A stretch of DNA of 64,000 nt, from assembly GCF_947488135.1 (NCBI RefSeq), contig NZ_CANKYW010000004.1:124001-188000 (forward strand). The letters run 5' to 3'. Origin of the DNA: an uncultured Marivita sp. (GTDB taxonomy: Bacteria; Pseudomonadota; Alphaproteobacteria; Rhodobacterales; Rhodobacteraceae). Position 1 is the first letter of the stretch. Every line of letters begins with the position of its first letter. The position numbers were made by a program, and so were the translations under genes. Below are positions 1 through 64,000 of the stretch, piece after piece. Below the pieces are notes generated by a model, which was given only the letters and a program-made list of their open reading frames with translations, made no database searches and was not told where the DNA came from.

Positions 1-9
1 ATCGGTCAT
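1..9 (-). CDS. 5' end of a gene leaving the window
   Basis: Only three codons are visible (ATG ACC GAT on the minus strand). A good Shine-Dalgarno, AAAGGAG, lies about six bases before the ATG, in the 19-bp gap after the lysE-like gene. The spacing suggests it is the next gene of the fabI-lysE operon. Nothing can be said about its product. Confidence 0.5.
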
Positions 10-28
10 GTTTGGCTCCTTTCGGGAA

Positions 29-631
29 TCAGCGGCCGAACAGCAGGCGCAGGCCGAGTGCGCCGAGGATCACGGAGGCGGCGCGGTCGATGAGGGGTTT
101 GAGGCGCAGGTATCCGGCACGGGCCGGTGCGCTGGACAAGCAGGCGGCGAAGAGTGTGTAGACCGCGACTTCGACGGCGAAGTGGTTGGCCACGATCAGG
201 GCCTTCGATCCAACGCTCAGGTCCGGCGGAAAGATCACGATAAGCACCGCGCCGGCAAAGAGGACGGATTTCGGATTGGCGAGGTTGACCAACAGGCCGC
301 CCAGAAACGCCCGTGCTCCGGGGTGCGCGCTATCGGAGACTGGCTTGCGGGCGTCGCGCCACAGCTGCACCGCTATCCAGATCAGGTAAAGCGCCCCCGC
401 GGTCTTGAGCGCGAGATAGGCCCAGGGAACCAGCGCGAAAACCGCATTGAGCCCCAAAAGCGCCGCCCCCGTCCAGAGCGCGGCCATCAGGCCAAGCCCT
501 GCGCCGGTGGTCACGCCCGTCCAGAATCCGCCCGCAACCGATTGGCGCAGCGCGTAGAGAAGCGCCGGGCCGGGGGCCGCCATCGCGGCCAGCAGAGTGA
601 GGTTGAAGGCGAGAAGCTGGGCCGTGGTCAC
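29..631 (-). CDS. LysE/RhtB family amino-acid exporter
   Basis: This 200-aa inner-membrane protein is built of about six hydrophobic helices. The N-terminal segment carries the family signature around APGPALLYALRQS, and the AxPGP-like turn sits at the end of helix 1. Members export amino acids or small metabolites; the substrate cannot be read from sequence. The start is GTG at 631, three bases after the fabI stop codon, so the gene is almost certainly cotranscribed with fabI. Length matches the family norm of about 205 aa. Family assignment is firm, substrate unknown. Confidence 0.85.
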   Translation of the reverse strand: MTTAQLLAFNLTLLAAMAAPGPALLYALRQSVAGGFWTGVTTGAGLGLMAALWTGAALLGLNAVFALVPWAYLALKTAGALYLIWIAVQLWRDARKPVSDSAHPGARAFLGGLLVNLANPKSVLFAGAVLIVIFPPDLSVGSKALIVANHFAVEVAVYTLFAACLSSAPARAGYLRLKPLIDRAASVILGALGLRLLFGR

Positions 632-634
632 GGC

Positions 635-1441
635 TTATTCCTTGCTCATGTCGGGCGCGTCGACCGCTTTCATCCCGACCACATGGTAGCCTGCATCGAC
701 GTGATGGGTTTCTCCGGTCACGCCCGAGCCGAGATCGGAGAGCAGGTAGAGGGCCGATTTGCCCACATCCTCGATCGTCACGTTGCGGCGCAAGGGCGAA
801 TTGTATTCGTTCCACTTCATGATGTAGCGGAAATCGCCGATGCCGCTGGCGGCCAGCGTCTTGATCGGACCTGCGGAGATGGCGTTGACGCGGATGCCGT
901 CTTTGCCGAGGTCTTCGGCAAGGTAGCGGACCGAGCTTTCCAGAGCGGCCTTTGCCACGCCCATCACATTATAATGCGGCATGATCCGTTCGGCTCCGTA
1001 ATAGGTCATGGTCAGAGCCGACCCGCCATGCGTCATCATCTTCTCGGCGCGCTGCATCACGGCGGTGAAGGAATAGACGGAGATATCCATCGTCATCATG
1101 AAATTGTCGCGGCTGGTATCGACGTATCGGCCGCGCAGTTCGCTTTTGTCGGAAAACCCGATGGCGTGGACGACGAAATCAAGGCTGTCCCAGCGGGTCT
1201 TCAACCCGTCAAAAAGCGAATCAATCGACGCCGCATCACTCACGTCACAGGGCAGGACGATGTCCGATCCCAGTTGCGCCGCCAATGGGTCGACGCGTTT
1301 TTTCAGCGCGTCGCCCTGGTAGGAAAAAGCAAGTTCCGCCCCGGCATCGCCAAGGGCTTTCGCGATCCCCCATGCGATGGATTTGTCATTGGCGAGGCCC
1401 ATGATAAGCCCGCGCTTTCCGGCCATTATTTCGCTTTTCAT
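635..1441 (-). CDS. fabI: enoyl-[acyl-carrier-protein] reductase (NADH) FabI
   Basis: FabI catalyses the last step of each fatty-acid elongation cycle, reducing trans-2-enoyl-ACP with NAD(P)H in the cytoplasm. The 268-aa protein begins with the divergent nucleotide-binding stretch GLANDKSIAWGIAKALGDAG typical of FabI. It has the catalytic Tyr-x6-Lys in YNVMGVAK, followed by RVNAISAGPIKTLAASGI, which fits FabI rather than other short-chain reductases. An AAGG lies nine bases before the ATG at 1441; an internal ATG at 1426 is the alternative start. It is first gene of the minus-strand operon with the LysE-like exporter and is divergent from pdxH. Confidence 0.97.
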   Translation of the reverse strand: MKSEIMAGKRGLIMGLANDKSIAWGIAKALGDAGAELAFSYQGDALKKRVDPLAAQLGSDIVLPCDVSDAASIDSLFDGLKTRWDSLDFVVHAIGFSDKSELRGRYVDTSRDNFMMTMDISVYSFTAVMQRAEKMMTHGGSALTMTYYGAERIMPHYNVMGVAKAALESSVRYLAEDLGKDGIRVNAISAGPIKTLAASGIGDFRYIMKWNEYNSPLRRNVTIEDVGKSALYLLSDLGSGVTGETHHVDAGYHVVGMKAVDAPDMSKE

Positions 1442-1609
1442 GCTGGCTTGCCTTCTCGCTGTTCAGGTCCACTTCGTTTAGGCGATGGACGCTGCTGCGG
1501 CAAGGCTGGTAATGTGGCGAGATTTGCTGCGTTTCGGAAGTGACACGACGTCGCTGTGGACAACCCCCTGGCCTCTCCGATACGGCGCTGCTTTCAGTAG
1601 GAGACTCTC

Positions 1610-2215
1610 ATGAGCGATCGTACGGGTATTTTTGCGGGCGATGACCCTTTCGAGATCGCGCGCAGCTGGCTGGCCGAGGCCGAAGGATCAGAGATCAACG
1701 ACCCCAACGCCATTGCTCTGTCGACGGTGGATCCGGATGGAATGCCAAACGTTCGGATGGTGCTGCTGAAAGAGGTCGAGGCGGATGCGTTCGTCTTCTA
1801 CACGAATTACGACAGTCGCAAGGGGCACGAGATCGACACGGCGGGCAAGGCGGCCTTCGTCATGCATTGGAAATCGCTGCACCGGCAAATCCGGGTTCGG
1901 GGGACCGTCACCCGCGAGGATGGCGAGAAGGCGGATGCCTACTATGCATCGCGGTCTTTGAAGAGCCGTTTGGGGGCGTGGGCCTCGAAGCAGTCGCAGC
2001 CTCTGGGTTCGCGGACAGAGCTGATGGCCGAGGTTGCAAAGCTGACCGCCAAGCTTGGGCCGAACCCGGCGCGACCGCCGTTTTGGGGTGGGTTTCGCAT
2101 CCACCCGACCGAGATCGAGTTCTGGGCCGATGGTGCGTTCAGGTTACACGATCGGTTCCGTTGGGAAAGAAAAGGTAACGAAAAAACATGGGAAATCAGT
2201 CGGCTGAACCCCTGA
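1610..2215 (+). CDS. pdxH: pyridoxamine 5'-phosphate oxidase
   Basis: PdxH oxidises pyridoxamine or pyridoxine 5'-phosphate to pyridoxal 5'-phosphate using FMN and O2, the final step and salvage route of vitamin B6 synthesis. The 201-aa length is typical. Family features are visible in order: the substrate/FMN region [24 protein letters not shown], the dimer-interface segment around [14 protein letters not shown], and the C-terminal WRLSRLNP-type end, here WEISRLNP. The ATG at 1610 is preceded by AGGAG at good spacing. It is divergent from fabI across 168 bp that must hold both promoters. Confidence 0.96.
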
Positions 2216-2304
2216 CACTCACGTGACGTGAATTGTGGGGTTAAAATTCCGGCTTTGTTTCCTTATTGTTTGTGCTTGCAAACCGTGGTTGGGACACCAA
2301 GACT

Positions 2305-2859
2305 ATGGACGGGAATTTGAAGTTGGAAGTGAACGTGGAAAACTCACGAAAGCCTGACACGCGTGTTTCAGGTCACGTGAAATGGTTTGATCCTGCCAAG
2401 GGGTTCGGGTTCCTTGTTTCGGACGAGGGTGGCCCGGACATTCTGTTGCATGCGAATGTTCTGCGGAATTACGGCCAAGGGTCTGTCGCGGACGGATCGC
2501 GGATCAGTGTCGTCGTTCAGGGCACGAGTCGGGGCCTTCAGGCCGTCGAGGTCATCGAAATCTCGCCGCCGGACCATTCTGACGCGGCGCCGCTGGAGGA
2601 GTTCACCGGCGTGTCGCCAGAAGAAATCGCGGCGGCTCCGCTTCAACCGGCGCGGGTCAAGTGGTTCGACAAGGCCAAGGGGTTCGGCTTTGCCAATGTC
2701 TATGGCCAGCCGGAAGACATCTTTATCCATGTCGAAGTCTTGCGCCGCTCCGGTCTTTCGGATTTGTTCCCGGGCGAAGCTCTGGCGCTGCGATCCATCG
2801 AAAGCAGTCGCGGGCGCATGGCGGTAGAGGTGCTCGCATGGGAAAGTGGTTTGGCCTGA
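2305..2859 (+). CDS. double cold-shock-domain protein
   Basis: Two cold-shock domains are joined by an acidic linker. The first begins VSGHVKWFDPAKGFGFLVSD and the second ARVKWFDKAKGFGFANVYG; both keep the KGFGF RNP-1 motif and a DI(L/F)xH RNP-2-like strand, so both should bind single-stranded nucleic acid. At about 184 aa it is the two-domain form common in Alphaproteobacteria, not the 70-aa CspA form. The start is uncertain: the open frame extends to a TTG at 2266, ATG 2305 is the first ATG, and GTG codons at 2329 and 2335 are possible. No strong ribosome-binding site settles it. It overlaps the next gene by 22 bp. Confidence 0.88.
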   Translation: MDGNLKLEVNVENSRKPDTRVSGHVKWFDPAKGFGFLVSDEGGPDILLHANVLRNYGQGSVADGSRISVVVQGTSRGLQAVEVIEISPPDHSDAAPLEEFTGVSPEEIAAAPLQPARVKWFDKAKGFGFANVYGQPEDIFIHVEVLRRSGLSDLFPGEALALRSIESSRGRMAVEVLAWESGLA

Positions 2860-3314
2860 GCGCAGTTGTTGCGTTTGTCGCAACACAGACGATTGCGGCG
2901 GAGACCTGCCAAGACGATACCGTTTTTCTCAGAGGCGATTGGGGCAGCGCGCGGTTTGCCGTCGACGTCGCTGATACACCCGAAGAGCGCAGCCAGGGTT
3001 TGATGTTCGTCGAGTCGATGCCGACCATGAGCGGCATGCTTTTCGTCTACGAGCGCGAACAGCGCGTGTCGTTCTGGATGAAGAACACGCTCATTCCCTT
3101 GGACATGATCTTTGCGGACAGAGCGGGCGTTGTGCAGCGCGTCCACGAAAACGCTGAGCCGGGAGATGTGACCAGCATTCCCGGGGGGGACGATATCCAG
3201 TTCGTGCTTGAGATCAACGGCGGCATGGCGCGTCGGCTTGGCATCGATGCCGGCACGGAAATGCGGCATCCGGCCATCCCGGACGAAACCGCGAGCTGGG
3301 CCTGCGCGTCTTGA
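2838..3314 (+). CDS. secreted DUF192 family protein
   Basis: This 158-aa protein has an N-terminal signal peptide (GLSAVVAFVATQTIAA, cleavage expected near residue 22) followed by a DUF192 domain. Conserved blocks RSQGLMFV, MLFVYE and VSFWMKNTLIPLDMIF are present. Homologues are small exported proteins of unknown biochemical role. The upstream frame is open to 2661, but that part lies inside the cold-shock gene, so ATG 2838 is chosen; the 22-bp overlap implies translational coupling. A short GCGG-A6-CCGC-TTTT hairpin at about 3319-3338 may end the transcript. Confidence 0.87.
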   Translation: MGKWFGLSAVVAFVATQTIAAETCQDDTVFLRGDWGSARFAVDVADTPEERSQGLMFVESMPTMSGMLFVYEREQRVSFWMKNTLIPLDMIFADRAGVVQRVHENAEPGDVTSIPGGDDIQFVLEINGGMARRLGIDAGTEMRHPAIPDETASWACAS

Positions 3315-3372
3315 TCCGCGCGGAAAAAACCGCTTTTCAATTGGCGTCGTCACCGCTAAACGACGCCTCAGT

Positions 3373-3449
3373 CGGGGCGTAGCGCAGCCTGGTAGCGCGA
3401 CGGTTTTGGGTACCGTAGGTCGCAAGTTCGAATCTTGCCGTCCCGACCA
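3373..3449 (+). tRNA. tRNA-Pro (anticodon UGG)
   Basis: A full cloverleaf can be folded. The acceptor stem CGGGGCG pairs with CGTCCCG with one G-U. The anticodon stem ACGGT/ACCGT encloses the loop TTTGGGT with anticodon TGG. The T-loop is TTCGAAT and CCA is encoded at 3447-3449, giving 77 nt including CCA. It lies just downstream of the DUF192 gene on the same strand. Confidence 0.97.
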
Positions 3450-3616
3450 TTTCAAAGTCTGCCTTCATCTCTCTAGCCGCGGTGTTCCTGTGCTCCGGCC
3501 AAGCTGGGCTTGCGGCGTGTGATGCAGGTCACATTCTTCAGGCAAGCGGGATTCGCCGGGCGGTGATCTGGATCGACTCGGACCTTCATCTTCGGTTCAA
3601 CGAGCCCGTGAATACC

Positions 3617-3668
3617 TGTGGATAACTTTCTGTGAGGGCAGGAAATTCTTATCCTCCGCTTATCCACA
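3617..3668. promoter_or_regulatory. pair of inverted perfect DnaA boxes upstream of nrdJ
   Basis: Two exact 9-mer DnaA boxes (TTATCCACA) lie in opposite orientation, at 3617-3625 (minus) and 3660-3668 (plus). A degenerate copy, CCATCCACA, follows at 3683. They sit about 300 bp before the ribonucleotide reductase gene, between tRNA-Pro and nrdJ. DnaA control of RNR genes is established for nrdAB in E. coli, so a link between replication initiation and dNTP supply is plausible here. The boxes are seen directly; function is inferred. Confidence 0.6.
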
Positions 3669-3781
3669 GGGTTCTCCCGACACCATCCACAGTTGAATCA
3701 CCACCCGTAGTGTCTTGTCTGCCGGTCAACCCAAAATCTATGACGAATTCTTAAAAAAACGTATTGACGACTCTGTGAGAT

Positions 3782-3829
3782 ATCCGTCAGTTTGTGCGGG
3801 TCGGTGCGATCAACCACAACATATAGTGT
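3782..3829 (+). promoter_or_regulatory. NrdR-like box(es) upstream of nrdJ
   Basis: The 16-mer CCACAACATATAGTGT at 3814-3829 matches the NrdR consensus acaCwAtATaTwGtgt at 14 of 16 positions by hand alignment. A much weaker half-conserved copy lies 32 bp upstream (3782-3797, keeping TTTGTG), which is one of the usual box-to-box distances. NrdR represses RNR genes according to nucleotide state. The remainder of 3450-3974 holds no gene that I can support. Confidence 0.6.
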
Positions 3830-3974
3830 TTGCGCCGACATCAGGGACGGGACTACCGGATACAAGCTTTGAGGCGCTTGTCTGCGTGCATCTGTACGCA
3901 GACCCGGAATTTTCGTGCCTATCGGGGCCTCGACGGGGCCATGGGGTAGACATTGATATAAAGAGACCGGTGCG

Positions 3975-6900
3975 ATGAAAATCGAAAGAAAATTTACCAA
4001 ATCTGGGCAGGATGCATATGCGGGGATCGAGTTCGTCTCGACCACCTCTGAAATTCGGAACCCCGATGGGTCCGTTGTTTTCAAGCTGGACAATGTTGAG
4101 GTTCCGGCCAGCTGGAGCCAGGTCGCCAGCGACGTCATCGCACAAAAATATTTCCGCAAGGCTGGCGTTCCGACGGCGCTGAAGAAGATCAAGGAAAAGG
4201 ACGTGCCCAGCTTCCTGTGGCGCTCCGTTCCCGAAACCGAGGACACGCCGCGCACCGGTGAGGCGTCCTCGAAGCAGGTCTTCGACCGTCTTGCGGGTGC
4301 CTGGACCTATTGGGGCTGGAAGGGCGGCTACTTCACAACCGAAGAAGACGCGCAAGCCTATTTCGACGAAATGCGCTACATGCTGGCCACACAGAAGGCG
4401 GCGCCGAACAGCCCCCAGTGGTTCAACACCGGTCTGCACTGGGCCTATGGCATCGACGGGCCAAGCCAGGGTCACTTCTATGTGGACTACAAGACGGGTG
4501 AGCTGACCAAGTCGTCTTCGGCCTACGAGCACCCGCAGCCCCACGCGTGCTTCATCCAGTCCGTCGCTGATGATCTGGTCGGCGATGGTGGCATCATGGA
4601 TCTCTGGGTCCGCGAGGCGCGCCTGTTCAAGTATGGCTCCGGCACCGGCACGAACTTCAGCTCGCTCCGCGCGGCGAATGAGCCGCTGTCGGGTGGCGGC
4701 AAATCCTCGGGCCTTATGGGTTTCCTCAAGATCGGCGACCGGGCGGCGGGCGCGATTAAATCGGGCGGCACCACGCGCCGTGCGGCCAAGATGGTGATCT
4801 GCGATGCCGACCACCCGGATATCGAGGAATTCATCAACTGGAAGGTCAAGGAAGAGCAGAAGGTCGCCAGCATCGTCGCCGGATCGAAGATGCACGAGAA
4901 GATGCTGAACGCGATCTTCAAGGCGATCGGCACCTGGGACGGGGCGGTTGAAGACGCCTATGACCCCAAAAAGAACGACAGCCTGAAGGCGGCGATCCGC
5001 GCGGCCAAGGGTGTGATGATCCCCGAGACCTACATCAAGCGCGTGCTGGATTACGCGCGTCAGGGTTATAGCAGCATCGAATTCCCGACCTATGACACCG
5101 ACTGGGATAGCGAAGCCTACGCATCCGTGTCTGGCCAGAACTCGAACAACTCCATCCGCGTCACCAACGCGTTCCTTCAGGCGGTCAAGGACGATGCCGA
5201 TTGGGAATTGATCCGCCGCACCGATGGCAGCGTCGCCAAGACGATCAAGGCGCGCGACCTGTGGGAAGACGTGGGCCACGCGGCCTGGGCCTGTGCCGAT
5301 CCCGGCATCCAGTTCCACACCACCGTCAACGAATGGCACACCTGCCCGGCGGATGGCGAAATTCGCGGCTCGAACCCGTGTTCGGAATATATGTTCCTGG
5401 ACGACACGGCCTGTAACCTCGCATCGATGAACCTGCTGACCTTCCTCAAGGACGGCGAGTTCCAGTCCGAAGACTACATGCACGCAACACGGCTGTGGAC
5501 GCTGACGCTGGAAATCTCGGTGATGATGGCGCAGTTCCCGTCCAAGGAAATCGCGCAGCGGTCCTATGACTTCCGCACGCTGGGTCTGGGCTATGCCAAT
5601 ATCGGCGGGTTGCTGATGAACCTCGGCTACAGCTACGACAGCGACGAGGGCCGCGCGCTCTGCGGTGCGTTGACCGCGATCATGACGGGCGTGTCCTACG
5701 CCACCTCTGCCGAGATCGCCGGAGAATTGGGCCCGTTCCCGGGCTACAAGAAGAACGCCGACCATATGCTCCGCGTGATCCGCAACCACCGCAACGCCGC
5801 CTATGGCGCGACGGACGGGTACGAAGAGCTTTCGGTCAAGCCGGTGGCGCTCGACCATGCCAATTGCCCGGACAGCCGCCTGGTCGATCTGGCGATGGCA
5901 AGCTGGGACGAGGCGCTGCGCCTCGGTGAAAAGCACGGTTACCGCAACGCTCAGGCCACGGTGATCGCGCCCACCGGCACCATCGGTCTGGTCATGGATT
6001 GCGACACCACCGGGATCGAACCGGACTTCGCACTGGTGAAGTTCAAGAAGCTGGCCGGCGGCGGTTACTTCAAGATCATCAACCAGTCGGTGCCTGCGGC
6101 GCTCGAAAAGCTCGGCTACGGCAGCGCACAGATCGAAGAGATCGTGTCCTACGCGGTGGGCCACGGCACCATCGGCAACGCACCTTCGATCAACCACACG
6201 TCGCTGGCCGGTCACGGCTTTGGCCCGGCGCAGCTCGACAAGATCGAGGGCGCGCTGGCTTCGGCCTTCGACATCCGCTTCGTCTTCAACCAGTGGACGC
6301 TGGGCGAAGAGTTCTGCCGCGAAGTGCTTGGCATTCCGCAGGAAAAGCTGAACGATCCCACCTTCGACCTGCTGCGTCACCTGGGCTTCACCAAAGCCGA
6401 GATCGAAGCCGCAAACGATCATGTCTGCGGAACGATGACGCTGGAAGGCGCACCGCATCTGAAGGTCGAACACTACCCGGTCTTCGATTGCGCCAATCCC
6501 TGTGGCAAGAAGGGCAAGCGGTTCCTGTCGGTGCAGTCGCACATCACCATGATGGCAGCGGCACAGAGCTTCATCTCGGGGGCGATCTCCAAGACGATCA
6601 ACATGCCGAATGACGCGACCATCGAGGATTGCCAGAAGGCCTACGAGCTGAGCTGGTCGCTGGGCACCAAGGCCAACGCGCTCTACCGTGACGGCTCCAA
6701 ACTGTCGCAGCCACTCGCGGCAGCCCTTGTCGAAGACGACGAGGACGCGCAGGAGGTGCTGGAATCCGGCTCCATGACCGAAAAGGCGCAGGTGCTGGCC
6801 GAGAAGATCGTCGAAAAGGTGGTCATCAAGGAAATCCAGAAATCGCACCGCGAAAAGATGCCCGAGCGCCGCAAGGGCTATACCCAGAAAGCCATCGTCG

Positions 6901-7643
6901 GCGGGCACAAGGTGTACCTGCGCACTGGCGAATACGAAGACGGCTCTCTGGGCGAGATCTTCATCGACATGCACAAGGAAGGAGCGGGCTTCCGCGCCAT
7001 GATGAACAACTTTGCCATCGCGGTATCGGTTGGTCTTCAGTACGGCGTTCCGCTGGAAGAGTTCGTCGATGCCTTCACCTTCACCAAATTCGAACCGGCG
7101 GGCATGGTGCAGGGCAATGACAGCATCAAGAACGCGACCTCGATCCTCGACTACATCTTCCGCGAACTCGCTGTCAGCTATCTCGACCGCACCGATCTGG
7201 CCCATGTGAAGCCCGAAGGCGCCAGCTTCGACGATCTGGGCCGGGGCGAGGAAGAGGGCGTGTCGAACGTGCGCGAGCTTTCGGAAACCGCCGCGTCGCG
7301 GTCGCTCGAAGTGCTGAAGCAGATCAGCTCCACCGGCTACCTGCGCAAGCGTCTGCCACAAGAACTGATCGTGTTGCAGGGCGGACAGGCCGGGGCGGTC
7401 GCGTTCGGCGGCGGTGCCGATCCGGTGACTGCGCTCAACACGCTGGTGCCCGAAACCGGCGGGGTCGCGGTCGCGACGCAGACCACCAGCACCTCCTCGA
7501 CCACCGCCATGACGGCGGTGACGCGGGCCAAGATGCAGGGCTACGAAGGCGAGGCCTGCGGCGATTGCGGCAACTACACGCTGGTGCGCAACGGCACCTG
7601 CATGAAGTGCAACACCTGCGGTGGGACGTCTGGGTGTAGCTGA
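3975..7643 (+). CDS. nrdJ: adenosylcobalamin-dependent (class II) ribonucleotide reductase
   Basis: NrdJ makes deoxyribonucleotides with a radical generated from coenzyme B12, without needing oxygen. The 1222-aa length fits the large alphaproteobacterial type. Visible motifs: [10 protein letters not shown] (144-153); Cys192 in ACFIQSV; the radical-site motif N467-P-C469-S-E471; Cys480 in ACNLASMNL; and the phosphate-binding stretch APTGTIG. The C-terminal tail (1195-1222) has six cysteines in a zinc-ribbon arrangement and probably delivers reducing equivalents. The gene stands alone, followed by a strong terminator. The DnaA and NrdR sites upstream suggest control by replication and nucleotide state. 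The long antisense open frame across it is a shadow. Confidence 0.97.
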
Positions 7644-7749
7644 GCCCTAACCAGTCACGAGGCGGGTGCGCCCGCCTCTGACGCGCGTCAGGCCGCAGGC
7701 AAGATTATTCCGAGCGGTGAACAAATGGGAGCTTGACGAGCGAAACTCG

Positions 7750-7778
7750 AAAGGGGGCCACTGCGGCCCCCTTTTTTT
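7750..7778 (+). terminator. rho-independent terminator of nrdJ
   Basis: A ten-base stem, AAAGGGGGCC / GGCCCCCTTT, with a five-base loop is followed at once by a run of T to 7778. It lies about 110 bp after the nrdJ stop codon. Confidence 0.9.
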
Positions 7779-7837
7779 GCGCTTCTTTGGGCTGAAAATA
7801 CCTCGGGGGAGGCCGAAGGCCGGGGGCAGAGCCCCTT

Positions 7838-8296
7838 TCAGAACACTGTCGTGATCCCCAAAGCGTCCCGCAACCGGGTCCGGGCGCGGGCCAGCCGGGA
7901 CATGATCGTTCCCACGGGGACCTCCATTTCCTCCGCCAGTTCAGACGGGGTCACGCCCTCGTAGGCCACGCGCCGCAAGAGCGCCCGGTCGGATGTGGGC
8001 AGCGCCTCGAGCTTGCCCAGCACCTGGGAACAGAAGCAGGCCAGCGCCGCATCCTCGACCTGGGGTTCGAAGTCCTCCTCCATCGGGGTTTCTCGGGCCG
8101 CGAATTTGGCGCGGCTTGCGGCGGCGTGGCGCAGGGCCGTCATCATATAGGGAAGGGGCCGGGAAATCCTGGCCCCGATCGCTTCGCGTTCCAGCATGGC
8201 AAGGCACACCTCGTGGCAGAGGTCCTCGGCATCCTGGGGGCTGCGCGACAGGCGTCGGGCTCGGGCGCGCAGGCGGGGAAGATGATGTGTATCCAT
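7838..8296 (-). CDS. ECF-type RNA polymerase sigma factor
   Basis: A short sigma factor of about 152 aa. Region 2 is ARRLSRSPQDAEDLCHEVCL. Region 4 runs from LPTSDRALLRRVAYEG to TIMSRLARARTRL, a typical sigma-70 region 4 helix-turn-helix with the variant GTIMSRL in place of GTVKSRL. The frame is open to 8479, but ATG 8296 gives the usual ECF N-terminus; there is no convincing Shine-Dalgarno, so the start is moderate. No anti-sigma gene is adjacent. The divergent neighbour is a secreted EF-hand protein, a candidate target. Confidence 0.85.
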   Translation of the reverse strand: MDTHHLPRLRARARRLSRSPQDAEDLCHEVCLAMLEREAIGARISRPLPYMMTALRHAAASRAKFAARETPMEEDFEPQVEDAALACFCSQVLGKLEALPTSDRALLRRVAYEGVTPSELAEEMEVPVGTIMSRLARARTRLRDALGITTVF

Positions 8297-8521
8297 GCCC
8301 ACAGGTATGACAGCGGGAAAATCCCCGACCAGCCCGGGGGTTTCCGCCGATGGCGGAACGCGGCCCATTTTGCGCGGCGGATTGCGCAGCGACTGGGCCG
8401 TTTTGGGCAGGTCGGCGCCGCTGCGGCCACCCCCCGGGACGCCGGACAGGCTTTCCGCCTCATACCTCGTGAAGGCCACACGAAGTGGCGCTTCGCATAC
8501 AGGACTTAATGGGAGACCAAT

Positions 8522-8773
8522 ATGACACTCACTCTGACCCGACTGATCGCTGCCGGCCTCGTCACGCTGCCGATGGCCGCAATGGCCGCAGACTACATGG
8601 CTGCAGACGCCAATCAGGACGGCATGCTGTCACTCGAGGAGGTGCAAACCATCCTGCCCGAAGTGACGACCGACACGTTCATGGCGGTGGACACCGATGG
8701 GGACGGTCTTGTGAACGCGGACGAACTGGCCGTGGCGCAGACCGAAGGGTTGATGCCCGAAGCGGACAGCTAA
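8522..8773 (+). CDS. small exported EF-hand calcium-binding protein
   Basis: An 83-aa protein with a signal peptide (TLTLTRLIAAGLVTLPMAAMAA, cleavage near residue 23). The mature part is little more than two EF-hand loops: residues 29-40 (DANQDGMLSLEE) and 57-68 (DTDGDGLVNADE), both with Asp at position 1 and Glu at position 12, so both should bind Ca2+ in the periplasm. GGGAG precedes the ATG. It is divergent from the ECF sigma gene. A small hairpin with TTTT at about 8814-8832 may terminate it. Role unknown. Confidence 0.85.
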   Translation: MTLTLTRLIAAGLVTLPMAAMAADYMAADANQDGMLSLEEVQTILPEVTTDTFMAVDTDGDGLVNADELAVAQTEGLMPEADS

Positions 8774-8860
8774 GGCGTCCTCCCGGTGCGCGGCCCATAT
8801 TGGGTCGCGCATCAAACTCTTTGAAGAGTTTTATGAAATCTTTACAATAATTTCAGATGC

Positions 8861-11800
8861 TTACAGCTCGATCGTGATCTCGCCATCCGGCTCGGCCGCG
8901 CGCGATTGGCACAGGATGACCTGATCCACGCGTTGTGCTTTCGACAGAACGAAGTCACGGTGCTCCACAGCGCCGCCCAGGACACGCGCTTTGCAGACGC
9001 CACAAATCCCGTCCGCGCATTTCACATCCACCGACACGCCGTTTTCAGCCAGAACATCCGTCGCGCTTTTGTCCGGGGGCACGTGGAACGCGCGTCCGTC
9101 TTTCAGACGCAGCGTGAAGGCGTGGTTTTCGTAGTCTGGCAAGTCCGGGACGGCGAAATATTCGAGGTGCCGCGCCGGTTCGGGAAACCCTTTTCTTTCA
9201 GCGGCTTCCATGACGGAATTCATGTAAGCGACCGGCCCGCAGGTATAGATGTGTTGCCCGTCCGAATAGTCGGGCATGATCGCGTCGAGATCGGCGCGGG
9301 TGCCTTCATCGCTGATATGCACATGGACCTTGTCCGCCCACGGTGCGGCGGCCAGATCGTCCAGATACCCGGCCTCGGCACGGGTTTTCACCGAATAGTG
9401 CAGCGCAAAGGGGCGCCCCAGCGCGTGCAAGCGATGCGCCATCGCGATCATGGGCGTGACACCGATGCCGCCGCCCATGAGCCAGGTGAAGCGCGCGTCC
9501 TCGACCAGCGGGAAGTGGTTGATCGGTCGGGACACGAAGACACGCCGCCCTTCGGTGAAGATGCGGTGCAAGAGGGCTGATCCGCCGCGCCCGTGATCTT
9601 CGCGCAGCACGCCGATCTGGTAAACCGACCGATCCGCCGGGTCGCCCGACATCGAGTATTGCCTCAGGTATTCCGGTGCGACGACGAGATCGAGATGCGC
9701 GCCTGCGGTCCATGCGGGCAGGTCGGATCCATCGACGCTGCGAAACTCGTACTTGGTGACCGAGGGCGACATCTTTTCGACCTTGCTCACCATGACGGGG
9801 ACCACCGGGCTTTCGGTGGCGTCCTTGGGGCGGTGGAGGTGCGACGTGTCGCCCTTGGCCAGCCGCGCCTTGTGCTCCTCGGCGCTGACCATCGCGGCGT
9901 AGGCGGCGATCCCGGCTTCGCGGTCCATCGGGTCGGGGTATGGGTAAGGATGCGGAGCAAGAGGCGCGGGGTAGACGGCGAGCGTCTGATCCTCGTATTT
10001 CAGGTCGAGGTCCTTTTGCAGATCGCGCGCTTTCACCGGTTGGGTGGTGGGCGCATAGCTGCCGTTCTCCTGCAACTCCAGGTCCCACCACCATTTCTTG
10101 ACCGGGTTCAGGCCGCCGCGCCCTGCGGCATCATCCAGCTTGGCCAGAAGCGGCGCGGCTTGTGGTACGTTCATCGCAGCCCAGCGGAACGGCTTTTCGG
10201 CGAATAGCCCTTCGAGGTTCCACGGGCAGGTCTTCATGCAGCGCCCGCACATCGCGCCGCCCTCGGTCGTGATGCGGTAGGCGGCGCATTTCTGGCTGTC
10301 GGACTTCCAGATCTCGTAGCCGTTGAACATCCGCTTCGGCCCGGCGGTGATCGCGCCCGAGGGGCATTCGCGGGCGCATTTGTTGCAGCTTTCGCAGAAC
10401 CGTTGCAGGCCGAAGTCGATGGGTCTGTCATGTGCGAGTGGCATGTCGGTGGTGATGACGCCGGATTTCAGGCGAGGGCCGAGGAAGGGGTTGAGGATCA
10501 CCTCGCCGATGCGGCTCACTTCGCCGAGACCGCTCAGCAACAAGAGCGGAGGTTGCAGCACGTCGCCATCCATCACGCTGTGGGCCTTGGCCGAATAGCC
10601 GAGGTTGCGGATCTGGCGGGCCAGCACCCCGCCCAGCAGTGAGAACCGCAGATAGGCGCGCATGGATTGCGCCACGCTGATCCAGTCGTCGCCGGACGCG
10701 CCCTCCATCGTTTCGTAGCCCTGGTCGATGATGATGCTGATGGCCTGATCATGCGGCGGGTCGATCGGATCGCCGCGCGCATCGTGGCTGTACCAGACCC
10801 AATCGGGGCAACGGCTGATCCCCACGGCATCGCAGCCCAGCCAATAGGCCGTGGCCTTGATCGCGTCGGCGTTGTTCTGCAAATTTGCAGGACGTTGGCC
10901 GTTTTCGGGCGGTCCATCTTGCAATAACACAAAGGCCCCCAGCATCCGCCGCTGCGCCGAGGACGGTGCCGCCTTGCGCACATAGTAGCCGCCTTTGGCC
11001 TTGTCCTGAAGCTTTTTGCCCATGTCGCCGAACTGGGCGCGGGCGAACATATCGGTGCGCTTGGGCACGCGCGGCACGTTGGGTTCATCGATATAGGTGG
11101 TCGGGGTGTCGATGCGTTTGAGCGTTTCGAAGGGGTGCGGGCCATCGACATAGCGGCGGGTGTCGAACGGGTTGTCGTTGAGCCGCGACCGTGAGGACCT
11201 CGTGCCGAGGGTCCAAGACAGGCCTTTTGTCAGCGATTTAGGTTGATCCGGTGAGAGCGGCGCATCGTGGGCCAACTCCAGATCTGTGGTCACGACCGCG
11301 ACGCCGAAACGGTCGTGTAGCCACGGGTTCACCAATCGGTCGTCCGTTCCGTACGCCAGACCCGCCGCAACCGTACAGATGTTGAGGTCCACATCCGTGC
11401 TCGTGGCGCTGTGCGCCTTGGCGTTCCAGCCGAGCAGGCGGATGTAGTTGGCGATGACCACGGCGGTTTCGGTGGCGCGCAGGCAGGCACGGTGGTGCTG
11501 TGCGTCCGTGATCCAGTCGGTGCCAATCTCACCCGGGTTCGGGTCGCGCGGGATTTCGTAGAGGAACACAAGCGCCGTGTCATGCGACGCGATGGTAGTG
11601 CGCGGCGCCTCCATCGACTCCTTGAGGTCGGCCATGATGAGGTCGATCCCGGCGGCCAGCGTCTTGGTCTGGCGGATTCTCAGATCCTCCGCGAGGCGGG
11701 CGATATCGGGGTTCTGCCTCGGCTCGGACAAATGCGCTTCGGGCAAGAGCGGACCAATCCCCACCATCGTGGCGTCCGAAAAATATCCAAACGCTTTCAG

Positions 11801-12061
11801 ATGGTTGGCGCGCTCTGTTGCATCATTGGGGCAGGTGGAGCGGGCCTTGTTCACGAAGCCGTCGCGGATCGCGTCCATCATCGCCTGGTAATCCGCCATC
11901 GCGTTGACGATGGAGGCCGGATCGTCGGGGCGGCGAAAGCTCAGGCCGGGATGGCGGGGGATGCGTGCGGGATCCGGCATCGGGCCGCGCCGCGCCCGTT
12001 CAAGCGGGAACGGTCCCAGATGCACGGGCCGGTTTTTATCGGAAAAGAACCGCAGCCCCAT
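8861..12061 (-). CDS. self-sufficient reductive dehalogenase fused to flavin/2Fe-2S reductase
   Basis: A 1066-aa fusion resembling the catabolic NAD(P)H-dependent dehalogenases BhbA and NpRdhA. Residues about 1-650 form the cobalamin-type reductive dehalogenase. Two ferredoxin clusters are read as C556-x2-C559-x2-C562-x3-C566 and C592-x12-C605-x2-C608-x3-C612. Tyr424 and Lys492 are candidates for the catalytic Tyr/Lys pair of NpRdhA, by position only. Residues about 755-960 are a phthalate-dioxygenase-reductase-like module (flavin motif R800-QYS, nucleotide motif GGGIGVTP 863-870, YTCGP 939). Residues 985-1066 are a plant-type ferredoxin (C1015, C1020, C1023, C1051). There is no Tat signal, so it should act in the cytoplasm on a halogenated aromatic. 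It lies 44 bp after the regulator, probably in one operon. Confidence 0.9.
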   Translation of the reverse strand: MGLRFFSDKNRPVHLGPFPLERARRGPMPDPARIPRHPGLSFRRPDDPASIVNAMADYQAMMDAIRDGFVNKARSTCPNDATERANHLKAFGYFSDATMVGIGPLLPEAHLSEPRQNPDIARLAEDLRIRQTKTLAAGIDLIMADLKESMEAPRTTIASHDTALVFLYEIPRDPNPGEIGTDWITDAQHHRACLRATETAVVIANYIRLLGWNAKAHSATSTDVDLNICTVAAGLAYGTDDRLVNPWLHDRFGVAVVTTDLELAHDAPLSPDQPKSLTKGLSWTLGTRSSRSRLNDNPFDTRRYVDGPHPFETLKRIDTPTTYIDEPNVPRVPKRTDMFARAQFGDMGKKLQDKAKGGYYVRKAAPSSAQRRMLGAFVLLQDGPPENGQRPANLQNNADAIKATAYWLGCDAVGISRCPDWVWYSHDARGDPIDPPHDQAISIIIDQGYETMEGASGDDWISVAQSMRAYLRFSLLGGVLARQIRNLGYSAKAHSVMDGDVLQPPLLLLSGLGEVSRIGEVILNPFLGPRLKSGVITTDMPLAHDRPIDFGLQRFCESCNKCARECPSGAITAGPKRMFNGYEIWKSDSQKCAAYRITTEGGAMCGRCMKTCPWNLEGLFAEKPFRWAAMNVPQAAPLLAKLDDAAGRGGLNPVKKWWWDLELQENGSYAPTTQPVKARDLQKDLDLKYEDQTLAVYPAPLAPHPYPYPDPMDREAGIAAYAAMVSAEEHKARLAKGDTSHLHRPKDATESPVVPVMVSKVEKMSPSVTKYEFRSVDGSDLPAWTAGAHLDLVVAPEYLRQYSMSGDPADRSVYQIGVLREDHGRGGSALLHRIFTEGRRVFVSRPINHFPLVEDARFTWLMGGGIGVTPMIAMAHRLHALGRPFALHYSVKTRAEAGYLDDLAAAPWADKVHVHISDEGTRADLDAIMPDYSDGQHIYTCGPVAYMNSVMEAAERKGFPEPARHLEYFAVPDLPDYENHAFTLRLKDGRAFHVPPDKSATDVLAENGVSVDVKCADGICGVCKARVLGGAVEHRDFVLSKAQRVDQVILCQSRAAEPDGEITIEL

Positions 12062-12105
12062 GATGGCCTCCCTTTGGCGCTGGACCAGAGTGCAACATTC
12101 CCGGC

Positions 12106-12771
12106 TCAGGACTGCAAGGCATGAAAATCCTTCAGGGTTTTCCCTGCCTCGTCAACGAACAGACCGGGCAGGGGTGTGAGATCGGTCACGCGGTCCATGC
12201 GAAAGGTGGCAAAGCTGTCATCGGTTTCGTCCCATACAACGCAGGTCCAGATGCGCCCCCAGTAGTCCAGATGCAACGGGCGCACCGTGTGGGTCCGGTC
12301 CTCACCGTCGAGCCGCAGGCGCAGTTTCTGGCGCGCGCGGATGGCCTTGCGGAATGCGGGCATATGACGGAATCCCTGCGCGGCCTCGGCGAAGGGATAG
12401 GTGGCAAAGCCGAACCGCGCCTTTGGAGTGCCGACGTCTTCGGGCAAGACCGCGTCAATCTTGTCGGACAGGGCGCGGGCGGCGGCGGCGAGGTCTTCGG
12501 TATCCGCGACGCCCACGGCGGCGAGACCGATATGCAACGCTTCGAGTTCGGTCTGGGTCAGGTTCAACGGTGGCAGGGTGATCATCGCCTGCGCGGTATA
12601 GCCGGACCCGCGTGCGCCTTCGACCGGCACACCCGAGGCCGCAAGCGTGTCCATGTCGCGGTAGATGGTGCGCACCGACACGCCCAGATCCTGTGCCATG
12701 GCTTCGGCCGTGTGCAAATGACCATCCTTCAGACGCTGCATCAGAGCATAAAGTCGGTCGCTGCGTTTCAA
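12106..12771 (-). CDS. HTH/WYL-domain (YafY-type) transcriptional regulator
   Basis: A 221-aa regulator with an N-terminal DeoR-like winged helix (KRSDRLYALMQRLKDGHLHTAE, then DLGVSVRTIYRDMDTLAASGVPVEG) and a C-terminal WYL-type ligand domain (RPLHLDYWGRIWTCVVWDE). The start chosen is TTG at 12771 because GGAG stands six bases before it and the protein then begins exactly at the winged helix; the longer open frame upstream covers the promoter and tatA. It precedes the dehalogenase gene on the same strand by 44 bp and is the likely local regulator. A TGACA/TGTCA array sits 30 bp upstream. Confidence 0.88.
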   Translation of the reverse strand: MKRSDRLYALMQRLKDGHLHTAEAMAQDLGVSVRTIYRDMDTLAASGVPVEGARGSGYTAQAMITLPPLNLTQTELEALHIGLAAVGVADTEDLAAAARALSDKIDAVLPEDVGTPKARFGFATYPFAEAAQGFRHMPAFRKAIRARQKLRLRLDGEDRTHTVRPLHLDYWGRIWTCVVWDETDDSFATFRMDRVTDLTPLPGLFVDEAGKTLKDFHALQS

Positions 12772-12801
12772 ATGATTCTCCGGCGTTGGACGGGGCAATA
12801 C

Positions 12802-12835
12802 TGACAAAAACCTGTCAACTGACAAGCTCTTGACA
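12802..12835. promoter_or_regulatory. TGACA/TGTCA operator-like array
   Basis: TGACA occurs at 12802, 12820 and 12831, with TGTCA at 12813, giving the inverted repeat TGACA-N6-TGTCA and a second, overlapping TGTCA-N2-TGACA. The array lies between the divergent regulator and tatA genes, 30 bp from the regulator start. Its form suggests an operator for the WYL regulator controlling itself and the dehalogenase. The repeat is seen; the binding protein is inferred. Confidence 0.55.
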
Positions 12836-12957
12836 AAAATCGTTTCAAAAAGCCGGAAATCAACCGCGTTTGCCGCTTTCACCGGCCGTCCAAAGGCATT
12901 AGATGAGTGCGGTCTAGACGCGCCGCATCGCGGCGAGATACGAGTTAGGAGAGAGCC

Positions 12958-13188
12958 ATGCTCAACAATATCGGCCTTCCCGGCCTTCTGCTGATCGCCG
13001 TCGTGGTGCTGGTGCTGTTCGGCCGCGGCAAGATTTCTTCGCTGATGGGCGAAGTCGGCAAAGGCATCACCGCCTTCAAGAAAGGCGTGAAAGACGGCAC
13101 CGACGAGATCGAACAGGCCAATACCGGCGACGAGGCGAAAGACGTGACGCCCGAAACCGACAAGACGTCCAGCAAGGACAAGGTGTAA
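12958..13188 (+). CDS. tatA: twin-arginine translocase subunit TatA
   Basis: TatA oligomerises to form the pore that exports folded, twin-arginine-tagged proteins. The 76-aa protein has one N-terminal membrane helix ([20 protein letters not shown]), a hinge, the amphipathic helix [16 protein letters not shown], and a charged tail. The FGRGK junction is typical. AGGAGAG precedes the ATG. It is first gene of tatABC, with tatB six bases downstream. A Tat-tagged solute-binding protein is encoded in the same window at 60336. Confidence 0.96.
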
Positions 13189-13194
13189 GCCCAA

Positions 13195-13656
13195 ATGTTC
13201 GATCTTGGCTGGACCGAGCTTCTGGTGATCGGCATCGTCGCGCTGATCGTCGTGGGGCCCAAGGATTTGCCGGTGCTTTTTCGCAGCATCGGTCGGTTCA
13301 TGGGCAAGGCGCGCGGCATGGCGCGCGAGTTCAGCAAGGCGATGAACGACGCGGCGGATGAAGCCGGCGTGTCCGAAATGAGCAAGACGTTCAAATCGGC
13401 GACCAATCCGCTGTCCTCTGCGATGGATGGCGTGAAAGACGCGGCCAAGTCGATGACCGATCTCAACCCTGACAGCAACACGGGCAAACTGTCCGCAGAG
13501 CGTCAGGAAGCCAAGAAGAAGATCGAACTGTCCGCCGCGAAGGCGGCAGCGGAACGCAAGGCGCGCGAGGCGTCCGAAGCGGCGGCGAAGGTGGAAGCGA
13601 TGGAGGCCGAACAGAAGGCCGAAGCCGCGCCCTCCGACACGAAAGACTCCAAATGA
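13195..13656 (+). CDS. tatB: twin-arginine translocase subunit TatB
   Basis: TatB forms the signal-peptide receptor complex with TatC. The 153-aa protein begins [26 protein letters not shown], with the TatB-type Glu in the membrane helix and the Gly-Pro hinge. A long amphipathic helix follows, then a very Ala/Lys/Glu-rich tail likely to be helical. The last four bases overlap the tatC start, so translation is coupled. Confidence 0.95.
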
Positions 13657-14549
13657 ACACCAGCCCCGATGAGATCGAGGACAGCTCGGCCCCGTTGATC
13701 GAGCATCTGGCAGAGCTGCGCAACCGGCTGATCCATTCGGTCGTCGCGTTCCTGATCGGGATGATCATCTGTTTTACGGTGGCAACGCCGCTCTTTAACT
13801 TCCTGACCAATCCCCTGTGCGAGGTGCTGGCCGAGCGGGGGCAGGACTGCGACCTGATCTTCATCAGCCCGCAGGAAGGCTTTTTCGTCGCCATCAAGAT
13901 CTCGCTTCTCGGCGGGTTCATGTTGGCTTTTCCGTATATCGGCCTTCAAATGTGGCGCTTCGTGGCGCCGGGGCTTTACAAATCCGAGAAGGGCGCGTTC
14001 CTGCCGTTTCTCGTCGCGTCGCCCTTCATGTTCCTTCTGGGCGCGTCTTTTGCCTTCTACGTCGTCACGCCTCTGGCCTATGACTTCTTCCTTGGGTTCC
14101 AGCAATTCGGCGCCGAAGGCGAAGCGTTGGTGGACGAAGAGGTGGCACAAGGCTTGTCCGTGGTCTTCCAGGGCTCGGCGCAGGAATATCTCAACCTCAC
14201 CGTAAAATTCATCGTGGCCTTTGGGCTCTGTTTCCAGTTGCCGGTGTTGCTGACGCTGATGGGCAAGGCCGGTCTGGTCAGCTCGGAAGGTCTGGGCAAT
14301 GTGCGCAAATACGCGGTTGTCGCCATTCTGGTCCTTGCCGCGCTGGTGACGCCGCCGGATGTCATCACGCAGGTGATCCTCTTCGTCGTGGTCTACGGGC
14401 TTTACGAGGTGTCGATTTTCCTTGTCCGCCGGGTTGAGCGCAAGCGCGAGGCTGAGCTGCGGGCACAGGGCCTCTGGATGGAGGATGATGACCTCGAGGA
14501 CGATCCTCTGATGAAAGAATTTGACGAAGACGAGGGCGCGAAGAAGTGA
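13653..14549 (+). CDS. tatC: twin-arginine translocase subunit TatC
   Basis: TatC is the six-helix membrane receptor for twin-arginine signal peptides. The 298-aa protein has the N-terminal [15 protein letters not shown] motif and the family block around [24 protein letters not shown]. The periplasmic and later helices have normal spacing, and the C-terminal tail is charged ([22 protein letters not shown]). ATGA-type overlaps with tatB upstream and the ATPase gene downstream place all four genes in one transcription unit. Confidence 0.96.
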
Positions 14550-15385
14550 GTGATCCGATGGAGCGGATTGCCGCCGCGCTGGAGCGTCTTGCCCCCGCGC
14601 CGCAGCCGGCCCCGGATTTCGGCGCTGCCGATGCCTTTGTCTGGCATGTCGATCCGGATCACCTGCAACCCGTGCCCAAGGTCAGCCGGGTCCCGGTGGA
14701 CCTGTTGATCGGGGTAGATCGGAGCCGCGACACGCTGCTGGCCAATACACGGCAATTCGCGCGCGGTCTTCCCGCCAACAACGCGCTTTTGTGGGGCGCG
14801 CGCGGCATGGGCAAGTCGAGCCTTGTGAAAGCGGTCCATGCGGCGGTTCTGGCGGAAGGCGTGTCGGTCAAGCTGGTGGAGTTGCAGCGCGAGGATTTGC
14901 CCAGCGTCGCGCGCCTGCTTAACCTGTTGCGCGCCGCACCGCATCAGTTCGTGCTGTTTTGCGACGATCTGAGCTTCAGCCATGACGACCAGCATTACAA
15001 ATCGCTGAAAGCGGTGCTGGATGGCGGGGTCGAGGGGCGGCCCGACAACGTGGTGTTCTATGCCACGTCGAACCGCCGTCACCTCATGCCGCGTGACATG
15101 ATCGAAAACGAACGGTCGTCGGGTATCAACCCGTCCGAGGCGGTCGAGGAAAAGGTGTCGCTGTCGGATCGGTTCGGGCTATGGCTCGGGTTTCATCCGT
15201 GTAATCAGGACGACTACCTGGCGATGATCCGTGGTTATTGCGATGCATACGGGGTCGAGATCGACGACGCGACATTGCGCGCCGAAGCGATCGAGTGGCA
15301 GGCGACGCGGGGCGCACGGTCGGGCCGGGTGGCGTGGCAGTATTTTTCCGATCTTGCGGGTCGGCGCGGAATACGGATCGCCTGA
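14546..15385 (+). CDS. DUF815-family ATPase
   Basis: A 279-aa AAA-like P-loop protein. The Walker A motif is GARGMGKSS (about residue 90), Walker B lies in FVLFCDDLSF, and a sensor-1-like Asn is in FYATSNRRHL. This layout matches the DUF815 family, widespread in Proteobacteria with no settled function. It overlaps tatC by four bases, so it is cotranscribed with tatABC. That placement is common in related bacteria and hints at, without proving, a role in export or envelope work. Confidence 0.85.
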   Translation: MSDPMERIAAALERLAPAPQPAPDFGAADAFVWHVDPDHLQPVPKVSRVPVDLLIGVDRSRDTLLANTRQFARGLPANNALLWGARGMGKSSLVKAVHAAVLAEGVSVKLVELQREDLPSVARLLNLLRAAPHQFVLFCDDLSFSHDDQHYKSLKAVLDGGVEGRPDNVVFYATSNRRHLMPRDMIENERSSGINPSEAVEEKVSLSDRFGLWLGFHPCNQDDYLAMIRGYCDAYGVEIDDATLRAEAIEWQATRGARSGRVAWQYFSDLAGRRGIRIA

Positions 15386-15450
15386 AAGACGGAAAATTGG
15401 ACGGAAGCCTGCGTGATTTGCTAGTCTGATCGCACAAAGCGGGGGGCGCC

Positions 15451-16053
15451 ATGCAAGCCATTGATTTTTGGTATTCTATCGGAAGTACTTACAGCTATCT
15501 CACTGTCATGCGTCTTGATGACTATTGCGAGGCCGAAGGCATTTCCGTGAATTGGCGCCCGTTCAATGTTCGTGCCATCATGGTTGAGCAGAACAATGTT
15601 CCGTTCAAAGACAAGCCGGTAAAAACCGCATACATGTGGCGCGACATAGAACGGCGCGCAGATCTTTACGGCCTTCCGCTCGCGGTACCCGCACCGTATC
15701 CGCTGGAGCATCTGGTCCTTGCCAATCAAGTGGCCCTCCTGGGCATGCAGGAAGGCTGGGGCAAATCTTTTACCATTGCATCCTACCGGGCGTGGTTCGT
15801 CGATGGTTTGCCCGCTGGCAGCGACCCAAACCTCTCAAACAGCCTGAAACACGCGGGACAGGAACCGACGACAACGATTGAACGTGCACAATCTCCAGCG
15901 GTGATCGAAGCGTTGGATCGGGAGACCCGGACATGCAAGGCACTAGGGGTGTTCGGCTCACCAAGCTTTGTCGTCGGACGTGAGGTGTTCTGGGGTGATG
16001 ACAGGCTCGACGATGCGATCAAATGGGCAAAGGATAGAACCCTGCACAGCTGA
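15451..16053 (+). CDS. DsbA-fold 2-hydroxychromene-2-carboxylate isomerase family protein
   Basis: A 200-aa protein of the kappa-GST/HCCA isomerase family. The N-terminal DFWYSIGSTYSYL carries the serine that replaces the redox cysteines of DsbA and activates glutathione. The C-terminal GVFGSPSFVVG cis-Pro loop and FWGDDRLDDAI are also typical. Family enzymes act on ring-cleavage products of aromatics or on other glutathione adducts; the substrate here is unknown. It is 65 bp after the DUF815 gene and convergent with the methyltransferase gene. An aromatic-catabolic link to the dehalogenase is possible but not shown. Confidence 0.85.
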   Translation: MQAIDFWYSIGSTYSYLTVMRLDDYCEAEGISVNWRPFNVRAIMVEQNNVPFKDKPVKTAYMWRDIERRADLYGLPLAVPAPYPLEHLVLANQVALLGMQEGWGKSFTIASYRAWFVDGLPAGSDPNLSNSLKHAGQEPTTTIERAQSPAVIEALDRETRTCKALGVFGSPSFVVGREVFWGDDRLDDAIKWAKDRTLHS

Positions 16054-16085
16054 CGCGCCGCGCAGGGGATCGAAGCATCTTGAAA

Positions 16086-17168
16086 TCACGCGCGGCGGCG
16101 GCGGCCTCCGACGCGGCCCGCACGACCCCGGCCTTCGTGGCCTGCTTTCGGCGGCTGCTTGTTGAACTCGATCCAGGCACCGCCGCCTTCGTCGTTGTTG
16201 GTCAGGAAGTTGGCCGCGCGGATCGCTTCCATTTCCTTGCCGGGGCGCGGCTTGGTCGACCCCAGGCCGAAGAGGACGCAGAAGGTTTCGTCGTCCATAT
16301 CTTCGGGCAGGACGATGCCAGCGGCCTCGACCTCGGCACGCTTTTCCGCAATCTTGGTCGGTCCGACGGGCAGGGCGACGGGGTTCATGATGGCCGAGGT
16401 CATGCCTGCGCCCATCGCCATCGGCAGGAAGGCGTTGTTGATGCCGTGGCGGTTGGGCAGGCCGAAGCTGATGTTGGACGCGCCGCAAGTGGTGTTCACA
16501 CCCAGTTCTTCGCGCAAGCGACGGACAAGTGTGAAGACCTGAAGGCCAGCGGTGCCCATCGCGCCAATCGGCATGACCAGCGGGTCCACCACAATGTCAT
16601 GCGCCGGGATGCCGAAATCGGCGGCGCGTTCGACGATCTTTTTCGCGACAGCAAAGCGCACATCCGGGTCTTCGGAGATCCCGGTGTCGTCGTTCGAGAT
16701 CGCCACCACCGGCACGTTGTATTTCTTGACCAGTGGCAGGACGAGTTCGAGACGCTCTTCCTCGCCCGTGACCGAGTTCAGCAGCGGGCGGCCTTCGGCG
16801 GCGGCGAGGCCGTTTTCCAGAGCACCGGGCACCGAGCTGTCGATGCAGAGCGGGCAATCGGTGACGGCCTGCACGCGTTCGACCAGTTCGCGCATCAGCG
16901 TCGGTTCGACGAAGTTGTTGTCGGCATAGCGCGAGTCTTCGGCCATCTTGTTCGAGAAGACGGCACCCGAGTTGATGTCGAGAATGTTGGCCCCGGCGGC
17001 GACCTGCGCCAGCGCGTCGGCTTCGACCCGGCTGAAATCTCCGCGTTCGAGTTCCTCGTTCAGTACCTTGCGGCCGGTCGGGTTGATCCGTTCACCGATC
17101 ACGCAGAACGGCTGGTCGAATCCGATGATGGCGGTTTTGGTCTTGGACTCGACAATCGTGCGGGTCAT
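16086..17168 (-). CDS. methyltetrahydrofolate:corrinoid methyltransferase (pterin-binding)
   Basis: A 360-aa pterin-binding TIM-barrel protein related to the folate domain of MetH. It has the entry signature VIGERINPTGRK, then GANILDINSGA, CPLCIDSSVPGALE, LLNSVTGEEE and GASNISFGLPNR. This pattern fits methyl-THF:corrinoid methyltransferases rather than dihydropteroate synthase. In several roseobacters methionine synthase is split into separate homocysteine, B12 and folate-binding proteins, and this gene looks like the folate part. The C-terminal 20 residues are Arg/Gly-rich. ATG 17168 overlaps the HAD gene stop; the open frame further upstream lies in the HAD gene. Confidence 0.85.
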   Translation of the reverse strand: MTRTIVESKTKTAIIGFDQPFCVIGERINPTGRKVLNEELERGDFSRVEADALAQVAAGANILDINSGAVFSNKMAEDSRYADNNFVEPTLMRELVERVQAVTDCPLCIDSSVPGALENGLAAAEGRPLLNSVTGEEERLELVLPLVKKYNVPVVAISNDDTGISEDPDVRFAVAKKIVERAADFGIPAHDIVVDPLVMPIGAMGTAGLQVFTLVRRLREELGVNTTCGASNISFGLPNRHGINNAFLPMAMGAGMTSAIMNPVALPVGPTKIAEKRAEVEAAGIVLPEDMDDETFCVLFGLGSTKPRPGKEMEAIRAANFLTNNDEGGGAWIEFNKQPPKAGHEGRGRAGRVGGRRRRA

Positions 17169-17824
17169 GCGGCTACTCCTTGAATGCGGGCCAGGATGTC
17201 CGGCAGCGCGGGGTCTGTGAAATCTTGGATGCTTGTATCCGCTCCGACCGCGCACAGCTTCGCGTCGGTCAGGGCAGAGCGGACACCGATGCAATAGGCG
17301 CCCGAGGCGGCGGCGGCGCGCATGCCCGAGGGGCTGTCCTCAAAGGCGACGCAGGCGCTCGCGGGCTCTCCGAGCAACTCCATCGCGGTCAGATAGGGCA
17401 GCGGATGCGGTTTGCCGTGATCGCATTCCTCGCCGATCACGATCACGTCGAACCGGTCGCGCAGGCCGATGGCGCGCAGCATCGCTTCGGCGTTGAGGCG
17501 CATCGCGTTGGTGACGACGGCCATCTTCCAGCCCAGCGATTGCGCGTGATCGAGGAAAGTCTCGAGCCCGGGCGTCGCTGGGTAGGGTGACGGCAGGCGG
17601 TCGCGGAACTGCGCCTCTTTCCATTCGCTGAGCGCTTGCGGATCCGGTTCGTCGGGCAGGTACTCCGCGAAGACATCGACGTTCAGACGTCCATGCACCT
17701 GCTCGATATAGAAGCCGTCCGGCATCGGCAGGCCACGGTCGGTCCACAATTCTGTAAAGACGGCCTCGTGGATCGGGTCCGAATTCAGCATGGTACCGTC
17801 GAGATCGAAGAGCAGAGCTGGCAT
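17165..17824 (-). CDS. HAD-superfamily hydrolase (beta-phosphoglucomutase/phosphatase-like)
   Basis: A 219-aa class I HAD enzyme with a helical cap. Motif I is LLFDLDGTMLNSDP, motif II lies in MAVVTNA, and motif III/IV in GKPHPLPYLTAMELL followed by CVAFEDSPSGMRAAAASG. The last pattern is typical of the phosphoglycolate/beta-phosphoglucomutase group. Substrate unknown. It starts six bases after the MetF-like stop and its stop overlaps the methyltransferase ATG, so it belongs to the one-carbon operon; it may remove a damaged or side metabolite of that pathway. Confidence 0.87.
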   Translation of the reverse strand: MPALLFDLDGTMLNSDPIHEAVFTELWTDRGLPMPDGFYIEQVHGRLNVDVFAEYLPDEPDPQALSEWKEAQFRDRLPSPYPATPGLETFLDHAQSLGWKMAVVTNAMRLNAEAMLRAIGLRDRFDVIVIGEECDHGKPHPLPYLTAMELLGEPASACVAFEDSPSGMRAAAASGAYCIGVRSALTDAKLCAVGADTSIQDFTDPALPDILARIQGVAA

Positions 17825-17830
17825 GGCGGA

Positions 17831-18757
17831 TCAGCTGACCGCGGCCGGGGCGGTTCCGGCGCCGCCGTTTTCGATCGCCCAAGTGGCATTGGCCGTGATC
17901 CCGCCCAGCGGGAAGAAATGCACCTGTTCGATGTTGAAGTCGGGGTTCTTCGCCTTGTGTGCAGCCAGCTTGGTCAGCACCTCGGTCGGCTCGTAAGGCA
18001 GCAGCAGCTTGGTCACGTCCATCGCGCGCTTTTGCAGCACCTTCAGCGAGGGGCCGACGCCGCAGGCGATGGCGAACTTGATCAGGGTTTGCAGTTTTGC
18101 AGGTCCGGCTATGCCGATATGCACCGGCAGGGAAATTCCAGCCGCGGACAAGTCATCGACCCATTTGATGATCGGGTCGGCGTCGAAGGCGAATTGCGTT
18201 GCCAGCGCCATCTGCGCATCGGTCCGTTCGGAAAACCCCTGCTTCCAGCGCAGCGCATCTTCGACGTTTTTCATGCCGCCATCGGGGTCGATGTCCTTGT
18301 TGCCTTCGGGATGGCCCGCGACGTGCAGGCGTTTGAACCCTGCCTTGTCGAAAAGCCCGGTTTCCATGAGCTGCATTGAGCTGTCGAAGTCGCCATGCGG
18401 CTCGGCCACGCCACCGGCCAGCAGCAGCGCCTGATCGACGCCCGCCTCGCCCTGGTAGCGGGCGATCCAATCGGCCAGCGTGGGCTTGTCTTTGATGATC
18501 CGGGCCGGGAAATGTGGCATCACAGGGAAGCCGTCATTGGCCAGTCGCTTGGCGGTCGACACCATGTCCTCGATCGGGGTGCCGTCGATATGGGCGATGT
18601 AGACGCGGGTGCCGGGAGCGAGCAAGGTACGGAAATCCGCGACCTTTTCGGCGGTGCGGGGCATGACCTCGATGGAATAACCCTTGAGGAACGCCTCCAT
18701 CTCGGGGGTGGACCCGGTCTCGACGGTCTCGCGCTTGCGGAAATTCAACAATGCCAT
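17831..18757 (-). CDS. methylenetetrahydrofolate reductase family protein
   Basis: A 308-aa TIM-barrel protein of the MetF family, which reduces 5,10-methylene-THF to 5-methyl-THF with FAD. Visible are YSIEVMPRTAEKV (with the catalytic-type Glu), RVYIAHIDGTP, FPVMPHFPARII, LLLAGGVAEPHGDFDSSMQLM and HVAGHPEGN. It diverges from E. coli MetF and belongs to a shorter alphaproteobacterial branch. ATG 18757 is chosen over 18778 because GGGAGG stands five bases before it. The product would be the substrate of the corrinoid methyltransferase two genes downstream. Confidence 0.85.
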   Translation of the reverse strand: MALLNFRKRETVETGSTPEMEAFLKGYSIEVMPRTAEKVADFRTLLAPGTRVYIAHIDGTPIEDMVSTAKRLANDGFPVMPHFPARIIKDKPTLADWIARYQGEAGVDQALLLAGGVAEPHGDFDSSMQLMETGLFDKAGFKRLHVAGHPEGNKDIDPDGGMKNVEDALRWKQGFSERTDAQMALATQFAFDADPIIKWVDDLSAAGISLPVHIGIAGPAKLQTLIKFAIACGVGPSLKVLQKRAMDVTKLLLPYEPTEVLTKLAAHKAKNPDFNIEQVHFFPLGGITANATWAIENGGAGTAPAAVS

Positions 18758-18784
18758 GATGGCCTCCCTCAGGGTCATGGGGGC

Positions 18785-19081
18785 TTATGCCCAGCCTTCG
18801 TTATCAATCAACGCCTTGAGGCGCGCCTTGTCGTATTCCGTGTCGATGCGGGCCAATTCGGCGGCGCATACGTCGTCGGGCTCACCATCCACCGCGTAAG
18901 GCGCGGCCTTGCGCCATTCGGCCAGATAGCTGTCGGTGTCTGACGCGCCGATCTTCATCGCGGCGCGGTCGATGGCCTGTTCGAACCGTTCGGGCAATTG
19001 AGCCTTCGCCCCACGGCGTCCTTTGCCCACGATCACCTGCGCCGGGATATCCCGCCAGTAGACAATTGTGACATCCGGCAT
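18785..19081 (-). CDS. small conserved protein annotated as 'virulence factor' family
   Basis: A 98-aa protein beginning MPDVTIVYWRDIPAQVIVGKGRRGAK and ending with charged helices. It matches a family often named virulence factor although no role is known, and which in roseobacters sits beside MetF-like and pterin methyltransferase genes. AAGGAA precedes the ATG. It is first gene of the minus-strand one-carbon operon, 27 bp ahead of the MetF-like gene. Conserved linkage suggests a part in methyl-folate or methionine metabolism; that is inference. Confidence 0.75.
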   Translation of the reverse strand: MPDVTIVYWRDIPAQVIVGKGRRGAKAQLPERFEQAIDRAAMKIGASDTDSYLAEWRKAAPYAVDGEPDDVCAAELARIDTEYDKARLKALIDNEGWA

Positions 19082-19346
19082 GCCGTGATTCCTTTGCGTT
19101 GCTTGCGTCTTCGTAATTGAGGCCGACCCGGACCCAAGGGCGATTTTCGACTTGTCCGCTTCTGTCTGCGACCCAAGGGGACAATAGGACAGGTCGTTGG
19201 GGAAAGCGATGTGCGGCGCGGTCCAAAATTCTCAGGCTTTGCATGAAAGGGCCTCATAACCGCAAGGCGGCGCATCACGAATCTTGCGATACGGCGCAAG
19301 CCCGAATAGGGTTGGGGTAACTTACATATTCGGAAGGCGCAGAGTC

Positions 19347-20459
19347 ATGGCGCCAAAGCGTCCCAAAGGTGCGGGCGCATTCCCGAAACCGGTAGAGAGC
19401 CCCGCGCCGTCACGGCCCGATCCATCCGAGCTTTATGCTGCGCTGGATCTGGGCACAAACAGTTGTCGTATGTTGATTGCCCAACCCAAGGGCAACCAAT
19501 TCCACGTGGTCGACAGCTTTTCAAAATCCGTTCAACTGGGCGCCGGGCTCGAAAAGTCGGGCCGACTGAGCCGTGCGTCGATGAACAGGACGATTTCCGC
19601 GCTGCGTGTCTGCCAGCAGAAGATCCGCCGTCACGAGGTCACCCGGATGCGGCTGGTCGCGACCGAGGCGTGCCGCCGGGCGCACAACGCGCGCGATTTC
19701 ATCCGCCAGGTGAAACGCGAAACCGGTTTGACGCTGGAGATCATCCAGCCCGAGGAAGAGGCACGGCTCGCCGTCATTTCCTGCGCGCCGCTGGTCAGCA
19801 CCAAGACCGAGCAATTGCTGGTGGTCGATATCGGCGGTGGGTCGACCGAGCTGGTTTGGATCGACCTCACGGCGGTGCCAGCGTTCGAACGTCCGCGCGC
19901 CATCATGCGTTTGCACGCGGGGTTTCACACCAAGGACAGCCCGTTCCCTGCCGCCCGCGTTGTAGACTGGATCAGCGTGCCGCTGGGTGTGGCCACATTG
20001 CGCGATCAGTTCTCTGATGTGGAAAGCGATTCTGCCCGCTATGCGCTGATGAGCTGGTATTTCGAGGAAAACCTTGCCGAATTCGCCCCCTACAAGGACG
20101 AACAGGCGCGGGAAGGATTCCAGATCGTGGGCACGAGCGGCACCGTCACCACCGTCGCGGCAAGTCATCTTGGCCTCAAGCGCTACGACCGGACCAAGGT
20201 GGACGGGCTGCGCATGACCTCGGACCAGATCGAAAAGGTGATTTCCGGCTACCTCCAGCTTGGCCCCGAGGGCCGCCGGGCCGATCCCCGCATCGGGCTG
20301 GACCGTCAGGCGCTCATCATGTCGGGATCGGCGATCCTTCAGGCGCTCTTGCGGTGCTGGCCGACGGATCGCTTGTCCGTCGCGGATCGCGGTCTGCGCG
20401 AGGGTTTGCTGTATGCGCAGATGTCTGCGGATGGCGTGCTCGAGGATGGGCCGTTCTGA
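19347..20459 (+). CDS. Ppx/GppA family exopolyphosphatase/phosphatase
   Basis: A 370-aa member of the ASKHA phosphatase family that hydrolyses polyphosphate or pppGpp. It has the N-terminal phosphate-1 loop AALDLGTNSCRMLIA, the block RLVATEACRRA, the phosphate-2 loop LLVVDIGGGSTELVW, and IVGTSGTVTTVAASHL. Residues before about 30 are a Pro/Lys-rich lead. ATG 19347 follows GGAAGG; the frame is open back to 19284. It is about half the length of long Ppx proteins, lacking the C-terminal HD domain, so the GppA-like short form. It ends three bases from convergent aroQ. Confidence 0.9.
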   Translation: MAPKRPKGAGAFPKPVESPAPSRPDPSELYAALDLGTNSCRMLIAQPKGNQFHVVDSFSKSVQLGAGLEKSGRLSRASMNRTISALRVCQQKIRRHEVTRMRLVATEACRRAHNARDFIRQVKRETGLTLEIIQPEEEARLAVISCAPLVSTKTEQLLVVDIGGGSTELVWIDLTAVPAFERPRAIMRLHAGFHTKDSPFPAARVVDWISVPLGVATLRDQFSDVESDSARYALMSWYFEENLAEFAPYKDEQAREGFQIVGTSGTVTTVAASHLGLKRYDRTKVDGLRMTSDQIEKVISGYLQLGPEGRRADPRIGLDRQALIMSGSAILQALLRCWPTDRLSVADRGLREGLLYAQMSADGVLEDGPF

Positions 20460-20462
20460 GAC

Positions 20463-20900
20463 TTAGCCCAGAAGGCTGATCACCCGGCGCAGCGCCAGTT
20501 CGTATCCTTCGATCCCGAAGCCTGCGATCACGCCTTCGGCACGGGCCGACACGAAGGAATGATGCCGGAACGCCTCGCGCTTGTGGACATTCGAAATGTG
20601 GACCTCGAACACCAGACCCTCAAAAGCCTGAAGCGCGTCGAAAATCGCGACCGAGGTGTGCGTGAAAGCGCCGGGATTGATGATGATGGCCTCGGCGTTG
20701 TCACGGGCTTCGTGAATCCAGTCGATGATCTCGCCCTCGTGGTTGGACTGCATTGCCCGAAGCGTCAGTCCTGCCGGTTTGGCCAAAGCGGTGCAGCGTG
20801 CGGTCACATCGTCGAGCGTTTCGGACCCGTAGATCGCGGGTTCGCGTTTGCCCAACAGGTTGAGATTGGGGCCGTTGATCAGAAAAACGGTCTTAGCCAT
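20463..20900 (-). CDS. aroQ: type II 3-dehydroquinate dehydratase
   Basis: AroQ dehydrates 3-dehydroquinate to 3-dehydroshikimate in the shikimate pathway. The 145-aa protein starts [21 protein letters not shown] with catalytic Tyr24. It then has [26 protein letters not shown] and [15 protein letters not shown], the full set of type II motifs. ATG 20900 is preceded by GGAG; the open frame continues upstream without family similarity. A second shikimate enzyme, class II DAHP synthase, is encoded at 54480. Confidence 0.96.
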
Positions 20901-21133
20901 GGCGACGCTCCAAGTCTGGTGCGTCAGGCTTGCCAGCTTGGCTGGTGCCGCGCAAGCCTTGCGCGGGTAGGGGCCTTGGAGCGCGTGTCGCGAGAGAGAC
21001 AGCGAATTGCACCGGTCCGGGCCATCCCAAATCCGCGGCAAGGCGATTGCCTTTCCCTCGGAATATTTCGAACGTGCTGCAAGCTGCGCGAATCTGGCCG
21101 ACCGGCCGGGCGCGCGGACACAAGGAGGACACC

Positions 21134-22582
21134 ATGCAGCATGATCTGGTGATCAAGGGCGGCACGCTTGTCACGGCATCCGAGACCTTCGCGGCGGATA
21201 TCGGTATTCGCGACGGCAAGATCGCGACACTGGGGCACGACCTGACTGGCGCGGATGTAATCGACGCGACCGGCAAACTTGTCCTGCCCGGCGGGATCGA
21301 GGCGCATTGCCATATCGAACAGGAAAGCGGCATGGGGCTGATGCCAGCGGATGACTACCGCACCGGGTCGATCTCGGCCGCGTTCGGGGGCAATTCGTGT
21401 TTCGTGCCGTTCGCCGCACAAAAGCCCGGACAAAGCGTGGCCGACACGCTGGCCACCTACGATGGCCGTGCCGCGCCGAAATCGGTGATCGACTATTCCT
21501 ATCACCTGATCCTGACCGATCCGAACCCGGATGTGTTGGCCGAATTGCCGGACGCGTTTGCGCGCGGTGTGACCTCGTTCAAGGTCTTCATGACCTACGC
21601 CACCCGCGTCAGTGACGGGCAATTCCTCGACATCCTGACCGTCGCGCGGCGGCATGGCGGGCTGACGATGGTGCACGCCGAAAATCACGACATGCTGACC
21701 TGGATGGCGACGGCGCTGGCCGAGAACGGCTATACCGATCCGAAATATCACGCGCCCGCACGCCCCGGTCTTGCCGAGGAAGAGGCCATCAACCGCGCGA
21801 TCAGCCTGTCCAAGCTGACCAACGCGCCGTTGATGATCGTGCATGTGTCGACGCCGAAAGGCGCCGCGCTGGTGGCCGAGGCGCGGGCCGAGGGGGCTTA
21901 TGTTTTCGGCGAAACCTGCCCGCAATACCTGTTCCTGACCCGCGACGATCTGGACCGCCCCGGCAAGGAAGGTGCGAAATTCATCTGCTCCCCTCCGTTG
22001 CGCGACACGCATACACAAGAGGTGCTCTGGCGTCATATTGCAGGCGGCACGTTCAGCGTCGTGTCCTCGGACCACGCGCCGTTCCGCTTCGACGAGAGCG
22101 GCAAGTTTTCCAGTGGCCGCGGCGTCGATTTCCGCAAGATCGCCAACGGGATGCCCGGGATCGAGATGCGCCTGCCGCTGCTCTTTTCCGAAGGTGTGGT
22201 GAAGGGGCGGATCAGCCTCAACCAGTTCGTGGCCCTGTCCGCAACCAACGCGGCGCGGCTTTACGGAATGCACCCGACCAAGGGCACGCTCGCCATCGGC
22301 GCGGATGCGGATATCGCGATCTGGGATCCCTCCGAGACCCGCATCGCGGGCGACATGCACGACGCGATGGACTACAACCCGTTCGAAGGGACGGAGGTGA
22401 CCGGCTGGCCCGTCACCGTCCTGTCCCGCGGGCATCGCGTGGTGGACCGGGGGGAGCTGATCGCGCAACCCGGCGATGGGGCGTTCGTGAAGCGCGGGCG
22501 CAGCGATCTGTCCGGTCTGAGCGGAACGCGGCTGCCCGAAACCGATCCGGCGCGCAACTTCGGTGCAGAGGTGCTGCGATGA
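21134..22582 (+). CDS. dihydropyrimidinase/D-hydantoinase-type amidohydrolase
   Basis: A 482-aa metal-dependent amidohydrolase that opens cyclic amides such as dihydropyrimidines or hydantoins. Metal ligands can be placed: His58 and His60 in EAHCHIEQ, the carboxylated Lys150 in TSFKVFMTY, His in [10 protein letters not shown], His in VHVSTPKGA and Asp in [13 protein letters not shown] 21134 follows a strong AGGAGG. The gene overlaps the hydantoin racemase gene by four bases, which supports hydantoin use over pyrimidine catabolism alone. Allantoinase is a less likely alternative. Confidence 0.9.
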
Positions 22583-23229
22583 GCGGTCCCATCGTCGTCA
22601 TCAATCCCAATTCCAACGAAGCCGTCACCGAGGGGCTGAAAGATGCGCTGGCCGCATTCGATCTGCCGGGTGGGCCGGACATCGAATGCCTGACGCTCAA
22701 GGACGGCCCGTTCGGCATCGAAAGCCAGTTGGACTCTGACAGTGTGATCCTGCCGCTGGCAAAGCTGGTGCGATCCCGCCCGGATGCGGGCGCGTTTGTG
22801 ATCGCCTGCTATTCCGACCCCGGTCTCGACACATGCCGGTCAATCGTGCCGCAGCCGGTCTTCGGCATTCAGGAAAGCGGCGTGCTGATGGCTCTGGCAC
22901 GGGCGGATCTGTTCGGCGTGATCGCCATTGCCGAAGCCTCAATCGCCCGGCATCGACGCACGTTGGCCCGGATGCAGGTGCTCGACCGCCTCGCTTGCGA
23001 AATCCCACTGAACATGAGTGTCGACGAAAGTGCCCGCGGCGCGCGCACGTTCGCGCGGCTGGTGGAGGTCGGGTCGGAGGTAAAAGCCCAAGGCGCGGGC
23101 GCCGTCATTCTGGGGTGCGCTGGCATGGCCCGTCACCGTGCCAGACTCGAGTCCGAACTGAAGATCCCGGTGATCGACCCGACCCAAGCCGCCGTCTCGA
23201 TGGCACTGGGCGTGTTGCTGGCGGGGTGA
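22579..23229 (+). CDS. aspartate/glutamate/hydantoin racemase
   Basis: A 216-aa racemase of the Asp/Glu/hydantoin family, which uses two cysteines as acid and base. Cys77 in AFVIACYSDPG and Cys180 in AVILGCAGMA are both in place, and the N-terminus IVVINPNSNEAVTEGL is typical of hydantoin racemases. The ATG overlaps the hydantoinase stop (ATGA), so the pair is translationally coupled and probably converts racemic 5-substituted hydantoins or allantoin-like compounds. No carbamoylase gene follows; the operon ends in the decayed region. Confidence 0.9.
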   Translation: MSGPIVVINPNSNEAVTEGLKDALAAFDLPGGPDIECLTLKDGPFGIESQLDSDSVILPLAKLVRSRPDAGAFVIACYSDPGLDTCRSIVPQPVFGIQESGVLMALARADLFGVIAIAEASIARHRRTLARMQVLDRLACEIPLNMSVDESARGARTFARLVEVGSEVKAQGAGAVILGCAGMARHRARLESELKIPVIDPTQAAVSMALGVLLAG

Positions 23230-23505
23230 GTATTGGAGACTGATAGCTCACGCGGTTTTAAGTCTCGATCGGGCAAGCGTTTAAGTCTCTGACAAGCAAC
23301 GCACGGGCTGTGTAGGGGTGGCCTAAAACAACGCCTCCAGCCCGGCTAGACGCAAGCCCGGCGGACCGGCAGCAGGTGAGGACCGACGAACCGGAAGCTG
23401 ATCCATGGGCGGAAATTCAGCAGTCGTCGTGCAAAAGTTTACGTTAGGTCATTTGGGCGTCCGTGTGGTAGACTGATCCTGCATTTAGACAAATTGGGGA
23501 TTATT

Positions 23506-23700
23506 ATGCAGACCTTTTCTTCATCACTCTTCATCCGCTTGATTTCCGTTACCCTTCTTTCATTGTTTGTTTACGTTTCTTCGGTTGCAGCATTTCCGAA
23601 CCTGCCTACGCTGGTATTCCCGACCTCGAGCACTCCTGACGGGAGAGGCGTCACGCGCGATTGCTCCGGACTGAATCAGACGTGTCCACAAGACCAATAG
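23506..23700 (+). CDS. small putative secreted protein
   Basis: A 64-aa open frame with a clear signal-peptide pattern: hydrophobic core LFIRLISVTLLSLFVYVSSVAA, then a short Pro/Ser/Thr-rich mature part with two cysteines (CSGLNQTC). ATG 23506 has GGGGA five bases upstream; a TTG at 23494 is in frame. I recognise no family. It stands alone in a region that otherwise looks decayed, so it may be a recent orphan or a chance frame, though signal peptide and ribosome-binding site together favour a real gene. Confidence 0.5.
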   Translation: MQTFSSSLFIRLISVTLLSLFVYVSSVAAFPNLPTLVFPTSSTPDGRGVTRDCSGLNQTCPQDQ

Positions 23701-24497
23701 GCCAAGCCGATCCTGAGCTAATTGCATTGTTCGCTGCCGAATTTTAGGCGTCAGCATGACAGGTGCAGATGCCGGCGCGGACAGTTTGTCGTGTGCGACA
23801 GGAAACGCAACACACGGCGATGTGTATGCCAAGGCGCTGAAAGATGACCTGATAGACACCATTCGCGACAGCGAAGGGCCTAATTTTCAGTCGTTCCAAG
23901 TCGTGGCGGTTGGGGTCGATGATCTGTGTCCGATGACGGATAGGAATTACACGTCGATCCTGTTCACCGGCCGCAATCGGCTGGGGTTTGACAGCGCCGC
24001 GTGTTGCCGAGGGCATCAAGATCGAAAACCTGCCAAGCGCGGGCAACGGTGGCGGGCAGAAATCCTGCACAGCCGTGTGAACCTTGCGATACATCCGGCC
24101 GGCTTCCAATGGTCCGAAGGATCGGTTGTGGGCGACAGTTCGACGATTGCCGAACTTGGCGCTGCTGCGAACGTAAATCGGATTGTCGAGCGCAAGGGCC
24201 GTTGGCCTGGGGTTCTTAGTTGCCCGTCTAACGTGAGCGTGGCGGTATCCACACAGACAATGCCAGCGGATTTCGACCTGTCGGCTGCTCACTGGTACGC
24301 GCACCGAACGGGCGATTGCTGGTGTGGACGCCATCGCCCGACGTGAAGGTGGCGTGCGGCTGGTGGCGCTGTGAACTGACGCTTCAGCCGAAGGCATCAA
24401 TCAAGGCTGTGTCTGGGATTTATTCGTCACCCCACGCCAAAATCCACCAAGACCGCCAAGGGCGGTTTAGACTCAGCATCTGCAACCTTGAGGATTT
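23701..24497. other. gene-poor, apparently decayed stretch left of the island
   Basis: No intact gene can be supported here. A plus-strand frame at 23756-24346 is open but shows no family pattern and uneven codon use. Segments that look protein-like appear in different frames: one read near 24000-24090 (RVAEGIKIENLPSAGNGGG) and one near 24285-24375 (ERAIAGVDAIARREGGVRLV) that ends in a stop codon and then stays open in the same frame. That is what a frameshifted relic gene would leave. The stretch ends at the distal att copy. Confidence 0.4.
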
Positions 24498-24514
24498 TTG
24501 GCTCCGGCGGTAGG
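24498..24514 (+). repeat. distal attachment site copy (att)
   Basis: TTGGCTCCGGCGGTAGG is identical to 38305-38321, the last 16 nt of tRNA-Asn plus one base, in the same orientation. It is the duplicated crossover segment left by integration. Confidence 0.9.
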
Positions 24515-24584
24515 CGTGCCGGACATTTTCGACCTGTATCTATCCCTTTGGAAAGCCAAAAGAAACCGCAAAGGTGGTCTCGCA

Positions 24585-24617
24585 TGTATCCCCGAAGGTG
24601 CCCCGATTGTATCCCCG
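24585..24617 (+). repeat. arm-type integrase repeats, left end
   Basis: TGTATCCCCGA at 24585-24595 and TGTATCCCCG at 24608-24617 are spaced 23 bp apart and repeat at the other island end (38218 and 38229). They lie 70-120 bp inside the left att copy, where arm-binding sites of tyrosine integrases are expected. Confidence 0.65.
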
Positions 24618-24708
24618 GTAACGAAATTAGGGTCAAGCCATTTAACCAAAAGGACGTCACTTGTCCCGCTAGAAGCTAGTAGCCAGAGCCGATAGCGAGT
24701 GGAGTCTT

Positions 24709-25407
24709 CTATGGCTTTTTCTGTTTGCGTCTTGGTCTTTCAGGAGTCCGCTTCCTTAACCTCTCGACACGATTTGGATTGGTGAAGTTACGATCAAGAA
24801 AGCTGTGCAAGACTAGGGCGACTACTTCGATATCATTTTCCGTCGGCTTCCAACCTCTATGTGCAGCCGCATTCCCCGCCTGAATTATGGCGTCGAGATC
24901 ATCTCTCTCCCTTAGAGAGATATGCCCGGTTTCATTGAGAGCGTTAAGCTTTTGTCCAAGTGTAGTATTGTTGGGAGCTACACCCAAAACGTGAGCCGAG
25001 TATTCGAACAACGTTCGTGCCATAACGGCAGCAGGGCGGAATAGCTTTGCGGTCCGGCACCGTTCAAAGTCACTTAACAAGCTCGCGATTTCTTTGTCTC
25101 CGAACAGTGTCAAGTACAGCGCTCTATCATCGGGCGAACCATACGGTTTGGGGTAGTATTTAGGACCGCCCAAAACGCTTTCGTCGCTACATGACGATCC
25201 GAAGAAAACACACTCGCATCCTCCACATTCGAGAATTCTCCAGAACCAGATTACGTTTCCATACTGTTCGCCCAAGTCTTCCGTAGCCGAATGCTCGCGT
25301 ACGATCTTTGCTCTTCGGTGGTCGGCACAACTCGGGCACACAGCTTGGATGTACTTGCCTTCATTGTTTCGTTCGTTTCCGTGACTTCCAGAAATCCATT
25401 CCATCAA
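24709..25407 (-). CDS. DUF4145 domain protein of the restriction operon
   Basis: A 232-aa protein with an N-terminal four-cysteine zinc-ribbon pattern (C24-x2-C27 and C61-x2-C64). A helical DUF4145 domain follows, with RPAAVMARTLFEYSAHVLGV, LGQKLNAL and DDLDAIIQAGNAAAHRG; the last resembles the HEPN-like RxxxxH-type helix of this family. The tail is basic (RLRKRTPERPRRKQKKP). DUF4145 proteins often sit at the end of type I restriction operons and their function is unsettled. It starts 11 bp after hsdR and is last in the operon. Confidence 0.8.
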   Translation of the reverse strand: MMEWISGSHGNERNNEGKYIQAVCPSCADHRRAKIVREHSATEDLGEQYGNVIWFWRILECGGCECVFFGSSCSDESVLGGPKYYPKPYGSPDDRALYLTLFGDKEIASLLSDFERCRTAKLFRPAAVMARTLFEYSAHVLGVAPNNTTLGQKLNALNETGHISLRERDDLDAIIQAGNAAAHRGWKPTENDIEVVALVLHSFLDRNFTNPNRVERLRKRTPERPRRKQKKP

Positions 25408-25418
25408 AGCTGCCCTCT

Positions 25419-28385
25419 TTACGTAGCATTTGCCTGCCGTTGCGCGCGTTTAAAGAAATGGCGTGTCGCCTGCTCTCGCGCATCCTTGTCGGTCATCACC
25501 ACGCTACGCATCTCGTTGTCCTGCTGGAACATCCTCACCATGCCCTGAAAGAAGGCCTGCGAGAACGCGTTGTAGACGACATCGGCGGGGTTGTTCCGCA
25601 TCATGTCTAGCATGTCTTCGTCGAGGATTTCGCGGTTGACCCTCTCGAAGCGCAGGAAGTCCTCTCGGCTGAAATTCGTTCCGTGGCGCTCGTTGAACGA
25701 GTCGATGATCTCCGACAGAGATTTCTCTTCCTCTTCGGTGTAGGGGTTGGCGCCGAATTCGGAAATGGGGTCGAGCTTTTTGGTTTCACCCGCCACGAGC
25801 GATGCGCTGCCAGCTTCCCCCTCTTGCAACCGGAACGCAGAAAGCGTCAGCATGTCGTCTGTGATGGTGATGTCGGCTGGGACATCTCTCGATGGCAACA
25901 ATCGGGTCAGCCACGCTGTGTAGGCATAGAGTTTCTCCAGCCATGCATCATTCAGGAAAGCAACCTGAGCGACGAAGGCGTAAAAACGCTGAAAGCTCTT
26001 CAGGAGTTGCCGGAACTCTTCTTGCTGTGCTTCGTCTTCGTCCAGAATGAAACGCTCTACGGCCAACCGTACGGTGCCCTCCAGTTCCAACCTGTCTTGA
26101 GTCGTCAGGTCACCCTTGAAGAATCGTTCTGCAAACCGCTCGACCTCGTCATTGGCAACGTAGGCCGAATTGCAGATGCGCTGTTCGAGGTCATAAATCT
26201 GGCTTAGGTCGGTGCGCTCTTCCAGTTCTGTTGCTTCAAAGAAGGGCGCAAAGGCCTCCTTGACGTCTTCTGCTGTGTTCTGGAAATCAAGAACGAAGGT
26301 CCGTTCCTTGCCGGGATATGTCCGGTTCAACCGGGCAAGCGTCTGGACGGCCTGAAGGCCCGCGAGTTTCTTGTCGACATACATCGCCACGAGCTTTGGC
26401 TGGTCGAAACCGGTTTGATACTTTTCTGCGACGACTAGGATTTGGAACTCTTCGCCGTCAAACCTCTTTGGCAGTTCAGTCTCGGCAAACCCGTTGGCCG
26501 TGGCTTCTGTCCAGACCTGCCCATCGATGTCGAGGTCGCCGGAAAATGCCACCAAGGCTTTCACGTCCGTGTGCCCGTTGGCTTCGATATAGCGATTGAT
26601 CTGCTGCCAATACCGAAGGGCATGTTCCCGGCTTTGCGTCACGACCATCGCCTTGGCCGTGCCAGACAGTTCCTTCGAAACATGGCGGCGGAAGTGTTTC
26701 ACAATGACTTCCACCTTTTGGTCGATGGCCGTCGGATGGAGGGAGGCATAACGGGCAACCCGTGATTGCGCCTTGCGGCCCTTGAAGGCCGGGTCATCCT
26801 CGATGGTCTTTTCGAGTTTGTAATACGCCTTGTAGGTCATGTAGTTCTGCAGAACGTCGAGGATGAAACCCTCTTCGATGGCCTGCCGCATTGAATAGAG
26901 GTGGAACGGGTGGGGCTTCCCGTCCGAGCCTATGCGCCCGAAGCGTTCCAGCGTGACGTTCCGTGGGGTGGCGGTGAAGGCGAGGAAGGAGATGTTCTTC
27001 TGCGGCCCCCGCGCTGCCTGATGCGCCAAGATCATGTCTTCGATGTCATCCGAGCTTCCCGCCTCTCGGGTCAACGCATCGGACATCGCTTGGGCTGCCT
27101 TGCCGGATTGCGATGAATGCGCCTCGTCGATGATCACCGCGAAGTTCTTTGAGGATTGCCCTGAGATGGCCTGAAGGTGTTCCGTGCCGAACTTCTGGAT
27201 GGTCGTGATGATGATGCGGGCCCCGTCTTCGATAGCCTTCTTCAAATCGCGGGACGTGCCGTCGATCTTCTTCACCACTCCCGCTGTCTGGGCGAAGCTA
27301 CCGATGGTGTTCTGCAACTGCCTGTCCAGCACCAGACGGTCGGTCACGATGATCGCGGTGTCGAACAGCGGGCGGTCCTCAGCGTCATGTAAATTGATGA
27401 TCTGGTGCGCCGTCCACGCAATGGTGTTCGATTTGCCTGACCCGGCGCTGTGCTGGATGAGGTAGTTCTGCCCAGCGCCTTTGGCCTTCGCATCAGCCAG
27501 CAGCTTGCGCACCGCATCCAGTTGCTGAAAACGCGGGAAGATCAGCACTTCCTTCCCGCCGCCTCGCTCCAGATGAATGAAGCGGCCAATGAGGTCCAGC
27601 AGAACCTCGCGCGAGAGGATGGCCTTGCCGTCCGGCAGGTCTTTGTAGAGGTAGGCCGTCCGGTTCTCCCCCGGCACATCCGGGTTACCAGCGCCTCCAT
27701 CACGTCCTCTGTTGAGGGGCAGGAAGCGGGTTTTACCGTTCATCAGCCGCGTGGTCATCGACACGTTGTCTTGGTCCACCGCCAAGTGCACGATAGCGCC
27801 GCGTTTGAAGGTCAGCAGGGGTTCACCGCCGGGGGAGCGGTCCTTCTGATACTGGCGTTCGGCGTGTTTGAAATTCTGCTTGGTCAGCAGGTTCTTGACC
27901 TCAAGGGTGGCCACCGGGATGCCGTTGACGAAGGTCACCAGATCGATTGCGTTCTTATTCTTCGACGAATAGGTCACCTGACGAATAACCGACAGGATGT
28001 TCGCCTCGTAGAGATTGACCAGTTCAGGGTTCAGGTTTGACGCGGGTTTGAAATAGCAGAGCGCAAAGCGGATGTTAGGGACCAGCTTGATGCCGTCCCG
28101 CACAACGACATGGGTTGGGTTCTCCTTCAGGGCCTTCTCAAGACGCTTCAGAACCTCGGCCTCAGCTTGTGCGCTGTAGTGGTCTTGAAGCACCTGCCAT
28201 GCGTCCGGTTGCGTGGTCCTGAGGAACCGAAACAGCAACTCGGTGTCGAGCGCGAGGGAAACGTCATAGTGCGCCGGACAGTCCCGCTCGATGTAGCCCT
28301 GCTCGGTGGTCAGGCAGGACACGATATGCGCCTCGAAGACCTTTTCTTGATGAATGTCAGCGGTGGTGTGGGTCTGTTCAGGCAT
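25419..28385 (-). CDS. hsdR: type I restriction enzyme R subunit (HsdR)
   Basis: HsdR supplies the ATP-driven DNA translocase and the nuclease of a type I restriction complex. In this 988-aa protein the N-terminal PD-(D/E)xK nuclease reads D148 ... E162-V-K164 in IPVATLEVKN. The helicase core has Walker A HSAGSGKSNT (Lys318) and a DEAH box at 420-423, with FLAFTATPRNVTLERFG and VVAEKYQTGFDQPKL further on. The C-terminal part is helical. It begins eight bases inside the end of the HNH gene, so it is coupled to it. All catalytic motifs look intact. Confidence 0.95.
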   Translation of the reverse strand: MPEQTHTTADIHQEKVFEAHIVSCLTTEQGYIERDCPAHYDVSLALDTELLFRFLRTTQPDAWQVLQDHYSAQAEAEVLKRLEKALKENPTHVVVRDGIKLVPNIRFALCYFKPASNLNPELVNLYEANILSVIRQVTYSSKNKNAIDLVTFVNGIPVATLEVKNLLTKQNFKHAERQYQKDRSPGGEPLLTFKRGAIVHLAVDQDNVSMTTRLMNGKTRFLPLNRGRDGGAGNPDVPGENRTAYLYKDLPDGKAILSREVLLDLIGRFIHLERGGGKEVLIFPRFQQLDAVRKLLADAKAKGAGQNYLIQHSAGSGKSNTIAWTAHQIINLHDAEDRPLFDTAIIVTDRLVLDRQLQNTIGSFAQTAGVVKKIDGTSRDLKKAIEDGARIIITTIQKFGTEHLQAISGQSSKNFAVIIDEAHSSQSGKAAQAMSDALTREAGSSDDIEDMILAHQAARGPQKNISFLAFTATPRNVTLERFGRIGSDGKPHPFHLYSMRQAIEEGFILDVLQNYMTYKAYYKLEKTIEDDPAFKGRKAQSRVARYASLHPTAIDQKVEVIVKHFRRHVSKELSGTAKAMVVTQSREHALRYWQQINRYIEANGHTDVKALVAFSGDLDIDGQVWTEATANGFAETELPKRFDGEEFQILVVAEKYQTGFDQPKLVAMYVDKKLAGLQAVQTLARLNRTYPGKERTFVLDFQNTAEDVKEAFAPFFEATELEERTDLSQIYDLEQRICNSAYVANDEVERFAERFFKGDLTTQDRLELEGTVRLAVERFILDEDEAQQEEFRQLLKSFQRFYAFVAQVAFLNDAWLEKLYAYTAWLTRLLPSRDVPADITITDDMLTLSAFRLQEGEAGSASLVAGETKKLDPISEFGANPYTEEEEKSLSEIIDSFNERHGTNFSREDFLRFERVNREILDEDMLDMMRNNPADVVYNAFSQAFFQGMVRMFQQDNEMRSVVMTDKDAREQATRHFFKRAQRQANAT

Positions 28386-29643
28386 CTTTTTCTGTCTTTA
28401 AGAACTGTTCAAAATGAATCTTCAGGTTCTCGGGCGAGACCGTTTGTGTCACCGGTGCGCCGTCAAGGTATTCGTAATTGTTATCCGACAGTCGCTTCGA
28501 AAGGCGCACAGTCGATGAGGCCGGTTCAATGCTCCAAAGCAATGCATCGAACATCGAGTGCAAATCTCGACGCAATAGCAGTCCATTGTCGGTCTGGTCT
28601 CGAACAGTGCTACCGTTGTGCGGCAATACATGTGCCGCTTCTAACGCTTGCAGCGTCGAACACCCCGTCAGCACACACCGCTCACCATATTCCTTTAGCA
28701 GCGCGTTACGAAACTGCCCCTGCACAGGACGGGTCTTTCGCCAGTTCAACCTTCTATTTTCAATCTCCTCCGAAGCGTCTTCAGGCGTCCGAGCGCCTCT
28801 TTTTTCAATCAGATTAAGAATTTCCTGATAGTCATTGTCTTCAAGCATCCAAGCGCGGTGATCGCGCCTTGCTTTTGCGGCATCCAAGATTCGCGAACCT
28901 GTGGGGCCGTCGTCAAGATCGAGAAAGCCGAACGGATGCAGGATGCGCTCTACATCACCGAGTTGAACGGCGATAAAACCATCCGACTGCCGAGTTGCAC
29001 CAACCGTCGCGATAGCTGTTAGTCCCCATCCGTCGCCATGACCCCCGTATTCATGTGTCCACACCAACACTTCGTCACCCGGTTCAATTTCTGGAGCTTT
29101 GGTGAATTTATCATTGGCAAAGCGAACTGGCCCCGATTTGGGAATGAGAACTTCACCGCCCTCCCAGTCTTCAGAAAGCGATGGTCGGCAAATCCCGTCT
29201 GGACAATGCATGTCGCCGTTCACCTTCAACAGGTAACGATGCTTCGAGCGTTTTGGGAGCAAGTGATCCAACACCGAACGTGCATCTTGCTTCGTCTTGA
29301 CTCCGAAACGAACGAGATCATGGCCCGGAAAGTCGTCGTAATGTTTCAAGTTATGGTTCGCACCGCCTTCGTCGTCGCCCTTCCACTCTTCACCGTTCCA
29401 TTTCTTCAGCGTTAACTTGGTATCCGATAGTGCAACTTGAGTGGCGTCTTCTGCGCGAACCCAAAGGTTTTGCAGGGTCTTCTTGTCGAACTCGACGCCA
29501 ATTGGTTTCCCATCCTTGGTCCTATAAACTGCAAGACGCACCTTTACTGATCGCGAAGTCTTTGGTGCAACGGCGGTAATGAAAGGGTGCCCGTCGAGAT
29601 AGGCGCGAAGGTATTCCCTAAGTTCGTCGATCTCCTGCGTCAC
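28378..29643 (-). CDS. HNH endonuclease embedded in the type I operon, possible EVE/PUA-like domain
   Basis: A 421-aa protein whose C-terminal part is an HNH_2-type nuclease. C323 and C328 precede His338 in EAAHVLPH, Asn353 in NGLLLRRDLH, and His362. The first 130 residues show no family I recognise. Residues about 185-235 (PGDEVLVWTHEYGGHGDGWGLTA to VQLGDVERIL) resemble the EVE/PUA-like fold used by modification-dependent restriction enzymes; this is a weak, visual match. Its start overlaps the hsdS end by four bases and its end overlaps hsdR by eight, so all are translated together. It could be a second nuclease of the complex or an independent type IV-like enzyme. Confidence 0.75.
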   Translation of the reverse strand: MTQEIDELREYLRAYLDGHPFITAVAPKTSRSVKVRLAVYRTKDGKPIGVEFDKKTLQNLWVRAEDATQVALSDTKLTLKKWNGEEWKGDDEGGANHNLKHYDDFPGHDLVRFGVKTKQDARSVLDHLLPKRSKHRYLLKVNGDMHCPDGICRPSLSEDWEGGEVLIPKSGPVRFANDKFTKAPEIEPGDEVLVWTHEYGGHGDGWGLTAIATVGATRQSDGFIAVQLGDVERILHPFGFLDLDDGPTGSRILDAAKARRDHRAWMLEDNDYQEILNLIEKRGARTPEDASEEIENRRLNWRKTRPVQGQFRNALLKEYGERCVLTGCSTLQALEAAHVLPHNGSTVRDQTDNGLLLRRDLHSMFDALLWSIEPASSTVRLSKRLSDNNYEYLDGAPVTQTVSPENLKIHFEQFLKTEKDA

Positions 29644-30983
29644 GCGCCCATCTCCTCTTGAATGGCGTCGAGGCGGCGGTCGGGGGTGCCGGATTTGGCG
29701 TAGGTCGTCACGTCGATTTGACCCGTAACAGCAGAGGTGATCAGGGCGGAGCGGTATTCTTTGAGGCGGTCCATTGTTGCCAACGTCTTCTCGACCAGCT
29801 GCGATTTCTTCTCAAAGAACGCATCGATCTCCGTGACCAATGCCGATTGCTCGTCGATTGGCGGCAAGAAGACCGGCACATTGCGTATGTCAAAGATGTT
29901 CAGGTGTGGCGAAGTCGCCCCGGTCACGTCTTGTTTCAGGAAGTTGTAGGCGAACTTCCCATTCAGCGACCACATCAAATAGGCAGGAAGGACACGCCCA
30001 TTTGTGCGGAACATCATCATTCGCTGGCCGAGGCAGAGTTTGGTTTCTGGCGGCACCATCGCCGCTAACCCGAACCTTTCGCCTTCCCGAGTATAGAGGA
30101 TGTCATCTTCTTTGGGTTCGAGGCGTTGTATCCGGTGCTGATACTCGTCGGCGCTAACGCGCTTCGCGCTGCCTATATCGACTGAACCTCGGGTTAGGTC
30201 CGACGTGCGTATTGATGGATACTCACCATCTTCAAGGTGCTCCGGCGTCTCGTGCAGGCAATCCACAATCCTAGAACAGAGGAATTTTAACCGGGTCACT
30301 GTCCAATTCACTGGGACGGTTGGATGCCACGCATAACCTGACTGTTTTCTGGGCGTGCCTTCATTCGCTCCAAGCGTCACAAGGTGCGAAACGCGATCTA
30401 GAAATTCGTCTTCTACGCCGGAAGCAAACCGCTGCTTTTTCTCGATCAGCAGGTCTAGTCTTGCGGTCTCACGGTCCAGAAAGTCGGCAATCTGGCGTTG
30501 GGTCGCGAGGTCGGGACGGTAGACCCAGTCGTTCGGAAAGTCAGCGAACTTCACAGACTGACGAACGCCGCCACCTAGCGAGTAGTAGTGCTTTGCGAGA
30601 TCAAGCGCCAACAGCGAGTAGAACCAGAAGCGCGGGTCGTTGTCGCGTTGAACCTCGACCGCGTCATACGCCGATGTGATGATGCCGCGTTGGGTGACGA
30701 GACCCTGTCGCAGACTGCGCTTGTCGTTTTGAAGGTCCGTCAGTCGGAGCACGATATTACCGGGTTCGACGATCTGATACCCCTCGAAGTTCTCAGGCAG
30801 AAGACCATCAGCTGTATCGATATCCTTCTGAATGATGCGCCCGTAACTGAGCGACAGCAGGTTGTCTTCCTTCATCCCAGCATTCTTGTGCCCTCGACGA
30901 ACGCGGAACACCTGATGCATTTTGTCTAACTGCCAGTCATCCGGTTTGGGTGCTGCATGAACGCGTTCTTGGAGTGTGATCAC
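29640..30983 (-). CDS. hsdS: type I restriction-modification specificity subunit (HsdS)
   Basis: HsdS gives the methylase and nuclease their DNA target. The 447-aa protein has the expected two target-recognition domains (about 15-160 and 225-370), each followed by a conserved helix: DLATQRQIADFLDRETARLDLLIEKK after the first and PPIDEQSALVTEIDAFFEKK after the second. The helices set the spacing of the bipartite target. The recognition sequence cannot be predicted by eye. It overlaps hsdM and the HNH gene by four bases each. Only one hsdS is present, with no inverted partial copy. Confidence 0.93.
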   Translation of the reverse strand: MITLQERVHAAPKPDDWQLDKMHQVFRVRRGHKNAGMKEDNLLSLSYGRIIQKDIDTADGLLPENFEGYQIVEPGNIVLRLTDLQNDKRSLRQGLVTQRGIITSAYDAVEVQRDNDPRFWFYSLLALDLAKHYYSLGGGVRQSVKFADFPNDWVYRPDLATQRQIADFLDRETARLDLLIEKKQRFASGVEDEFLDRVSHLVTLGANEGTPRKQSGYAWHPTVPVNWTVTRLKFLCSRIVDCLHETPEHLEDGEYPSIRTSDLTRGSVDIGSAKRVSADEYQHRIQRLEPKEDDILYTREGERFGLAAMVPPETKLCLGQRMMMFRTNGRVLPAYLMWSLNGKFAYNFLKQDVTGATSPHLNIFDIRNVPVFLPPIDEQSALVTEIDAFFEKKSQLVEKTLATMDRLKEYRSALITSAVTGQIDVTTYAKSGTPDRRLDAIQEEMGA

Positions 30984-33004
30984 TCAACCACCTCCTGCAG
31001 CAGACCGGCGATTTCTGCTTCGAGCGCCTTCAACTCCGCGTCGATCTCTTCCAGCGGTCTCGGCGGCACGTATTTGTAGAAGTAGCGGTTGAAGTTGATC
31101 TCATATCCGACTCGCCCGACGCCGCCATCCTGTGCATCGGTGTAGGTTTCATCCACCCAGGCATCAGGGACGAAGGGGAGAACCTCGCGTTGCACATAGT
31201 CGCGCCAGTCCTCGTTCAGCGGCACCAGTTCATGATCGCGCAGATCGGTGTCTGGTTCGGGATTGCCGTGTCTGTCGGTGCAGACCTCGGCATCTTCATC
31301 GCGTTCCGACAGCGCCGACAGGATGGCCTTTCGCACCGGCGCACCCACTTTAACATTAGCCGCTTTGAGCGCGCGTGTGAGCGCCTTGTCGAAGTCGTCC
31401 CGGTCAATCCACCGCTCGTCTCTTGGCAGGTTCACCAGCAGGGCCTGCATCACGCCGCGCTGTTCTGCTTCCTCAAGGCGCTGGAAGGGCTTCGCATCGC
31501 GCAAAGCCTCAAGCCCCTCGCGGGTTACCTGAAAGGCCAGCTTGAGTGGGCGCTCAACCCGGATTTCGCGATACCCGAAGGCTGTGGTGTCGAAGATCTT
31601 GGACACGTCCTCCCAGCCCGAATTGCCGTTCAGCATGTCGTGGTAAATACGTGCGATCTCTTCGGTGGCCTCCTCAGGAATTTCCCGACGTTTGGACCCA
31701 AGGGATTTCCGCATGGATTTCCAGAAGCGTTCCCCGCTGGCATCGATCAGTTGCACCTTACCGCGCCGCGCGGTGGCCTTGCGGTTGGTCAGCAGCCATA
31801 CATACGTCTGGATGCCCGTGTTGTAGAAGAGGTCCCTGGGCAGCGCGATGATCGCCTCGACCCAGTCGTTCTCCAGCATCCAGCGGCGGATTTCGCTTTC
31901 GCCTGACCCGGCCCCGCCCGTGAAAAGGGGTGACCCGTTCATGACGATACCGATGCGCGACCCTTGCTCGTCGTTACGCATCTTCGAGATCATGTGCTGC
32001 AGGAACAGAAGCTGCCCGTCCGAGATACGGGGAAGGCCCGCGCCAAACCGCCCGTCCATGCCCATCTCTGCCGCCTCGTCCTTGATTGGGTCAGCGTATT
32101 TCTTCCAATCCACGCCATAGGGCGGGTTGGACAGCATGTAGTGAAAGCGTTTGCCCTTATGCGCGTCCTGCGTGAGCGTGTTGCCATAAGCGATGTTCTC
32201 GGGGTTGTGGCCCGTCACCAGCATGTCGGACTTGCAGATCGCGAAGGACTCGGGGTTCAGTTCCTGCCCGAAGAGTTCGACCCGGATGCGCTCGTTCAGC
32301 GCCTTCATTTCCATCTCGGCCAGTGACAGCATACCCCCGGTGCCCGCTGCCGGGTCATAGACCTGACGGATGACACCGCTGCCCGTCAAGGCATCCCGGT
32401 CGTTGATCAAGAGCAGTGACACGATCAGGCGGATGACCTCGCGTGGCGTGTAATGTTCCCCGGCGGTCTCGTTCGAGATTTCCGAGAAGCGCCGGATGAG
32501 GTCTTCGAACAGATACCCCATCTCGAGGTTGGAAATCGCGTCCGGGTGCAGGTCGATCTGGGTGAAACGGTCGAAGACCTGATACAGCAGCCCCGCGTCG
32601 TTCAGGCGCTTCAGTTGGTCCGTGAACAGGAACTTGTCGAGGAACACGTCACGGACATTGCCGGAGAACTTGGTGATGTAGTCGATCAGGTTCTTGTGGA
32701 TGTCCTTGGCGTCTTGCCCTTTGAGGGACGCAAAGGTGAACCGGGACAGGTTGTAAAGCTGGATGTTCTGACCCACCACGCCAGACAGCAGCGTGTCGCG
32801 GGCCTCGTCGTCCATGTCCTCGGGTAGAGTTGCGGCCATCTCAAGGACGGCGGGCTTGGTTTCCTCAAGGATGCAATCCAGACGGCGCAGAACGACGAAA
32901 GGCAGGATGACCTTGCCATACTCAGACTGCTTGAAGTCGCCCCGAAGGAGTTCTGCGATGGACCAGACGAACGACCCCAGCGACTTGATGTCTGCACTGC
33001 TCAT
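30980..33004 (-). CDS. hsdM: type I restriction-modification DNA methyltransferase (HsdM)
   Basis: HsdM is the N6-adenine methyltransferase that protects host DNA. The 674-aa protein starts MSSADIKSLGSFVWSIAELLRG, a typical HsdM N-terminal domain. It has the AdoMet motif DPAAGTGGM at 217-225 and the catalytic NPPY at 293-296, then the AdoMet-MTase core through about residue 470 and a C-terminal coiled region. ATG 33004 is used; the open frame continues 24 codons upstream without similarity. First gene of the five-gene operon. The palindrome GGTTGCAACC at 33062-33071 lies upstream and may be an operator. Confidence 0.95.
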   Translation of the reverse strand: MSSADIKSLGSFVWSIAELLRGDFKQSEYGKVILPFVVLRRLDCILEETKPAVLEMAATLPEDMDDEARDTLLSGVVGQNIQLYNLSRFTFASLKGQDAKDIHKNLIDYITKFSGNVRDVFLDKFLFTDQLKRLNDAGLLYQVFDRFTQIDLHPDAISNLEMGYLFEDLIRRFSEISNETAGEHYTPREVIRLIVSLLLINDRDALTGSGVIRQVYDPAAGTGGMLSLAEMEMKALNERIRVELFGQELNPESFAICKSDMLVTGHNPENIAYGNTLTQDAHKGKRFHYMLSNPPYGVDWKKYADPIKDEAAEMGMDGRFGAGLPRISDGQLLFLQHMISKMRNDEQGSRIGIVMNGSPLFTGGAGSGESEIRRWMLENDWVEAIIALPRDLFYNTGIQTYVWLLTNRKATARRGKVQLIDASGERFWKSMRKSLGSKRREIPEEATEEIARIYHDMLNGNSGWEDVSKIFDTTAFGYREIRVERPLKLAFQVTREGLEALRDAKPFQRLEEAEQRGVMQALLVNLPRDERWIDRDDFDKALTRALKAANVKVGAPVRKAILSALSERDEDAEVCTDRHGNPEPDTDLRDHELVPLNEDWRDYVQREVLPFVPDAWVDETYTDAQDGGVGRVGYEINFNRYFYKYVPPRPLEEIDAELKALEAEIAGLLQEVVE

Positions 33005-33222
33005 GTTGTTTTTTGCTTTCCCTGTAGGTTGTTGCAGGCAGGATGGCGCAAATCTCCTAAGGGTTGCAACCTTCATGGTCGCCTTGGGGCGGCTCTTGGG
33101 AGTAGCCCGATTTATTTCACCGCAAAAATCTGACAGCCCAAGATAGATAGCGCAGCCCGCGTGTCCCCCCCCCGTGGGGGTGGCAGCGGCATGGCCACGC
33201 TGCCGATAGGTCGATGCTTTGT

Positions 33223-33318
33223 TCCCAATAGATCAAGCCTTTTGGGACGCCCCAAGAGTTAGACCGAAGGGTGTCCCAAATCAATGGTGTTGACAGTTTC
33301 GGGACAGATCGTCTAGAG
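33223..33318 (+). promoter_or_regulatory. res-like inverted repeats and promoter of the serine recombinase
   Basis: Two imperfect inverted repeats share TCCCAA arms. One is 25 bp (TCCCAA at 33223, TTGGGA ending at 33247). The other is 35 bp (TGTCCCAAA at 33272, TTTCGGGACA ending at 33306). Inside the second lies a good -35, TTGACA at 33290-33295, with a -10-like CTAGAG at 33313. Sizes and arrangement recall the res subsites of Tn3-type resolvases, which also repress their own promoter. The interval 33005-33222 holds no gene that I can support. Confidence 0.5.
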
Positions 33319-33366
33319 GGTCTTAAACCCTATTGGCACAGACCTGTTTCGGAAGGACACCAGACC

Positions 33367-33924
33367 ATGTTGATTGGATATGCCCGCACCTCCACCCTTG
33401 ATCAGAAGGCTGGCCTTGAGGCCCAACTCCGCGACCTTGCAAAGGAAGGCGTCGAGAAGGTCTTTCAAGAGCAAGTGTCGTCAGTGGACATGGTGAAGCG
33501 CGAACGTCTCACAGAGGCTCTAGACTACCTCCGAGAGGGGGACACGCTGGTGGTCACGAAGCTGGACCGTTTGGCGCGATCTGTGGCGCACCTGATGGAG
33601 GTCTTGGGGGCTATAGAGGCCAAGGGTGCACACCTTCGCATCCTCTCCATGAACATCGACACAGGCACCGCAACGGGCAAGCTCATGTTGTCCATCATGG
33701 GCAGCGTGGCGGAGTTTGAACGGTCAATCATGTTGGAACGCCAGAGAGAGGGCATCGCTAAGGCGAAGGCGGCTGGCAAGTATACCGGCAGGAAGCCGAC
33801 GGCGATGGCGAAGTCCGAGGAGGTCCTAAAGCTGCACCGAGAGGGTGTCGGCGGGACGGCGATTGCCCTCAAGCTGGGCATCGGTCGGTCGAGTGTCTAT
33901 CGCATTCTCGAAAGCGCAGAGTGA
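33367..33924 (+). CDS. serine recombinase (resolvase/invertase family)
   Basis: A 185-aa site-specific recombinase of the small serine family. The N-terminus MLIGYARTSTLDQ carries catalytic Ser9, followed by the LDRLARSVAHLMEV arginine motif and the long E-helix AEFERSIMLERQREGI. A C-terminal helix-turn-helix reads GTAIALKLGIGRSSVYRIL. ATG 33367 follows GGAAGGA; the open frame upstream covers the promoter. It is divergent from hsdM. The res-like repeats next to it suggest resolution of multimers rather than inversion of a cargo gene. Confidence 0.92.
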   Translation: MLIGYARTSTLDQKAGLEAQLRDLAKEGVEKVFQEQVSSVDMVKRERLTEALDYLREGDTLVVTKLDRLARSVAHLMEVLGAIEAKGAHLRILSMNIDTGTATGKLMLSIMGSVAEFERSIMLERQREGIAKAKAAGKYTGRKPTAMAKSEEVLKLHREGVGGTAIALKLGIGRSSVYRILESAE

Positions 33925-34177
33925 GGGCGCAGGCGTCGATCTACAGGAGCCGCGTAGAGGGCCGCTGCAGGGCAGCCTTGGTCGAAGACTAGAGAAGAGG
34001 TTGCCACGCAGACGAGATGGACTCCAGCACCCCTCCCAGCGCCTCCACGGGGCATCCCCGAGGCGCACCTACCTCTGACTGACACGCGGCAGCTTGAAGG
34101 CCCTTGGAGGTCGCAGAAAGGGGCTTCTGAGACGGGTCTGGCAGACGATGCGCAAACATCTGAAAATAGACGATTTC

Positions 34178-34201
34178 CAATTAACCCACCCCCTTGCCCT
34201 A
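34178..34201 (+). repeat. 24-bp direct repeat, copy 1
   Basis: Positions 34178-34201 (CAATTAACCCACCCCC and on through TTGCCCTA) are repeated exactly at 34407-34430, 229 bp away and in the same orientation, in a gene-free part of the island. Confidence 0.9.
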
Positions 34202-34406
34202 TCCCTGAGCTATTCCCCTTAGAGGTGATCTTAAAGGGAACCTTCGAGTGTTCATGCTCAGGCTGATCGTGTTGCATGAGAGTGTGCTGACGGTCTTCGT
34301 CTTCTTGGCGATAGCCAAGCTAGAATGACCCTTCGCAAGAGACCCCTTACAGTTCACCTTCAAGCGTCAACCAAGCGACCCCAAGTTCTCTTTTGTCGTT
34401 TTGACA

Positions 34407-34430
34407 CAATTAACCCACCCCCTTGCCCTA
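34407..34430 (+). repeat. 24-bp direct repeat, copy 2
   Basis: Exact second copy of 34178-34201. The sequences flanking the two copies are not alike, so this is not simply a long tandem duplication. Confidence 0.9.
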
Positions 34431-34738
34431 GTAGACCTGTCTGAGCGGCTGTCATGAACCTTATGCACAGGAACCCATGCAGCTAGGCGATGAAGACGAA
34501 GGGGTCTTGGAAGGCACAGGGCAGACTTAGCTGGAAAGGGTCTGTCCGAAGTTCGCCATGCAGTGACTGTCACGTCGCTTTCCTTTGAGGCCCGCCTCGG
34601 GTGTCCCATTGCGGTTGCCTGAGGCTGGTTTCACCAGTCACGTCAGTGTGAGGGGGCGAAGTCCATCTTTTTCCCGCTTTGTCACACGACTTCGAACACT
34701 CCTCAGCTCCCCTATACGCCCACCTTAGGACACCCAAA

Positions 34739-35242
34739 ATGAACTCTTCGATCATCCCCGAAGGCGGCAGCTTCGTCGTCTACAAGACCCACATCATCCG
34801 CACTCAGAAACACCAAGGGCAGACACTCTATGCCCTCAGGGACATCTTGGCAGCCGCTGGATATGCGACCCGCAGCGTTGCCCGCGTCAGTCAACTCATG
34901 GCCGACGCCGCGCCGGGACTGGTGGTCCACCTTCGTCATGCGTCGATACCGGCATTCATGACCTTCGGTGACGATACAGCCGTCAGAGCAATGATGGCAC
35001 GACGCGCCCGTCAGGAAGCCTCAGAGTTCCTCTCATGGTTCAACTCAGATCGTGCCTCCGAAAGACCCATCCCTTCGAGCGTAGCGAAAGCTCTGACCAT
35101 CAAATCTATCAAGAGAGACAAAGCTCAGGTCACCGCCGAGGACACTGTAACGCTTTCGTTAGGAACCCTGTTGGGTCTCCTTAAGCTGCTCTCAGAGGAA
35201 CACGACCAGAATGCGTCGTTCTCCGAGAAGCTGACGCGCTGA
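34739..35242 (+). CDS. unidentified island protein, possibly BRO-N/antirepressor-like
   Basis: A 167-aa protein, first of three plus-strand island genes. The segment TLYALRDILAAAGYATRSVARV followed by MARRARQEASEFLSWFNSD loosely recalls the BRO-N fold of phage antirepressors, where a DxxxALGY helix is followed by an FxxW helix. The similarity is weak and visual. The C-terminal half is Ser/Thr/Leu-rich (TVTLSLGTLLGLLKLLSEEH). ATG 34739 has AGGA eight bases upstream. The partner genes follow within 50 bp, suggesting an operon. No function assigned. Confidence 0.6.
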   Translation: MNSSIIPEGGSFVVYKTHIIRTQKHQGQTLYALRDILAAAGYATRSVARVSQLMADAAPGLVVHLRHASIPAFMTFGDDTAVRAMMARRARQEASEFLSWFNSDRASERPIPSSVAKALTIKSIKRDKAQVTAEDTVTLSLGTLLGLLKLLSEEHDQNASFSEKLTR

Positions 35243-35288
35243 CGCCAATATGCAGCAACACTCTCAAATCCCGCCGAAAGCTCATCCC

Positions 35289-35636
35289 ATGACAATCTAC
35301 AATCGACCTGTGAAGACTGCTGCAACGCGCAAGGGGGAGAAAGCCCGCCGTCGCTGGTCTACGGCGCTCCGTTCTTCGGCATTCCGTCATCTATCGCCCG
35401 TTGAGGTCATGCTGAATGAAGAAGCCGCTATTGGAGACCTTCGACAGCATCCCGGACAGGAACGCGCAGCGTGGACGACCATGCGTGTGCGTATCGACCA
35501 AGCCGCACTCTTGGACCTCTTGCGTCAAAGACACCTCCGCAACACCGGCAAAGAGTTATCGCGCGCCGAAGCTCTGGCCGCAATCATGTCCGATGGTCTC
35601 GAAGCGCTCGTTAATAGAGACGAGTTCAGAGCCTGA
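35289..35636 (+). CDS. unidentified small basic island protein
   Basis: A 115-aa protein with a strongly basic N-terminus (RPVKTAATRKGEKARRRW). Its C-terminal half, MRVRIDQAALLDLL to SRAEALAAIMSDGLEALV, could be a ribbon-helix-helix DNA-binding domain: one strand with alternating residues, then two helices. This is a guess from pattern. ATG 35289 is chosen; the frame is also open from 35250 and neither site has a strong ribosome-binding site. It lies between the 167-aa and 334-aa island genes on the same strand. No firm family. Confidence 0.55.
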   Translation: MTIYNRPVKTAATRKGEKARRRWSTALRSSAFRHLSPVEVMLNEEAAIGDLRQHPGQERAAWTTMRVRIDQAALLDLLRQRHLRNTGKELSRAEALAAIMSDGLEALVNRDEFRA

Positions 35637-35670
35637 CTGGACATCTTCAAACATCAAAGGAAACAGCATC

Positions 35671-36675
35671 ATGTCCGAATGGTTCACTGCCGACGGCACT
35701 CCCTCACCATCAACCAGCAACCTGACGCCCGAAGCTTTCTTCGCGGAAGAACCCGCATCCCGCGCCCGATATGAAGTCGGTGGACGCGGCCTTGAAGTCA
35801 AAACGCCGTTCGACGGTGGGGCAGCACGTCTCGTGGCATCCCAGAACACTGAATACCAAGCCGGGGAAGACCTTGGCTATCAGGGGTCAATCATCGGGTC
35901 TGCCAAGACCGAAGGTGGCAGCCCCATCGTCAACCGTAAGGTCACTCTACAGGACCGCGTTACGTTGCCTGGTGGCATGACGACCAACGTAGCGGCTGCC
36001 GTCCAGATCGGCCTTCTGGTCCGCAATGCCGATGGCAGCTTCTCCGATGTGGTCCAGCCGGAGACCCTCAAGAACCCCGCCGAAATAGCCCGATATGGCG
36101 CGCCTGAGGGTGGCCCCGAAGCGGAACCCGAGGCGGCAGAACAGGCCTTCGACCTCGGGGATGCCGGACGGGAAGCTCTGAGCGTCCTCTCCGAAACCAC
36201 CATGCCCGGTGACCAGATACGCGCCATGGACGAAGTGCTGCAGCTTGGCGGGGTCTCCGAGAACACCATGGCGCGGCTTGCCTCTCAGGCAGGCATGGAA
36301 CCCGAACAGATGGGGGAGATCATCAACACGCTGCACCAAGCCTACTACGACGCGGCGACAGACCATCTGGCAGCCCACGGGGTCACTAATGAAGACGCCT
36401 TTGAGGCTTTCTTAGGAGACAATCCGAGGCTGGCCCGAGAGGTTCTCGATGGTGCGCGGGCGCTGGTCATGACGAACGACACTAACGCCCTGACCGATGT
36501 GGCTGACGCCTTCCTTGAACAGGCCGACCGCTACATGCCTCAGGACGTAACCGCTGCGCTAAACGAGGTAGGTTTACCCTATCGCATGGACGGTGGACGG
36601 GTCTTCGTCAACTTCGACGGACAGGACGTGCCGTGGAGTATCGCAGTGCGTCAGAAGCTCCTGAAGTTCCTTTAG
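35671..36675 (+). CDS. unidentified acidic island protein, 334 aa
   Basis: I do not recognise a family. The N-terminal part is rich in Gly, Thr and Ser with beta-like stretches (TLPGGMTTNVAAAVQIGLLVRNADGSF). An acidic linker (PEGGPEAEPEAAEQAF) follows, then a helical C-terminal half (residues about 165-310), ending in a short beta-like GGRVFVNFDGQDVPW. The protein is strongly acidic, has no signal peptide or membrane segment, and so is cytoplasmic. AAAGGA lies upstream of ATG 35671; the open frame further upstream overlaps the previous gene and is a shadow. Third gene of the cargo trio, convergent with the integrase. Confidence 0.65.
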   Translation: MSEWFTADGTPSPSTSNLTPEAFFAEEPASRARYEVGGRGLEVKTPFDGGAARLVASQNTEYQAGEDLGYQGSIIGSAKTEGGSPIVNRKVTLQDRVTLPGGMTTNVAAAVQIGLLVRNADGSFSDVVQPETLKNPAEIARYGAPEGGPEAEPEAAEQAFDLGDAGREALSVLSETTMPGDQIRAMDEVLQLGGVSENTMARLASQAGMEPEQMGEIINTLHQAYYDAATDHLAAHGVTNEDAFEAFLGDNPRLAREVLDGARALVMTNDTNALTDVADAFLEQADRYMPQDVTAALNEVGLPYRMDGGRVFVNFDGQDVPWSIAVRQKLLKFL

Positions 36676-36731
36676 ATTGCCCGGCGGGGAGGGGCCGATG
36701 CTCCTCTCCCTCTACCTTCTAGGGGGCCGCC

Positions 36732-38210
36732 TTAAGGCAATTCCCACGCTCCCTCTGGGGCCAGCGCTAAGGCTGCCTCAAGGGCTGCTTGTGTGCCGCG
36801 TAGTCGATCATCCAAGCCGCCATAGTAGCGGTTCCCTACTGATGCCTCAGCATGTCCCAAAATGCGGTTCTCGTCCCGCTCCGACGCACCACTCTGGCCT
36901 AGCCACGACTTCACGTTGTGCCGCAGAGAATAGACGACGTGCCGACGGTCTTTGGTCTCTTTGCGAAGGTGGCTCATTAACGCACTGGAGACCGCATCCG
37001 GGCCGCCTTCGCGGGCATAACGAGGAAACAAAGCTTGCGATGATTTGTGCTCACCACGTGTGGCGTCTAGCGCCTCCTTCGCTGCAACGAGGCCGTCTCC
37101 CACGAGTGGCACAGGGCGCACTGAGGTCTTTGTTTTCAACTGACGCTCATCGTTCCACCTTACCCATAAATGCGGGGCCGCATGGCTTAGAACAACGTCT
37201 TCGATCTGCAGACCAGTGATCTCTGCACCACGGCACCCGGTGGCTTGGAGTAGCCGCCAAATCAACCGAAGCTCAGGGATACGTACGTGAGTTAGTATGC
37301 GGTGTCTAACGGCTAGAAGCACATCATCTGGCAAGGGGTCACGTTCTTCCCACTCACTTCTCGGAGCTTTCATTACAGAAGGGGGTAGCGAGAGTTTTTC
37401 AAAGGGATTGAACGCTTCCCTGCGTAAGTCGAACTCAGTGATACCTAGAGAGATCATTGCCTTGATACTGTTGATTTCTCTTTGAACCGATGCTGGGGAA
37501 AGCAGCCCATTACCGCTCGCTTTTGGTGCGGACAATAGATCATCTCGAACCTTCCTTGCGTGCTCACGGTTCAGCGACCTTAGCGGCAGGCTATCGAGGG
37601 GTCCGAGCGAAGTCTCCAATCGGCGCTTGATCTTGTTGAAGGTATTACGTGCTGACCTATTCGGGTTTGCACCGAGACGCTCGCGCTCATAGACCTTGGC
37701 GGCATCGGCTAGGGTCACTGGGGGTGGTGTTGCACTGGGCTGAATTACCGCGCGGTACAGCAATGGGTCACCGTTTCGGCGCTCGATGTCCTCAGCAATG
37801 ATCTGGCGTCGCTCTTCGTCTCCTCCGTCCCCGAAGTGGTCGGCAAAAACACCTCGGACAGACCGGACCAACGCCTCTGCTTCGTCGCGCATGTCTTCCC
37901 ACTTTTCACGCTCAGTGCGTGGATCGTCGATGCTCGACCAAGCCTTCTGCTTGTAGAGTTCCAAGCCGCTATCGCCATAGGCCTCAGGAACACCGTCACG
38001 GGCATCAGCCACCAAGCGCGCAAAGGCAGCCTCAAGCGCAGCATGCTCCGCAACCAGATCAGCGTTTAATTGCTGAACTCGAAGTCGGCAGCGAAAGAAA
38101 GGCTCTTTGGAGGATGGATAGTGGTGTTTGAGGTCAGTTGGGATGCGACGACTGTAGACGTACTTGCCCTTGTTAATGACCACGTTGTCTAGCTTCATCA
38201 CCAGCGCCAT
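36732..38210 (-). CDS. tyrosine-type site-specific integrase of the island
   Basis: A 492-aa tyrosine recombinase. The N-terminus (NKGKYVYSRRIPTDLKHHYP) matches the DUF6538-type arm-binding domain common in alphaproteobacterial island integrases. A SAM-like core-binding domain covers about 165-285. In the catalytic domain Arg327 lies in TGCRGAE, Arg430-His431 in YSLRHNVKSW, His453 in LGHA, and the nucleophile is Tyr462 or Tyr463 in NRYYGG. The first His of the usual HxLRH box is Tyr427, a tolerated variant. The gene starts 95 bp from the tRNA-Asn end and faces into the island; arm-type repeats overlap its promoter, so it may control itself. Confidence 0.93.
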   Translation of the reverse strand: MALVMKLDNVVINKGKYVYSRRIPTDLKHHYPSSKEPFFRCRLRVQQLNADLVAEHAALEAAFARLVADARDGVPEAYGDSGLELYKQKAWSSIDDPRTEREKWEDMRDEAEALVRSVRGVFADHFGDGGDEERRQIIAEDIERRNGDPLLYRAVIQPSATPPPVTLADAAKVYERERLGANPNRSARNTFNKIKRRLETSLGPLDSLPLRSLNREHARKVRDDLLSAPKASGNGLLSPASVQREINSIKAMISLGITEFDLRREAFNPFEKLSLPPSVMKAPRSEWEERDPLPDDVLLAVRHRILTHVRIPELRLIWRLLQATGCRGAEITGLQIEDVVLSHAAPHLWVRWNDERQLKTKTSVRPVPLVGDGLVAAKEALDATRGEHKSSQALFPRYAREGGPDAVSSALMSHLRKETKDRRHVVYSLRHNVKSWLGQSGASERDENRILGHAEASVGNRYYGGLDDRLRGTQAALEAALALAPEGAWELP

Positions 38211-38217
38211 GATTGGA

Positions 38218-38237
38218 TGTATCCCCGATGTATCCCG
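38218..38237 (+). repeat. arm-type integrase repeats, right end
   Basis: TGTATCCCCGA at 38218-38228 runs directly into TGTATCCCG at 38229-38237, eight bases upstream of the integrase start. The same motif occurs twice at the left island end in the same orientation. Confidence 0.65.
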
Positions 38238-38304
38238 TAATGTGGCCCTCGGGGGCCATGCAAGCCCTTGTTTCTAGGACTTTCAGTGGGATAGCTCGAA
38301 GAAA

Positions 38305-38321
38305 TTGGCTCCGGCGGTAGG
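38305..38321 (+). repeat. tRNA-proximal attachment site copy (att)
   Basis: The 17-bp segment is the plus-strand view of the tRNA-Asn 3' end: CCA, discriminator, acceptor strand and part of the T arm. It is identical to 24498-24514. Integration left the tRNA intact. Confidence 0.9.
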
Positions 38322-38380
38322 GATCGAACCTACGACCAATTGATTAACAGTCAACTGCTCTACCGCTGAGCTACGCCGGA
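38306..38380 (-). tRNA. tRNA-Asn (anticodon GUU)
   Basis: A 75-nt cloverleaf on the minus strand. Acceptor TCCGGCG/CGCCGGA, anticodon arm GTTGA-CTGTTAA-TCAAT with anticodon GTT, T arm GTAGG-TTCGATC-CCTAC, discriminator G and encoded CCA. Its 3' end is the integration site of the island. Confidence 0.97.
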
Positions 38381-38450
38381 ACACGAGGCGGGGTTTAGCA
38401 ACAGTGGTGCGGCGCGTCCAGAGGGTTTGGCGAAAAAAATGCATCGCGCG

Positions 38451-39365
38451 TCAGGTCAATTCAAAAGGTGCGTCCGCGCTGAGGTGTTCGACAGGCGAAA
38501 CCCGGTTTTTTCCATAGAGATCAATCAGATGTGCCAGAACGTTGCGCGCGGCGGCTGGCATCAGGGGCGTCGGAGTGTCGGTATAGATCCGCTGTGCAAG
38601 CTCTGTGCTTGTGGCGGGGCCGGTTTCAAGCGCCTCGAGCACGGCGGTCTCGCGGGACAGGCGGTGACGGATCAGCCAGTCCAGACGTTCTTGCGGGGCG
38701 GTGATCGGTGCGCCATGGCCGGAATGGAAGACCGACCAGGTGCCGTCCCGCAATCGCCGACAGGAGGCCATGAAATCGGTCAGGTCGCCATCCGGGGGAG
38801 AGACAAGCGAACTGGCCCAACCCATGACGAGATCGCCGCAGAACAGGGTGGTGTCCCACGCAAAGCTCAGGTGATTGCCGAAATGGCCCGGCGTGTGGAT
38901 CGCCCGCAGGGACCAGCCCGCGCTGCGCAGTTCGTCGCCATCGGCCAGGCAGATGTCCGGTCGGAACGCCGCATCCACACCCTCACCGCCGCCGACAAGG
39001 CCACTTTGGGCCAAGTCCTGCATGACCGCGCTGCGGCCGCCTTGCGCGTCGGAGAAGGCATAGATCGGCGCATCGACCCGCTCGGACAGTGTCTTGGCGA
39101 GGGGAGAGTGATCGACATGCGCATGCGTCACGCAAATCGCCGTGACCCGCGCGGATCCGATGGCATCCAGGATGGCGGTCAGGTGCTGCATGTCCAACGG
39201 GCCCGGGTCGATGATGGCCAGGTCGCTCTCGCCCAGAAGATAGGTGTTGGTGCCGCGAAAGGTCATCGGCGACGGGTTGGGGGCCAGAACGCGGCGCAGG
39301 CCCGGGGCCAGCGTTTCGGCTGCTCCGGGGATGGGACGGAAGTCGGGTTGGGGATCGCGCATCAT
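38451..39365 (-). CDS. MBL-fold metallo-hydrolase with C-terminal winged helix
   Basis: A 304-aa metallo-beta-lactamase-fold enzyme. Zinc ligands are His81, His83, Asp85 and His86 in THAHVDHSP, His161 in TPGHFGNH and Asp178 in FCGDLVMG. The C-terminal region (about 235-300) looks like the BLACT winged helix of LACTB2-type hydrolases. Likely a hydrolase of thioesters, phosphodiesters or RNA; the substrate cannot be read. Two ATG codons in tandem (39365, 39362) are possible starts; the frame is open far upstream inside the antisense of the kinase gene, which is a shadow. Divergent from the EnvZ-like kinase. Confidence 0.88.
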   Translation of the reverse strand: MMRDPQPDFRPIPGAAETLAPGLRRVLAPNPSPMTFRGTNTYLLGESDLAIIDPGPLDMQHLTAILDAIGSARVTAICVTHAHVDHSPLAKTLSERVDAPIYAFSDAQGGRSAVMQDLAQSGLVGGGEGVDAAFRPDICLADGDELRSAGWSLRAIHTPGHFGNHLSFAWDTTLFCGDLVMGWASSLVSPPDGDLTDFMASCRRLRDGTWSVFHSGHGAPITAPQERLDWLIRHRLSRETAVLEALETGPATSTELAQRIYTDTPTPLMPAAARNVLAHLIDLYGKNRVSPVEHLSADAPFELT

Positions 39366-39455
39366 GCCCAACAAAGCATCAGCCCGCCCCAGGAATTGCA
39401 ATCCCTGTCGCGCCGGGCCGTTCCGTTTTCCTTTGGGCTGGAGTAGCGTGGCCGC

Positions 39456-40754
39456 ATGACATTCGACTGGCTCAAACGCTACATGCCACGCGGTCTTTAC
39501 GGCCGGGCAGCACTGATTCTGATCCTGCCGGTGGTGGCGTTGCAACTGGTTGTCTCGGTGGTGTTCATCCAGCGCCATTTCGAAGGCGTCACCGAGCAGA
39601 TGAGCCGCGAAATGGCGCGGCAGATCAACACCGCGCTGGATCCTGATTGGGTCGATGAGCCTGCGATCGCGGAGGCGTTGAACCTCGATTTCCTGCCCAC
39701 CACGCCCGATGCTGTGCCCGCGCACAACCTGCGACGGTGGTACGATTTTTCGGGCATCGTGGTCATCCGGACATTGCAGAACAACGTCATCGGGTTCCAA
39801 CGTGCGCATCTCGTGGATGATTGGACGGTGTTCGTCTGGGTTCAGCGGGATGACCTGCCGCTGACGCTGATCGAATTCAACCGGGAACGGGCGTCCGCAT
39901 CGAACCCGCACCAGTTGCTGGTGAACATGGTGGTGTTCGGTGCCTTGATGACGCTGATCGCCTACCTCTACCTGCGCAACCAGCTGCGCCCGATCACGCG
40001 GTTGGCGCAGGCGGCCGAGGCGTTCGGGCGCGGGCGCAATGTGCCCTATTCGCCCTCTGGTGCTGTCGAAGTACGTGCCGCCGGTCACGCGTTTCTCGAC
40101 ATGCGCGCGCGGATCGAGCGGCAGATCGATCAGCGGACGATGATGTTGTCTGGGATCAGCCATGATCTGCGCACCCCTCTGACGCGCCTGCGTCTGGCCG
40201 TGTCCATGCTCGCGGACGAAGATCGCGAGCCTTTGGAACGCGATATCGACGACATGCAGAAGCTGATCGACGCGTTTCTGGATTTCGCCCGCGGCAATGC
40301 CGACAGCGGGCAGCCCGAAGCGACCGATATCCCGGATTTCATCCAGACAGTTGTGGACGATTGCGCGCGATCCGGCACGCCTGTCACGCTGAAGGAGGCG
40401 ACAGGGCAGGGTACGGTGATGTTGCGCCAGATGGCGATGCGGCGCGCGATCGAGAATCTCATCGGCAACGCAGAGCGCTATGGTACCCATTGCGAGGTGT
40501 CGGTGGCGCTTACCGACAAATCTTTGCGGATCCGGATCGAGGATGACGGGCCGGGCATCGCCTCGGATCAGCGTGATGCGGCGCTGCGTCCTTTCATCAG
40601 GCTCGATCCCGCGCGCAACCAGGACAAGGGGTCGGGTGTGGGGCTTGGCCTTGCCATAGCGGCCGATATCGCGCGGGCGCATGGCGGTGTCCTGCGACTT
40701 GGCGAAAGCGACAGCATGGGCGGCTTGCGGGCCGATATCGTGATCGCGCGGTGA
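39456..40754 (+). CDS. EnvZ-like sensor histidine kinase
   Basis: A 432-aa membrane sensor kinase. Transmembrane helix 1 is at about 17-38, a periplasmic loop of about 110 residues follows, and helix 2 is at about 153-173. A HAMP domain comes next, then the phospho-acceptor His236 in GISHDLRTPLTRLRLAV, the N box NLIGNAERYG, the G1 box EDDGPGI and the G2 box GSGVGLGLAI. The SHDLRTPLTRLRL helix is of EnvZ type, so an OmpR-family partner is expected, but no regulator gene is adjacent. The signal is unknown. Confidence 0.9.
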   Translation: MTFDWLKRYMPRGLYGRAALILILPVVALQLVVSVVFIQRHFEGVTEQMSREMARQINTALDPDWVDEPAIAEALNLDFLPTTPDAVPAHNLRRWYDFSGIVVIRTLQNNVIGFQRAHLVDDWTVFVWVQRDDLPLTLIEFNRERASASNPHQLLVNMVVFGALMTLIAYLYLRNQLRPITRLAQAAEAFGRGRNVPYSPSGAVEVRAAGHAFLDMRARIERQIDQRTMMLSGISHDLRTPLTRLRLAVSMLADEDREPLERDIDDMQKLIDAFLDFARGNADSGQPEATDIPDFIQTVVDDCARSGTPVTLKEATGQGTVMLRQMAMRRAIENLIGNAERYGTHCEVSVALTDKSLRIRIEDDGPGIASDQRDAALRPFIRLDPARNQDKGSGVGLGLAIAADIARAHGGVLRLGESDSMGGLRADIVIAR

Positions 40755-40908
40755 AACAATCTTGCGTGGAGCAGGTGTTGCGACCTACGTCCTGCCGCGC
40801 AAATAGGCGTCGGAAACGAAACATGTTGAAAACGGCATCGCTTTTCTGAAATACATGGGAAGCCCGCATACTGCGGAATACAGAACGACTTGCACAGGAT
40901 GTCTCGGG

Positions 40909-41355
40909 ATGCCGGCATATCACTATGTACACGACATCATGCTGCGCGATTGCGAACCGTCCGGCATCGTCTTTCTTCCGCGCTATTTCGAGATGGTGCA
41001 CACGGTCATCGAGAATTGGCTGGACGAGGCGCTGGATTGGCCGATGAGCCAGATCCAGGGGAGTGACGGGCTGTCCCTGCCATTCGTGAACATCAGCGCT
41101 GAATTCCCGGCGCCGAGCCGTTTGGGCGATCGTCTGACATGGCGGTTGTCGGTGCGCGAATTGCGTCGCAGCAGCATGTGGCTCGAACTCAGCGCGACCA
41201 CCGGGGCCGAGACCCGCGTGTCGGTGACCGGAACCCTTGTCCTGTCGGAAGCAGTCGCTTTGCGCACGCGGCGCTGGCCTGAATCGATCGCGGAGCGGGT
41301 GAAGGATTACCTTGTCGCGCCGGATGCGAAATCGAACAAGAAAGTCGCGGAATAA
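40909..41355 (+). CDS. hotdog-fold acyl-CoA thioesterase (4-hydroxybenzoyl-CoA thioesterase-like)
   Basis: A 148-aa single hotdog domain. The motif RDCEPSGIVFLPRYFEMVH carries the catalytic-type Asp/Glu and the helix that follows it in the 4HBT/YbgC group. The next strands (LPFVNISAEFPAPSRLGD) are typical. It should hydrolyse an acyl- or aroyl-CoA ester in the cytoplasm. ATG 40909 is preceded by AGGA-like bases; the open frame starts earlier at 40855 without similarity. An aromatic role would suit a dehalogenase-bearing strain but nothing here links them. Confidence 0.85.
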   Translation: MPAYHYVHDIMLRDCEPSGIVFLPRYFEMVHTVIENWLDEALDWPMSQIQGSDGLSLPFVNISAEFPAPSRLGDRLTWRLSVRELRRSSMWLELSATTGAETRVSVTGTLVLSEAVALRTRRWPESIAERVKDYLVAPDAKSNKKVAE

Positions 41356-41357
41356 AC

Positions 41358-43568
41358 CTATCCCGCGATGTTTCTTGCCGCGGTGTACAGAAACTCGACA
41401 AGTTTGGTCCGGTCCAGAGGTTTCAGAAGAAGGTCGATCTCCAACCGCTTGGTTTCATGGCGCAATTGGGCAGACCGTTCTGCCGAAACAATAGCGCAGG
41501 GCAGGCGACCCAGGCGGCGCGTGAGTTCTTCGTAAAGCTCGGTTCCTGATGCGCCGTCCCCCAATTGATAGTCCAGCAAAAGCGCGTCCGGCGTGATTTG
41601 AAGGTCCTCCATCAGATCGAGCGCGGTTTCGGCGTTTTCGCTTTCGATCACGCTGATCCCCCAGCTTTCGATCAGGATCGACATGGCCCGGCGCAGTTGC
41701 GGATCGTTTTCGACCAGAAGCACGATCAGACCGGATTCCATCAGACCCAGCTTGGGCGAATTGCGCAGCGCAGGCGACTGGTTCGGCTTGGCCTGTCGTG
41801 CGATCGGTACGTTGAGCATGAAGCAGGATCCGCGACCGGGTTCGGACCACAGGCCCAGCGGATGACCCAATCGCGCGCAGGCACGCTCTACGATGGCCAG
41901 GCCCAGCCCAAGCCCGTCATTGTTGCTGGCGGTGGTGTCCAGCCGGCGGAATTCCTCGAAGATCGAGTTCTGGTCCTCCTCCGCGATACCGGGACCGGTG
42001 TCCCAGACCTCGATCCGGACCGAATCCCCGTTGCGTCGGGCTCCAACGACGACGCGTCCATGATCGGTGTAACGGATCGCATTGGTCAGCAGGTTCTGCA
42101 CGATTCGGCGCAGATAGGACGGATCGGATTCCACGACATGCGAGCTGTCCACGATCCGAAGCGTCAGACCCTTGCGTTCGGCCAGAAGCTCCATCTCGTC
42201 GCGCAGGGGATCGAAGATCTCGCGCAGCGCCACCGGTCGGATGTCGAAACTCAGCCCGTCGGTTTCCAGTTTCGAGATGTTGAGCAACGCGTCGATGATC
42301 TGTTCGGCTGCCCCGAGGGCCGTTTCGGCCTTGGCCAGCACCGCCTGTTCATTGGGGGTGTCGATCTTGTCGGACAGCGACGCCATGAACAGCTTGGCCG
42401 CAGAGAGGGGCTGCAAGAGGTCGTGGCTCGCCGCCGCCACAAACCGCGATTTGGAGGCGTTGGCACGCTCGGCTGCGCCCAGCGCGTCCTCAAGCTCCAG
42501 CGTGCGCTCCATCACGCGCTGTTCGAGGATCTCGTTCAATTCGTAAAGCTTGCGCGCCGCCTCGCGTTCGGCGGTCACATCGGTGCACGAAATGACAAAG
42601 CCTCGATCCGGCATGGCCCGGCCAAAGATGTGCAGGATCACCTCATTGCCGCGTTGCACTTCGAAGGAGACGGGCTGGCGCAGACCATCGGACACCGCCC
42701 ATCGCCGGAAAGACGCGCGGTCTATCCCGCGGGTGAATTGAAAAGCGTCGTCCAGATCGTCCAGCAGACCGATGAAGGACGCCCCGATCCGCAGTCGGCG
42801 TGCCGGGATCGACAACAGAATGCCGAGCTTCTGGTTCCAGCCCACGAGACGCGCGTTCTCGTCGAAAATGCAGACCCCCTGGTTGAGGTGATCCAGCGTC
42901 GCGCGGATCATGCGGGTCTGCTTGTCGCGCAGCTTGGCCTGTTCCTGCCGTTCGATCCGCATGATGTCGGTGATATCGGTCTGAAGAACCACCGTTCCGC
43001 CGTTGGCGGTGCGATGCTCTGACACCTGGAGCCAGCGATCATGGGTCAATTGCACATTGAACATGACGCGCCGGTCCATGTGCCGCTGACGCCGCATCTT
43101 GGCCCAAGTGTTGCGGTCCTGATGGTCGGGCAGGTTCAGATAGGCCGACCGGCTGACCCGGTCGACATAGCTGTCAAAGGCAAGTCCGGGTTTCAGATCG
43201 TTCGCCGTATCCCGGAAATCGCGGCAAAAGCGCGAGTTGCACATCACGAGGTAATCGTCGGGATCGAACAGGGCGAAGCCTTCGGAGATCGTCTCGATCG
43301 CGTCGGCCAAGTTGCGCCGCGCGGCTTCAGTTTCCTCGTTGGCGCGGGCCAGTTGCCCGTTGGCATCGTGCAGAAGATCGAGCGTGCGTTCCAGTTCGAG
43401 CGTCCGTTCGCGCACCCGCTTTTCCAGCAATGCCGCACGTTCGAACTGCGCATAGGCCGCACCCGATTGCGACGTGCCGTATTCGACGCGCCGCATCAGG
43501 CTGTCGGCGATCTTGAGCAGCTTTTCGTTCTGACGTTCCAGGCTGTCGCTCGGGTCAATCAGGGACAC
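41358..43568 (-). CDS. cytoplasmic PAS hybrid histidine kinase (NahK-like)
   Basis: A 736-aa soluble hybrid kinase without membrane helices. Order of domains: N-terminal coiled coil (about 10-95), PAS 1 (about 90-200), PAS 2 (about 220-335), a second coiled coil, HisKA with His382 in AAASHDLLQPLSAAKLF, HATPase (NLLTNAIRY, DTGPGI, GLGLGLAI), and a C-terminal receiver with Asp666 in LLLDYQLGDG and Lys716. The order matches NahK/ErcS'-type kinases. Its start overlaps the FIST-protein gene end by 14 bp, the usual partner arrangement, so the FIST protein is the likely sensor input. Confidence 0.93.
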   Translation of the reverse strand: MSLIDPSDSLERQNEKLLKIADSLMRRVEYGTSQSGAAYAQFERAALLEKRVRERTLELERTLDLLHDANGQLARANEETEAARRNLADAIETISEGFALFDPDDYLVMCNSRFCRDFRDTANDLKPGLAFDSYVDRVSRSAYLNLPDHQDRNTWAKMRRQRHMDRRVMFNVQLTHDRWLQVSEHRTANGGTVVLQTDITDIMRIERQEQAKLRDKQTRMIRATLDHLNQGVCIFDENARLVGWNQKLGILLSIPARRLRIGASFIGLLDDLDDAFQFTRGIDRASFRRWAVSDGLRQPVSFEVQRGNEVILHIFGRAMPDRGFVISCTDVTAEREAARKLYELNEILEQRVMERTLELEDALGAAERANASKSRFVAAASHDLLQPLSAAKLFMASLSDKIDTPNEQAVLAKAETALGAAEQIIDALLNISKLETDGLSFDIRPVALREIFDPLRDEMELLAERKGLTLRIVDSSHVVESDPSYLRRIVQNLLTNAIRYTDHGRVVVGARRNGDSVRIEVWDTGPGIAEEDQNSIFEEFRRLDTTASNNDGLGLGLAIVERACARLGHPLGLWSEPGRGSCFMLNVPIARQAKPNQSPALRNSPKLGLMESGLIVLLVENDPQLRRAMSILIESWGISVIESENAETALDLMEDLQITPDALLLDYQLGDGASGTELYEELTRRLGRLPCAIVSAERSAQLRHETKRLEIDLLLKPLDRTKLVEFLYTAARNIAG

Positions 43569-44751
43569 GGGTCGCCTCGTCGGTTTGGGGTGGGTAGATG
43601 GCCACGCCCGTCAGAGTCTGGTTCACATGCAGCCCGCCGATCTGTTCGCCGTAGGTGGAAAAGCCGACGACATGATGCGCGCTCAGAACATCCGACACCG
43701 CGCGTGTTTTCTGAAGCCGCCCGGCTTCGATCCGGCGCAGGATGCAATCGCAACCCAGGATGAAGTCAGGCTTCTCGTGTTTGCCCAGATCACTCAGCCC
43801 CCGATCCAGGTGATCTACGATATCGTCATGGGTCGCGAGGGTCAGGACCATGCCTTCGTTGATGGCGGAAAAGAACACAAGATCGTGGTTCTCTTTCACC
43901 TGCTGAATGGCGCGTACGTGATGCGCGTCGCCCAGCCGTACGACGACCGGGTGTTCGGCGAAGGTGAACTGGTCAAGCTGGTTCGGATCAAGGCCAAGAA
44001 GCCGCGCGTATTCCAGCGCGGCGGGTTCCGCGTTGATCTCGTGAACGATGCGTTTTTCAGGCGAGGCGGAGGTCACCACCATGCGCTGATCGGTGGGCAC
44101 GAGATGATCGAGGCTGAACACCCGCACCGGGCGGTCACAGCGCACTACAACGACGATCGCAGCGTTTTTCATCACGACGCCGTTGCGCGCCAGCCAGGTC
44201 TGGCCGAACCGCGTCCCGTCGCCAGAGGAACCCCCGAACAGCTGGGTCGGGCCGAGACCGGCGGACAGAAACGCCGTCAACTGCTCTTCCCGCAGGCTCA
44301 GCCCGTCGACCATCAGGAACGCGAATTCCGAGGTCCAGTCCGGTGAGCCCTGGGCAAGCGAGAGGCGCGTCTCGATCAGCGCGCCTGCAATCTCTTCCTC
44401 GTCCAGAAGATCAAGATTATCAATTGCATAGCTGACGGCCTTGAAGTTCCCGGAGCGGAAGGCAACCGCGATGATCTGGTCGTCCTCGTATCCGGCCCGC
44501 CCAATCTCCCCGGCCGTGGTACAGCCCACGACATCTGCGCCTTCGAAAAGGTCCGAGGTCGCGGCGACCAACGCGTCGAAATCCGCCTCCGGGGACACGA
44601 ACAGGCAGACAAGCTCGAACGGTCCCGGTCCAAGTTGTCTGGCTATCTGGTCTGCGGGGTCGGGGGCGTCACAGCGCACCTGTGCAACTGCGATGACCTC
44701 CTGGGCGGTCTCGGAACGTTCGGTCTCAGGAAAAACCCTGCTTCCTTCCAC
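43555..44751 (-). CDS. FIST-domain sensor protein (NosP-like)
   Basis: A 398-aa cytoplasmic protein made of FIST-N (about 40-235) and FIST-C (about 240-385). Visible blocks are FELVCLFVSPEADFDALVAA, DVVGCTTAGEIGRAGYED, FGGSSGDGTRF and VVGFSTYGEQIGGLHVNQTLTGVAIY. Proteins of this type in Pseudomonas and Shewanella (NosP) bind haem and nitric oxide and inhibit a hybrid kinase encoded next door. The kinase gene here overlaps by 14 bp. Haem binding by this member is inferred, not seen. A LuxR-type regulator gene lies just upstream on the same strand. Confidence 0.88.
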   Translation of the reverse strand: MEGSRVFPETERSETAQEVIAVAQVRCDAPDPADQIARQLGPGPFELVCLFVSPEADFDALVAATSDLFEGADVVGCTTAGEIGRAGYEDDQIIAVAFRSGNFKAVSYAIDNLDLLDEEEIAGALIETRLSLAQGSPDWTSEFAFLMVDGLSLREEQLTAFLSAGLGPTQLFGGSSGDGTRFGQTWLARNGVVMKNAAIVVVVRCDRPVRVFSLDHLVPTDQRMVVTSASPEKRIVHEINAEPAALEYARLLGLDPNQLDQFTFAEHPVVVRLGDAHHVRAIQQVKENHDLVFFSAINEGMVLTLATHDDIVDHLDRGLSDLGKHEKPDFILGCDCILRRIEAGRLQKTRAVSDVLSAHHVVGFSTYGEQIGGLHVNQTLTGVAIYPPQTDEATRVPD

Positions 44752-44793
44752 GCTTTGGTTCCCAAGTGTTGGCTGTCAGGGATGATAGGAGGA

Positions 44794-45477
44794 TCACGTG
44801 TCGTTTGGCAAGACTCGGTTGAAGCGCGCCTCTTGCGCGATCAGCACCGCCTGTGTCCGGCTGTGGACACCCAGCTTTCGCATGATGGCAGTGACATGCG
44901 CCTTCACCGTGGTTTCCGCGATGGACAGGTCGAACGCGATCTGCTTGTTCAGCTTGCCCTCGCAGATGAGGTTGAGGATGCGCGCCTGCTGGTTGGTCAA
45001 AGAGGCCAGCCGCGACAGCGCCTCTTCGGGGGCATCGCGTTTGCTGTCCTGTCCCTGCGGATCGATATAGCCGTCCGGCGCGAAGGATTGCCCCTCGCGC
45101 ACGGCATCGAAGGCTTTGCGGAAGACGGCGCGCTGCGAATGCTTGGGCACGAACCCGTCCGCACCCGCCTTGAGCGCATGGGAAATCATGCGATTGTCGG
45201 CCATCGACGATACGATCAGAATGGCGGATTTCGGGGCGGCGGTGCGCAGGCGGACCAACCCGTCGAGCCCGTTCACGTCGGGCAGGTTGAGGTCCAGCAG
45301 GATCAGGTCAAAATCCGTCTCGTCATTCACCTTGTCCAGCGACGCGGACAGTGTTCCGGCGGTCTGGATCTCGGCGAAATCGGCGATGGACCGGAGCGTG
45401 AGCATAAGCGCGTCGCAGAACAAGGGATGGTCGTCCACCACCAATGCGGTCAGCGCTGCTGTCGGGATGTCTCGCAT
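44794..45477 (-). CDS. LuxR/NarL-family response regulator
   Basis: A 227-aa regulator with an N-terminal receiver (ALVVDDHPLFCDALM, phospho-acceptor Asp62 in LILLDLNLPDVNG). A C-terminal LuxR helix-turn-helix follows (LTNQQARILNLICEGKLNKQIAFDLSIAETTVKAHVTAIMRKLGV). ATG 45477 gives the normal start; the frame is open to 45522. It lies 42 bp ahead of the FIST gene on the same strand, so regulator, sensor and hybrid kinase form one cluster, and this protein is the probable phosphorelay output, comparable to ErdR-type regulators. Confidence 0.92.
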   Translation of the reverse strand: MRDIPTAALTALVVDDHPLFCDALMLTLRSIADFAEIQTAGTLSASLDKVNDETDFDLILLDLNLPDVNGLDGLVRLRTAAPKSAILIVSSMADNRMISHALKAGADGFVPKHSQRAVFRKAFDAVREGQSFAPDGYIDPQGQDSKRDAPEEALSRLASLTNQQARILNLICEGKLNKQIAFDLSIAETTVKAHVTAIMRKLGVHSRTQAVLIAQEARFNRVLPNDT

Positions 45478-45599
45478 GGGCCTGCTCACTTCTGTCCTTC
45501 GTGCGGCAGACGCGGCGACCATCTGCCATGTGCTGACAGGTTAGGAGGTTCCGCGCCTCACGTCACTTGTCGAAAGGTCTCATAAGGCGCGGGACACCG

Positions 45600-46889
45600 T
45601 CAACGCTCGGGCAGAAGGCCCCTTGGGTTGAGGCGCAGCACCAGCAAGAGGATCACGCCCATGGTCAGGAGCCGCATGTGCTGCACGCTGTCCATCAGGT
45701 GCGCCTTGAGCCAGGACCCATCGGCCATGCCTGCCGTGATCACCGACATGAGCAGCTGTCCCATCGGTTCGACCTGCACCCAAAGGAACCAGATCAGGAA
45801 CCCGCCCAGAACCGCGCCGAGGTTGTTGCCGGACCCGCCGACGATCACCATCACCCAGATCAGGAAGGTGTAGCGCAGGGGCTGGTAGCTTCCCGGGGTC
45901 AGCTGTCCGTCGAGTGTCGTCATCATCGCACCCGCCACGCCGCAGATGGCGGAGCCGAGAATGAACACCTGCAAGTGCCGCGCGGTCACGTCCTTGCCCA
46001 TCGCGCGGGCAGCGGTTTCGTTGTCGCGGATCGCCCGCATCATGCGGCCCCACGGGCTGTTGAGCGCCAGCTGCGCCAGCACCAGAAGCAAGATCAGAAC
46101 GGCGGCGAAGAGCAGCCCGTATTCGATCTTCACGTAGATCGTGGATGCGGTCGTGGCATCCATCCTGAACCCCGCCGCGCGTTCGACGAAGGCCGGGTCG
46201 TTCTGCAAATCCACCTCGTACGGGACGGGCCGGGGCAGGCCGATTACGTTCTTGACGCCGCGCGCCAGCCAGTCCTCGTTCTTGAGGATGGCGATGACGA
46301 TCTCGGCGATGCCCAGTGTCGCGATGGCAAGGTAATCCGACCTGAGGCCCAGCGCCGTCTTGCCGATCACATAGGCCGCGCCTGCCGCCAGCAACCCGCC
46401 GACCGGCCAGGCCAGCAGCACCGGCAGACCCAGACCTCCCAAATAGCCAGTCAGCGCCGGATCGACCGCTTCCACGGACTCCACCGCCGGGTCGAGCACC
46501 ATGCGGTAGACGACCAATCCGATGAGCAGCACCGCCGCCGTGCCCCAACCGCGCAGCTTGCCCGATGTGCGGGACCACACCAGAACCGCCGCCACGATGG
46601 TCGCAGCGCCCAGCACCAGGCCCAGAAGGATACTCCCACCGCCTGCCTGCCACGCAGTGCCCACCGGGGGCATGGAGATCAGAACGACCGCGAGACCGCC
46701 CAGGGCCACAAACCCCATCACGCCAACGTTGAACAGCCCCGCAAGGCCCCATTGCAGGTTGACGCCCAGCGCCATGACCGCGCTGATCAGGCCCATGTTC
46801 AGGATTAAGAGCGCCGAGTTCCAGCTTTGCAGAAACCCGGTTCCCAGAATAAGCCCGGCCACAGCCGCGAAGAGCAGAACGGTCCTCAT
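45600..46889 (-). CDS. livM: branched-chain amino-acid ABC transporter permease LivM
   Basis: The second permease of a HAAT-family importer. The 429-aa protein has about ten membrane helices and the EAA-like segment GRMMRAIRDNETAARAMGKDV that contacts the ATPases. LGLRSDYLAIATLGIAEIV is diagnostic of LivM. A longer inserted stretch between about residues 105 and 150 is common in roseobacter versions. The start overlaps the livH end by four bases. It is last gene of livK-G-F-H-M. Substrate probably branched-chain or other hydrophobic amino acids, not certain. Confidence 0.92.
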   Translation of the reverse strand: MRTVLLFAAVAGLILGTGFLQSWNSALLILNMGLISAVMALGVNLQWGLAGLFNVGVMGFVALGGLAVVLISMPPVGTAWQAGGGSILLGLVLGAATIVAAVLVWSRTSGKLRGWGTAAVLLIGLVVYRMVLDPAVESVEAVDPALTGYLGGLGLPVLLAWPVGGLLAAGAAYVIGKTALGLRSDYLAIATLGIAEIVIAILKNEDWLARGVKNVIGLPRPVPYEVDLQNDPAFVERAAGFRMDATTASTIYVKIEYGLLFAAVLILLLVLAQLALNSPWGRMMRAIRDNETAARAMGKDVTARHLQVFILGSAICGVAGAMMTTLDGQLTPGSYQPLRYTFLIWVMVIVGGSGNNLGAVLGGFLIWFLWVQVEPMGQLLMSVITAGMADGSWLKAHLMDSVQHMRLLTMGVILLLVLRLNPRGLLPER

Positions 46890-47896
46890 AGCGATTTCCC
46901 CCGGAAAAGGCCGGTTGGCCGGAACAGAAGCACGATCACGAGGATCACGAAACTGACCGCGAACTTGTACTCCGTGCTCAGGATCTGCACCAACCCGTCG
47001 GGTTCAAGCGCGGGCGGCATGAAATAGGTCAGCACCTTCTTCCAGGCGTAGGTGATCCCCACTTCGGAGAATGCGATCACGAAGCCGCCCGCGATGGCAC
47101 CCAGCGGATTGCCAAGCCCGCCCACGATGGCGGCGGCGAAGATCGGCAGCAGAAGCTGGAAATAGGTGAAGGCCTTGAACGACTTGTCCAGCCCGTAGAG
47201 CACACCGGCGACGGTCGCTAGGGATGCCACGATCAGCCATGTCACCAGCACCACGCGTTCGGGGTTGATGCCGGACAGAAGCGCCAGATCCTCGTTGTCG
47301 GAAAAGGCCCGCATGGATTTGCCGGTGCGGGTCTTGTTGAGGAACCAGAACAGCGCCGCCACCACGACCACCGCCGTGACCACGGTGATGACCTGCGTTG
47401 TGCGCAGTGCCAGTCCTTCCTCCAGTCCCGTCATGTCGCGGAAGGTGCGCGCCGAAATGACGAAACGTTCGCCGTCTGCAAAGCGGTAATCGTCAGGGCC
47501 GATGATGATCCGCGTCAGCCCGTTATAGATGAACATCACGCCCATCGACACGATGACCAGGATCACCGGTTTCGCCTTCTGCGCCCGGTAGAATTTATAA
47601 ACGTATCTGTCCGTCAACAGCACCAGCGCCGTCGCCCCCAGGATCCCGAACGGGATCGCCAGCAGCGCGGTGGGAAAGGGCCCAAGGCTGACCCCCATCG
47701 CCTGCAACCCCCAGGTGGTCAGCACGGCGAACATGGTGCCCACGGCCATCGTGTCGCCATGGGCGAAATTCGAAAACCGCAGGATGCCGTAAATCAACGT
47801 CACCCCAAGAGCGCCCAGCGCCAACTGGCTGCCATAGGCAATCGCCGGGATCAGCACGAAATTGGCCAGCGCCACGAGGCCATTCAGAAAGTCCAT
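46886..47896 (-). CDS. livH: branched-chain amino-acid ABC transporter permease LivH
   Basis: The first permease of the importer, 336 aa with eight or so membrane helices. Typical LivH blocks: GVTLIYGILRFSNFAHGDTMAVG near the N-terminus, GKSMRAFSDNEDLALLSGINPERV as the ATPase-contacting loop, and LPIFAAAIVGGLGNPLGAIAGG near the C-terminus. It follows livF by 46 bp and overlaps livM by four bases. Confidence 0.93.
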   Translation of the reverse strand: MDFLNGLVALANFVLIPAIAYGSQLALGALGVTLIYGILRFSNFAHGDTMAVGTMFAVLTTWGLQAMGVSLGPFPTALLAIPFGILGATALVLLTDRYVYKFYRAQKAKPVILVIVSMGVMFIYNGLTRIIIGPDDYRFADGERFVISARTFRDMTGLEEGLALRTTQVITVVTAVVVVAALFWFLNKTRTGKSMRAFSDNEDLALLSGINPERVVLVTWLIVASLATVAGVLYGLDKSFKAFTYFQLLLPIFAAAIVGGLGNPLGAIAGGFVIAFSEVGITYAWKKVLTYFMPPALEPDGLVQILSTEYKFAVSFVILVIVLLFRPTGLFRGKSL

Positions 47897-47942
47897 TGCG
47901 TCCGCCCCGGCTTCTTCTTTTCAAAAATATGCAAATCCATAC

Positions 47943-48773
47943 CTATCCACCCAAGAACGACCGGCGCACATCCGGGTCGGCCAGCAAATCCTTGCCCGTT
48001 CCGGAATAGCCGTTTGCACCCTGCACGAGGACATATCCCTTATCGGCAATCTCCAGCGCTTGCCGGGCGTTCTGTTCCACCATCAGGATCGAAATGCCGG
48101 TGCGCGCCACTTCGATGATCCGGTCGAAGAGTTCATCCATCACGATCGGCGACACGCCCGCCGTCGGCTCATCCAGCATCAGCACCTTGGGCTGTGTCAT
48201 CAGCGCCCGACCCACGGCGACCTGCTGACGTTGACCGCCGGACAGTTCGCCCGCCGCCTGATGGCGCTTCTCGCGTAGGATCGGGAAGAGCTCGTAGACC
48301 TGCTCCATCGTGGTGCGGAAATCGTCCTCACGGATGAAGGCCCCCATCTCGAGGTTTTCTTCCACGGTCATCGACGTAAAGATGTTCGAGGTCTGTGGCA
48401 CGAACCCCATGCCATGCCGTACGCGGGCTTGCGGGGTCAGTTGCGTGATGTCCTGTCCGTCCAGCATCACGCGCCCCTCGCGCAGATCCAGCATGCCGAA
48501 CACCGCCTTCATCGCCGTCGATTTGCCGGCGCCATTCGGGCCGACGATCACAGCGATCTCGCCGCGTTCGACGGCGATGGTGCAGTCGTGCAGGATGTCG
48601 GGGCCCGACTTGCCGTAGCCGCCGGTCATGTTCTCGCCGATCAGGAACGGCCCGTCGTGACCGGGCATCGGGTGGTCCTGCGTTCCCGTTGCCGTCAACG
48701 TGCCTTGCCCGTGCGGATTGGTGATCGACCGGTCTTTGTTGCCGCGGTCGTCCTGATACGGGTTGTCGCTCAT
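47943..48773 (-). CDS. livF: branched-chain amino-acid ABC transporter ATPase LivF
   Basis: A 276-aa ABC ATPase with Walker A GPNGAGKSTAMKAVFG, signature LSGGQRQQVAVGRAL, Walker B VLMLDEP and H-loop-region ILMVEQNARQAL. The first 40 residues are a hydrophilic extension absent from E. coli LivF (Asn/Gly/Asp-rich), so a later start such as the Met at about residue 36 or 49 is possible. The ATG overlaps the livG stop by four bases, which favours the long form. Confidence 0.92.
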   Translation of the reverse strand: MSDNPYQDDRGNKDRSITNPHGQGTLTATGTQDHPMPGHDGPFLIGENMTGGYGKSGPDILHDCTIAVERGEIAVIVGPNGAGKSTAMKAVFGMLDLREGRVMLDGQDITQLTPQARVRHGMGFVPQTSNIFTSMTVEENLEMGAFIREDDFRTTMEQVYELFPILREKRHQAAGELSGGQRQQVAVGRALMTQPKVLMLDEPTAGVSPIVMDELFDRIIEVARTGISILMVEQNARQALEIADKGYVLVQGANGYSGTGKDLLADPDVRRSFLGG

Positions 48774-49549
48774 CCGACCGCTTCCTTGTTCTTCAGGCCG
48801 GTGCCCAGATAGGCCTCGATCACGCGCTCGTCGGCCTTGATCTCGTCGATGGTGCCTTTCGACAGCACCTTGCCCTCTGCCATGACGATCACCGGATCGC
48901 AGAGCCGTCCGATGAAATCCATGTCATGCTCGATCATGCAGAAGGTGTAGCCGCGCTCCTTGTTCAGGCGGATGATCGCGTCGCCGATGGTGTTGAGCAG
49001 GGTGCGGTTCACGCCTGCGCCCACCTCGTCCAAGAAGACGATGCGCGCGTCGACCATCATGGTGCGGCCAAGTTCCAGGAGCTTTTTCTGCCCGCCAGAT
49101 ACCTGACCCGCCTTGTGATCCGCCAGATGCTCGATGGTGAGGAATTCCAGCACCTCGTCGGCCTTGGCGCGCAGCGCGCGTTCCTCGTTGGCGATGCGCT
49201 TGCGACCGAACCAGGTGTTCCACAGAGCCTCGCCCGTCTGGCCGCCCGGCACCATCATCAGGTTTTCGCGGCAGGACATGGAAGCGAATTCATGCGCGAT
49301 CTGGAAGGTGCGCAGCAGGCCCTTGTGGAACAACACGTGCGGCGGAAGGCCGGTGATGTCCTCTCCACCCATAAAGACCCGGCCCGACGTTGGTGGAAGA
49401 ACGCCCGCCACCACGTTGAAAAGCGTGGTTTTTCCCGCGCCGTTCGGTCCGACAAGCCCGGTGATGGAGCCGGTCTCGATTTCGAGAGTGGCGCCATCGA
49501 CCGCGCGGAACCCGCCGAAATGGCGGTGAAGGTTTTTCACCTCGATCAT
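48770..49549 (-). CDS. livG: branched-chain amino-acid ABC transporter ATPase LivG
   Basis: A 259-aa ABC ATPase, the partner of LivF. Walker A is GPNGAGKTTLFNVVAG, the signature SGGQKKLLELGRTMM, Walker B IVFLDEVGAGV (with VGAG in place of the usual PAAG) and CMIEHDMDFIGRLCDPVIVMAEG the H-loop. These are LivG-type features. It follows livK by about 100 bp that include a strong hairpin, and overlaps livF by four bases. Confidence 0.92.
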   Translation of the reverse strand: MIEVKNLHRHFGGFRAVDGATLEIETGSITGLVGPNGAGKTTLFNVVAGVLPPTSGRVFMGGEDITGLPPHVLFHKGLLRTFQIAHEFASMSCRENLMMVPGGQTGEALWNTWFGRKRIANEERALRAKADEVLEFLTIEHLADHKAGQVSGGQKKLLELGRTMMVDARIVFLDEVGAGVNRTLLNTIGDAIIRLNKERGYTFCMIEHDMDFIGRLCDPVIVMAEGKVLSKGTIDEIKADERVIEAYLGTGLKNKEAVG

Positions 49550-49593
49550 CGTGTATCCCTGTGGCGGTCTGTCCGAACCCGCCTTTTATAGTG

Positions 49594-49623
49594 AAGCGGC
49601 GCGGGAAACCTCCCGCGCCGCTT
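49594..49623 (-). terminator. intercistronic hairpin between livK and livG
   Basis: A perfect 13-bp stem, AAGCGGCGCGGGA / TCCCGCGCCGCTT, with a four-base loop lies 23 bp after the livK stop. No T run follows on the minus strand, so it probably stabilises livK mRNA or terminates only part of transcription, leaving more binding protein than transporter. Confidence 0.75.
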
Positions 49624-49646
49624 GGCCTCGATCAATCGGGGACCGC

Positions 49647-50843
49647 TTAGCGGTAGCCGACCACTTTCAACGCGCCGTCCTCGACGGTGTATTCGGCGTA
49701 GGACCCTGCGGCTTCGCCCGGCTCGACCAGTTCGACACCGGTGGCGCCCTGGTAATCCACGTCGCCACCTTCGGCGATGATGTCGAGCGCCTTACCGAGT
49801 TCACCCGGAAGGATCGGTTCGCCCGGAGCATTGGCCACATGGAACACATGCGAGGCGTAGTCGCCCGGCTCTTTCGACCCGGCAGCCGCCATGGCGAGCA
49901 GCATCAGCGCCGCCGCGTCATAGGATTCACCCGCGTAAACCGATGTGCCGTCGATGCCCGCGGCGGTCGCCAGTTCCGCGAAGATCGCGCCACCTTCGTT
50001 GTCGGACCCCGGAGCGGTGCCGATCATGCCTTCGATGTCGCTGCCGAAGCGTTCGGCCAGCGCGTCACCTATCATGCCGTCGCCCATGGCGAACATGTCG
50101 AACGCACCCGTGTCGAGCGCGCCTTGGATGACGCCCGCGCCACCTTGGTCAACGTAGCCGAGAACGACAAGCGCATCGCCACCGGCGGACGCCAGCGCGC
50201 CGACTTCGGCGGAATAGTCCGCCTTGCCGTCTTCATGCGGGGCCGAAAGGGTGACAGAGCCGCCAGCGGCTTCGTAAGCGGCCTGGAACGCGTCGGCAAA
50301 GCCTTTGCCGTAGTCGTTGTTTGTGTAAGTCACGGCCGCGCTGGTGATGCCCTTGTCGACCATGATGTTGGCCAGCACTTCACCTTGGCGCGCGTCGGAC
50401 GGCGCGGTGCGGAAGAAGAGGCCGTTGTCCTCGGCCGCCGACAGGGCGGGCGACGTCGCGGAGGGAGAGATCATGACCATGCCGTTCGGCACCGCCACGT
50501 TGGCCAGAACCGCGCCGGTCACGCCGGAACAGTCGGGGCCCATCATCGCGCTGATGCCGTCGCTGGTGATCAGGCGTTCCGCCGCCGCAGTGGCCGCCGC
50601 GCTGTCGACGCAGGTGGAATCCGCACGCACCGCGGACACGGTCGCACCACCAAGCAGTTTGCCGGTTTCGGAGACTTCGTTGATCGCGATCTCTGCACCT
50701 GCGGCCATCGCCGGGGTCAGGGATTCGATCGGTCCGGTGAAGCCCAGAATGATGCCCACTTTGACTTCATTGGAATGGCTGGCCGCGAATGCAGCACCCG
50801 CCATCAATGCGCCAGCCGCTGTGGCTGTCAGAAACTTTTTCAT
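49647..50843 (-). CDS. livK: periplasmic branched-chain amino-acid binding protein LivK
   Basis: A 398-aa substrate-binding protein. Signal peptide MKKFLTATAAGALMAGAAFA is followed by a type I periplasmic-binding fold beginning EVKVGIILGFTGPIESLTPAMA, with SDGISAMMGPDCSGVTGAVL and YTNNDYGKGFADAFQAAYEAAGG. ATG 50843 has GGAG eight bases upstream; the frame beyond it lacks signal-peptide character. First gene of the liv operon, followed by a hairpin that may raise its level relative to the membrane genes. The 256 bp upstream to the divergent sugar dehydrogenase hold promoters only. Confidence 0.93.
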   Translation of the reverse strand: MKKFLTATAAGALMAGAAFAASHSNEVKVGIILGFTGPIESLTPAMAAGAEIAINEVSETGKLLGGATVSAVRADSTCVDSAAATAAAERLITSDGISAMMGPDCSGVTGAVLANVAVPNGMVMISPSATSPALSAAEDNGLFFRTAPSDARQGEVLANIMVDKGITSAAVTYTNNDYGKGFADAFQAAYEAAGGSVTLSAPHEDGKADYSAEVGALASAGGDALVVLGYVDQGGAGVIQGALDTGAFDMFAMGDGMIGDALAERFGSDIEGMIGTAPGSDNEGGAIFAELATAAGIDGTSVYAGESYDAAALMLLAMAAAGSKEPGDYASHVFHVANAPGEPILPGELGKALDIIAEGGDVDYQGATGVELVEPGEAAGSYAEYTVEDGALKVVGYR

Positions 50844-51099
50844 AAATATCACTCCCATGTTGGAACATCGCTGTGTTCTGGCGCAGACGATATTCAGATG
50901 CGGGGAAAAAGAAAAGACCCATCGCATCGGTGTGGTGCGGCGCTGAAACGCGTGATTTCAAATGCTTGGAGGCAGGGTTTGACGTGATGCGAATCTTTTT
51001 CGCCCGTCGCGCCGCCGCTCACGTCCGCGTCAGCGTGCTTGCCGCTGGGGAAGCTGTGCCCATATCCAGAGGAGCGAAATCGTTTCGGAGATGTGATCC

Positions 51100-52233
51100 A
51101 TGAAAACCACCCGCCGCCTGTCCTTGTCGCTGTCTTTCCTGCTCGCGCTCGCTCCGCTGACCCCGGCCATCGCGCAGGTCAGCTCGGAAACGGTGCAGAC
51201 CGACGCCGGGTCGATGCAGGTGTCCGCCGTGGTGACGGGGCTCGACACGCCGTGGGCTTTCGGATTTTTACCGGATGGTAAAATCGTGCTGACGGAGCGC
51301 GAAGGCGCGGTGCTGTTGGTCACGCCGGGAGAGGGTGTCGTGACCCTCGGCAACCCGCCCGAGGTCTTTCCCGACGGGCAGGGCGGTCTCCTCGATGTGC
51401 TGGTCCCACGCGATTTTGCGCAAAGCCGGACGCTGTTTTTCACCCATGCCAAACGGCAAGGGCGCGGCAGCGGCACGGCCGTGACGAAGGCGGTGTTGAG
51501 CGCGGACGGCACCTCGCTCACCAATCACCAGACGATTTTCGAGATCGCCCCCGGCTCAAGCGGCGGCCGGCATTTCGGGTCACGGCTGGTCGAAGCGCCT
51601 GATGGCACGTTGTTCGTCACGGTTGGGGACCGCGGGTCCGACGACACGGCGCAGGACCGCAGCCTGCATAACGGATCGGTGTTGCGTATCACCAAAACTG
51701 GCGACGTGCCCTCGGACAACCCGTTCGCCAGCACGGATGGCGTGCAGCCCGAGATCTGGTCCTACGGTCACCGCAACCCGCAAGGCGCGGCGCTCGATGC
51801 AAGCGGCCAGCTTTGGATCAACGAGCACGGCGCGCGGGGCGGTGACGAGGTGAACCGCGTTGAGAAAGGGGCCAATTACGGTTGGCCCGTGATCTCTTAC
51901 GGGCGTCACTATTCGGGTCGCGCCATCGGCGAAGGCACATCCAAGCCGGGGATGGAGCAGCCGGTCACCTATTGGGACCCGTCCATCGCGCCGTCGGGCA
52001 TGGCCTTCTATACCGGTGGGCCAATTGGGAGTTGGAACGGCGATATGTTCGTCGGCTCGCTCAAGTTCGATTACATCTCGCGGCTCGAAGGATCGCCCCT
52101 GCGCGAGGTCGAGCAGATCAAGGGAGACAGCACGCAGCGCGTGCGCGACATCCGTATGGGACCGGATGGCAACCTGTGGTTCCTGAGCGTGGGCAACGGG
52201 GCGTTGTATCGGATGTCGGCAGTCGGATCCTGA
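51100..52233 (+). CDS. exported PQQ-dependent sugar dehydrogenase family protein
   Basis: A 377-aa six-bladed beta-propeller of the soluble glucose dehydrogenase/YliI family. Signal peptide to about residue 26 (LSLSLSFLLALAPLTPAIA). Family blocks: GLDTPWAFGFLPDGKIVLTER, GGLLDVLVPRDF, GRHFGSRLVEAPDGTLFVTVGDRG, YGHRNPQGAALD, NEHGARGGDEVN and YWDPSIAPSGMAFY. It likely oxidises aldose sugars in the periplasm with PQQ; family members are sometimes inactive on glucose. No PQQ synthesis genes are in the window. Convergent with the CDF transporter gene. Confidence 0.9.
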   Translation: MKTTRRLSLSLSFLLALAPLTPAIAQVSSETVQTDAGSMQVSAVVTGLDTPWAFGFLPDGKIVLTEREGAVLLVTPGEGVVTLGNPPEVFPDGQGGLLDVLVPRDFAQSRTLFFTHAKRQGRGSGTAVTKAVLSADGTSLTNHQTIFEIAPGSSGGRHFGSRLVEAPDGTLFVTVGDRGSDDTAQDRSLHNGSVLRITKTGDVPSDNPFASTDGVQPEIWSYGHRNPQGAALDASGQLWINEHGARGGDEVNRVEKGANYGWPVISYGRHYSGRAIGEGTSKPGMEQPVTYWDPSIAPSGMAFYTGGPIGSWNGDMFVGSLKFDYISRLEGSPLREVEQIKGDSTQRVRDIRMGPDGNLWFLSVGNGALYRMSAVGS

Positions 52234-52271
52234 CAGACCGACCAGGCAACGACGAAACGGCACCTGACTCG

Positions 52272-53162
52272 TTAATCGAGCACGACGATCCCGGTGTGTT
52301 TCTGTTTGTGCTCAGGCTCCACATGGATCGTCACCCGACTGTCTGGCACGGCTTTGCCGATGGCCGCTTCTATCCGGTCGCAAATTTCGTGTGCGTCGAA
52401 CACCGTCATCTCGCCCGGGACCACGAGGTGAAACTCGACGAAAGTCACCTTGCCGGCATGGCGGGTGCGCAGGTCGTGCGCTTCGACCGCGCCATAAGCC
52501 TTCTCCGAAATCGCCTCGCGGATCTGCGCCAACCTCGTGTCGGGCACCGCTTCGTCCATCAGACCGCTGAGCGACTCCTTCACCACCCGTGAGCCTGACC
52601 ACAGGATGTTGACCGCGACCAGCGCGGCCATGATCGGATCGAACAGCCACCAGCCGGTCATGAAAGCGACCAATACGCCCACCACGACACCGACCGACGT
52701 CAGCACGTCCGTCCACAGGTGTTTGCCATCCGCAACAAGAGCAGGCGATTTCAAGGCCCGCCCCCGACGGACCAGGACCGTCGCCCAGACCGCGTTCAGC
52801 GCAGTGGCCGCGCCGTTGATCAAAAGCCCTTCGATCGGGGCATCAAGCGCACGGGGGGACATCAGCCCGTCATAGGCTTCGCGCAGGATAAAGAGCGCGG
52901 CTATGATGATCATCACGCCCTCCAACACGGCGCTGAAGAATTCGGCCTTGTGATGTCCGAACGGGTGGTTGGCATCGGCAGGGCGCTGCGCCACTTGGAT
53001 GGCGATCAACGCGGCGAAGGCAGTCGTCAGGTTCACCGTGCTTTCCAGCGCATCCGACAACAGCGCCACCGACCCGGTGATCCACCATGCCAATGCCTTG
53101 AGCCCCAGCACGACAACGCCCACAATCAGGCTTCCCAGAGCGAGTTTGATCGCGGCGGACAT
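52272..53162 (-). CDS. cation diffusion facilitator metal exporter
   Basis: A 296-aa CDF protein exporting Zn2+, Fe2+ or similar divalent ions in exchange for protons. It has six membrane helices, the first metal site in ALLSDALESTVNLTTA (SD...), the second in DANHPFGHHKAEFFSAVLEG, and DGKHLWTDVLTSVGVVVG in helix 5. The cytoplasmic C-terminal domain includes LRTRHAGKVTFVEFHLVVPGEMTV. ATG 53162 follows AAAGGGGA; the upstream frame is unsupported. The DxxxD pattern in helix 5 resembles FieF/DmeF types, so the ion is unclear. Confidence 0.92.
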   Translation of the reverse strand: MSAAIKLALGSLIVGVVVLGLKALAWWITGSVALLSDALESTVNLTTAFAALIAIQVAQRPADANHPFGHHKAEFFSAVLEGVMIIIAALFILREAYDGLMSPRALDAPIEGLLINGAATALNAVWATVLVRRGRALKSPALVADGKHLWTDVLTSVGVVVGVLVAFMTGWWLFDPIMAALVAVNILWSGSRVVKESLSGLMDEAVPDTRLAQIREAISEKAYGAVEAHDLRTRHAGKVTFVEFHLVVPGEMTVFDAHEICDRIEAAIGKAVPDSRVTIHVEPEHKQKHTGIVVLD

Positions 53163-53304
53163 GGCTTTCCCCTTTGGATGGGGGCGCTTTACAGGGTGCT
53201 GGCCGACCACTCAAGCCTTTGATTTTGCGGATGATACTGACTTGCAACTGGCGCGGCGCGACTTGCGGCGACACGGTTTGACTTCTGTTCGATGGAAAGC
53301 CGCG

Positions 53305-54309
53305 TCAGACCGAAAGCCGTGACGCATGCGCGCCACGTTCGCGGTAAGGTGTGGTCTCGTAATGCGCGCGATAGCATTTGGAGAAATGCGACGGCGATGC
53401 AAAGCCGCAGGCCAGGGCCACGTTGATGACGCTCATATCGGTCTGCATCAGCAGGTTGCGCGCCTTTTGCAGGCGCAGTTCCATGTAATACCGCTTCGGG
53501 CTGCGGTTCAGATAGCGGCGGAACAGCCGTTCGAGCTGGCGCGTGGACATGCCGACATCCTGCGCGAGGATCGACGGGCTGATCGGTTCCTCGATATTCT
53601 GCTCCATCATCTGGATGACCTTGCTCAGCTTCGGATGTCGCACGCCGATGCGGGTCGGCACCGACAGGCGCTGCGTGTCCTGATCGGTGCGGATGGAGTT
53701 GTAGATCAGCTGATCCGCCACCGCGCCGGCCAATTCCTCGCCGTGATCGTCGGCGATGATCTTGAGCATCAGGTCCACCGACGCGGTGCCGCCGGCGGTG
53801 GTGATGCGGGTTCCGTCAACGACGAAGATCGACTTCGTGAGGTTCACCTCGGGAAATTCTTCAGAGAAGCTGTCCTGGTTTTCCCAGTGAATCGTGGCGC
53901 GCTTGCCGTCGAGCAGACCGGCGGTCGCCAGCGAATAGGCGGCGGTGCACAGCCCGCCGATGGACAGACCGCGCCGGGCCTCACGGCGCAGCCAGTTGAT
54001 GATGCGTTTGGTCGTGGCACCCTGCACGTCGATGCCACCGCAGAGCAGCACCACATCATCGCGGTTCAGTTCGATCAGATCGGAATCGAGCCGAAAGGAT
54101 ACCCCCGCCGAGCAGGTGATCTCCTCGCCGCCTTCGCCGATGATGGTCCAGTCATAGAGTTTCCGGTTCGCCATGCGGTTGGCGATGCGCAGGGATTCCA
54201 CGGCGGCGGAGAAGCACAGCATGGTGAATTCAGGCAACAGAACGAAGACAAACCGGCGCGGTTTGCTGGGAACGTGATCCAATTCGACGGTTTGGCGCGT
54301 GGGTAGCAT
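53305..54309 (-). CDS. GlxA-family AraC-type transcriptional regulator
   Basis: A 334-aa regulator joining an N-terminal DJ-1/PfpI domain (about 18-200; [25 protein letters not shown] and the nucleophile-elbow Cys in [12 protein letters not shown]) to a C-terminal AraC double helix-turn-helix ([25 protein letters not shown] and [26 protein letters not shown]). Similar regulators such as GbdR and CdhR control betaine, carnitine or arginine use. No such catabolic gene is adjacent, so the target is open. Divergent from the DAHP synthase gene. Confidence 0.9.
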
Positions 54310-54479
54310 GTGAATTCCGACCTTCGTCTGTGCTCTTCGGCACGTTGCGGGTCACAAGGTCAGAACTGACGCGCCGGGTCAAGCGTTCGGGGCCAATTCG
54401 TCACTGGTCAGACCGGGCCGGTTTCGCTATAGCGGGTCCGCTAACGCTAACTTACGTGGATGATACCGGAGTAGAGACG

Positions 54480-55850
54480 ATGACCGAGTGGCAAAAATCA
54501 GGCTGGCGCGCGAAACCGCGGGTACAGATGCCTGACTATACGGATCAGGCAAAGCTGGAGGCTGTGGAGGCCCAGCTGTCGAAGTATCCGCCGCTCGTTT
54601 TTGCAGGCGAGGCGCGCAAGCTGAAGAAAGAACTTGGGGCCGCATCGCGCGGCGAGGCGTTCCTGCTTCAGGGCGGCGATTGTGCCGAAGCGTTCGACCA
54701 ATTCAGCGCCAACGCGATCCGCGACACGTTCAAGGTGATGTTGCAGATGGCGATGGTCCTGACCTTTGGCGCCAAGGTGCCTGTGGTCAAGGTGGGTCGC
54801 ATGGCGGGCCAATTCGCCAAGCCGCGCTCTGCGCCGACCGAAGTGGTGGATGGCATGGAGCTTCCGAGTTACCGCGGTGACATCATCAACGAACTGGCTT
54901 TCACGCCCGAGGCGCGGATCCCCGATCCGGCCAAGATGCTGCAAGCCTACACCCAGGCGGCGGCGACGCTGAACCTGTTGCGCGCGTTTTCAACCGGCGG
55001 CTATGCCGACGTGCATCAGGTCCACCAGTGGACGCTTGGCTTCACGGATCGCGAGGAATCCGAGAAATACCGCGACATGGCGAACCGGATCAGCGACACG
55101 CTTGATTTCATGAAGGCGGCAGGCGTCGACAGTGACCGCGCGCATACGCTGGCCACGGTGGATTTCTACACCAGCCATGAATCGCTGCTGCTTGAGTATG
55201 AAGAGGCACTGACCCGCCAGGATTCGACCTCGGGCAAGTGGCTTGCTGGGTCCGGTCACATGATCTGGATCGGCGACCGCACCCGTCAGCCCGACGGCGC
55301 GCATGTGGAATTCGCGCGCGGTGTTCTGAACCCGGTGGGGCTCAAGTGCGGGCCGACGACGACTGCCGAGGATCTCAAGGTGCTGATGTCCAAGCTCAAC
55401 CCCGAGAACGAGGCGGGCAAGCTGACCCTGATCGCGCGGTTCGGTGCGGGCAAGGTCGGCGAACACCTGCCGCGTCTGATCAAGGCCGTGGCCGAAGAGG
55501 GCGCGAACGTCACCTGGGTCTGCGACCCGATGCACGGCAACACGATCAAGTCGTCCACGGGCTACAAGACCCGTCCGTTCGATCTGGTCCTGCGAGAAGT
55601 GCGGGAATTCTTCGGCATCCACAACGCCGAAGGCACCGTCCCCGGTGGCGTGCATTTCGAGATGACCGGTCAAGATGTGACCGAATGCACCGGAGGTGTC
55701 CGGGCGGTGAGCGAGGAAAATCTGAGCGACCGCTACCACACAGCCTGCGATCCGCGCCTCAATGCCTCTCAGTCGCTGGAGCTCGCGTTCCTCGTGGCCG
55801 AAGAGCTGACGTCGCGCCGCGAGGCGCAGCTTGCCGCCAAGGCGGGCTGA
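54480..55850 (+). CDS. class II 3-deoxy-7-phosphoheptulonate (DAHP) synthase
   Basis: The enzyme condenses phosphoenolpyruvate and erythrose 4-phosphate, the first step of aromatic amino-acid synthesis. The 456-aa protein is the plant/mycobacterial class II form, with [53 protein letters not shown] and [11 protein letters not shown], which hold the metal and substrate ligands (Cys, His, Glu, Asp). ATG 54480 is chosen because the protein starts normally there ([12 protein letters not shown]); upstream frame residues are promoter. A terminator follows. Long class II form lacks the allosteric N-terminus of AroG type I. Confidence 0.95.
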
Positions 55851-55869
55851 TCTTTTTATCATCATGCGG

Positions 55870-55899
55870 AAAGGGCGGTCCATCGGGCCGCCCTTTTTT
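55870..55899 (+). terminator. rho-independent terminator of DAHP synthase gene
   Basis: A 12-bp stem with one G-T pair (AAAGGGCGGTCC / GGGCCGCCCTTT) and a three-base loop is followed by TTT, 19 bp after the stop codon. The inverted A tract lets it act weakly for the convergent PAS-protein gene as well. Confidence 0.88.
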
Positions 55900-56492
55900 C
55901 ATGTGTTGTCGATGACGAGCCGCAGATGCCCGGTCTGCCTTGGGCGCGCGGGAACGGTGCAGTTGGTCCACGGTGTTTCCCGCATATCTGTGACATCAAA
56001 TCGGCTGAGGTGATTGCCGCCGCCGCTCGTCGCGACAAAGGCGCCAAGAAGATGTCCCACCTCACCCCGCGCGCCGAGCAAGGGATAAAGCCGGAGCGTC
56101 GCAGTCGCGGTTTGGCCGGTCCGATCCGGGCGGGTGCCCAGCGTCAACTCCAGCAAGAGCCGGCCTGCAAAACATCGCGCCAGTGCCGCGTCGAGGGTCG
56201 CACGGGAACCATGATGCAGAAGTGTCGACAGCGGCAGACCTGCAACTTCGGTTCCCACCACGCCGCTGATCGCACCTCCGGCCACGCGGAACCGCGCGTG
56301 CGATCTGCCGACCCGGTCGGCGATGAACGCGAATTCCAGCGCGTCCTGGATGGCGGCCGGATCGACCTCAGCCCGTTTGGGCAGATCGCCCCGCACCGCA
56401 AGGCCGTGCCAGTAGCTGTCCAACTCTTGCAGGGCACGGTGGCCGTGCTGCTTCAGGCGTTCCTCGACCAAGAATTCGGGCGTCATCTTCAT
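55899..56492 (-). CDS. PAS-domain protein (PAS_5-type)
   Basis: A 197-aa cytoplasmic protein dominated by one PAS-like domain: LQELDSYWHGLAVRGDLPKRAEVDPAAI, then EFAFIADRVGRSHARFRVAGGAISGVVGTEVAGLPLSTLL and YPLLGARGEVGHLLGAFV. This pattern matches the PAS_5 family, abundant in Alphaproteobacteria, where the ligand and partner are unknown; some act near motility or cell-cycle genes. No output domain is present. The ATG at 56492 or the Met at 56486 could start it. It is convergent with the DAHP synthase gene and divergent from yicC. Confidence 0.82.
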   Translation of the reverse strand: MKMTPEFLVEERLKQHGHRALQELDSYWHGLAVRGDLPKRAEVDPAAIQDALEFAFIADRVGRSHARFRVAGGAISGVVGTEVAGLPLSTLLHHGSRATLDAALARCFAGRLLLELTLGTRPDRTGQTATATLRLYPLLGARGEVGHLLGAFVATSGGGNHLSRFDVTDMRETPWTNCTVPARPRQTGHLRLVIDNT

Positions 56493-56655
56493 CCGTTCCC
56501 ATGCACCAGTACCGACCGATGACTACCACATTCTTGCCGCAATTCCGTCCCAAATCTTAACGAATGGTTAACATCTGCGGCGCGCTCCAGCGCTTGCATC
56601 GGCGCGGCACAGCGCGTAACCCAACCCCCGACGACGGGGGAGCGGGAGAGACCTG

Positions 56656-57546
56656 ATGCGCCAATCCATGACGGGCTTTGCCTCGGGGCAGGGGGAGGCG
56701 TTGGGCCTGACCTGGTCCTGGGACCTGCGCAGCGTCAATGCCCGCGGCCTCGACATCCGGGTGCGCGTTCCCGACTGGATCGACGGTCTGGAACAGGCGC
56801 TGCGGACGCTCATCACCAAACGTCTTGCACGGGGCAGCGTCACCGTATCCTTGCGGCTTCAGTCGAACGGCACCGAGGCGGTTCAAGAGCTGAACGAGGC
56901 ACAGCTGGACCGCGTGCTCACTGCCATGATGCGGATCGAAGCCGAGGCGATGGCGCGCGGCCTGTCGCTCACCGCGTCCTCGGCGGCGGATCTGATCACG
57001 GTGCGCGGCGTGATGGACAGCGCTCAGCAGCAGACCGATCCTGCCGAGATCCGCGCAAAGCTTTTGGCGGATTTCGAACCGGTGCTCGACAGCTTCATCG
57101 CTTCACGCCGCGCCGAAGGAACAGCATTGGTCGCAGTTCTGACAGGCCAAGTGGATCAGATCGCCGATCTGGTATCCCGCGCTGCCGATGTCGTCGAGGC
57201 GCGCAAGGACGAACAGGCCGAGCGGATGCGCGCCGCGTTGGCCCGTGTGACCGATGCGCAAGAGACGGTGGACGAGCAGCGCGTCGCGCAGGAACTGGCG
57301 CTGATCGCCGTCAAGGCGGATGTGACCGAAGAGATCGACCGTCTGCGCACCCATATCGATGCCGCGCGCGTCCTTTTGCAGGCCGATGGCGCGGTGGGAC
57401 GCAAGCTGGATTTCCTGATGCAGGAATTCAACCGCGAGGCCAACACACTGTGTTCCAAGGCGCAATCGGCGCAATTGACCGCCGTCGGGCTGGAGTTGAA
57501 AACGGTGATCGAACAGATGCGCGAGCAGGTTCAGAATGTGGAGTGA
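56656..57546 (+). CDS. yicC: YicC family endoribonuclease-like protein
   Basis: A 296-aa member of the YicC family. N-terminal MRQSMTGFASGQGEALG, the SVNARGLDIRVRVPD block, and the C-terminal DUF1732 segment (VTEEIDRLRTHIDAARVLL, GRKLDFLMQEFNREANTLCSKAQ) are all present. YicC of E. coli has endoribonuclease activity and influences RNA turnover. ATG 56656 follows GGAGAG. gmk begins three bases after its stop, a pairing conserved in many bacteria. Confidence 0.94.
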   Translation: MRQSMTGFASGQGEALGLTWSWDLRSVNARGLDIRVRVPDWIDGLEQALRTLITKRLARGSVTVSLRLQSNGTEAVQELNEAQLDRVLTAMMRIEAEAMARGLSLTASSAADLITVRGVMDSAQQQTDPAEIRAKLLADFEPVLDSFIASRRAEGTALVAVLTGQVDQIADLVSRAADVVEARKDEQAERMRAALARVTDAQETVDEQRVAQELALIAVKADVTEEIDRLRTHIDAARVLLQADGAVGRKLDFLMQEFNREANTLCSKAQSAQLTAVGLELKTVIEQMREQVQNVE

Positions 57547-57549
57547 GAC

Positions 57550-58191
57550 ATGACCCAGAGACGCGGATTGCTCATCATCCTGTCGTCGCCTTCGGGGGCC
57601 GGGAAAACCACCCTGTCGCGGCAGCTTCTGGAGTGGGACACAAGCCTGAGCTTTTCGGTCTCGGCCACCACCCGCGCCCCGCGCCCCGGCGAGGTGGATG
57701 GGGAGCACTATCACTTCCTCAGCGAAGACGCCTTCAAGCGCGACGTGAACAACGGTGACATGCTCGAACATGCGCATGTCTTCGGAAATTTCTACGGCAG
57801 CCCGCGCAAGCCCGTGCAAACCGCGATCGACGCGGGCAATGACGTGCTTTTCGACATTGACTGGCAGGGCGCGCAGCAGATCGTCAATTCGTCGCTCGGA
57901 CCGCACACGCTGTCGATCTTCATCCTGCCACCCTCCATCGCCGAGCTGCGCCGCCGGTTGGAAAGCCGGGGACAGGACAGCCCCGAAACCATCGGCAAGC
58001 GGATGCTGAAAAGCTGGGACGAGATCAGCCACTGGGGCAGCTACGATTACGTGCTGGTCAATGACGATCTGGACCGGACCTTCGCCGATCTGCAAACCAT
58101 CGTCACCGCCACCCGCCTCCGCCGCCTCCAACAGCCGGGGCTCGTGGATCACGTGCGCAAACTCCAACAGGAATTCGAGGAACTGACATGA
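57550..58191 (+). CDS. gmk: guanylate kinase
   Basis: Gmk phosphorylates GMP to GDP with ATP. The 213-aa protein has the P-loop [17 protein letters not shown], the GMP-binding strand [21 protein letters not shown], then [29 protein letters not shown] and the lid region [22 protein letters not shown]. All motifs are normal. It starts three bases after yicC and overlaps the gamma-carbonic anhydrase gene by four bases, so three genes form one operon. Confidence 0.97.
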
Positions 58192-58715
58192 CGCTTTACG
58201 CATTGGACGGCATCGTACCGGAACTGGCCGTGGACACGTGGATCGCGCCCGACGCGAACCTCATCGGCCGGGTGATCGTGGAAGAGGCGGCGAGCGTCTG
58301 GTTCTGTTCGACGCTGCGCGGTGACAACGAGGCGATCACCCTCGGTGCCGGCAGCAACATTCAGGAAAACTGCGTGCTGCACACCGATATGGGTTATCCG
58401 CTGACCATCGGCAAAGGCTGCACCATCGGCCACAAGGTCATGCTGCACGGCTGCACGATCGGTGACAACTCCCTGATCGGGATGGGGGCGACGATCCTGA
58501 ACGGTGCCAAAATCGGCAAGAACTGCCTGATCGGGGCAGGGGCGCTCATCACCGAGGGCAAAGAAATCCCCGACGGCTCTCTGGTGATGGGGGTTCCGGG
58601 CAAGGTTGTCCGCGAACTCGACGATGCCGCCATCGAGGGCCTGCGCAAAAGTGCGCTCGGCTATCAGGCCAACATGCGCCGCTTCCGTGCCGGGCTGAAA
58701 CCGATAACGTCCTAG
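58188..58715 (+). CDS. gamma carbonic anhydrase family protein
   Basis: A 175-aa left-handed beta-helix trimer protein. Hexapeptide repeats run from about residue 20 to 140. The zinc histidines lie in [11 protein letters not shown] and [13 protein letters not shown], spaced as in the YrdA/CaiE group of the family. Some members have carbonic anhydrase activity, others act as metal-binding acyltransferase-like proteins; which applies here is unknown. It overlaps gmk by four bases and is last gene of the yicC-gmk operon. Confidence 0.9.
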
Positions 58716-58804
58716 TCGTGAAGATAAAATCGGGCGTCGGACTTGATCCCCGCTGCGACAGAGCCAGTCTTTTGGCGACGAACACCGGGTTGAAGGGGTA
58801 CATC

Positions 58805-60106
58805 ATGAAAGCCATCTGGGCGCTTTGCGCATCGTTCCTGTGGATCACGGCCGCGGTCGCGCACGAAGTCCGCCCGGCCATCGGTGATCTCGAGGTGGTG
58901 GACGGTCAAGTCCAGATGACCCTGACGCTCAACGGTGAAGCGATCGTCGCCGATGTGAGCCTCGAAGGGATCGAGAACACCGACGCGCTCGATGCGTCGG
59001 ACGAGGTGGATCGCCTGCGCGCGCTCGAACCGGACGCCCTGCGTGCCGAGCTTGAGCCCAGAATGCCGGATTTCGTCAACAGTCTGGATGTCACCGCTGG
59101 TGGAGAACCTGTGCCTCTGACCGTCACCGGTATCGACGTCGGTGAGGTCGGCAATACGGACCTGCCGCGCGACACCGTCTTGCAGATCGCTGGCCCGCTT
59201 CCCGACGGCGCCGAGACGATCAGCCTGACCTGGCCCGCGGCCTACGGTGCGCTGGTGCTGCGCCAGCAAGGTGTCGAAGAGCCCTATACAGGCTACCTCG
59301 AAGGCGGCCAGAGCAGCGGCGACATCCAACTTTCGGGCGGTGATGAGGCCAGCGGCTGGGCGACCTTCGCCACCTACATCCCGGTCGGTTTCGACCACAT
59401 CTTGCCCAAGGGTCTGGATCACATCCTGTTCGTCCTGGGCCTGTTTTTTCTGTCGACACGCTTCGCGCCGCTTTTGTGGCAAGTGACGTCCTTCACTCTG
59501 GCCCACACGATCACCCTCGCGATGGCGGTTCTGGGAATTGTGTCGGTTCCCGGCAGCATTGTGGAGCCGCTCATTGCCGCATCCATCGTCTATGTTGCGG
59601 TCGAGAACATCGTGTCGGACAAGCTGCAACGCTGGCGACCCATCGTGATCTTCGGCTTTGGGCTGTTGCACGGGCTAGGATTTGCCAGCGTTCTTGGCGA
59701 ATTCGGTCTGCCGGACGGGCAGGTCATCCCGGCGCTGATCGGTTTCAACATCGGGGTAGAGCTTGGACAGCTGACCGTGATCGCGCTTGCCTTCATCCTG
59801 GTCTGGTACGCGATCAAGGTCGACCGCGGCGAGGCCGATGTCGCGCCTGCGCAAGGGCTTTACGCGGTTTTGGCACTGGTCTTCGTGGGGCTTGGTTTTG
59901 CCATGAACACACCCGCGTTCGTCGAGATCATGGGAGCATCGGCGATGGTGTTCTTCTGGCCACTCGCCGCGCTGTCGGTGCTCTGCGCAGTCTCCGCCAC
60001 TTTGGTGGATCAACTCGATGCCTACCGCCGCTACGTGGCCGTGCCGGCGTCCGCCGCCATCGCCTTGGTGGGTGCGTATTGGTTCGTTGAACGGGTGTTC
60101 CTGTAA
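58805..60106 (+). CDS. HupE/UreJ-like membrane protein with periplasmic N-terminal domain
   Basis: A 433-aa protein with a signal peptide (IWALCASFLWITAAVA, cleavage before HEVRPA). A periplasmic domain of about 190 residues, mostly beta and acidic, follows. The C-terminal part has about seven membrane helices, starting at FDHILPKGLDHILFVLGLFF and including TSFTLAHTITLAM, HGLGFASVLGEFGLPDGQ and GVELGQLTVIALAF. The His-rich helices match the HupE/UreJ_2 family of possible nickel or cobalt transporters. No urease or hydrogenase genes are near. ATG 58805 is used; the open frame starts at 58718. Confidence 0.87.
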   Translation: MKAIWALCASFLWITAAVAHEVRPAIGDLEVVDGQVQMTLTLNGEAIVADVSLEGIENTDALDASDEVDRLRALEPDALRAELEPRMPDFVNSLDVTAGGEPVPLTVTGIDVGEVGNTDLPRDTVLQIAGPLPDGAETISLTWPAAYGALVLRQQGVEEPYTGYLEGGQSSGDIQLSGGDEASGWATFATYIPVGFDHILPKGLDHILFVLGLFFLSTRFAPLLWQVTSFTLAHTITLAMAVLGIVSVPGSIVEPLIAASIVYVAVENIVSDKLQRWRPIVIFGFGLLHGLGFASVLGEFGLPDGQVIPALIGFNIGVELGQLTVIALAFILVWYAIKVDRGEADVAPAQGLYAVLALVFVGLGFAMNTPAFVEIMGASAMVFFWPLAALSVLCAVSATLVDQLDAYRRYVAVPASAAIALVGAYWFVERVFL

Positions 60107-60335
60107 GGCGCGTTTCCGGTCGCAGACAAACTTTTGAGGCGCAGTCACATTCAAACCTGCCCGGTCGCGCCGCGTGCTTGGGCGGGCCAATCGTGCCTAG
60201 CTCGTGTCGTTTTCGGTTGAAAGCGTCGGAATTGGGCTACGTTTTTCTACGAACCGGACGCGGTGAATGTGCCCGGTTCGCTCGACAGACGATCAACGAT
60301 GCCGCCGCTTTCTTCTCCAAAACAATGGTACGCCA

Positions 60336-61976
60336 ATGCAGTTTTCCAAATCCGTCCACCCCGCAGCTAGAACCTATGCGACCGAAGTCGCCGCAGGCAC
60401 CTTGTCGCGGCGCGAATTCCTGACGCGGGCGACGGCGCTCGGTGTGTCCGCCGCCACCGCCTACGGCCTTCTCGGGCTGTCGCGACCGGCGAAAGCGGCA
60501 GGCCATGCCCAATCGGGCGGGACGATGCGGATCGAATCCCGGGTCATGGCGCTCAAGGATCCGCGCAGCTATGACTGGCCGCAGGTGTCGAATTTCACAC
60601 GCGGGTATCTGGAATATCTCGTGAAATACGAGACCGATGGCAGCTTCACCCCGATGCTTCTGGAAGGCTGGAGCGCCAACGAAGATGCAACCGAATACAC
60701 GCTGAATGTCCGGCCCGGCGTCACCTGGAGCAACGGCGATCCGTTCACCGCAGAAGACGTGGCCTTCAACATCAGACGCTGGTGCGACACGGCGGCCGAG
60801 GGCAATTCGATGGCCGCCCGCCTCGGGTCGCTCATCGACGAGGGCACAGGCCAGGCCAGGGACGACGCGATCACGGTGGTGGACGACACCACGGTGCGCC
60901 TCTCTTTGTCGAGCCCCGACATCACCATCATTGCCGGGTTCTCTGACTATCCAGCCGCCATCGTGCACCAAAGCTTCAACGGCGACCCGCTTGATAATCC
61001 CATTGGCACCGGTCCGTACCTGCCCGGCGATTACGATGTCGGCGTCAAAGCGGTGCTGGAGCGGAACGAAAACCATCAATGGTGGGGTGAGGGCGCATAT
61101 CTTGACCGGGTGGAGTTCATTGATTTCGGAAGCGAGCAATCGGCCATCGTCGCTGCGGTGGACGCGGACGAGGTCGATATGGTTTACGAATCCATCGGGG
61201 ATTTCTCGCTCTTGCTCGACGGGATCGGGTGGGACAAATCCGAAGCGGTGACAACGGCCACGGTTTGCATCCGTCCGAACCAGCAGGCCGAGGTCGATGG
61301 CGTGACCCCCTATGCCGATGCACGCGTGCGCAGGGCGCTGGCGCTTGCCATTGACAACAACGTGTTGCTCGAACTCGGCTTCTCCGGCAATGGGCGCGTT
61401 GCCGAGAACCACCATGTGTCCCCGCTGCATCCCGAATACGCGGAATTGCCGCCCCCCGTCTACGATCCCGAGGCGGCCCGTGCGCTCATGGAAGAGGCTG
61501 GCATGGCCGATTTCGAACACGACCTCATCTCTATCGACGACACCTGGCGCAAGAACACCTGCGACGCCGCTGCCGCGATGCTCCGGGATGCGGGGATCAA
61601 CATTTCTCGCACGGTCCTGCCGGGATCGACCTTCTGGAATGACTGGACCAAATATCCGTTCTCGGCCACGGATTGGGCGCACCGACCGTTGGGCGTGCAG
61701 ACGCTTGTTCTTGCGTACCGATCCGGTGCGACGTGGAACGAAACGGCGTTTTCGAACGACGAATTCGATGCGCTCTTGGCCGAGGCCATGTCGATCGCCG
61801 ATGCTGACGCCCGCCGCGACGTCATGGCCAAGCTGCAAAAGATCATGCAAGACGAAGGTGTCGTGGTCCAGCCGTATTGGCGGTCCATCTACCGGCACCA
61901 CGCGCCGGACGTGGTTGGTGCCGAAATGCACCCGGCCTTCGAGATCGAGGTGGCGAAGCTCGGTTTTGCGGCCTGA
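60336..61976 (+). CDS. Tat-exported ABC transporter solute-binding protein (peptide/nickel family 5)
   Basis: A 546-aa family 5 extracellular solute-binding protein (DppA/OppA-like). The N-terminus carries a twin-arginine signal, SRREFL at residues 24-29, then a hydrophobic stretch ending at about residue 52 (SRPAKAAGHA). The mature protein shows VTWSNGDPFTAEDVAFNIRRW, GTGPYLPGDYDVGVKAVLERN and VRRALALAIDNNVLLEL, typical of the family. Ligand may be a peptide, opine or other complex solute. No permease or ATPase genes are adjacent: upstream is the HupE-like gene and downstream rpsB. The 229 bp before it hold nothing I recognise. Confidence 0.9.
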   Translation: MQFSKSVHPAARTYATEVAAGTLSRREFLTRATALGVSAATAYGLLGLSRPAKAAGHAQSGGTMRIESRVMALKDPRSYDWPQVSNFTRGYLEYLVKYETDGSFTPMLLEGWSANEDATEYTLNVRPGVTWSNGDPFTAEDVAFNIRRWCDTAAEGNSMAARLGSLIDEGTGQARDDAITVVDDTTVRLSLSSPDITIIAGFSDYPAAIVHQSFNGDPLDNPIGTGPYLPGDYDVGVKAVLERNENHQWWGEGAYLDRVEFIDFGSEQSAIVAAVDADEVDMVYESIGDFSLLLDGIGWDKSEAVTTATVCIRPNQQAEVDGVTPYADARVRRALALAIDNNVLLELGFSGNGRVAENHHVSPLHPEYAELPPPVYDPEAARALMEEAGMADFEHDLISIDDTWRKNTCDAAAAMLRDAGINISRTVLPGSTFWNDWTKYPFSATDWAHRPLGVQTLVLAYRSGATWNETAFSNDEFDALLAEAMSIADADARRDVMAKLQKIMQDEGVVVQPYWRSIYRHHAPDVVGAEMHPAFEIEVAKLGFAA

Positions 61977-62000
61977 CCGATTTCTTCTTTCCTGACTGAG

Positions 62001-62026
62001 CCCGAGCGCGGTCCACTGCGCTCGGG
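62001..62026 (+). terminator. hairpin after the solute-binding protein gene
   Basis: A nine-base perfect stem, CCCGAGCGC / GCGCTCGGG, with an eight-base loop lies 24 bp after the stop codon. There is no T run, so it is a weak or rho-assisted terminator before the rpsB promoter. Confidence 0.6.
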
Positions 62027-62044
62027 CCACCCGCCCGGAAGGGC

Positions 62045-62190
62045 TTGCGCCTCGCCCGAACCCCCGCTATACGCGCGCCACTGACACCACAGGCGGGGTC
62101 GGGCCTTTGGGGGAGACATCCCCAAACGTCCACCGGTTGGCCACACGGCTGATACCCCCGCTGAGGATTGAAACCGGAAAGGAAACGACA
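62045..62190 (+). promoter_or_regulatory. rpsB: rpsB promoter and structured leader
   Basis: A sigma-70-like promoter is visible: TTGCGC at 62045-62050, a 16-bp spacer, and CTATAC at 62067-62072. The untranslated leader of about 110 nt contains a stable hairpin, TTTGGGG-N7-CCCCAAA at 62106-62126. Leaders of rpsB operons often bind S2 for feedback control; a match here is plausible and untested. Confidence 0.55.
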
Positions 62191-62976
62191 ATGGCTCTTC
62201 CAGAGTTCACATTGCGCCAACTGCTTGAAGCAGGCGTACACTTCGGCCACCAGACGCAGCGTTGGAACCCCCGCATGGGCGAGTTCATCTACGGCGCGCG
62301 CAACGGCATCCACATCATGGACCTCACGCAGACCGTTCCGATGCTCGACGCAGCATTGAATGTGATCCGCGAAACCGTGGCCAAGAACGGCCGCATCCTT
62401 TTCGTCGGCACCAAGCGTCAGGCCCAGCAGCCCATCGCCGAAGCCGCCGAGAAATGCGCACAGTATTACATGAACCACCGTTGGCTCGGCGGCACGCTGA
62501 CCAACTGGCAGACCGTCTCCAAATCGATCCAGCGCCTCAAGCAGATCGACGAGCAGATGGAGCAGGGCGCCGAAGGCCTCACCAAGAAAGAGCGTCTGGG
62601 CATGGAGCGCGAGCAGGGCAAACTGCAAGCGTCGCTTGGCGGCATCCGCGAAATGGGCGGCGTGCCGGACCTGCTTTTCGTTATCGACGTCAAGAAAGAA
62701 GCGCTGGCCGTGGCTGAAGCCAACAAGCTGGGCATCCCGGTCGTCGCGGTTGTCGACACCAACTGCTCGCCCGATGGTGTGGATTACATCATCCCGGGCA
62801 ACGACGACGCCGCACGTGCGATCAGCCTGTATTGCGATCTGGTCTCGCGCGCTGCCCTCGACGGCATGACCGCACAAATGGGCGCCGCAGGCGTTGACCT
62901 GGGTGCACTCGAAGACGCGCCGGTCGAAGAGGTCGTCGAAGAGGCGAAAGCCGCAGAAGACGCGCCCGCACAGTAA
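62191..62976 (+). CDS. rpsB: 30S ribosomal protein S2
   Basis: The 261-aa protein begins [28 protein letters not shown], with the family block [35 protein letters not shown] and [15 protein letters not shown], and ends with an acidic Ala/Glu tail. S2 is needed to recruit S1 to the 30S subunit. ATG 62191 follows GGAAAGGA; the open frame from 62107 lies in the leader. It precedes tsf in the conserved rpsB-tsf order. Confidence 0.98.
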
Positions 62977-63011
62977 GCGCCACCGCGCCGTTATACAGAT
63001 ATGACAGGGCA

Positions 63012-63031
63012 GGGCGGTCATTTGGCCGCCC
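63012..63031 (+). terminator. intercistronic hairpin between rpsB and tsf
   Basis: GGGCGG / CCGCCC with an eight-base loop (GGGCGG-TCATTTGG-CCGCCC) and no T run. It probably attenuates or stabilises the mRNA between the two genes. Confidence 0.5.
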
Positions 63032-63064
63032 GGGACGCCCGACAGATAATGAGGAGAGCCGAAC

Positions 63065-63940
63065 ATGGCGATCACAGCAGCACTCGTGAAGGAACTGCGC
63101 GAAATGACCGGCGCAGGCATGATGGATGCCAAGAAGGCGCTGGTCGAGAACGACGGCAACATGGACGCCGCCGTTGACTGGCTGCGCACCAAGGGCCTCG
63201 CCAAGGCCGCCAAGAAATCCGACCGGACCGCAGCCGAAGGGCTTGTCGCGGTCAAGGTTGACGGCGGCAAGGGCGTAGCTGTCGAAGTGAATTCGGAAAC
63301 CGATTTCGTCGGCAAGAACGCTGAATTCCAGGCGATGGTCGATGCCATCTCCGCGGCCGCTCTGACCGCAAGCGATGTCGAAGACCTGAAGTCCAAGGAC
63401 ATCGGCGGCAAGACCGTTCAGGACACCATCACCGACAAGATCGCGACCATCGGCGAAAACATGTCGCTGCGTCGCATGGCGTCGATCGAAGGCACGCAGG
63501 TCGTGTCCTACGTTCACAACGCCGCTGCGGATGGCATGGGCAAGATCGGCGTTCTCGTGGCGCTTTCGGGCGAAAACGAAGCGTTCGGCAAGCAGGTCGC
63601 GATGCATATTGCGGCAGTGAACCCGGCATCCTTGTCTTCGGCTGATCTTGATCCCGCCGTGATTGAAAAAGAACGTCAGATCCAGATCGACATCGCACGT
63701 GAGTCGGGCAAGCCCGAGCAGGTGATCGAGAAGATGATCGAAGGCCGCATGAAGAAATTTCTCAGCGAAGTCACGCTGTTGGGCCAATCCTTTGTGATCA
63801 ATCCTGACCTGACGGTCGAGGCCGCTGCAAAAGAAGCAGGTGTCGAAATCACCGGCTTCGTACGTCTCGAAGTTGGCGAAGGCATAGAGAAGGTTCAGGA
63901 AGATTTCGCAGCCGAAGTGGCCAAGGCCGCACAAGGCTAA
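63065..63940 (+). CDS. tsf: translation elongation factor Ts
   Basis: EF-Ts recycles EF-Tu by exchanging GDP for GTP. The 291-aa protein starts [25 protein letters not shown], then the TDFV motif in [19 protein letters not shown] that contacts EF-Tu, and the C-terminal module through [35 protein letters not shown] precedes the ATG. It lies 88 bp after rpsB and ends before a strong terminator. Confidence 0.98.
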
Positions 63941-63962
63941 GTTTCTGTAAAATTGAAAAAAT

Positions 63963-63999
63963 AAAGCGGCGCTGTTGAAATGAACAGCGCCGCTTTTTT
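63963..63999 (+). terminator. rho-independent terminator of rpsB-tsf
   Basis: A perfect 14-bp stem, AAAGCGGCGCTGTT / AACAGCGCCGCTTT, with a six-base loop, followed by TTT, 22 bp after the tsf stop. The A tract on the left makes it look bidirectional. Confidence 0.92.
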
Positions 64000-64000
64000 G

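Follow-up and report, generated by a model that had tools for sequence, protein, structure and literature searches.

Self-sufficient catabolic reductive dehalogenases are an enzyme type that is already known and has been purified and studied. JtRdhA from Jhaorihella thermophila (WP_104007082) was purified and assayed, and catalyzes NADPH-driven debromination and deiodination of ortho-halophenols (PMC10463259). In the same paper, E. coli strain W carrying JtRdhA is reported to grow on 3-bromo-4-hydroxyphenylacetic acid, and a term search of the paper returned nothing on the regulation of JtRdhA (PMC10463259). A second fusion enzyme is BhbA from Comamonas sp. 7D-2 (WP_015585978). The third described relative, NpRdhA from Nitratireductor pacificus (structures 4RAS, 6ZXU and 6ZY1), has no fused reductase (PMC10463259).

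We analysed a 64,000-nucleotide stretch of DNA from an uncultured Marivita sp. (the window), in which a single gene, rdhA, encodes a further member of this enzyme type. The features of the locus are summarized in the table. The open reading frame is unbroken. Its product fuses a duplicated cobalamin-type reductive dehalogenase to a flavin/NAD(P)H reductase and a [2Fe-2S] ferredoxin, and also has two 4Fe-4S motifs. Open reading frame, motifs and profiles thus agree with the earlier note, which had described one protein with these parts.

Features of the rdhA locus, in positions of the window
Feature	Position	Strand	Basis
rdhA, self-sufficient catabolic reductive dehalogenase, 1066 aa	8861..12061	(-)	ORF, profiles, tree
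Vestigial (diverged) N-terminal copy of the cobalamin-binding fold	11240..11821	(-)	partial TIGR02486 match, E 1.7e-8
Insert, approximately residues 109-157 of RdhA	11591..11737	(-)	common to reductase-fused RdhAs, missing from NpRdhA
Catalytic reductive dehalogenase core	10121..10750	(-)	TIGR02486, 164 bits
First 4Fe-4S motif, CX2CX2CX3C, C556-C566	10364..10396	(-)	motif scan
Second 4Fe-4S motif, CX12CX2CX3C, C592-C612	10226..10288	(-)	motif scan
Phthalate dioxygenase reductase-like flavin and NAD(P)H domain, approximate borders	9134..9805	(-)	2PIA, E 3.2e-51; motifs
Plant-type [2Fe-2S] ferredoxin domain, approximate borders	8864..9127	(-)	PF00111, E 6e-9
Ribosome-binding site of rdhA, GGGAGG	12067..12072	(-)	sequence
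WYL-type regulator with HTH_11 and WYL domains and TTG as the probable start, orthologous to a gene linked with tatABC	12106..12771	(-)	HTH_11, E 8e-14; WYL, E 9e-10
Conserved element of TGTCA repeats ahead of the WYL gene, putative operator	12801..12835	(-)	comparison of WYL loci
tatABC, divergent from the WYL gene	12958..14549	(+)	WYL neighbour in other genera too

N half and C half align with 38% identity (BLASTP E 3e-16), showing that the duplicated cobalamin domain is present. Residues S466, Y470, K532 and R596 align with S422, Y426, K488 and R552 of NpRdhA, so that the catalytic Tyr, Lys and Arg are kept. The reductase domain contains the flavin motif RQYS at residue 800, GGGIGVTP at 863 and CGP at 941, and matches the structure of phthalate dioxygenase reductase, 2PIA, at the C-terminus of the protein. 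The ferredoxin domain has its cysteines in a CX4CX2C arrangement (C1015, C1020 and C1023), together with C1051.

The earlier note had attributed this architecture to both BhbA and NpRdhA. The comparison with BhbA stands: the full-length architecture is identical, with 50% identity over 1062 positions, and the two proteins have the fusion-type insert and the clade in common. JtRdhA, compared by its description, is likewise a self-sufficient fusion with a duplicated cobalamin domain and conserved Tyr, Lys and Arg residues, and comes from a marine host (PMC10463259). NpRdhA shares the catabolic core, the duplicated domain and the catalytic residues (44% identity over 574 aligned positions), but lacks both the fused reductase and the 49-residue insert. 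Its structure 4RAS matches RdhA at E 2.9e-158, with the alignment ending at residue 743. Because NpRdhA is without a fused reductase, it is BhbA and JtRdhA, rather than NpRdhA, that share the full architecture. The insert is seen in BhbA L201, L204 and L202, is absent in NpRdhA and is mostly absent in L021 and L220. An insert specific to RdhA-PDOR fusions has been described, to which the one found here may correspond (PMC10463259).

In a tree of 43 rows, RdhA falls within a clade of 29 reductase-fused RdhAs that includes BhbA of Comamonas 7D-2 (support 94/100), and NpRdhA and other unfused RdhAs fall outside it. The protein scores 197 bits against the reductive dehalogenase profile TIGR02486 (cut-off 160.35). 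The best Foldseek match of the AlphaFold model is NpRdhA (6zxx/4ras; E 6.8e-51, TM-score by target 0.80); fitted on NpRdhA the model gives an rmsd of about 7, with a core of low pLDDT (block means of 28-47 for residues 561-620 and 36-52 for residues 501-530), so that the cobalamin pocket stays putative. Profiles, tree, catalytic residues and fold match support the assignment of RdhA to the self-sufficient catabolic clade with BhbA, as the earlier note had proposed. The reductase-fused type is common, with 152 of 394 family genomes carrying rdhA.

It is very improbable that RdhA belongs instead with the respiratory dehalogenases or the epoxyqueuosine reductases (QueG). These proteins have the cobalamin/4Fe-4S fold in common with RdhA, and there is a weak match to TIGR00276; as this match reaches 23.9 bits where the cut-off is 200, and as the genome encodes a separate QueG (C2:562176-563171), we rejected placement in the QueG clade, the outcome that had been named as a refutation. 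QueG was left out of the tree, as it gave no match to the core. The respiratory reading was rejected on the tree position and on the twin-arginine motif: a motif check found no RRx[FL] within residues 1-50 of RdhA, and of 13 N-termini inspected only that of row L205 visibly has such a motif; L205 sits apart on a long branch of its own. Both the reductase fusion and the duplication suit catabolic RdhAs.

We propose that RdhA is a cytosolic, self-sufficient catabolic enzyme of the BhbA/JtRdhA kind. NADPH would reduce the C-terminal flavin domain, from which electrons would pass via the [2Fe-2S] cluster and the two [4Fe-4S] clusters to cobalamin. The cobalt centre, together with the Tyr-Lys/Arg set, would then remove an ortho bromine or iodine from the phenol. 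By analogy, RdhA probably removes bromine or iodine from phenols, and a product such as 4-hydroxybenzoate could enter pathways encoded elsewhere in the genome. A pobA gene (624 bits), located away from rdhA, could take 4-hydroxybenzoate onward.

Whether such an enzyme serves carbon acquisition bears on a further reading, in which RdhA would detoxify brominated or iodinated natural phenols or scavenge them as signals. The surroundings of rdhA agree with the earlier note that it has no catabolic neighbours, and rdhA is solitary in most genera examined by a Pfam scan of crude neighbour ORFs. No conserved neighbours were found at 72 non-Marivita loci, where ORF clusters span at most 11 loci (ORFs overlapping rdhA excluded), and no Pfam family occurs in more than 5 of the 54 upstream or 4 of the 53 downstream ORFs scanned. 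These neighbours come from a crude nearest-ORF call that yielded 70 upstream and 66 downstream ORFs, some of them expected to be antisense; those dropped before the scan were mostly near-duplicates. The locus of BhbA differs in being on a plasmid, next to genes for protocatechuate 4,5-dioxygenase and for a component of a transporter; the annotation shown for it, which is incomplete, contains no WYL gene. That BhbA and a homologue in Nitratireductor OM-1 lie near ring-cleavage genes, that the genome of the window has pobA, and that JtRdhA is reported to have supported growth (PMC10463259), all speak against a role in detoxification or signal scavenging, which we regard as possible but doubtful.

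The WYL gene lies directly upstream of rdhA on the same strand, and the 44 bp spacing given in the earlier note is borne out (gap 12062-12105). A simple scan detected no promoter-like or terminator-like site in this gap, and Rfam gave no cobalamin riboswitch in the window, its only matches being two tRNAs. The same arrangement is present in 15/15 rdhA-bearing Marivita genomes, with gaps of 44-59 bp, which favours a WYL protein that is a dedicated halophenol sensor controlling rdhA. The two genes also co-occur across the family: of 394 genomes, 94 have both, 58 only rdhA, 67 only the WYL orthologue and 175 neither (odds ratio 4.2, p 2e-11, phylogeny uncorrected). We read this co-occurrence as shared ancestry; since the statistic is uncorrected for phylogeny, WYL may still act on rdhA in trans. 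In G031 a distant WYL homologue (35-36% identity) is found downstream of an NpRdhA-type gene.

Several observations argue against a dedicated sensor. Outside Marivita the WYL gene adjoins fused rdhA at none of 102 loci, a few of them with only a short upstream stretch (L098 and L106, for example), and among 88 genomes with both genes placed, the two lie within 20 kb in only 2, both Marivita. The WYL orthologue instead adjoins genes of the tat protein-export operon in all 27 other-genus loci inspected, which come from the top scorers among 161 genomes that gave a match. It also persists without rdhA, in the 67 genomes counted above and in the Marivita genome G011, which keeps nrdJ-WYL-tatABC.

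The upstream element of the WYL gene points in the same direction. The TGTCA-repeat element precedes WYL in 22/27 other-genus loci, a count that is descriptive because the pattern was built on the same WYL loci. More informative is that neither the 72 named non-Marivita rdhA loci nor any of 860 mononucleotide shuffles contain it. When 71 non-Marivita rdhA upstream regions were scored for the element, the best reached 3.0, against at least 40.9 for WYL's own sites, which form the training set. Against this, three of the 71 beat the best of 71 shuffles, though with scores of at most 3.0. We infer that the element is an operator, and because it is conserved upstream of the WYL gene, this gene is probably autoregulated.

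On linkage and upstream element we therefore rejected WYL as the dedicated partner of rdhA, an unlikely reading, and with it the earlier note's view that the dehalogenase has its own regulator. The HTH_11 and WYL domain pair marks what we take to be a YafY-type WYL regulator; this orthologue group differs from other members in its tatABC linkage, and our literature search found no paper containing both 'WYL' and 'tatABC'. We consider it highly probable that a BhbA/JtRdhA-type dehalogenase with a tatABC-linked, non-dedicated WYL neighbour jointly explains the locus. The rdhA gene would have come to lie beside the WYL gene in the Marivita lineage, and transcription from the WYL promoter therefore probably runs on into rdhA as the second gene, a local arrangement.

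The supply of the cofactor was considered as well. The cobalamin-synthesis marker cobI had no match over the cut-off in the genome of the window, and is missing in 14/14 rdhA-bearing Marivita genomes tested. The CobN-like protein is BchH. Because the synthesis markers are missing, cobalamin is probably imported. We tentatively suggest that Marivita rdhA has been captured by an autoregulated, tat-linked WYL promoter, such that cytosolic dehalogenation might answer the signal of WYL and, with cobI missing, depend on B12 made by neighbours.

These results place one more marine genus among the likely aerobic debrominators and deiodinators. They also illustrate that a regulator adjoining an enzyme gene need not regulate that gene, and that comparison across genomes separates the two cases. 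With the B12-synthesis marker missing in rdhA carriers, it becomes directly testable whether marine halophenol turnover depends on the supply of B12. If promoter capture is correct, both the regulator and the cofactor that gate a halophenol-degrading trait would be borrowed.

The rdhA product scores 197 bits against the TIGR02486 profile of the reductive dehalogenase core (cut-off 160.35 bits), and besides this core it comprises two 4Fe-4S motifs, a flavin/NAD(P)H reductase and a [2Fe-2S] ferredoxin. Its top solved relative is NpRdhA, the unfused enzyme from Nitratireductor pacificus (4RAS; E 2.9e-158, main stretch residues 158-743), and that of its C-terminus is phthalate dioxygenase reductase (2PIA; E 3.2e-51). 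A diverged core copy in the N-terminal half (BLASTP E 3e-16) corresponds to the vestigial domain that PMC10463259 describes in catabolic RdhAs. Residues S466, Y470, K532 and R596 match NpRdhA S422, Y426, K488 and R552. Across 181 aligned rows, among them same-gene repeats and some that are partial or unrelated, Tyr occupies position 470 in 178; Lys occupies position 532 in 155 (with Arg in 9 and a gap in 17), and Arg occupies position 596 in 155 (with a gap in 16). An insert of ~49 residues is shared with BhbA from Comamonas 7D-2, and is lacking in NpRdhA.

Positions of the features discussed, in window coordinates
Feature	Position	Strand	Remark
nrdJ	3975-7643		B12-dependent ribonucleotide reductase
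ECF sigma factor gene	7838-8479		divergent, between nrdJ and rdhA
EF-hand-like protein gene	8522-8773		small; divergent, between nrdJ and rdhA
rdhA ORF	8861-12061	-	1066 aa, uninterrupted
WYL-rdhA gap	12062-12105		
WYL regulator	12106-12771	-	44 bp upstream of rdhA
35-base TGTCA-repeat element	12801-12835		upstream of tat-linked WYL gene; kept in many roseobacter genera
tatABC	12958-14549	+	
Corrinoid methyltransferase-like gene	16086-17294		methyltetrahydrofolate:corrinoid type

In a tree of 43 core sequences, the window protein falls within a 29-row reductase-fused clade (support 94/100) that includes BhbA and a Nitratireductor OM-1 protein; NpRdhA and its unfused relatives lie outside, and the placement of three long-branch rows (L205, L216, L227) is unsure. 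QueG is encoded by a separate gene in the same genome. The gene arrangement described in the earlier note is confirmed, and profile scores, catalytic residues and clade support its reading of the gene as a self-sufficient dehalogenase, an enzyme of an already known kind. The AlphaFold model (39 related sequences) has a mean pLDDT of 71 and a poor catalytic core, and in a Foldseek search it matched structures of NpRdhA best (lowest E 6.8e-51, with an rmsd of about 7). The putative cobalamin pocket is therefore supported by homology at the sequence level and not by the model.

According to PMC10463259, JtRdhA from Jhaorihella thermophila catalyzes NADPH-coupled debromination and deiodination of ortho-halophenols, is unimpaired by air and is inhibited by chlorinated analogues. 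From the parts conserved with JtRdhA, we infer that the window protein would catalyze the same reactions.

A match to rdhA (E 1e-100 or better) is present in 152 of 394 family genomes and in 15 of 17 genus genomes. Within a named collection (the best 80 of 486 relatives), eight loci are 82-88% identical to the window protein and were grouped as Marivita. Plasmid copies (at least 80% coverage) occur in eight records, from Ruegeria TM1040, Tritonibacter (2), Jannaschia, Yoonia, Aminobacter, Comamonas and Nitratireductor; on the plasmid of Jannaschia sp. M317, the regulators flanking rdhA are not WYL but a divergent one of MarR type and one of LysR type. Seven family genomes hold short unfused dehalogenase-like ORFs (337-449 aa; L219, L222-L227), which branch apart from the fused type; the four of these rows that were printed carry Arg at the position of the catalytic Lys. 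They are possibly of the kind of Ros_A3X954 from Roseobacter MED193, a characterized short debrominase without TAT signal (PMC13101508); MED193 has the fused type too.

Near rdhA lie two more genes with a corrinoid link, nrdJ and the methyltransferase-like gene. The ECF sigma/EF-hand-like pair separates nrdJ from rdhA in some Marivita genomes, and does not do so in L052, L053, L108 and L168. Cobalamin supply was assessed from synthesis markers, a single one for the genus as a whole and two for the window's own genome, where no cobI/cbiL exceeds the cut-off. The CobN-like protein there is the magnesium chelatase BchH (L238, G000:C2:281064-284060), which points to bacteriochlorophyll synthesis. 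Among 16 genus genomes (G016 left out), cobI exceeds the cut-off only in G011, which lacks rdhA; G008 has neither gene, and the 14 rdhA-bearing genomes, two of them 87% complete (G001, G013), have none over the cut-off, with weak matches of up to 46 bits in several. Elsewhere in the window's genome, pobA scores 624 bits (cut-off 538.7).

The WYL gene lies directly upstream of rdhA in 15/15 rdhA-bearing genus genomes. The earlier note took it for the dehalogenase's own regulator, a claim that the comparison with other genera does not support: the WYL protein was found at none of 102 fused-rdhA loci elsewhere (30 from genome searches with flanks of about 1.5 kb and 72 named with up to 6 kb; the two subsets may share some genomes, and upstream sequence is nearly lacking at a few loci, L098 and L106 among them), and tatA, tatB and tatC adjoin the WYL orthologue in 27/27 other-genus loci, taken from the top scorers among 161 family genomes that gave a WYL match. 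The same tat genes adjoin WYL in G018, G019 and G021. Where both genes could be placed (88 family genomes), they share a contig in 22 and lie within 20 kb in two, both of this genus. G011 has the order nrdJ-WYL-tatABC, and because it nests in the WYL tree inside the genus, after rdhA-bearing branches (98/87 and 97/83), loss of rdhA is likelier than late gain.

Two observations count against a one-genus reading of the WYL position. Family-wide, 94 genomes have both genes, 58 rdhA only, 67 WYL only and 175 neither, an excess over chance (odds ratio 4.2, p 2e-11) with genomes counted without correction for phylogeny. Furthermore, G031, from another family (L022/L155), encodes a distant WYL homologue (35-36%) downstream of an unfused NpRdhA-type gene. 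Our literature search found no paper joining WYL and tatABC and, among the matches listed, none joining reductive dehalogenase and WYL.

The TGTCA-repeat element (consensus TGTCAnGAGnTTGTCAGTTGnCAGGTTTTTGTCAG) is present at 16/16 genus WYL loci, 1/3 close outgroups and 22/27 family loci, and in none of 11 distant WYL genes or 860 shuffled sequences. Among the 80 named rdhA loci (best 80 of 486), solely the eight Marivita ones carry it; the best score in 71 non-Marivita rdhA upstream regions is 3.0, versus at least 40.9 in 27 distinct training sites, and three of the 71 weakly beat the best of 71 shuffles.

The WYL-rdhA gap is 44-59 bp in Marivita. Of 10 genus sequences printed, 8 keep TGCACT in this gap, although the gap otherwise varies. 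Since the gap has a good ribosome-binding site in the window, and showed no promoter-like or terminator-like site there in a simple scan, rdhA is likely read through from the WYL promoter in Marivita. Barring experiments to the contrary, the position of WYL appears to be particular to one genus rather than the mark of a dedicated pair of sensor and enzyme.
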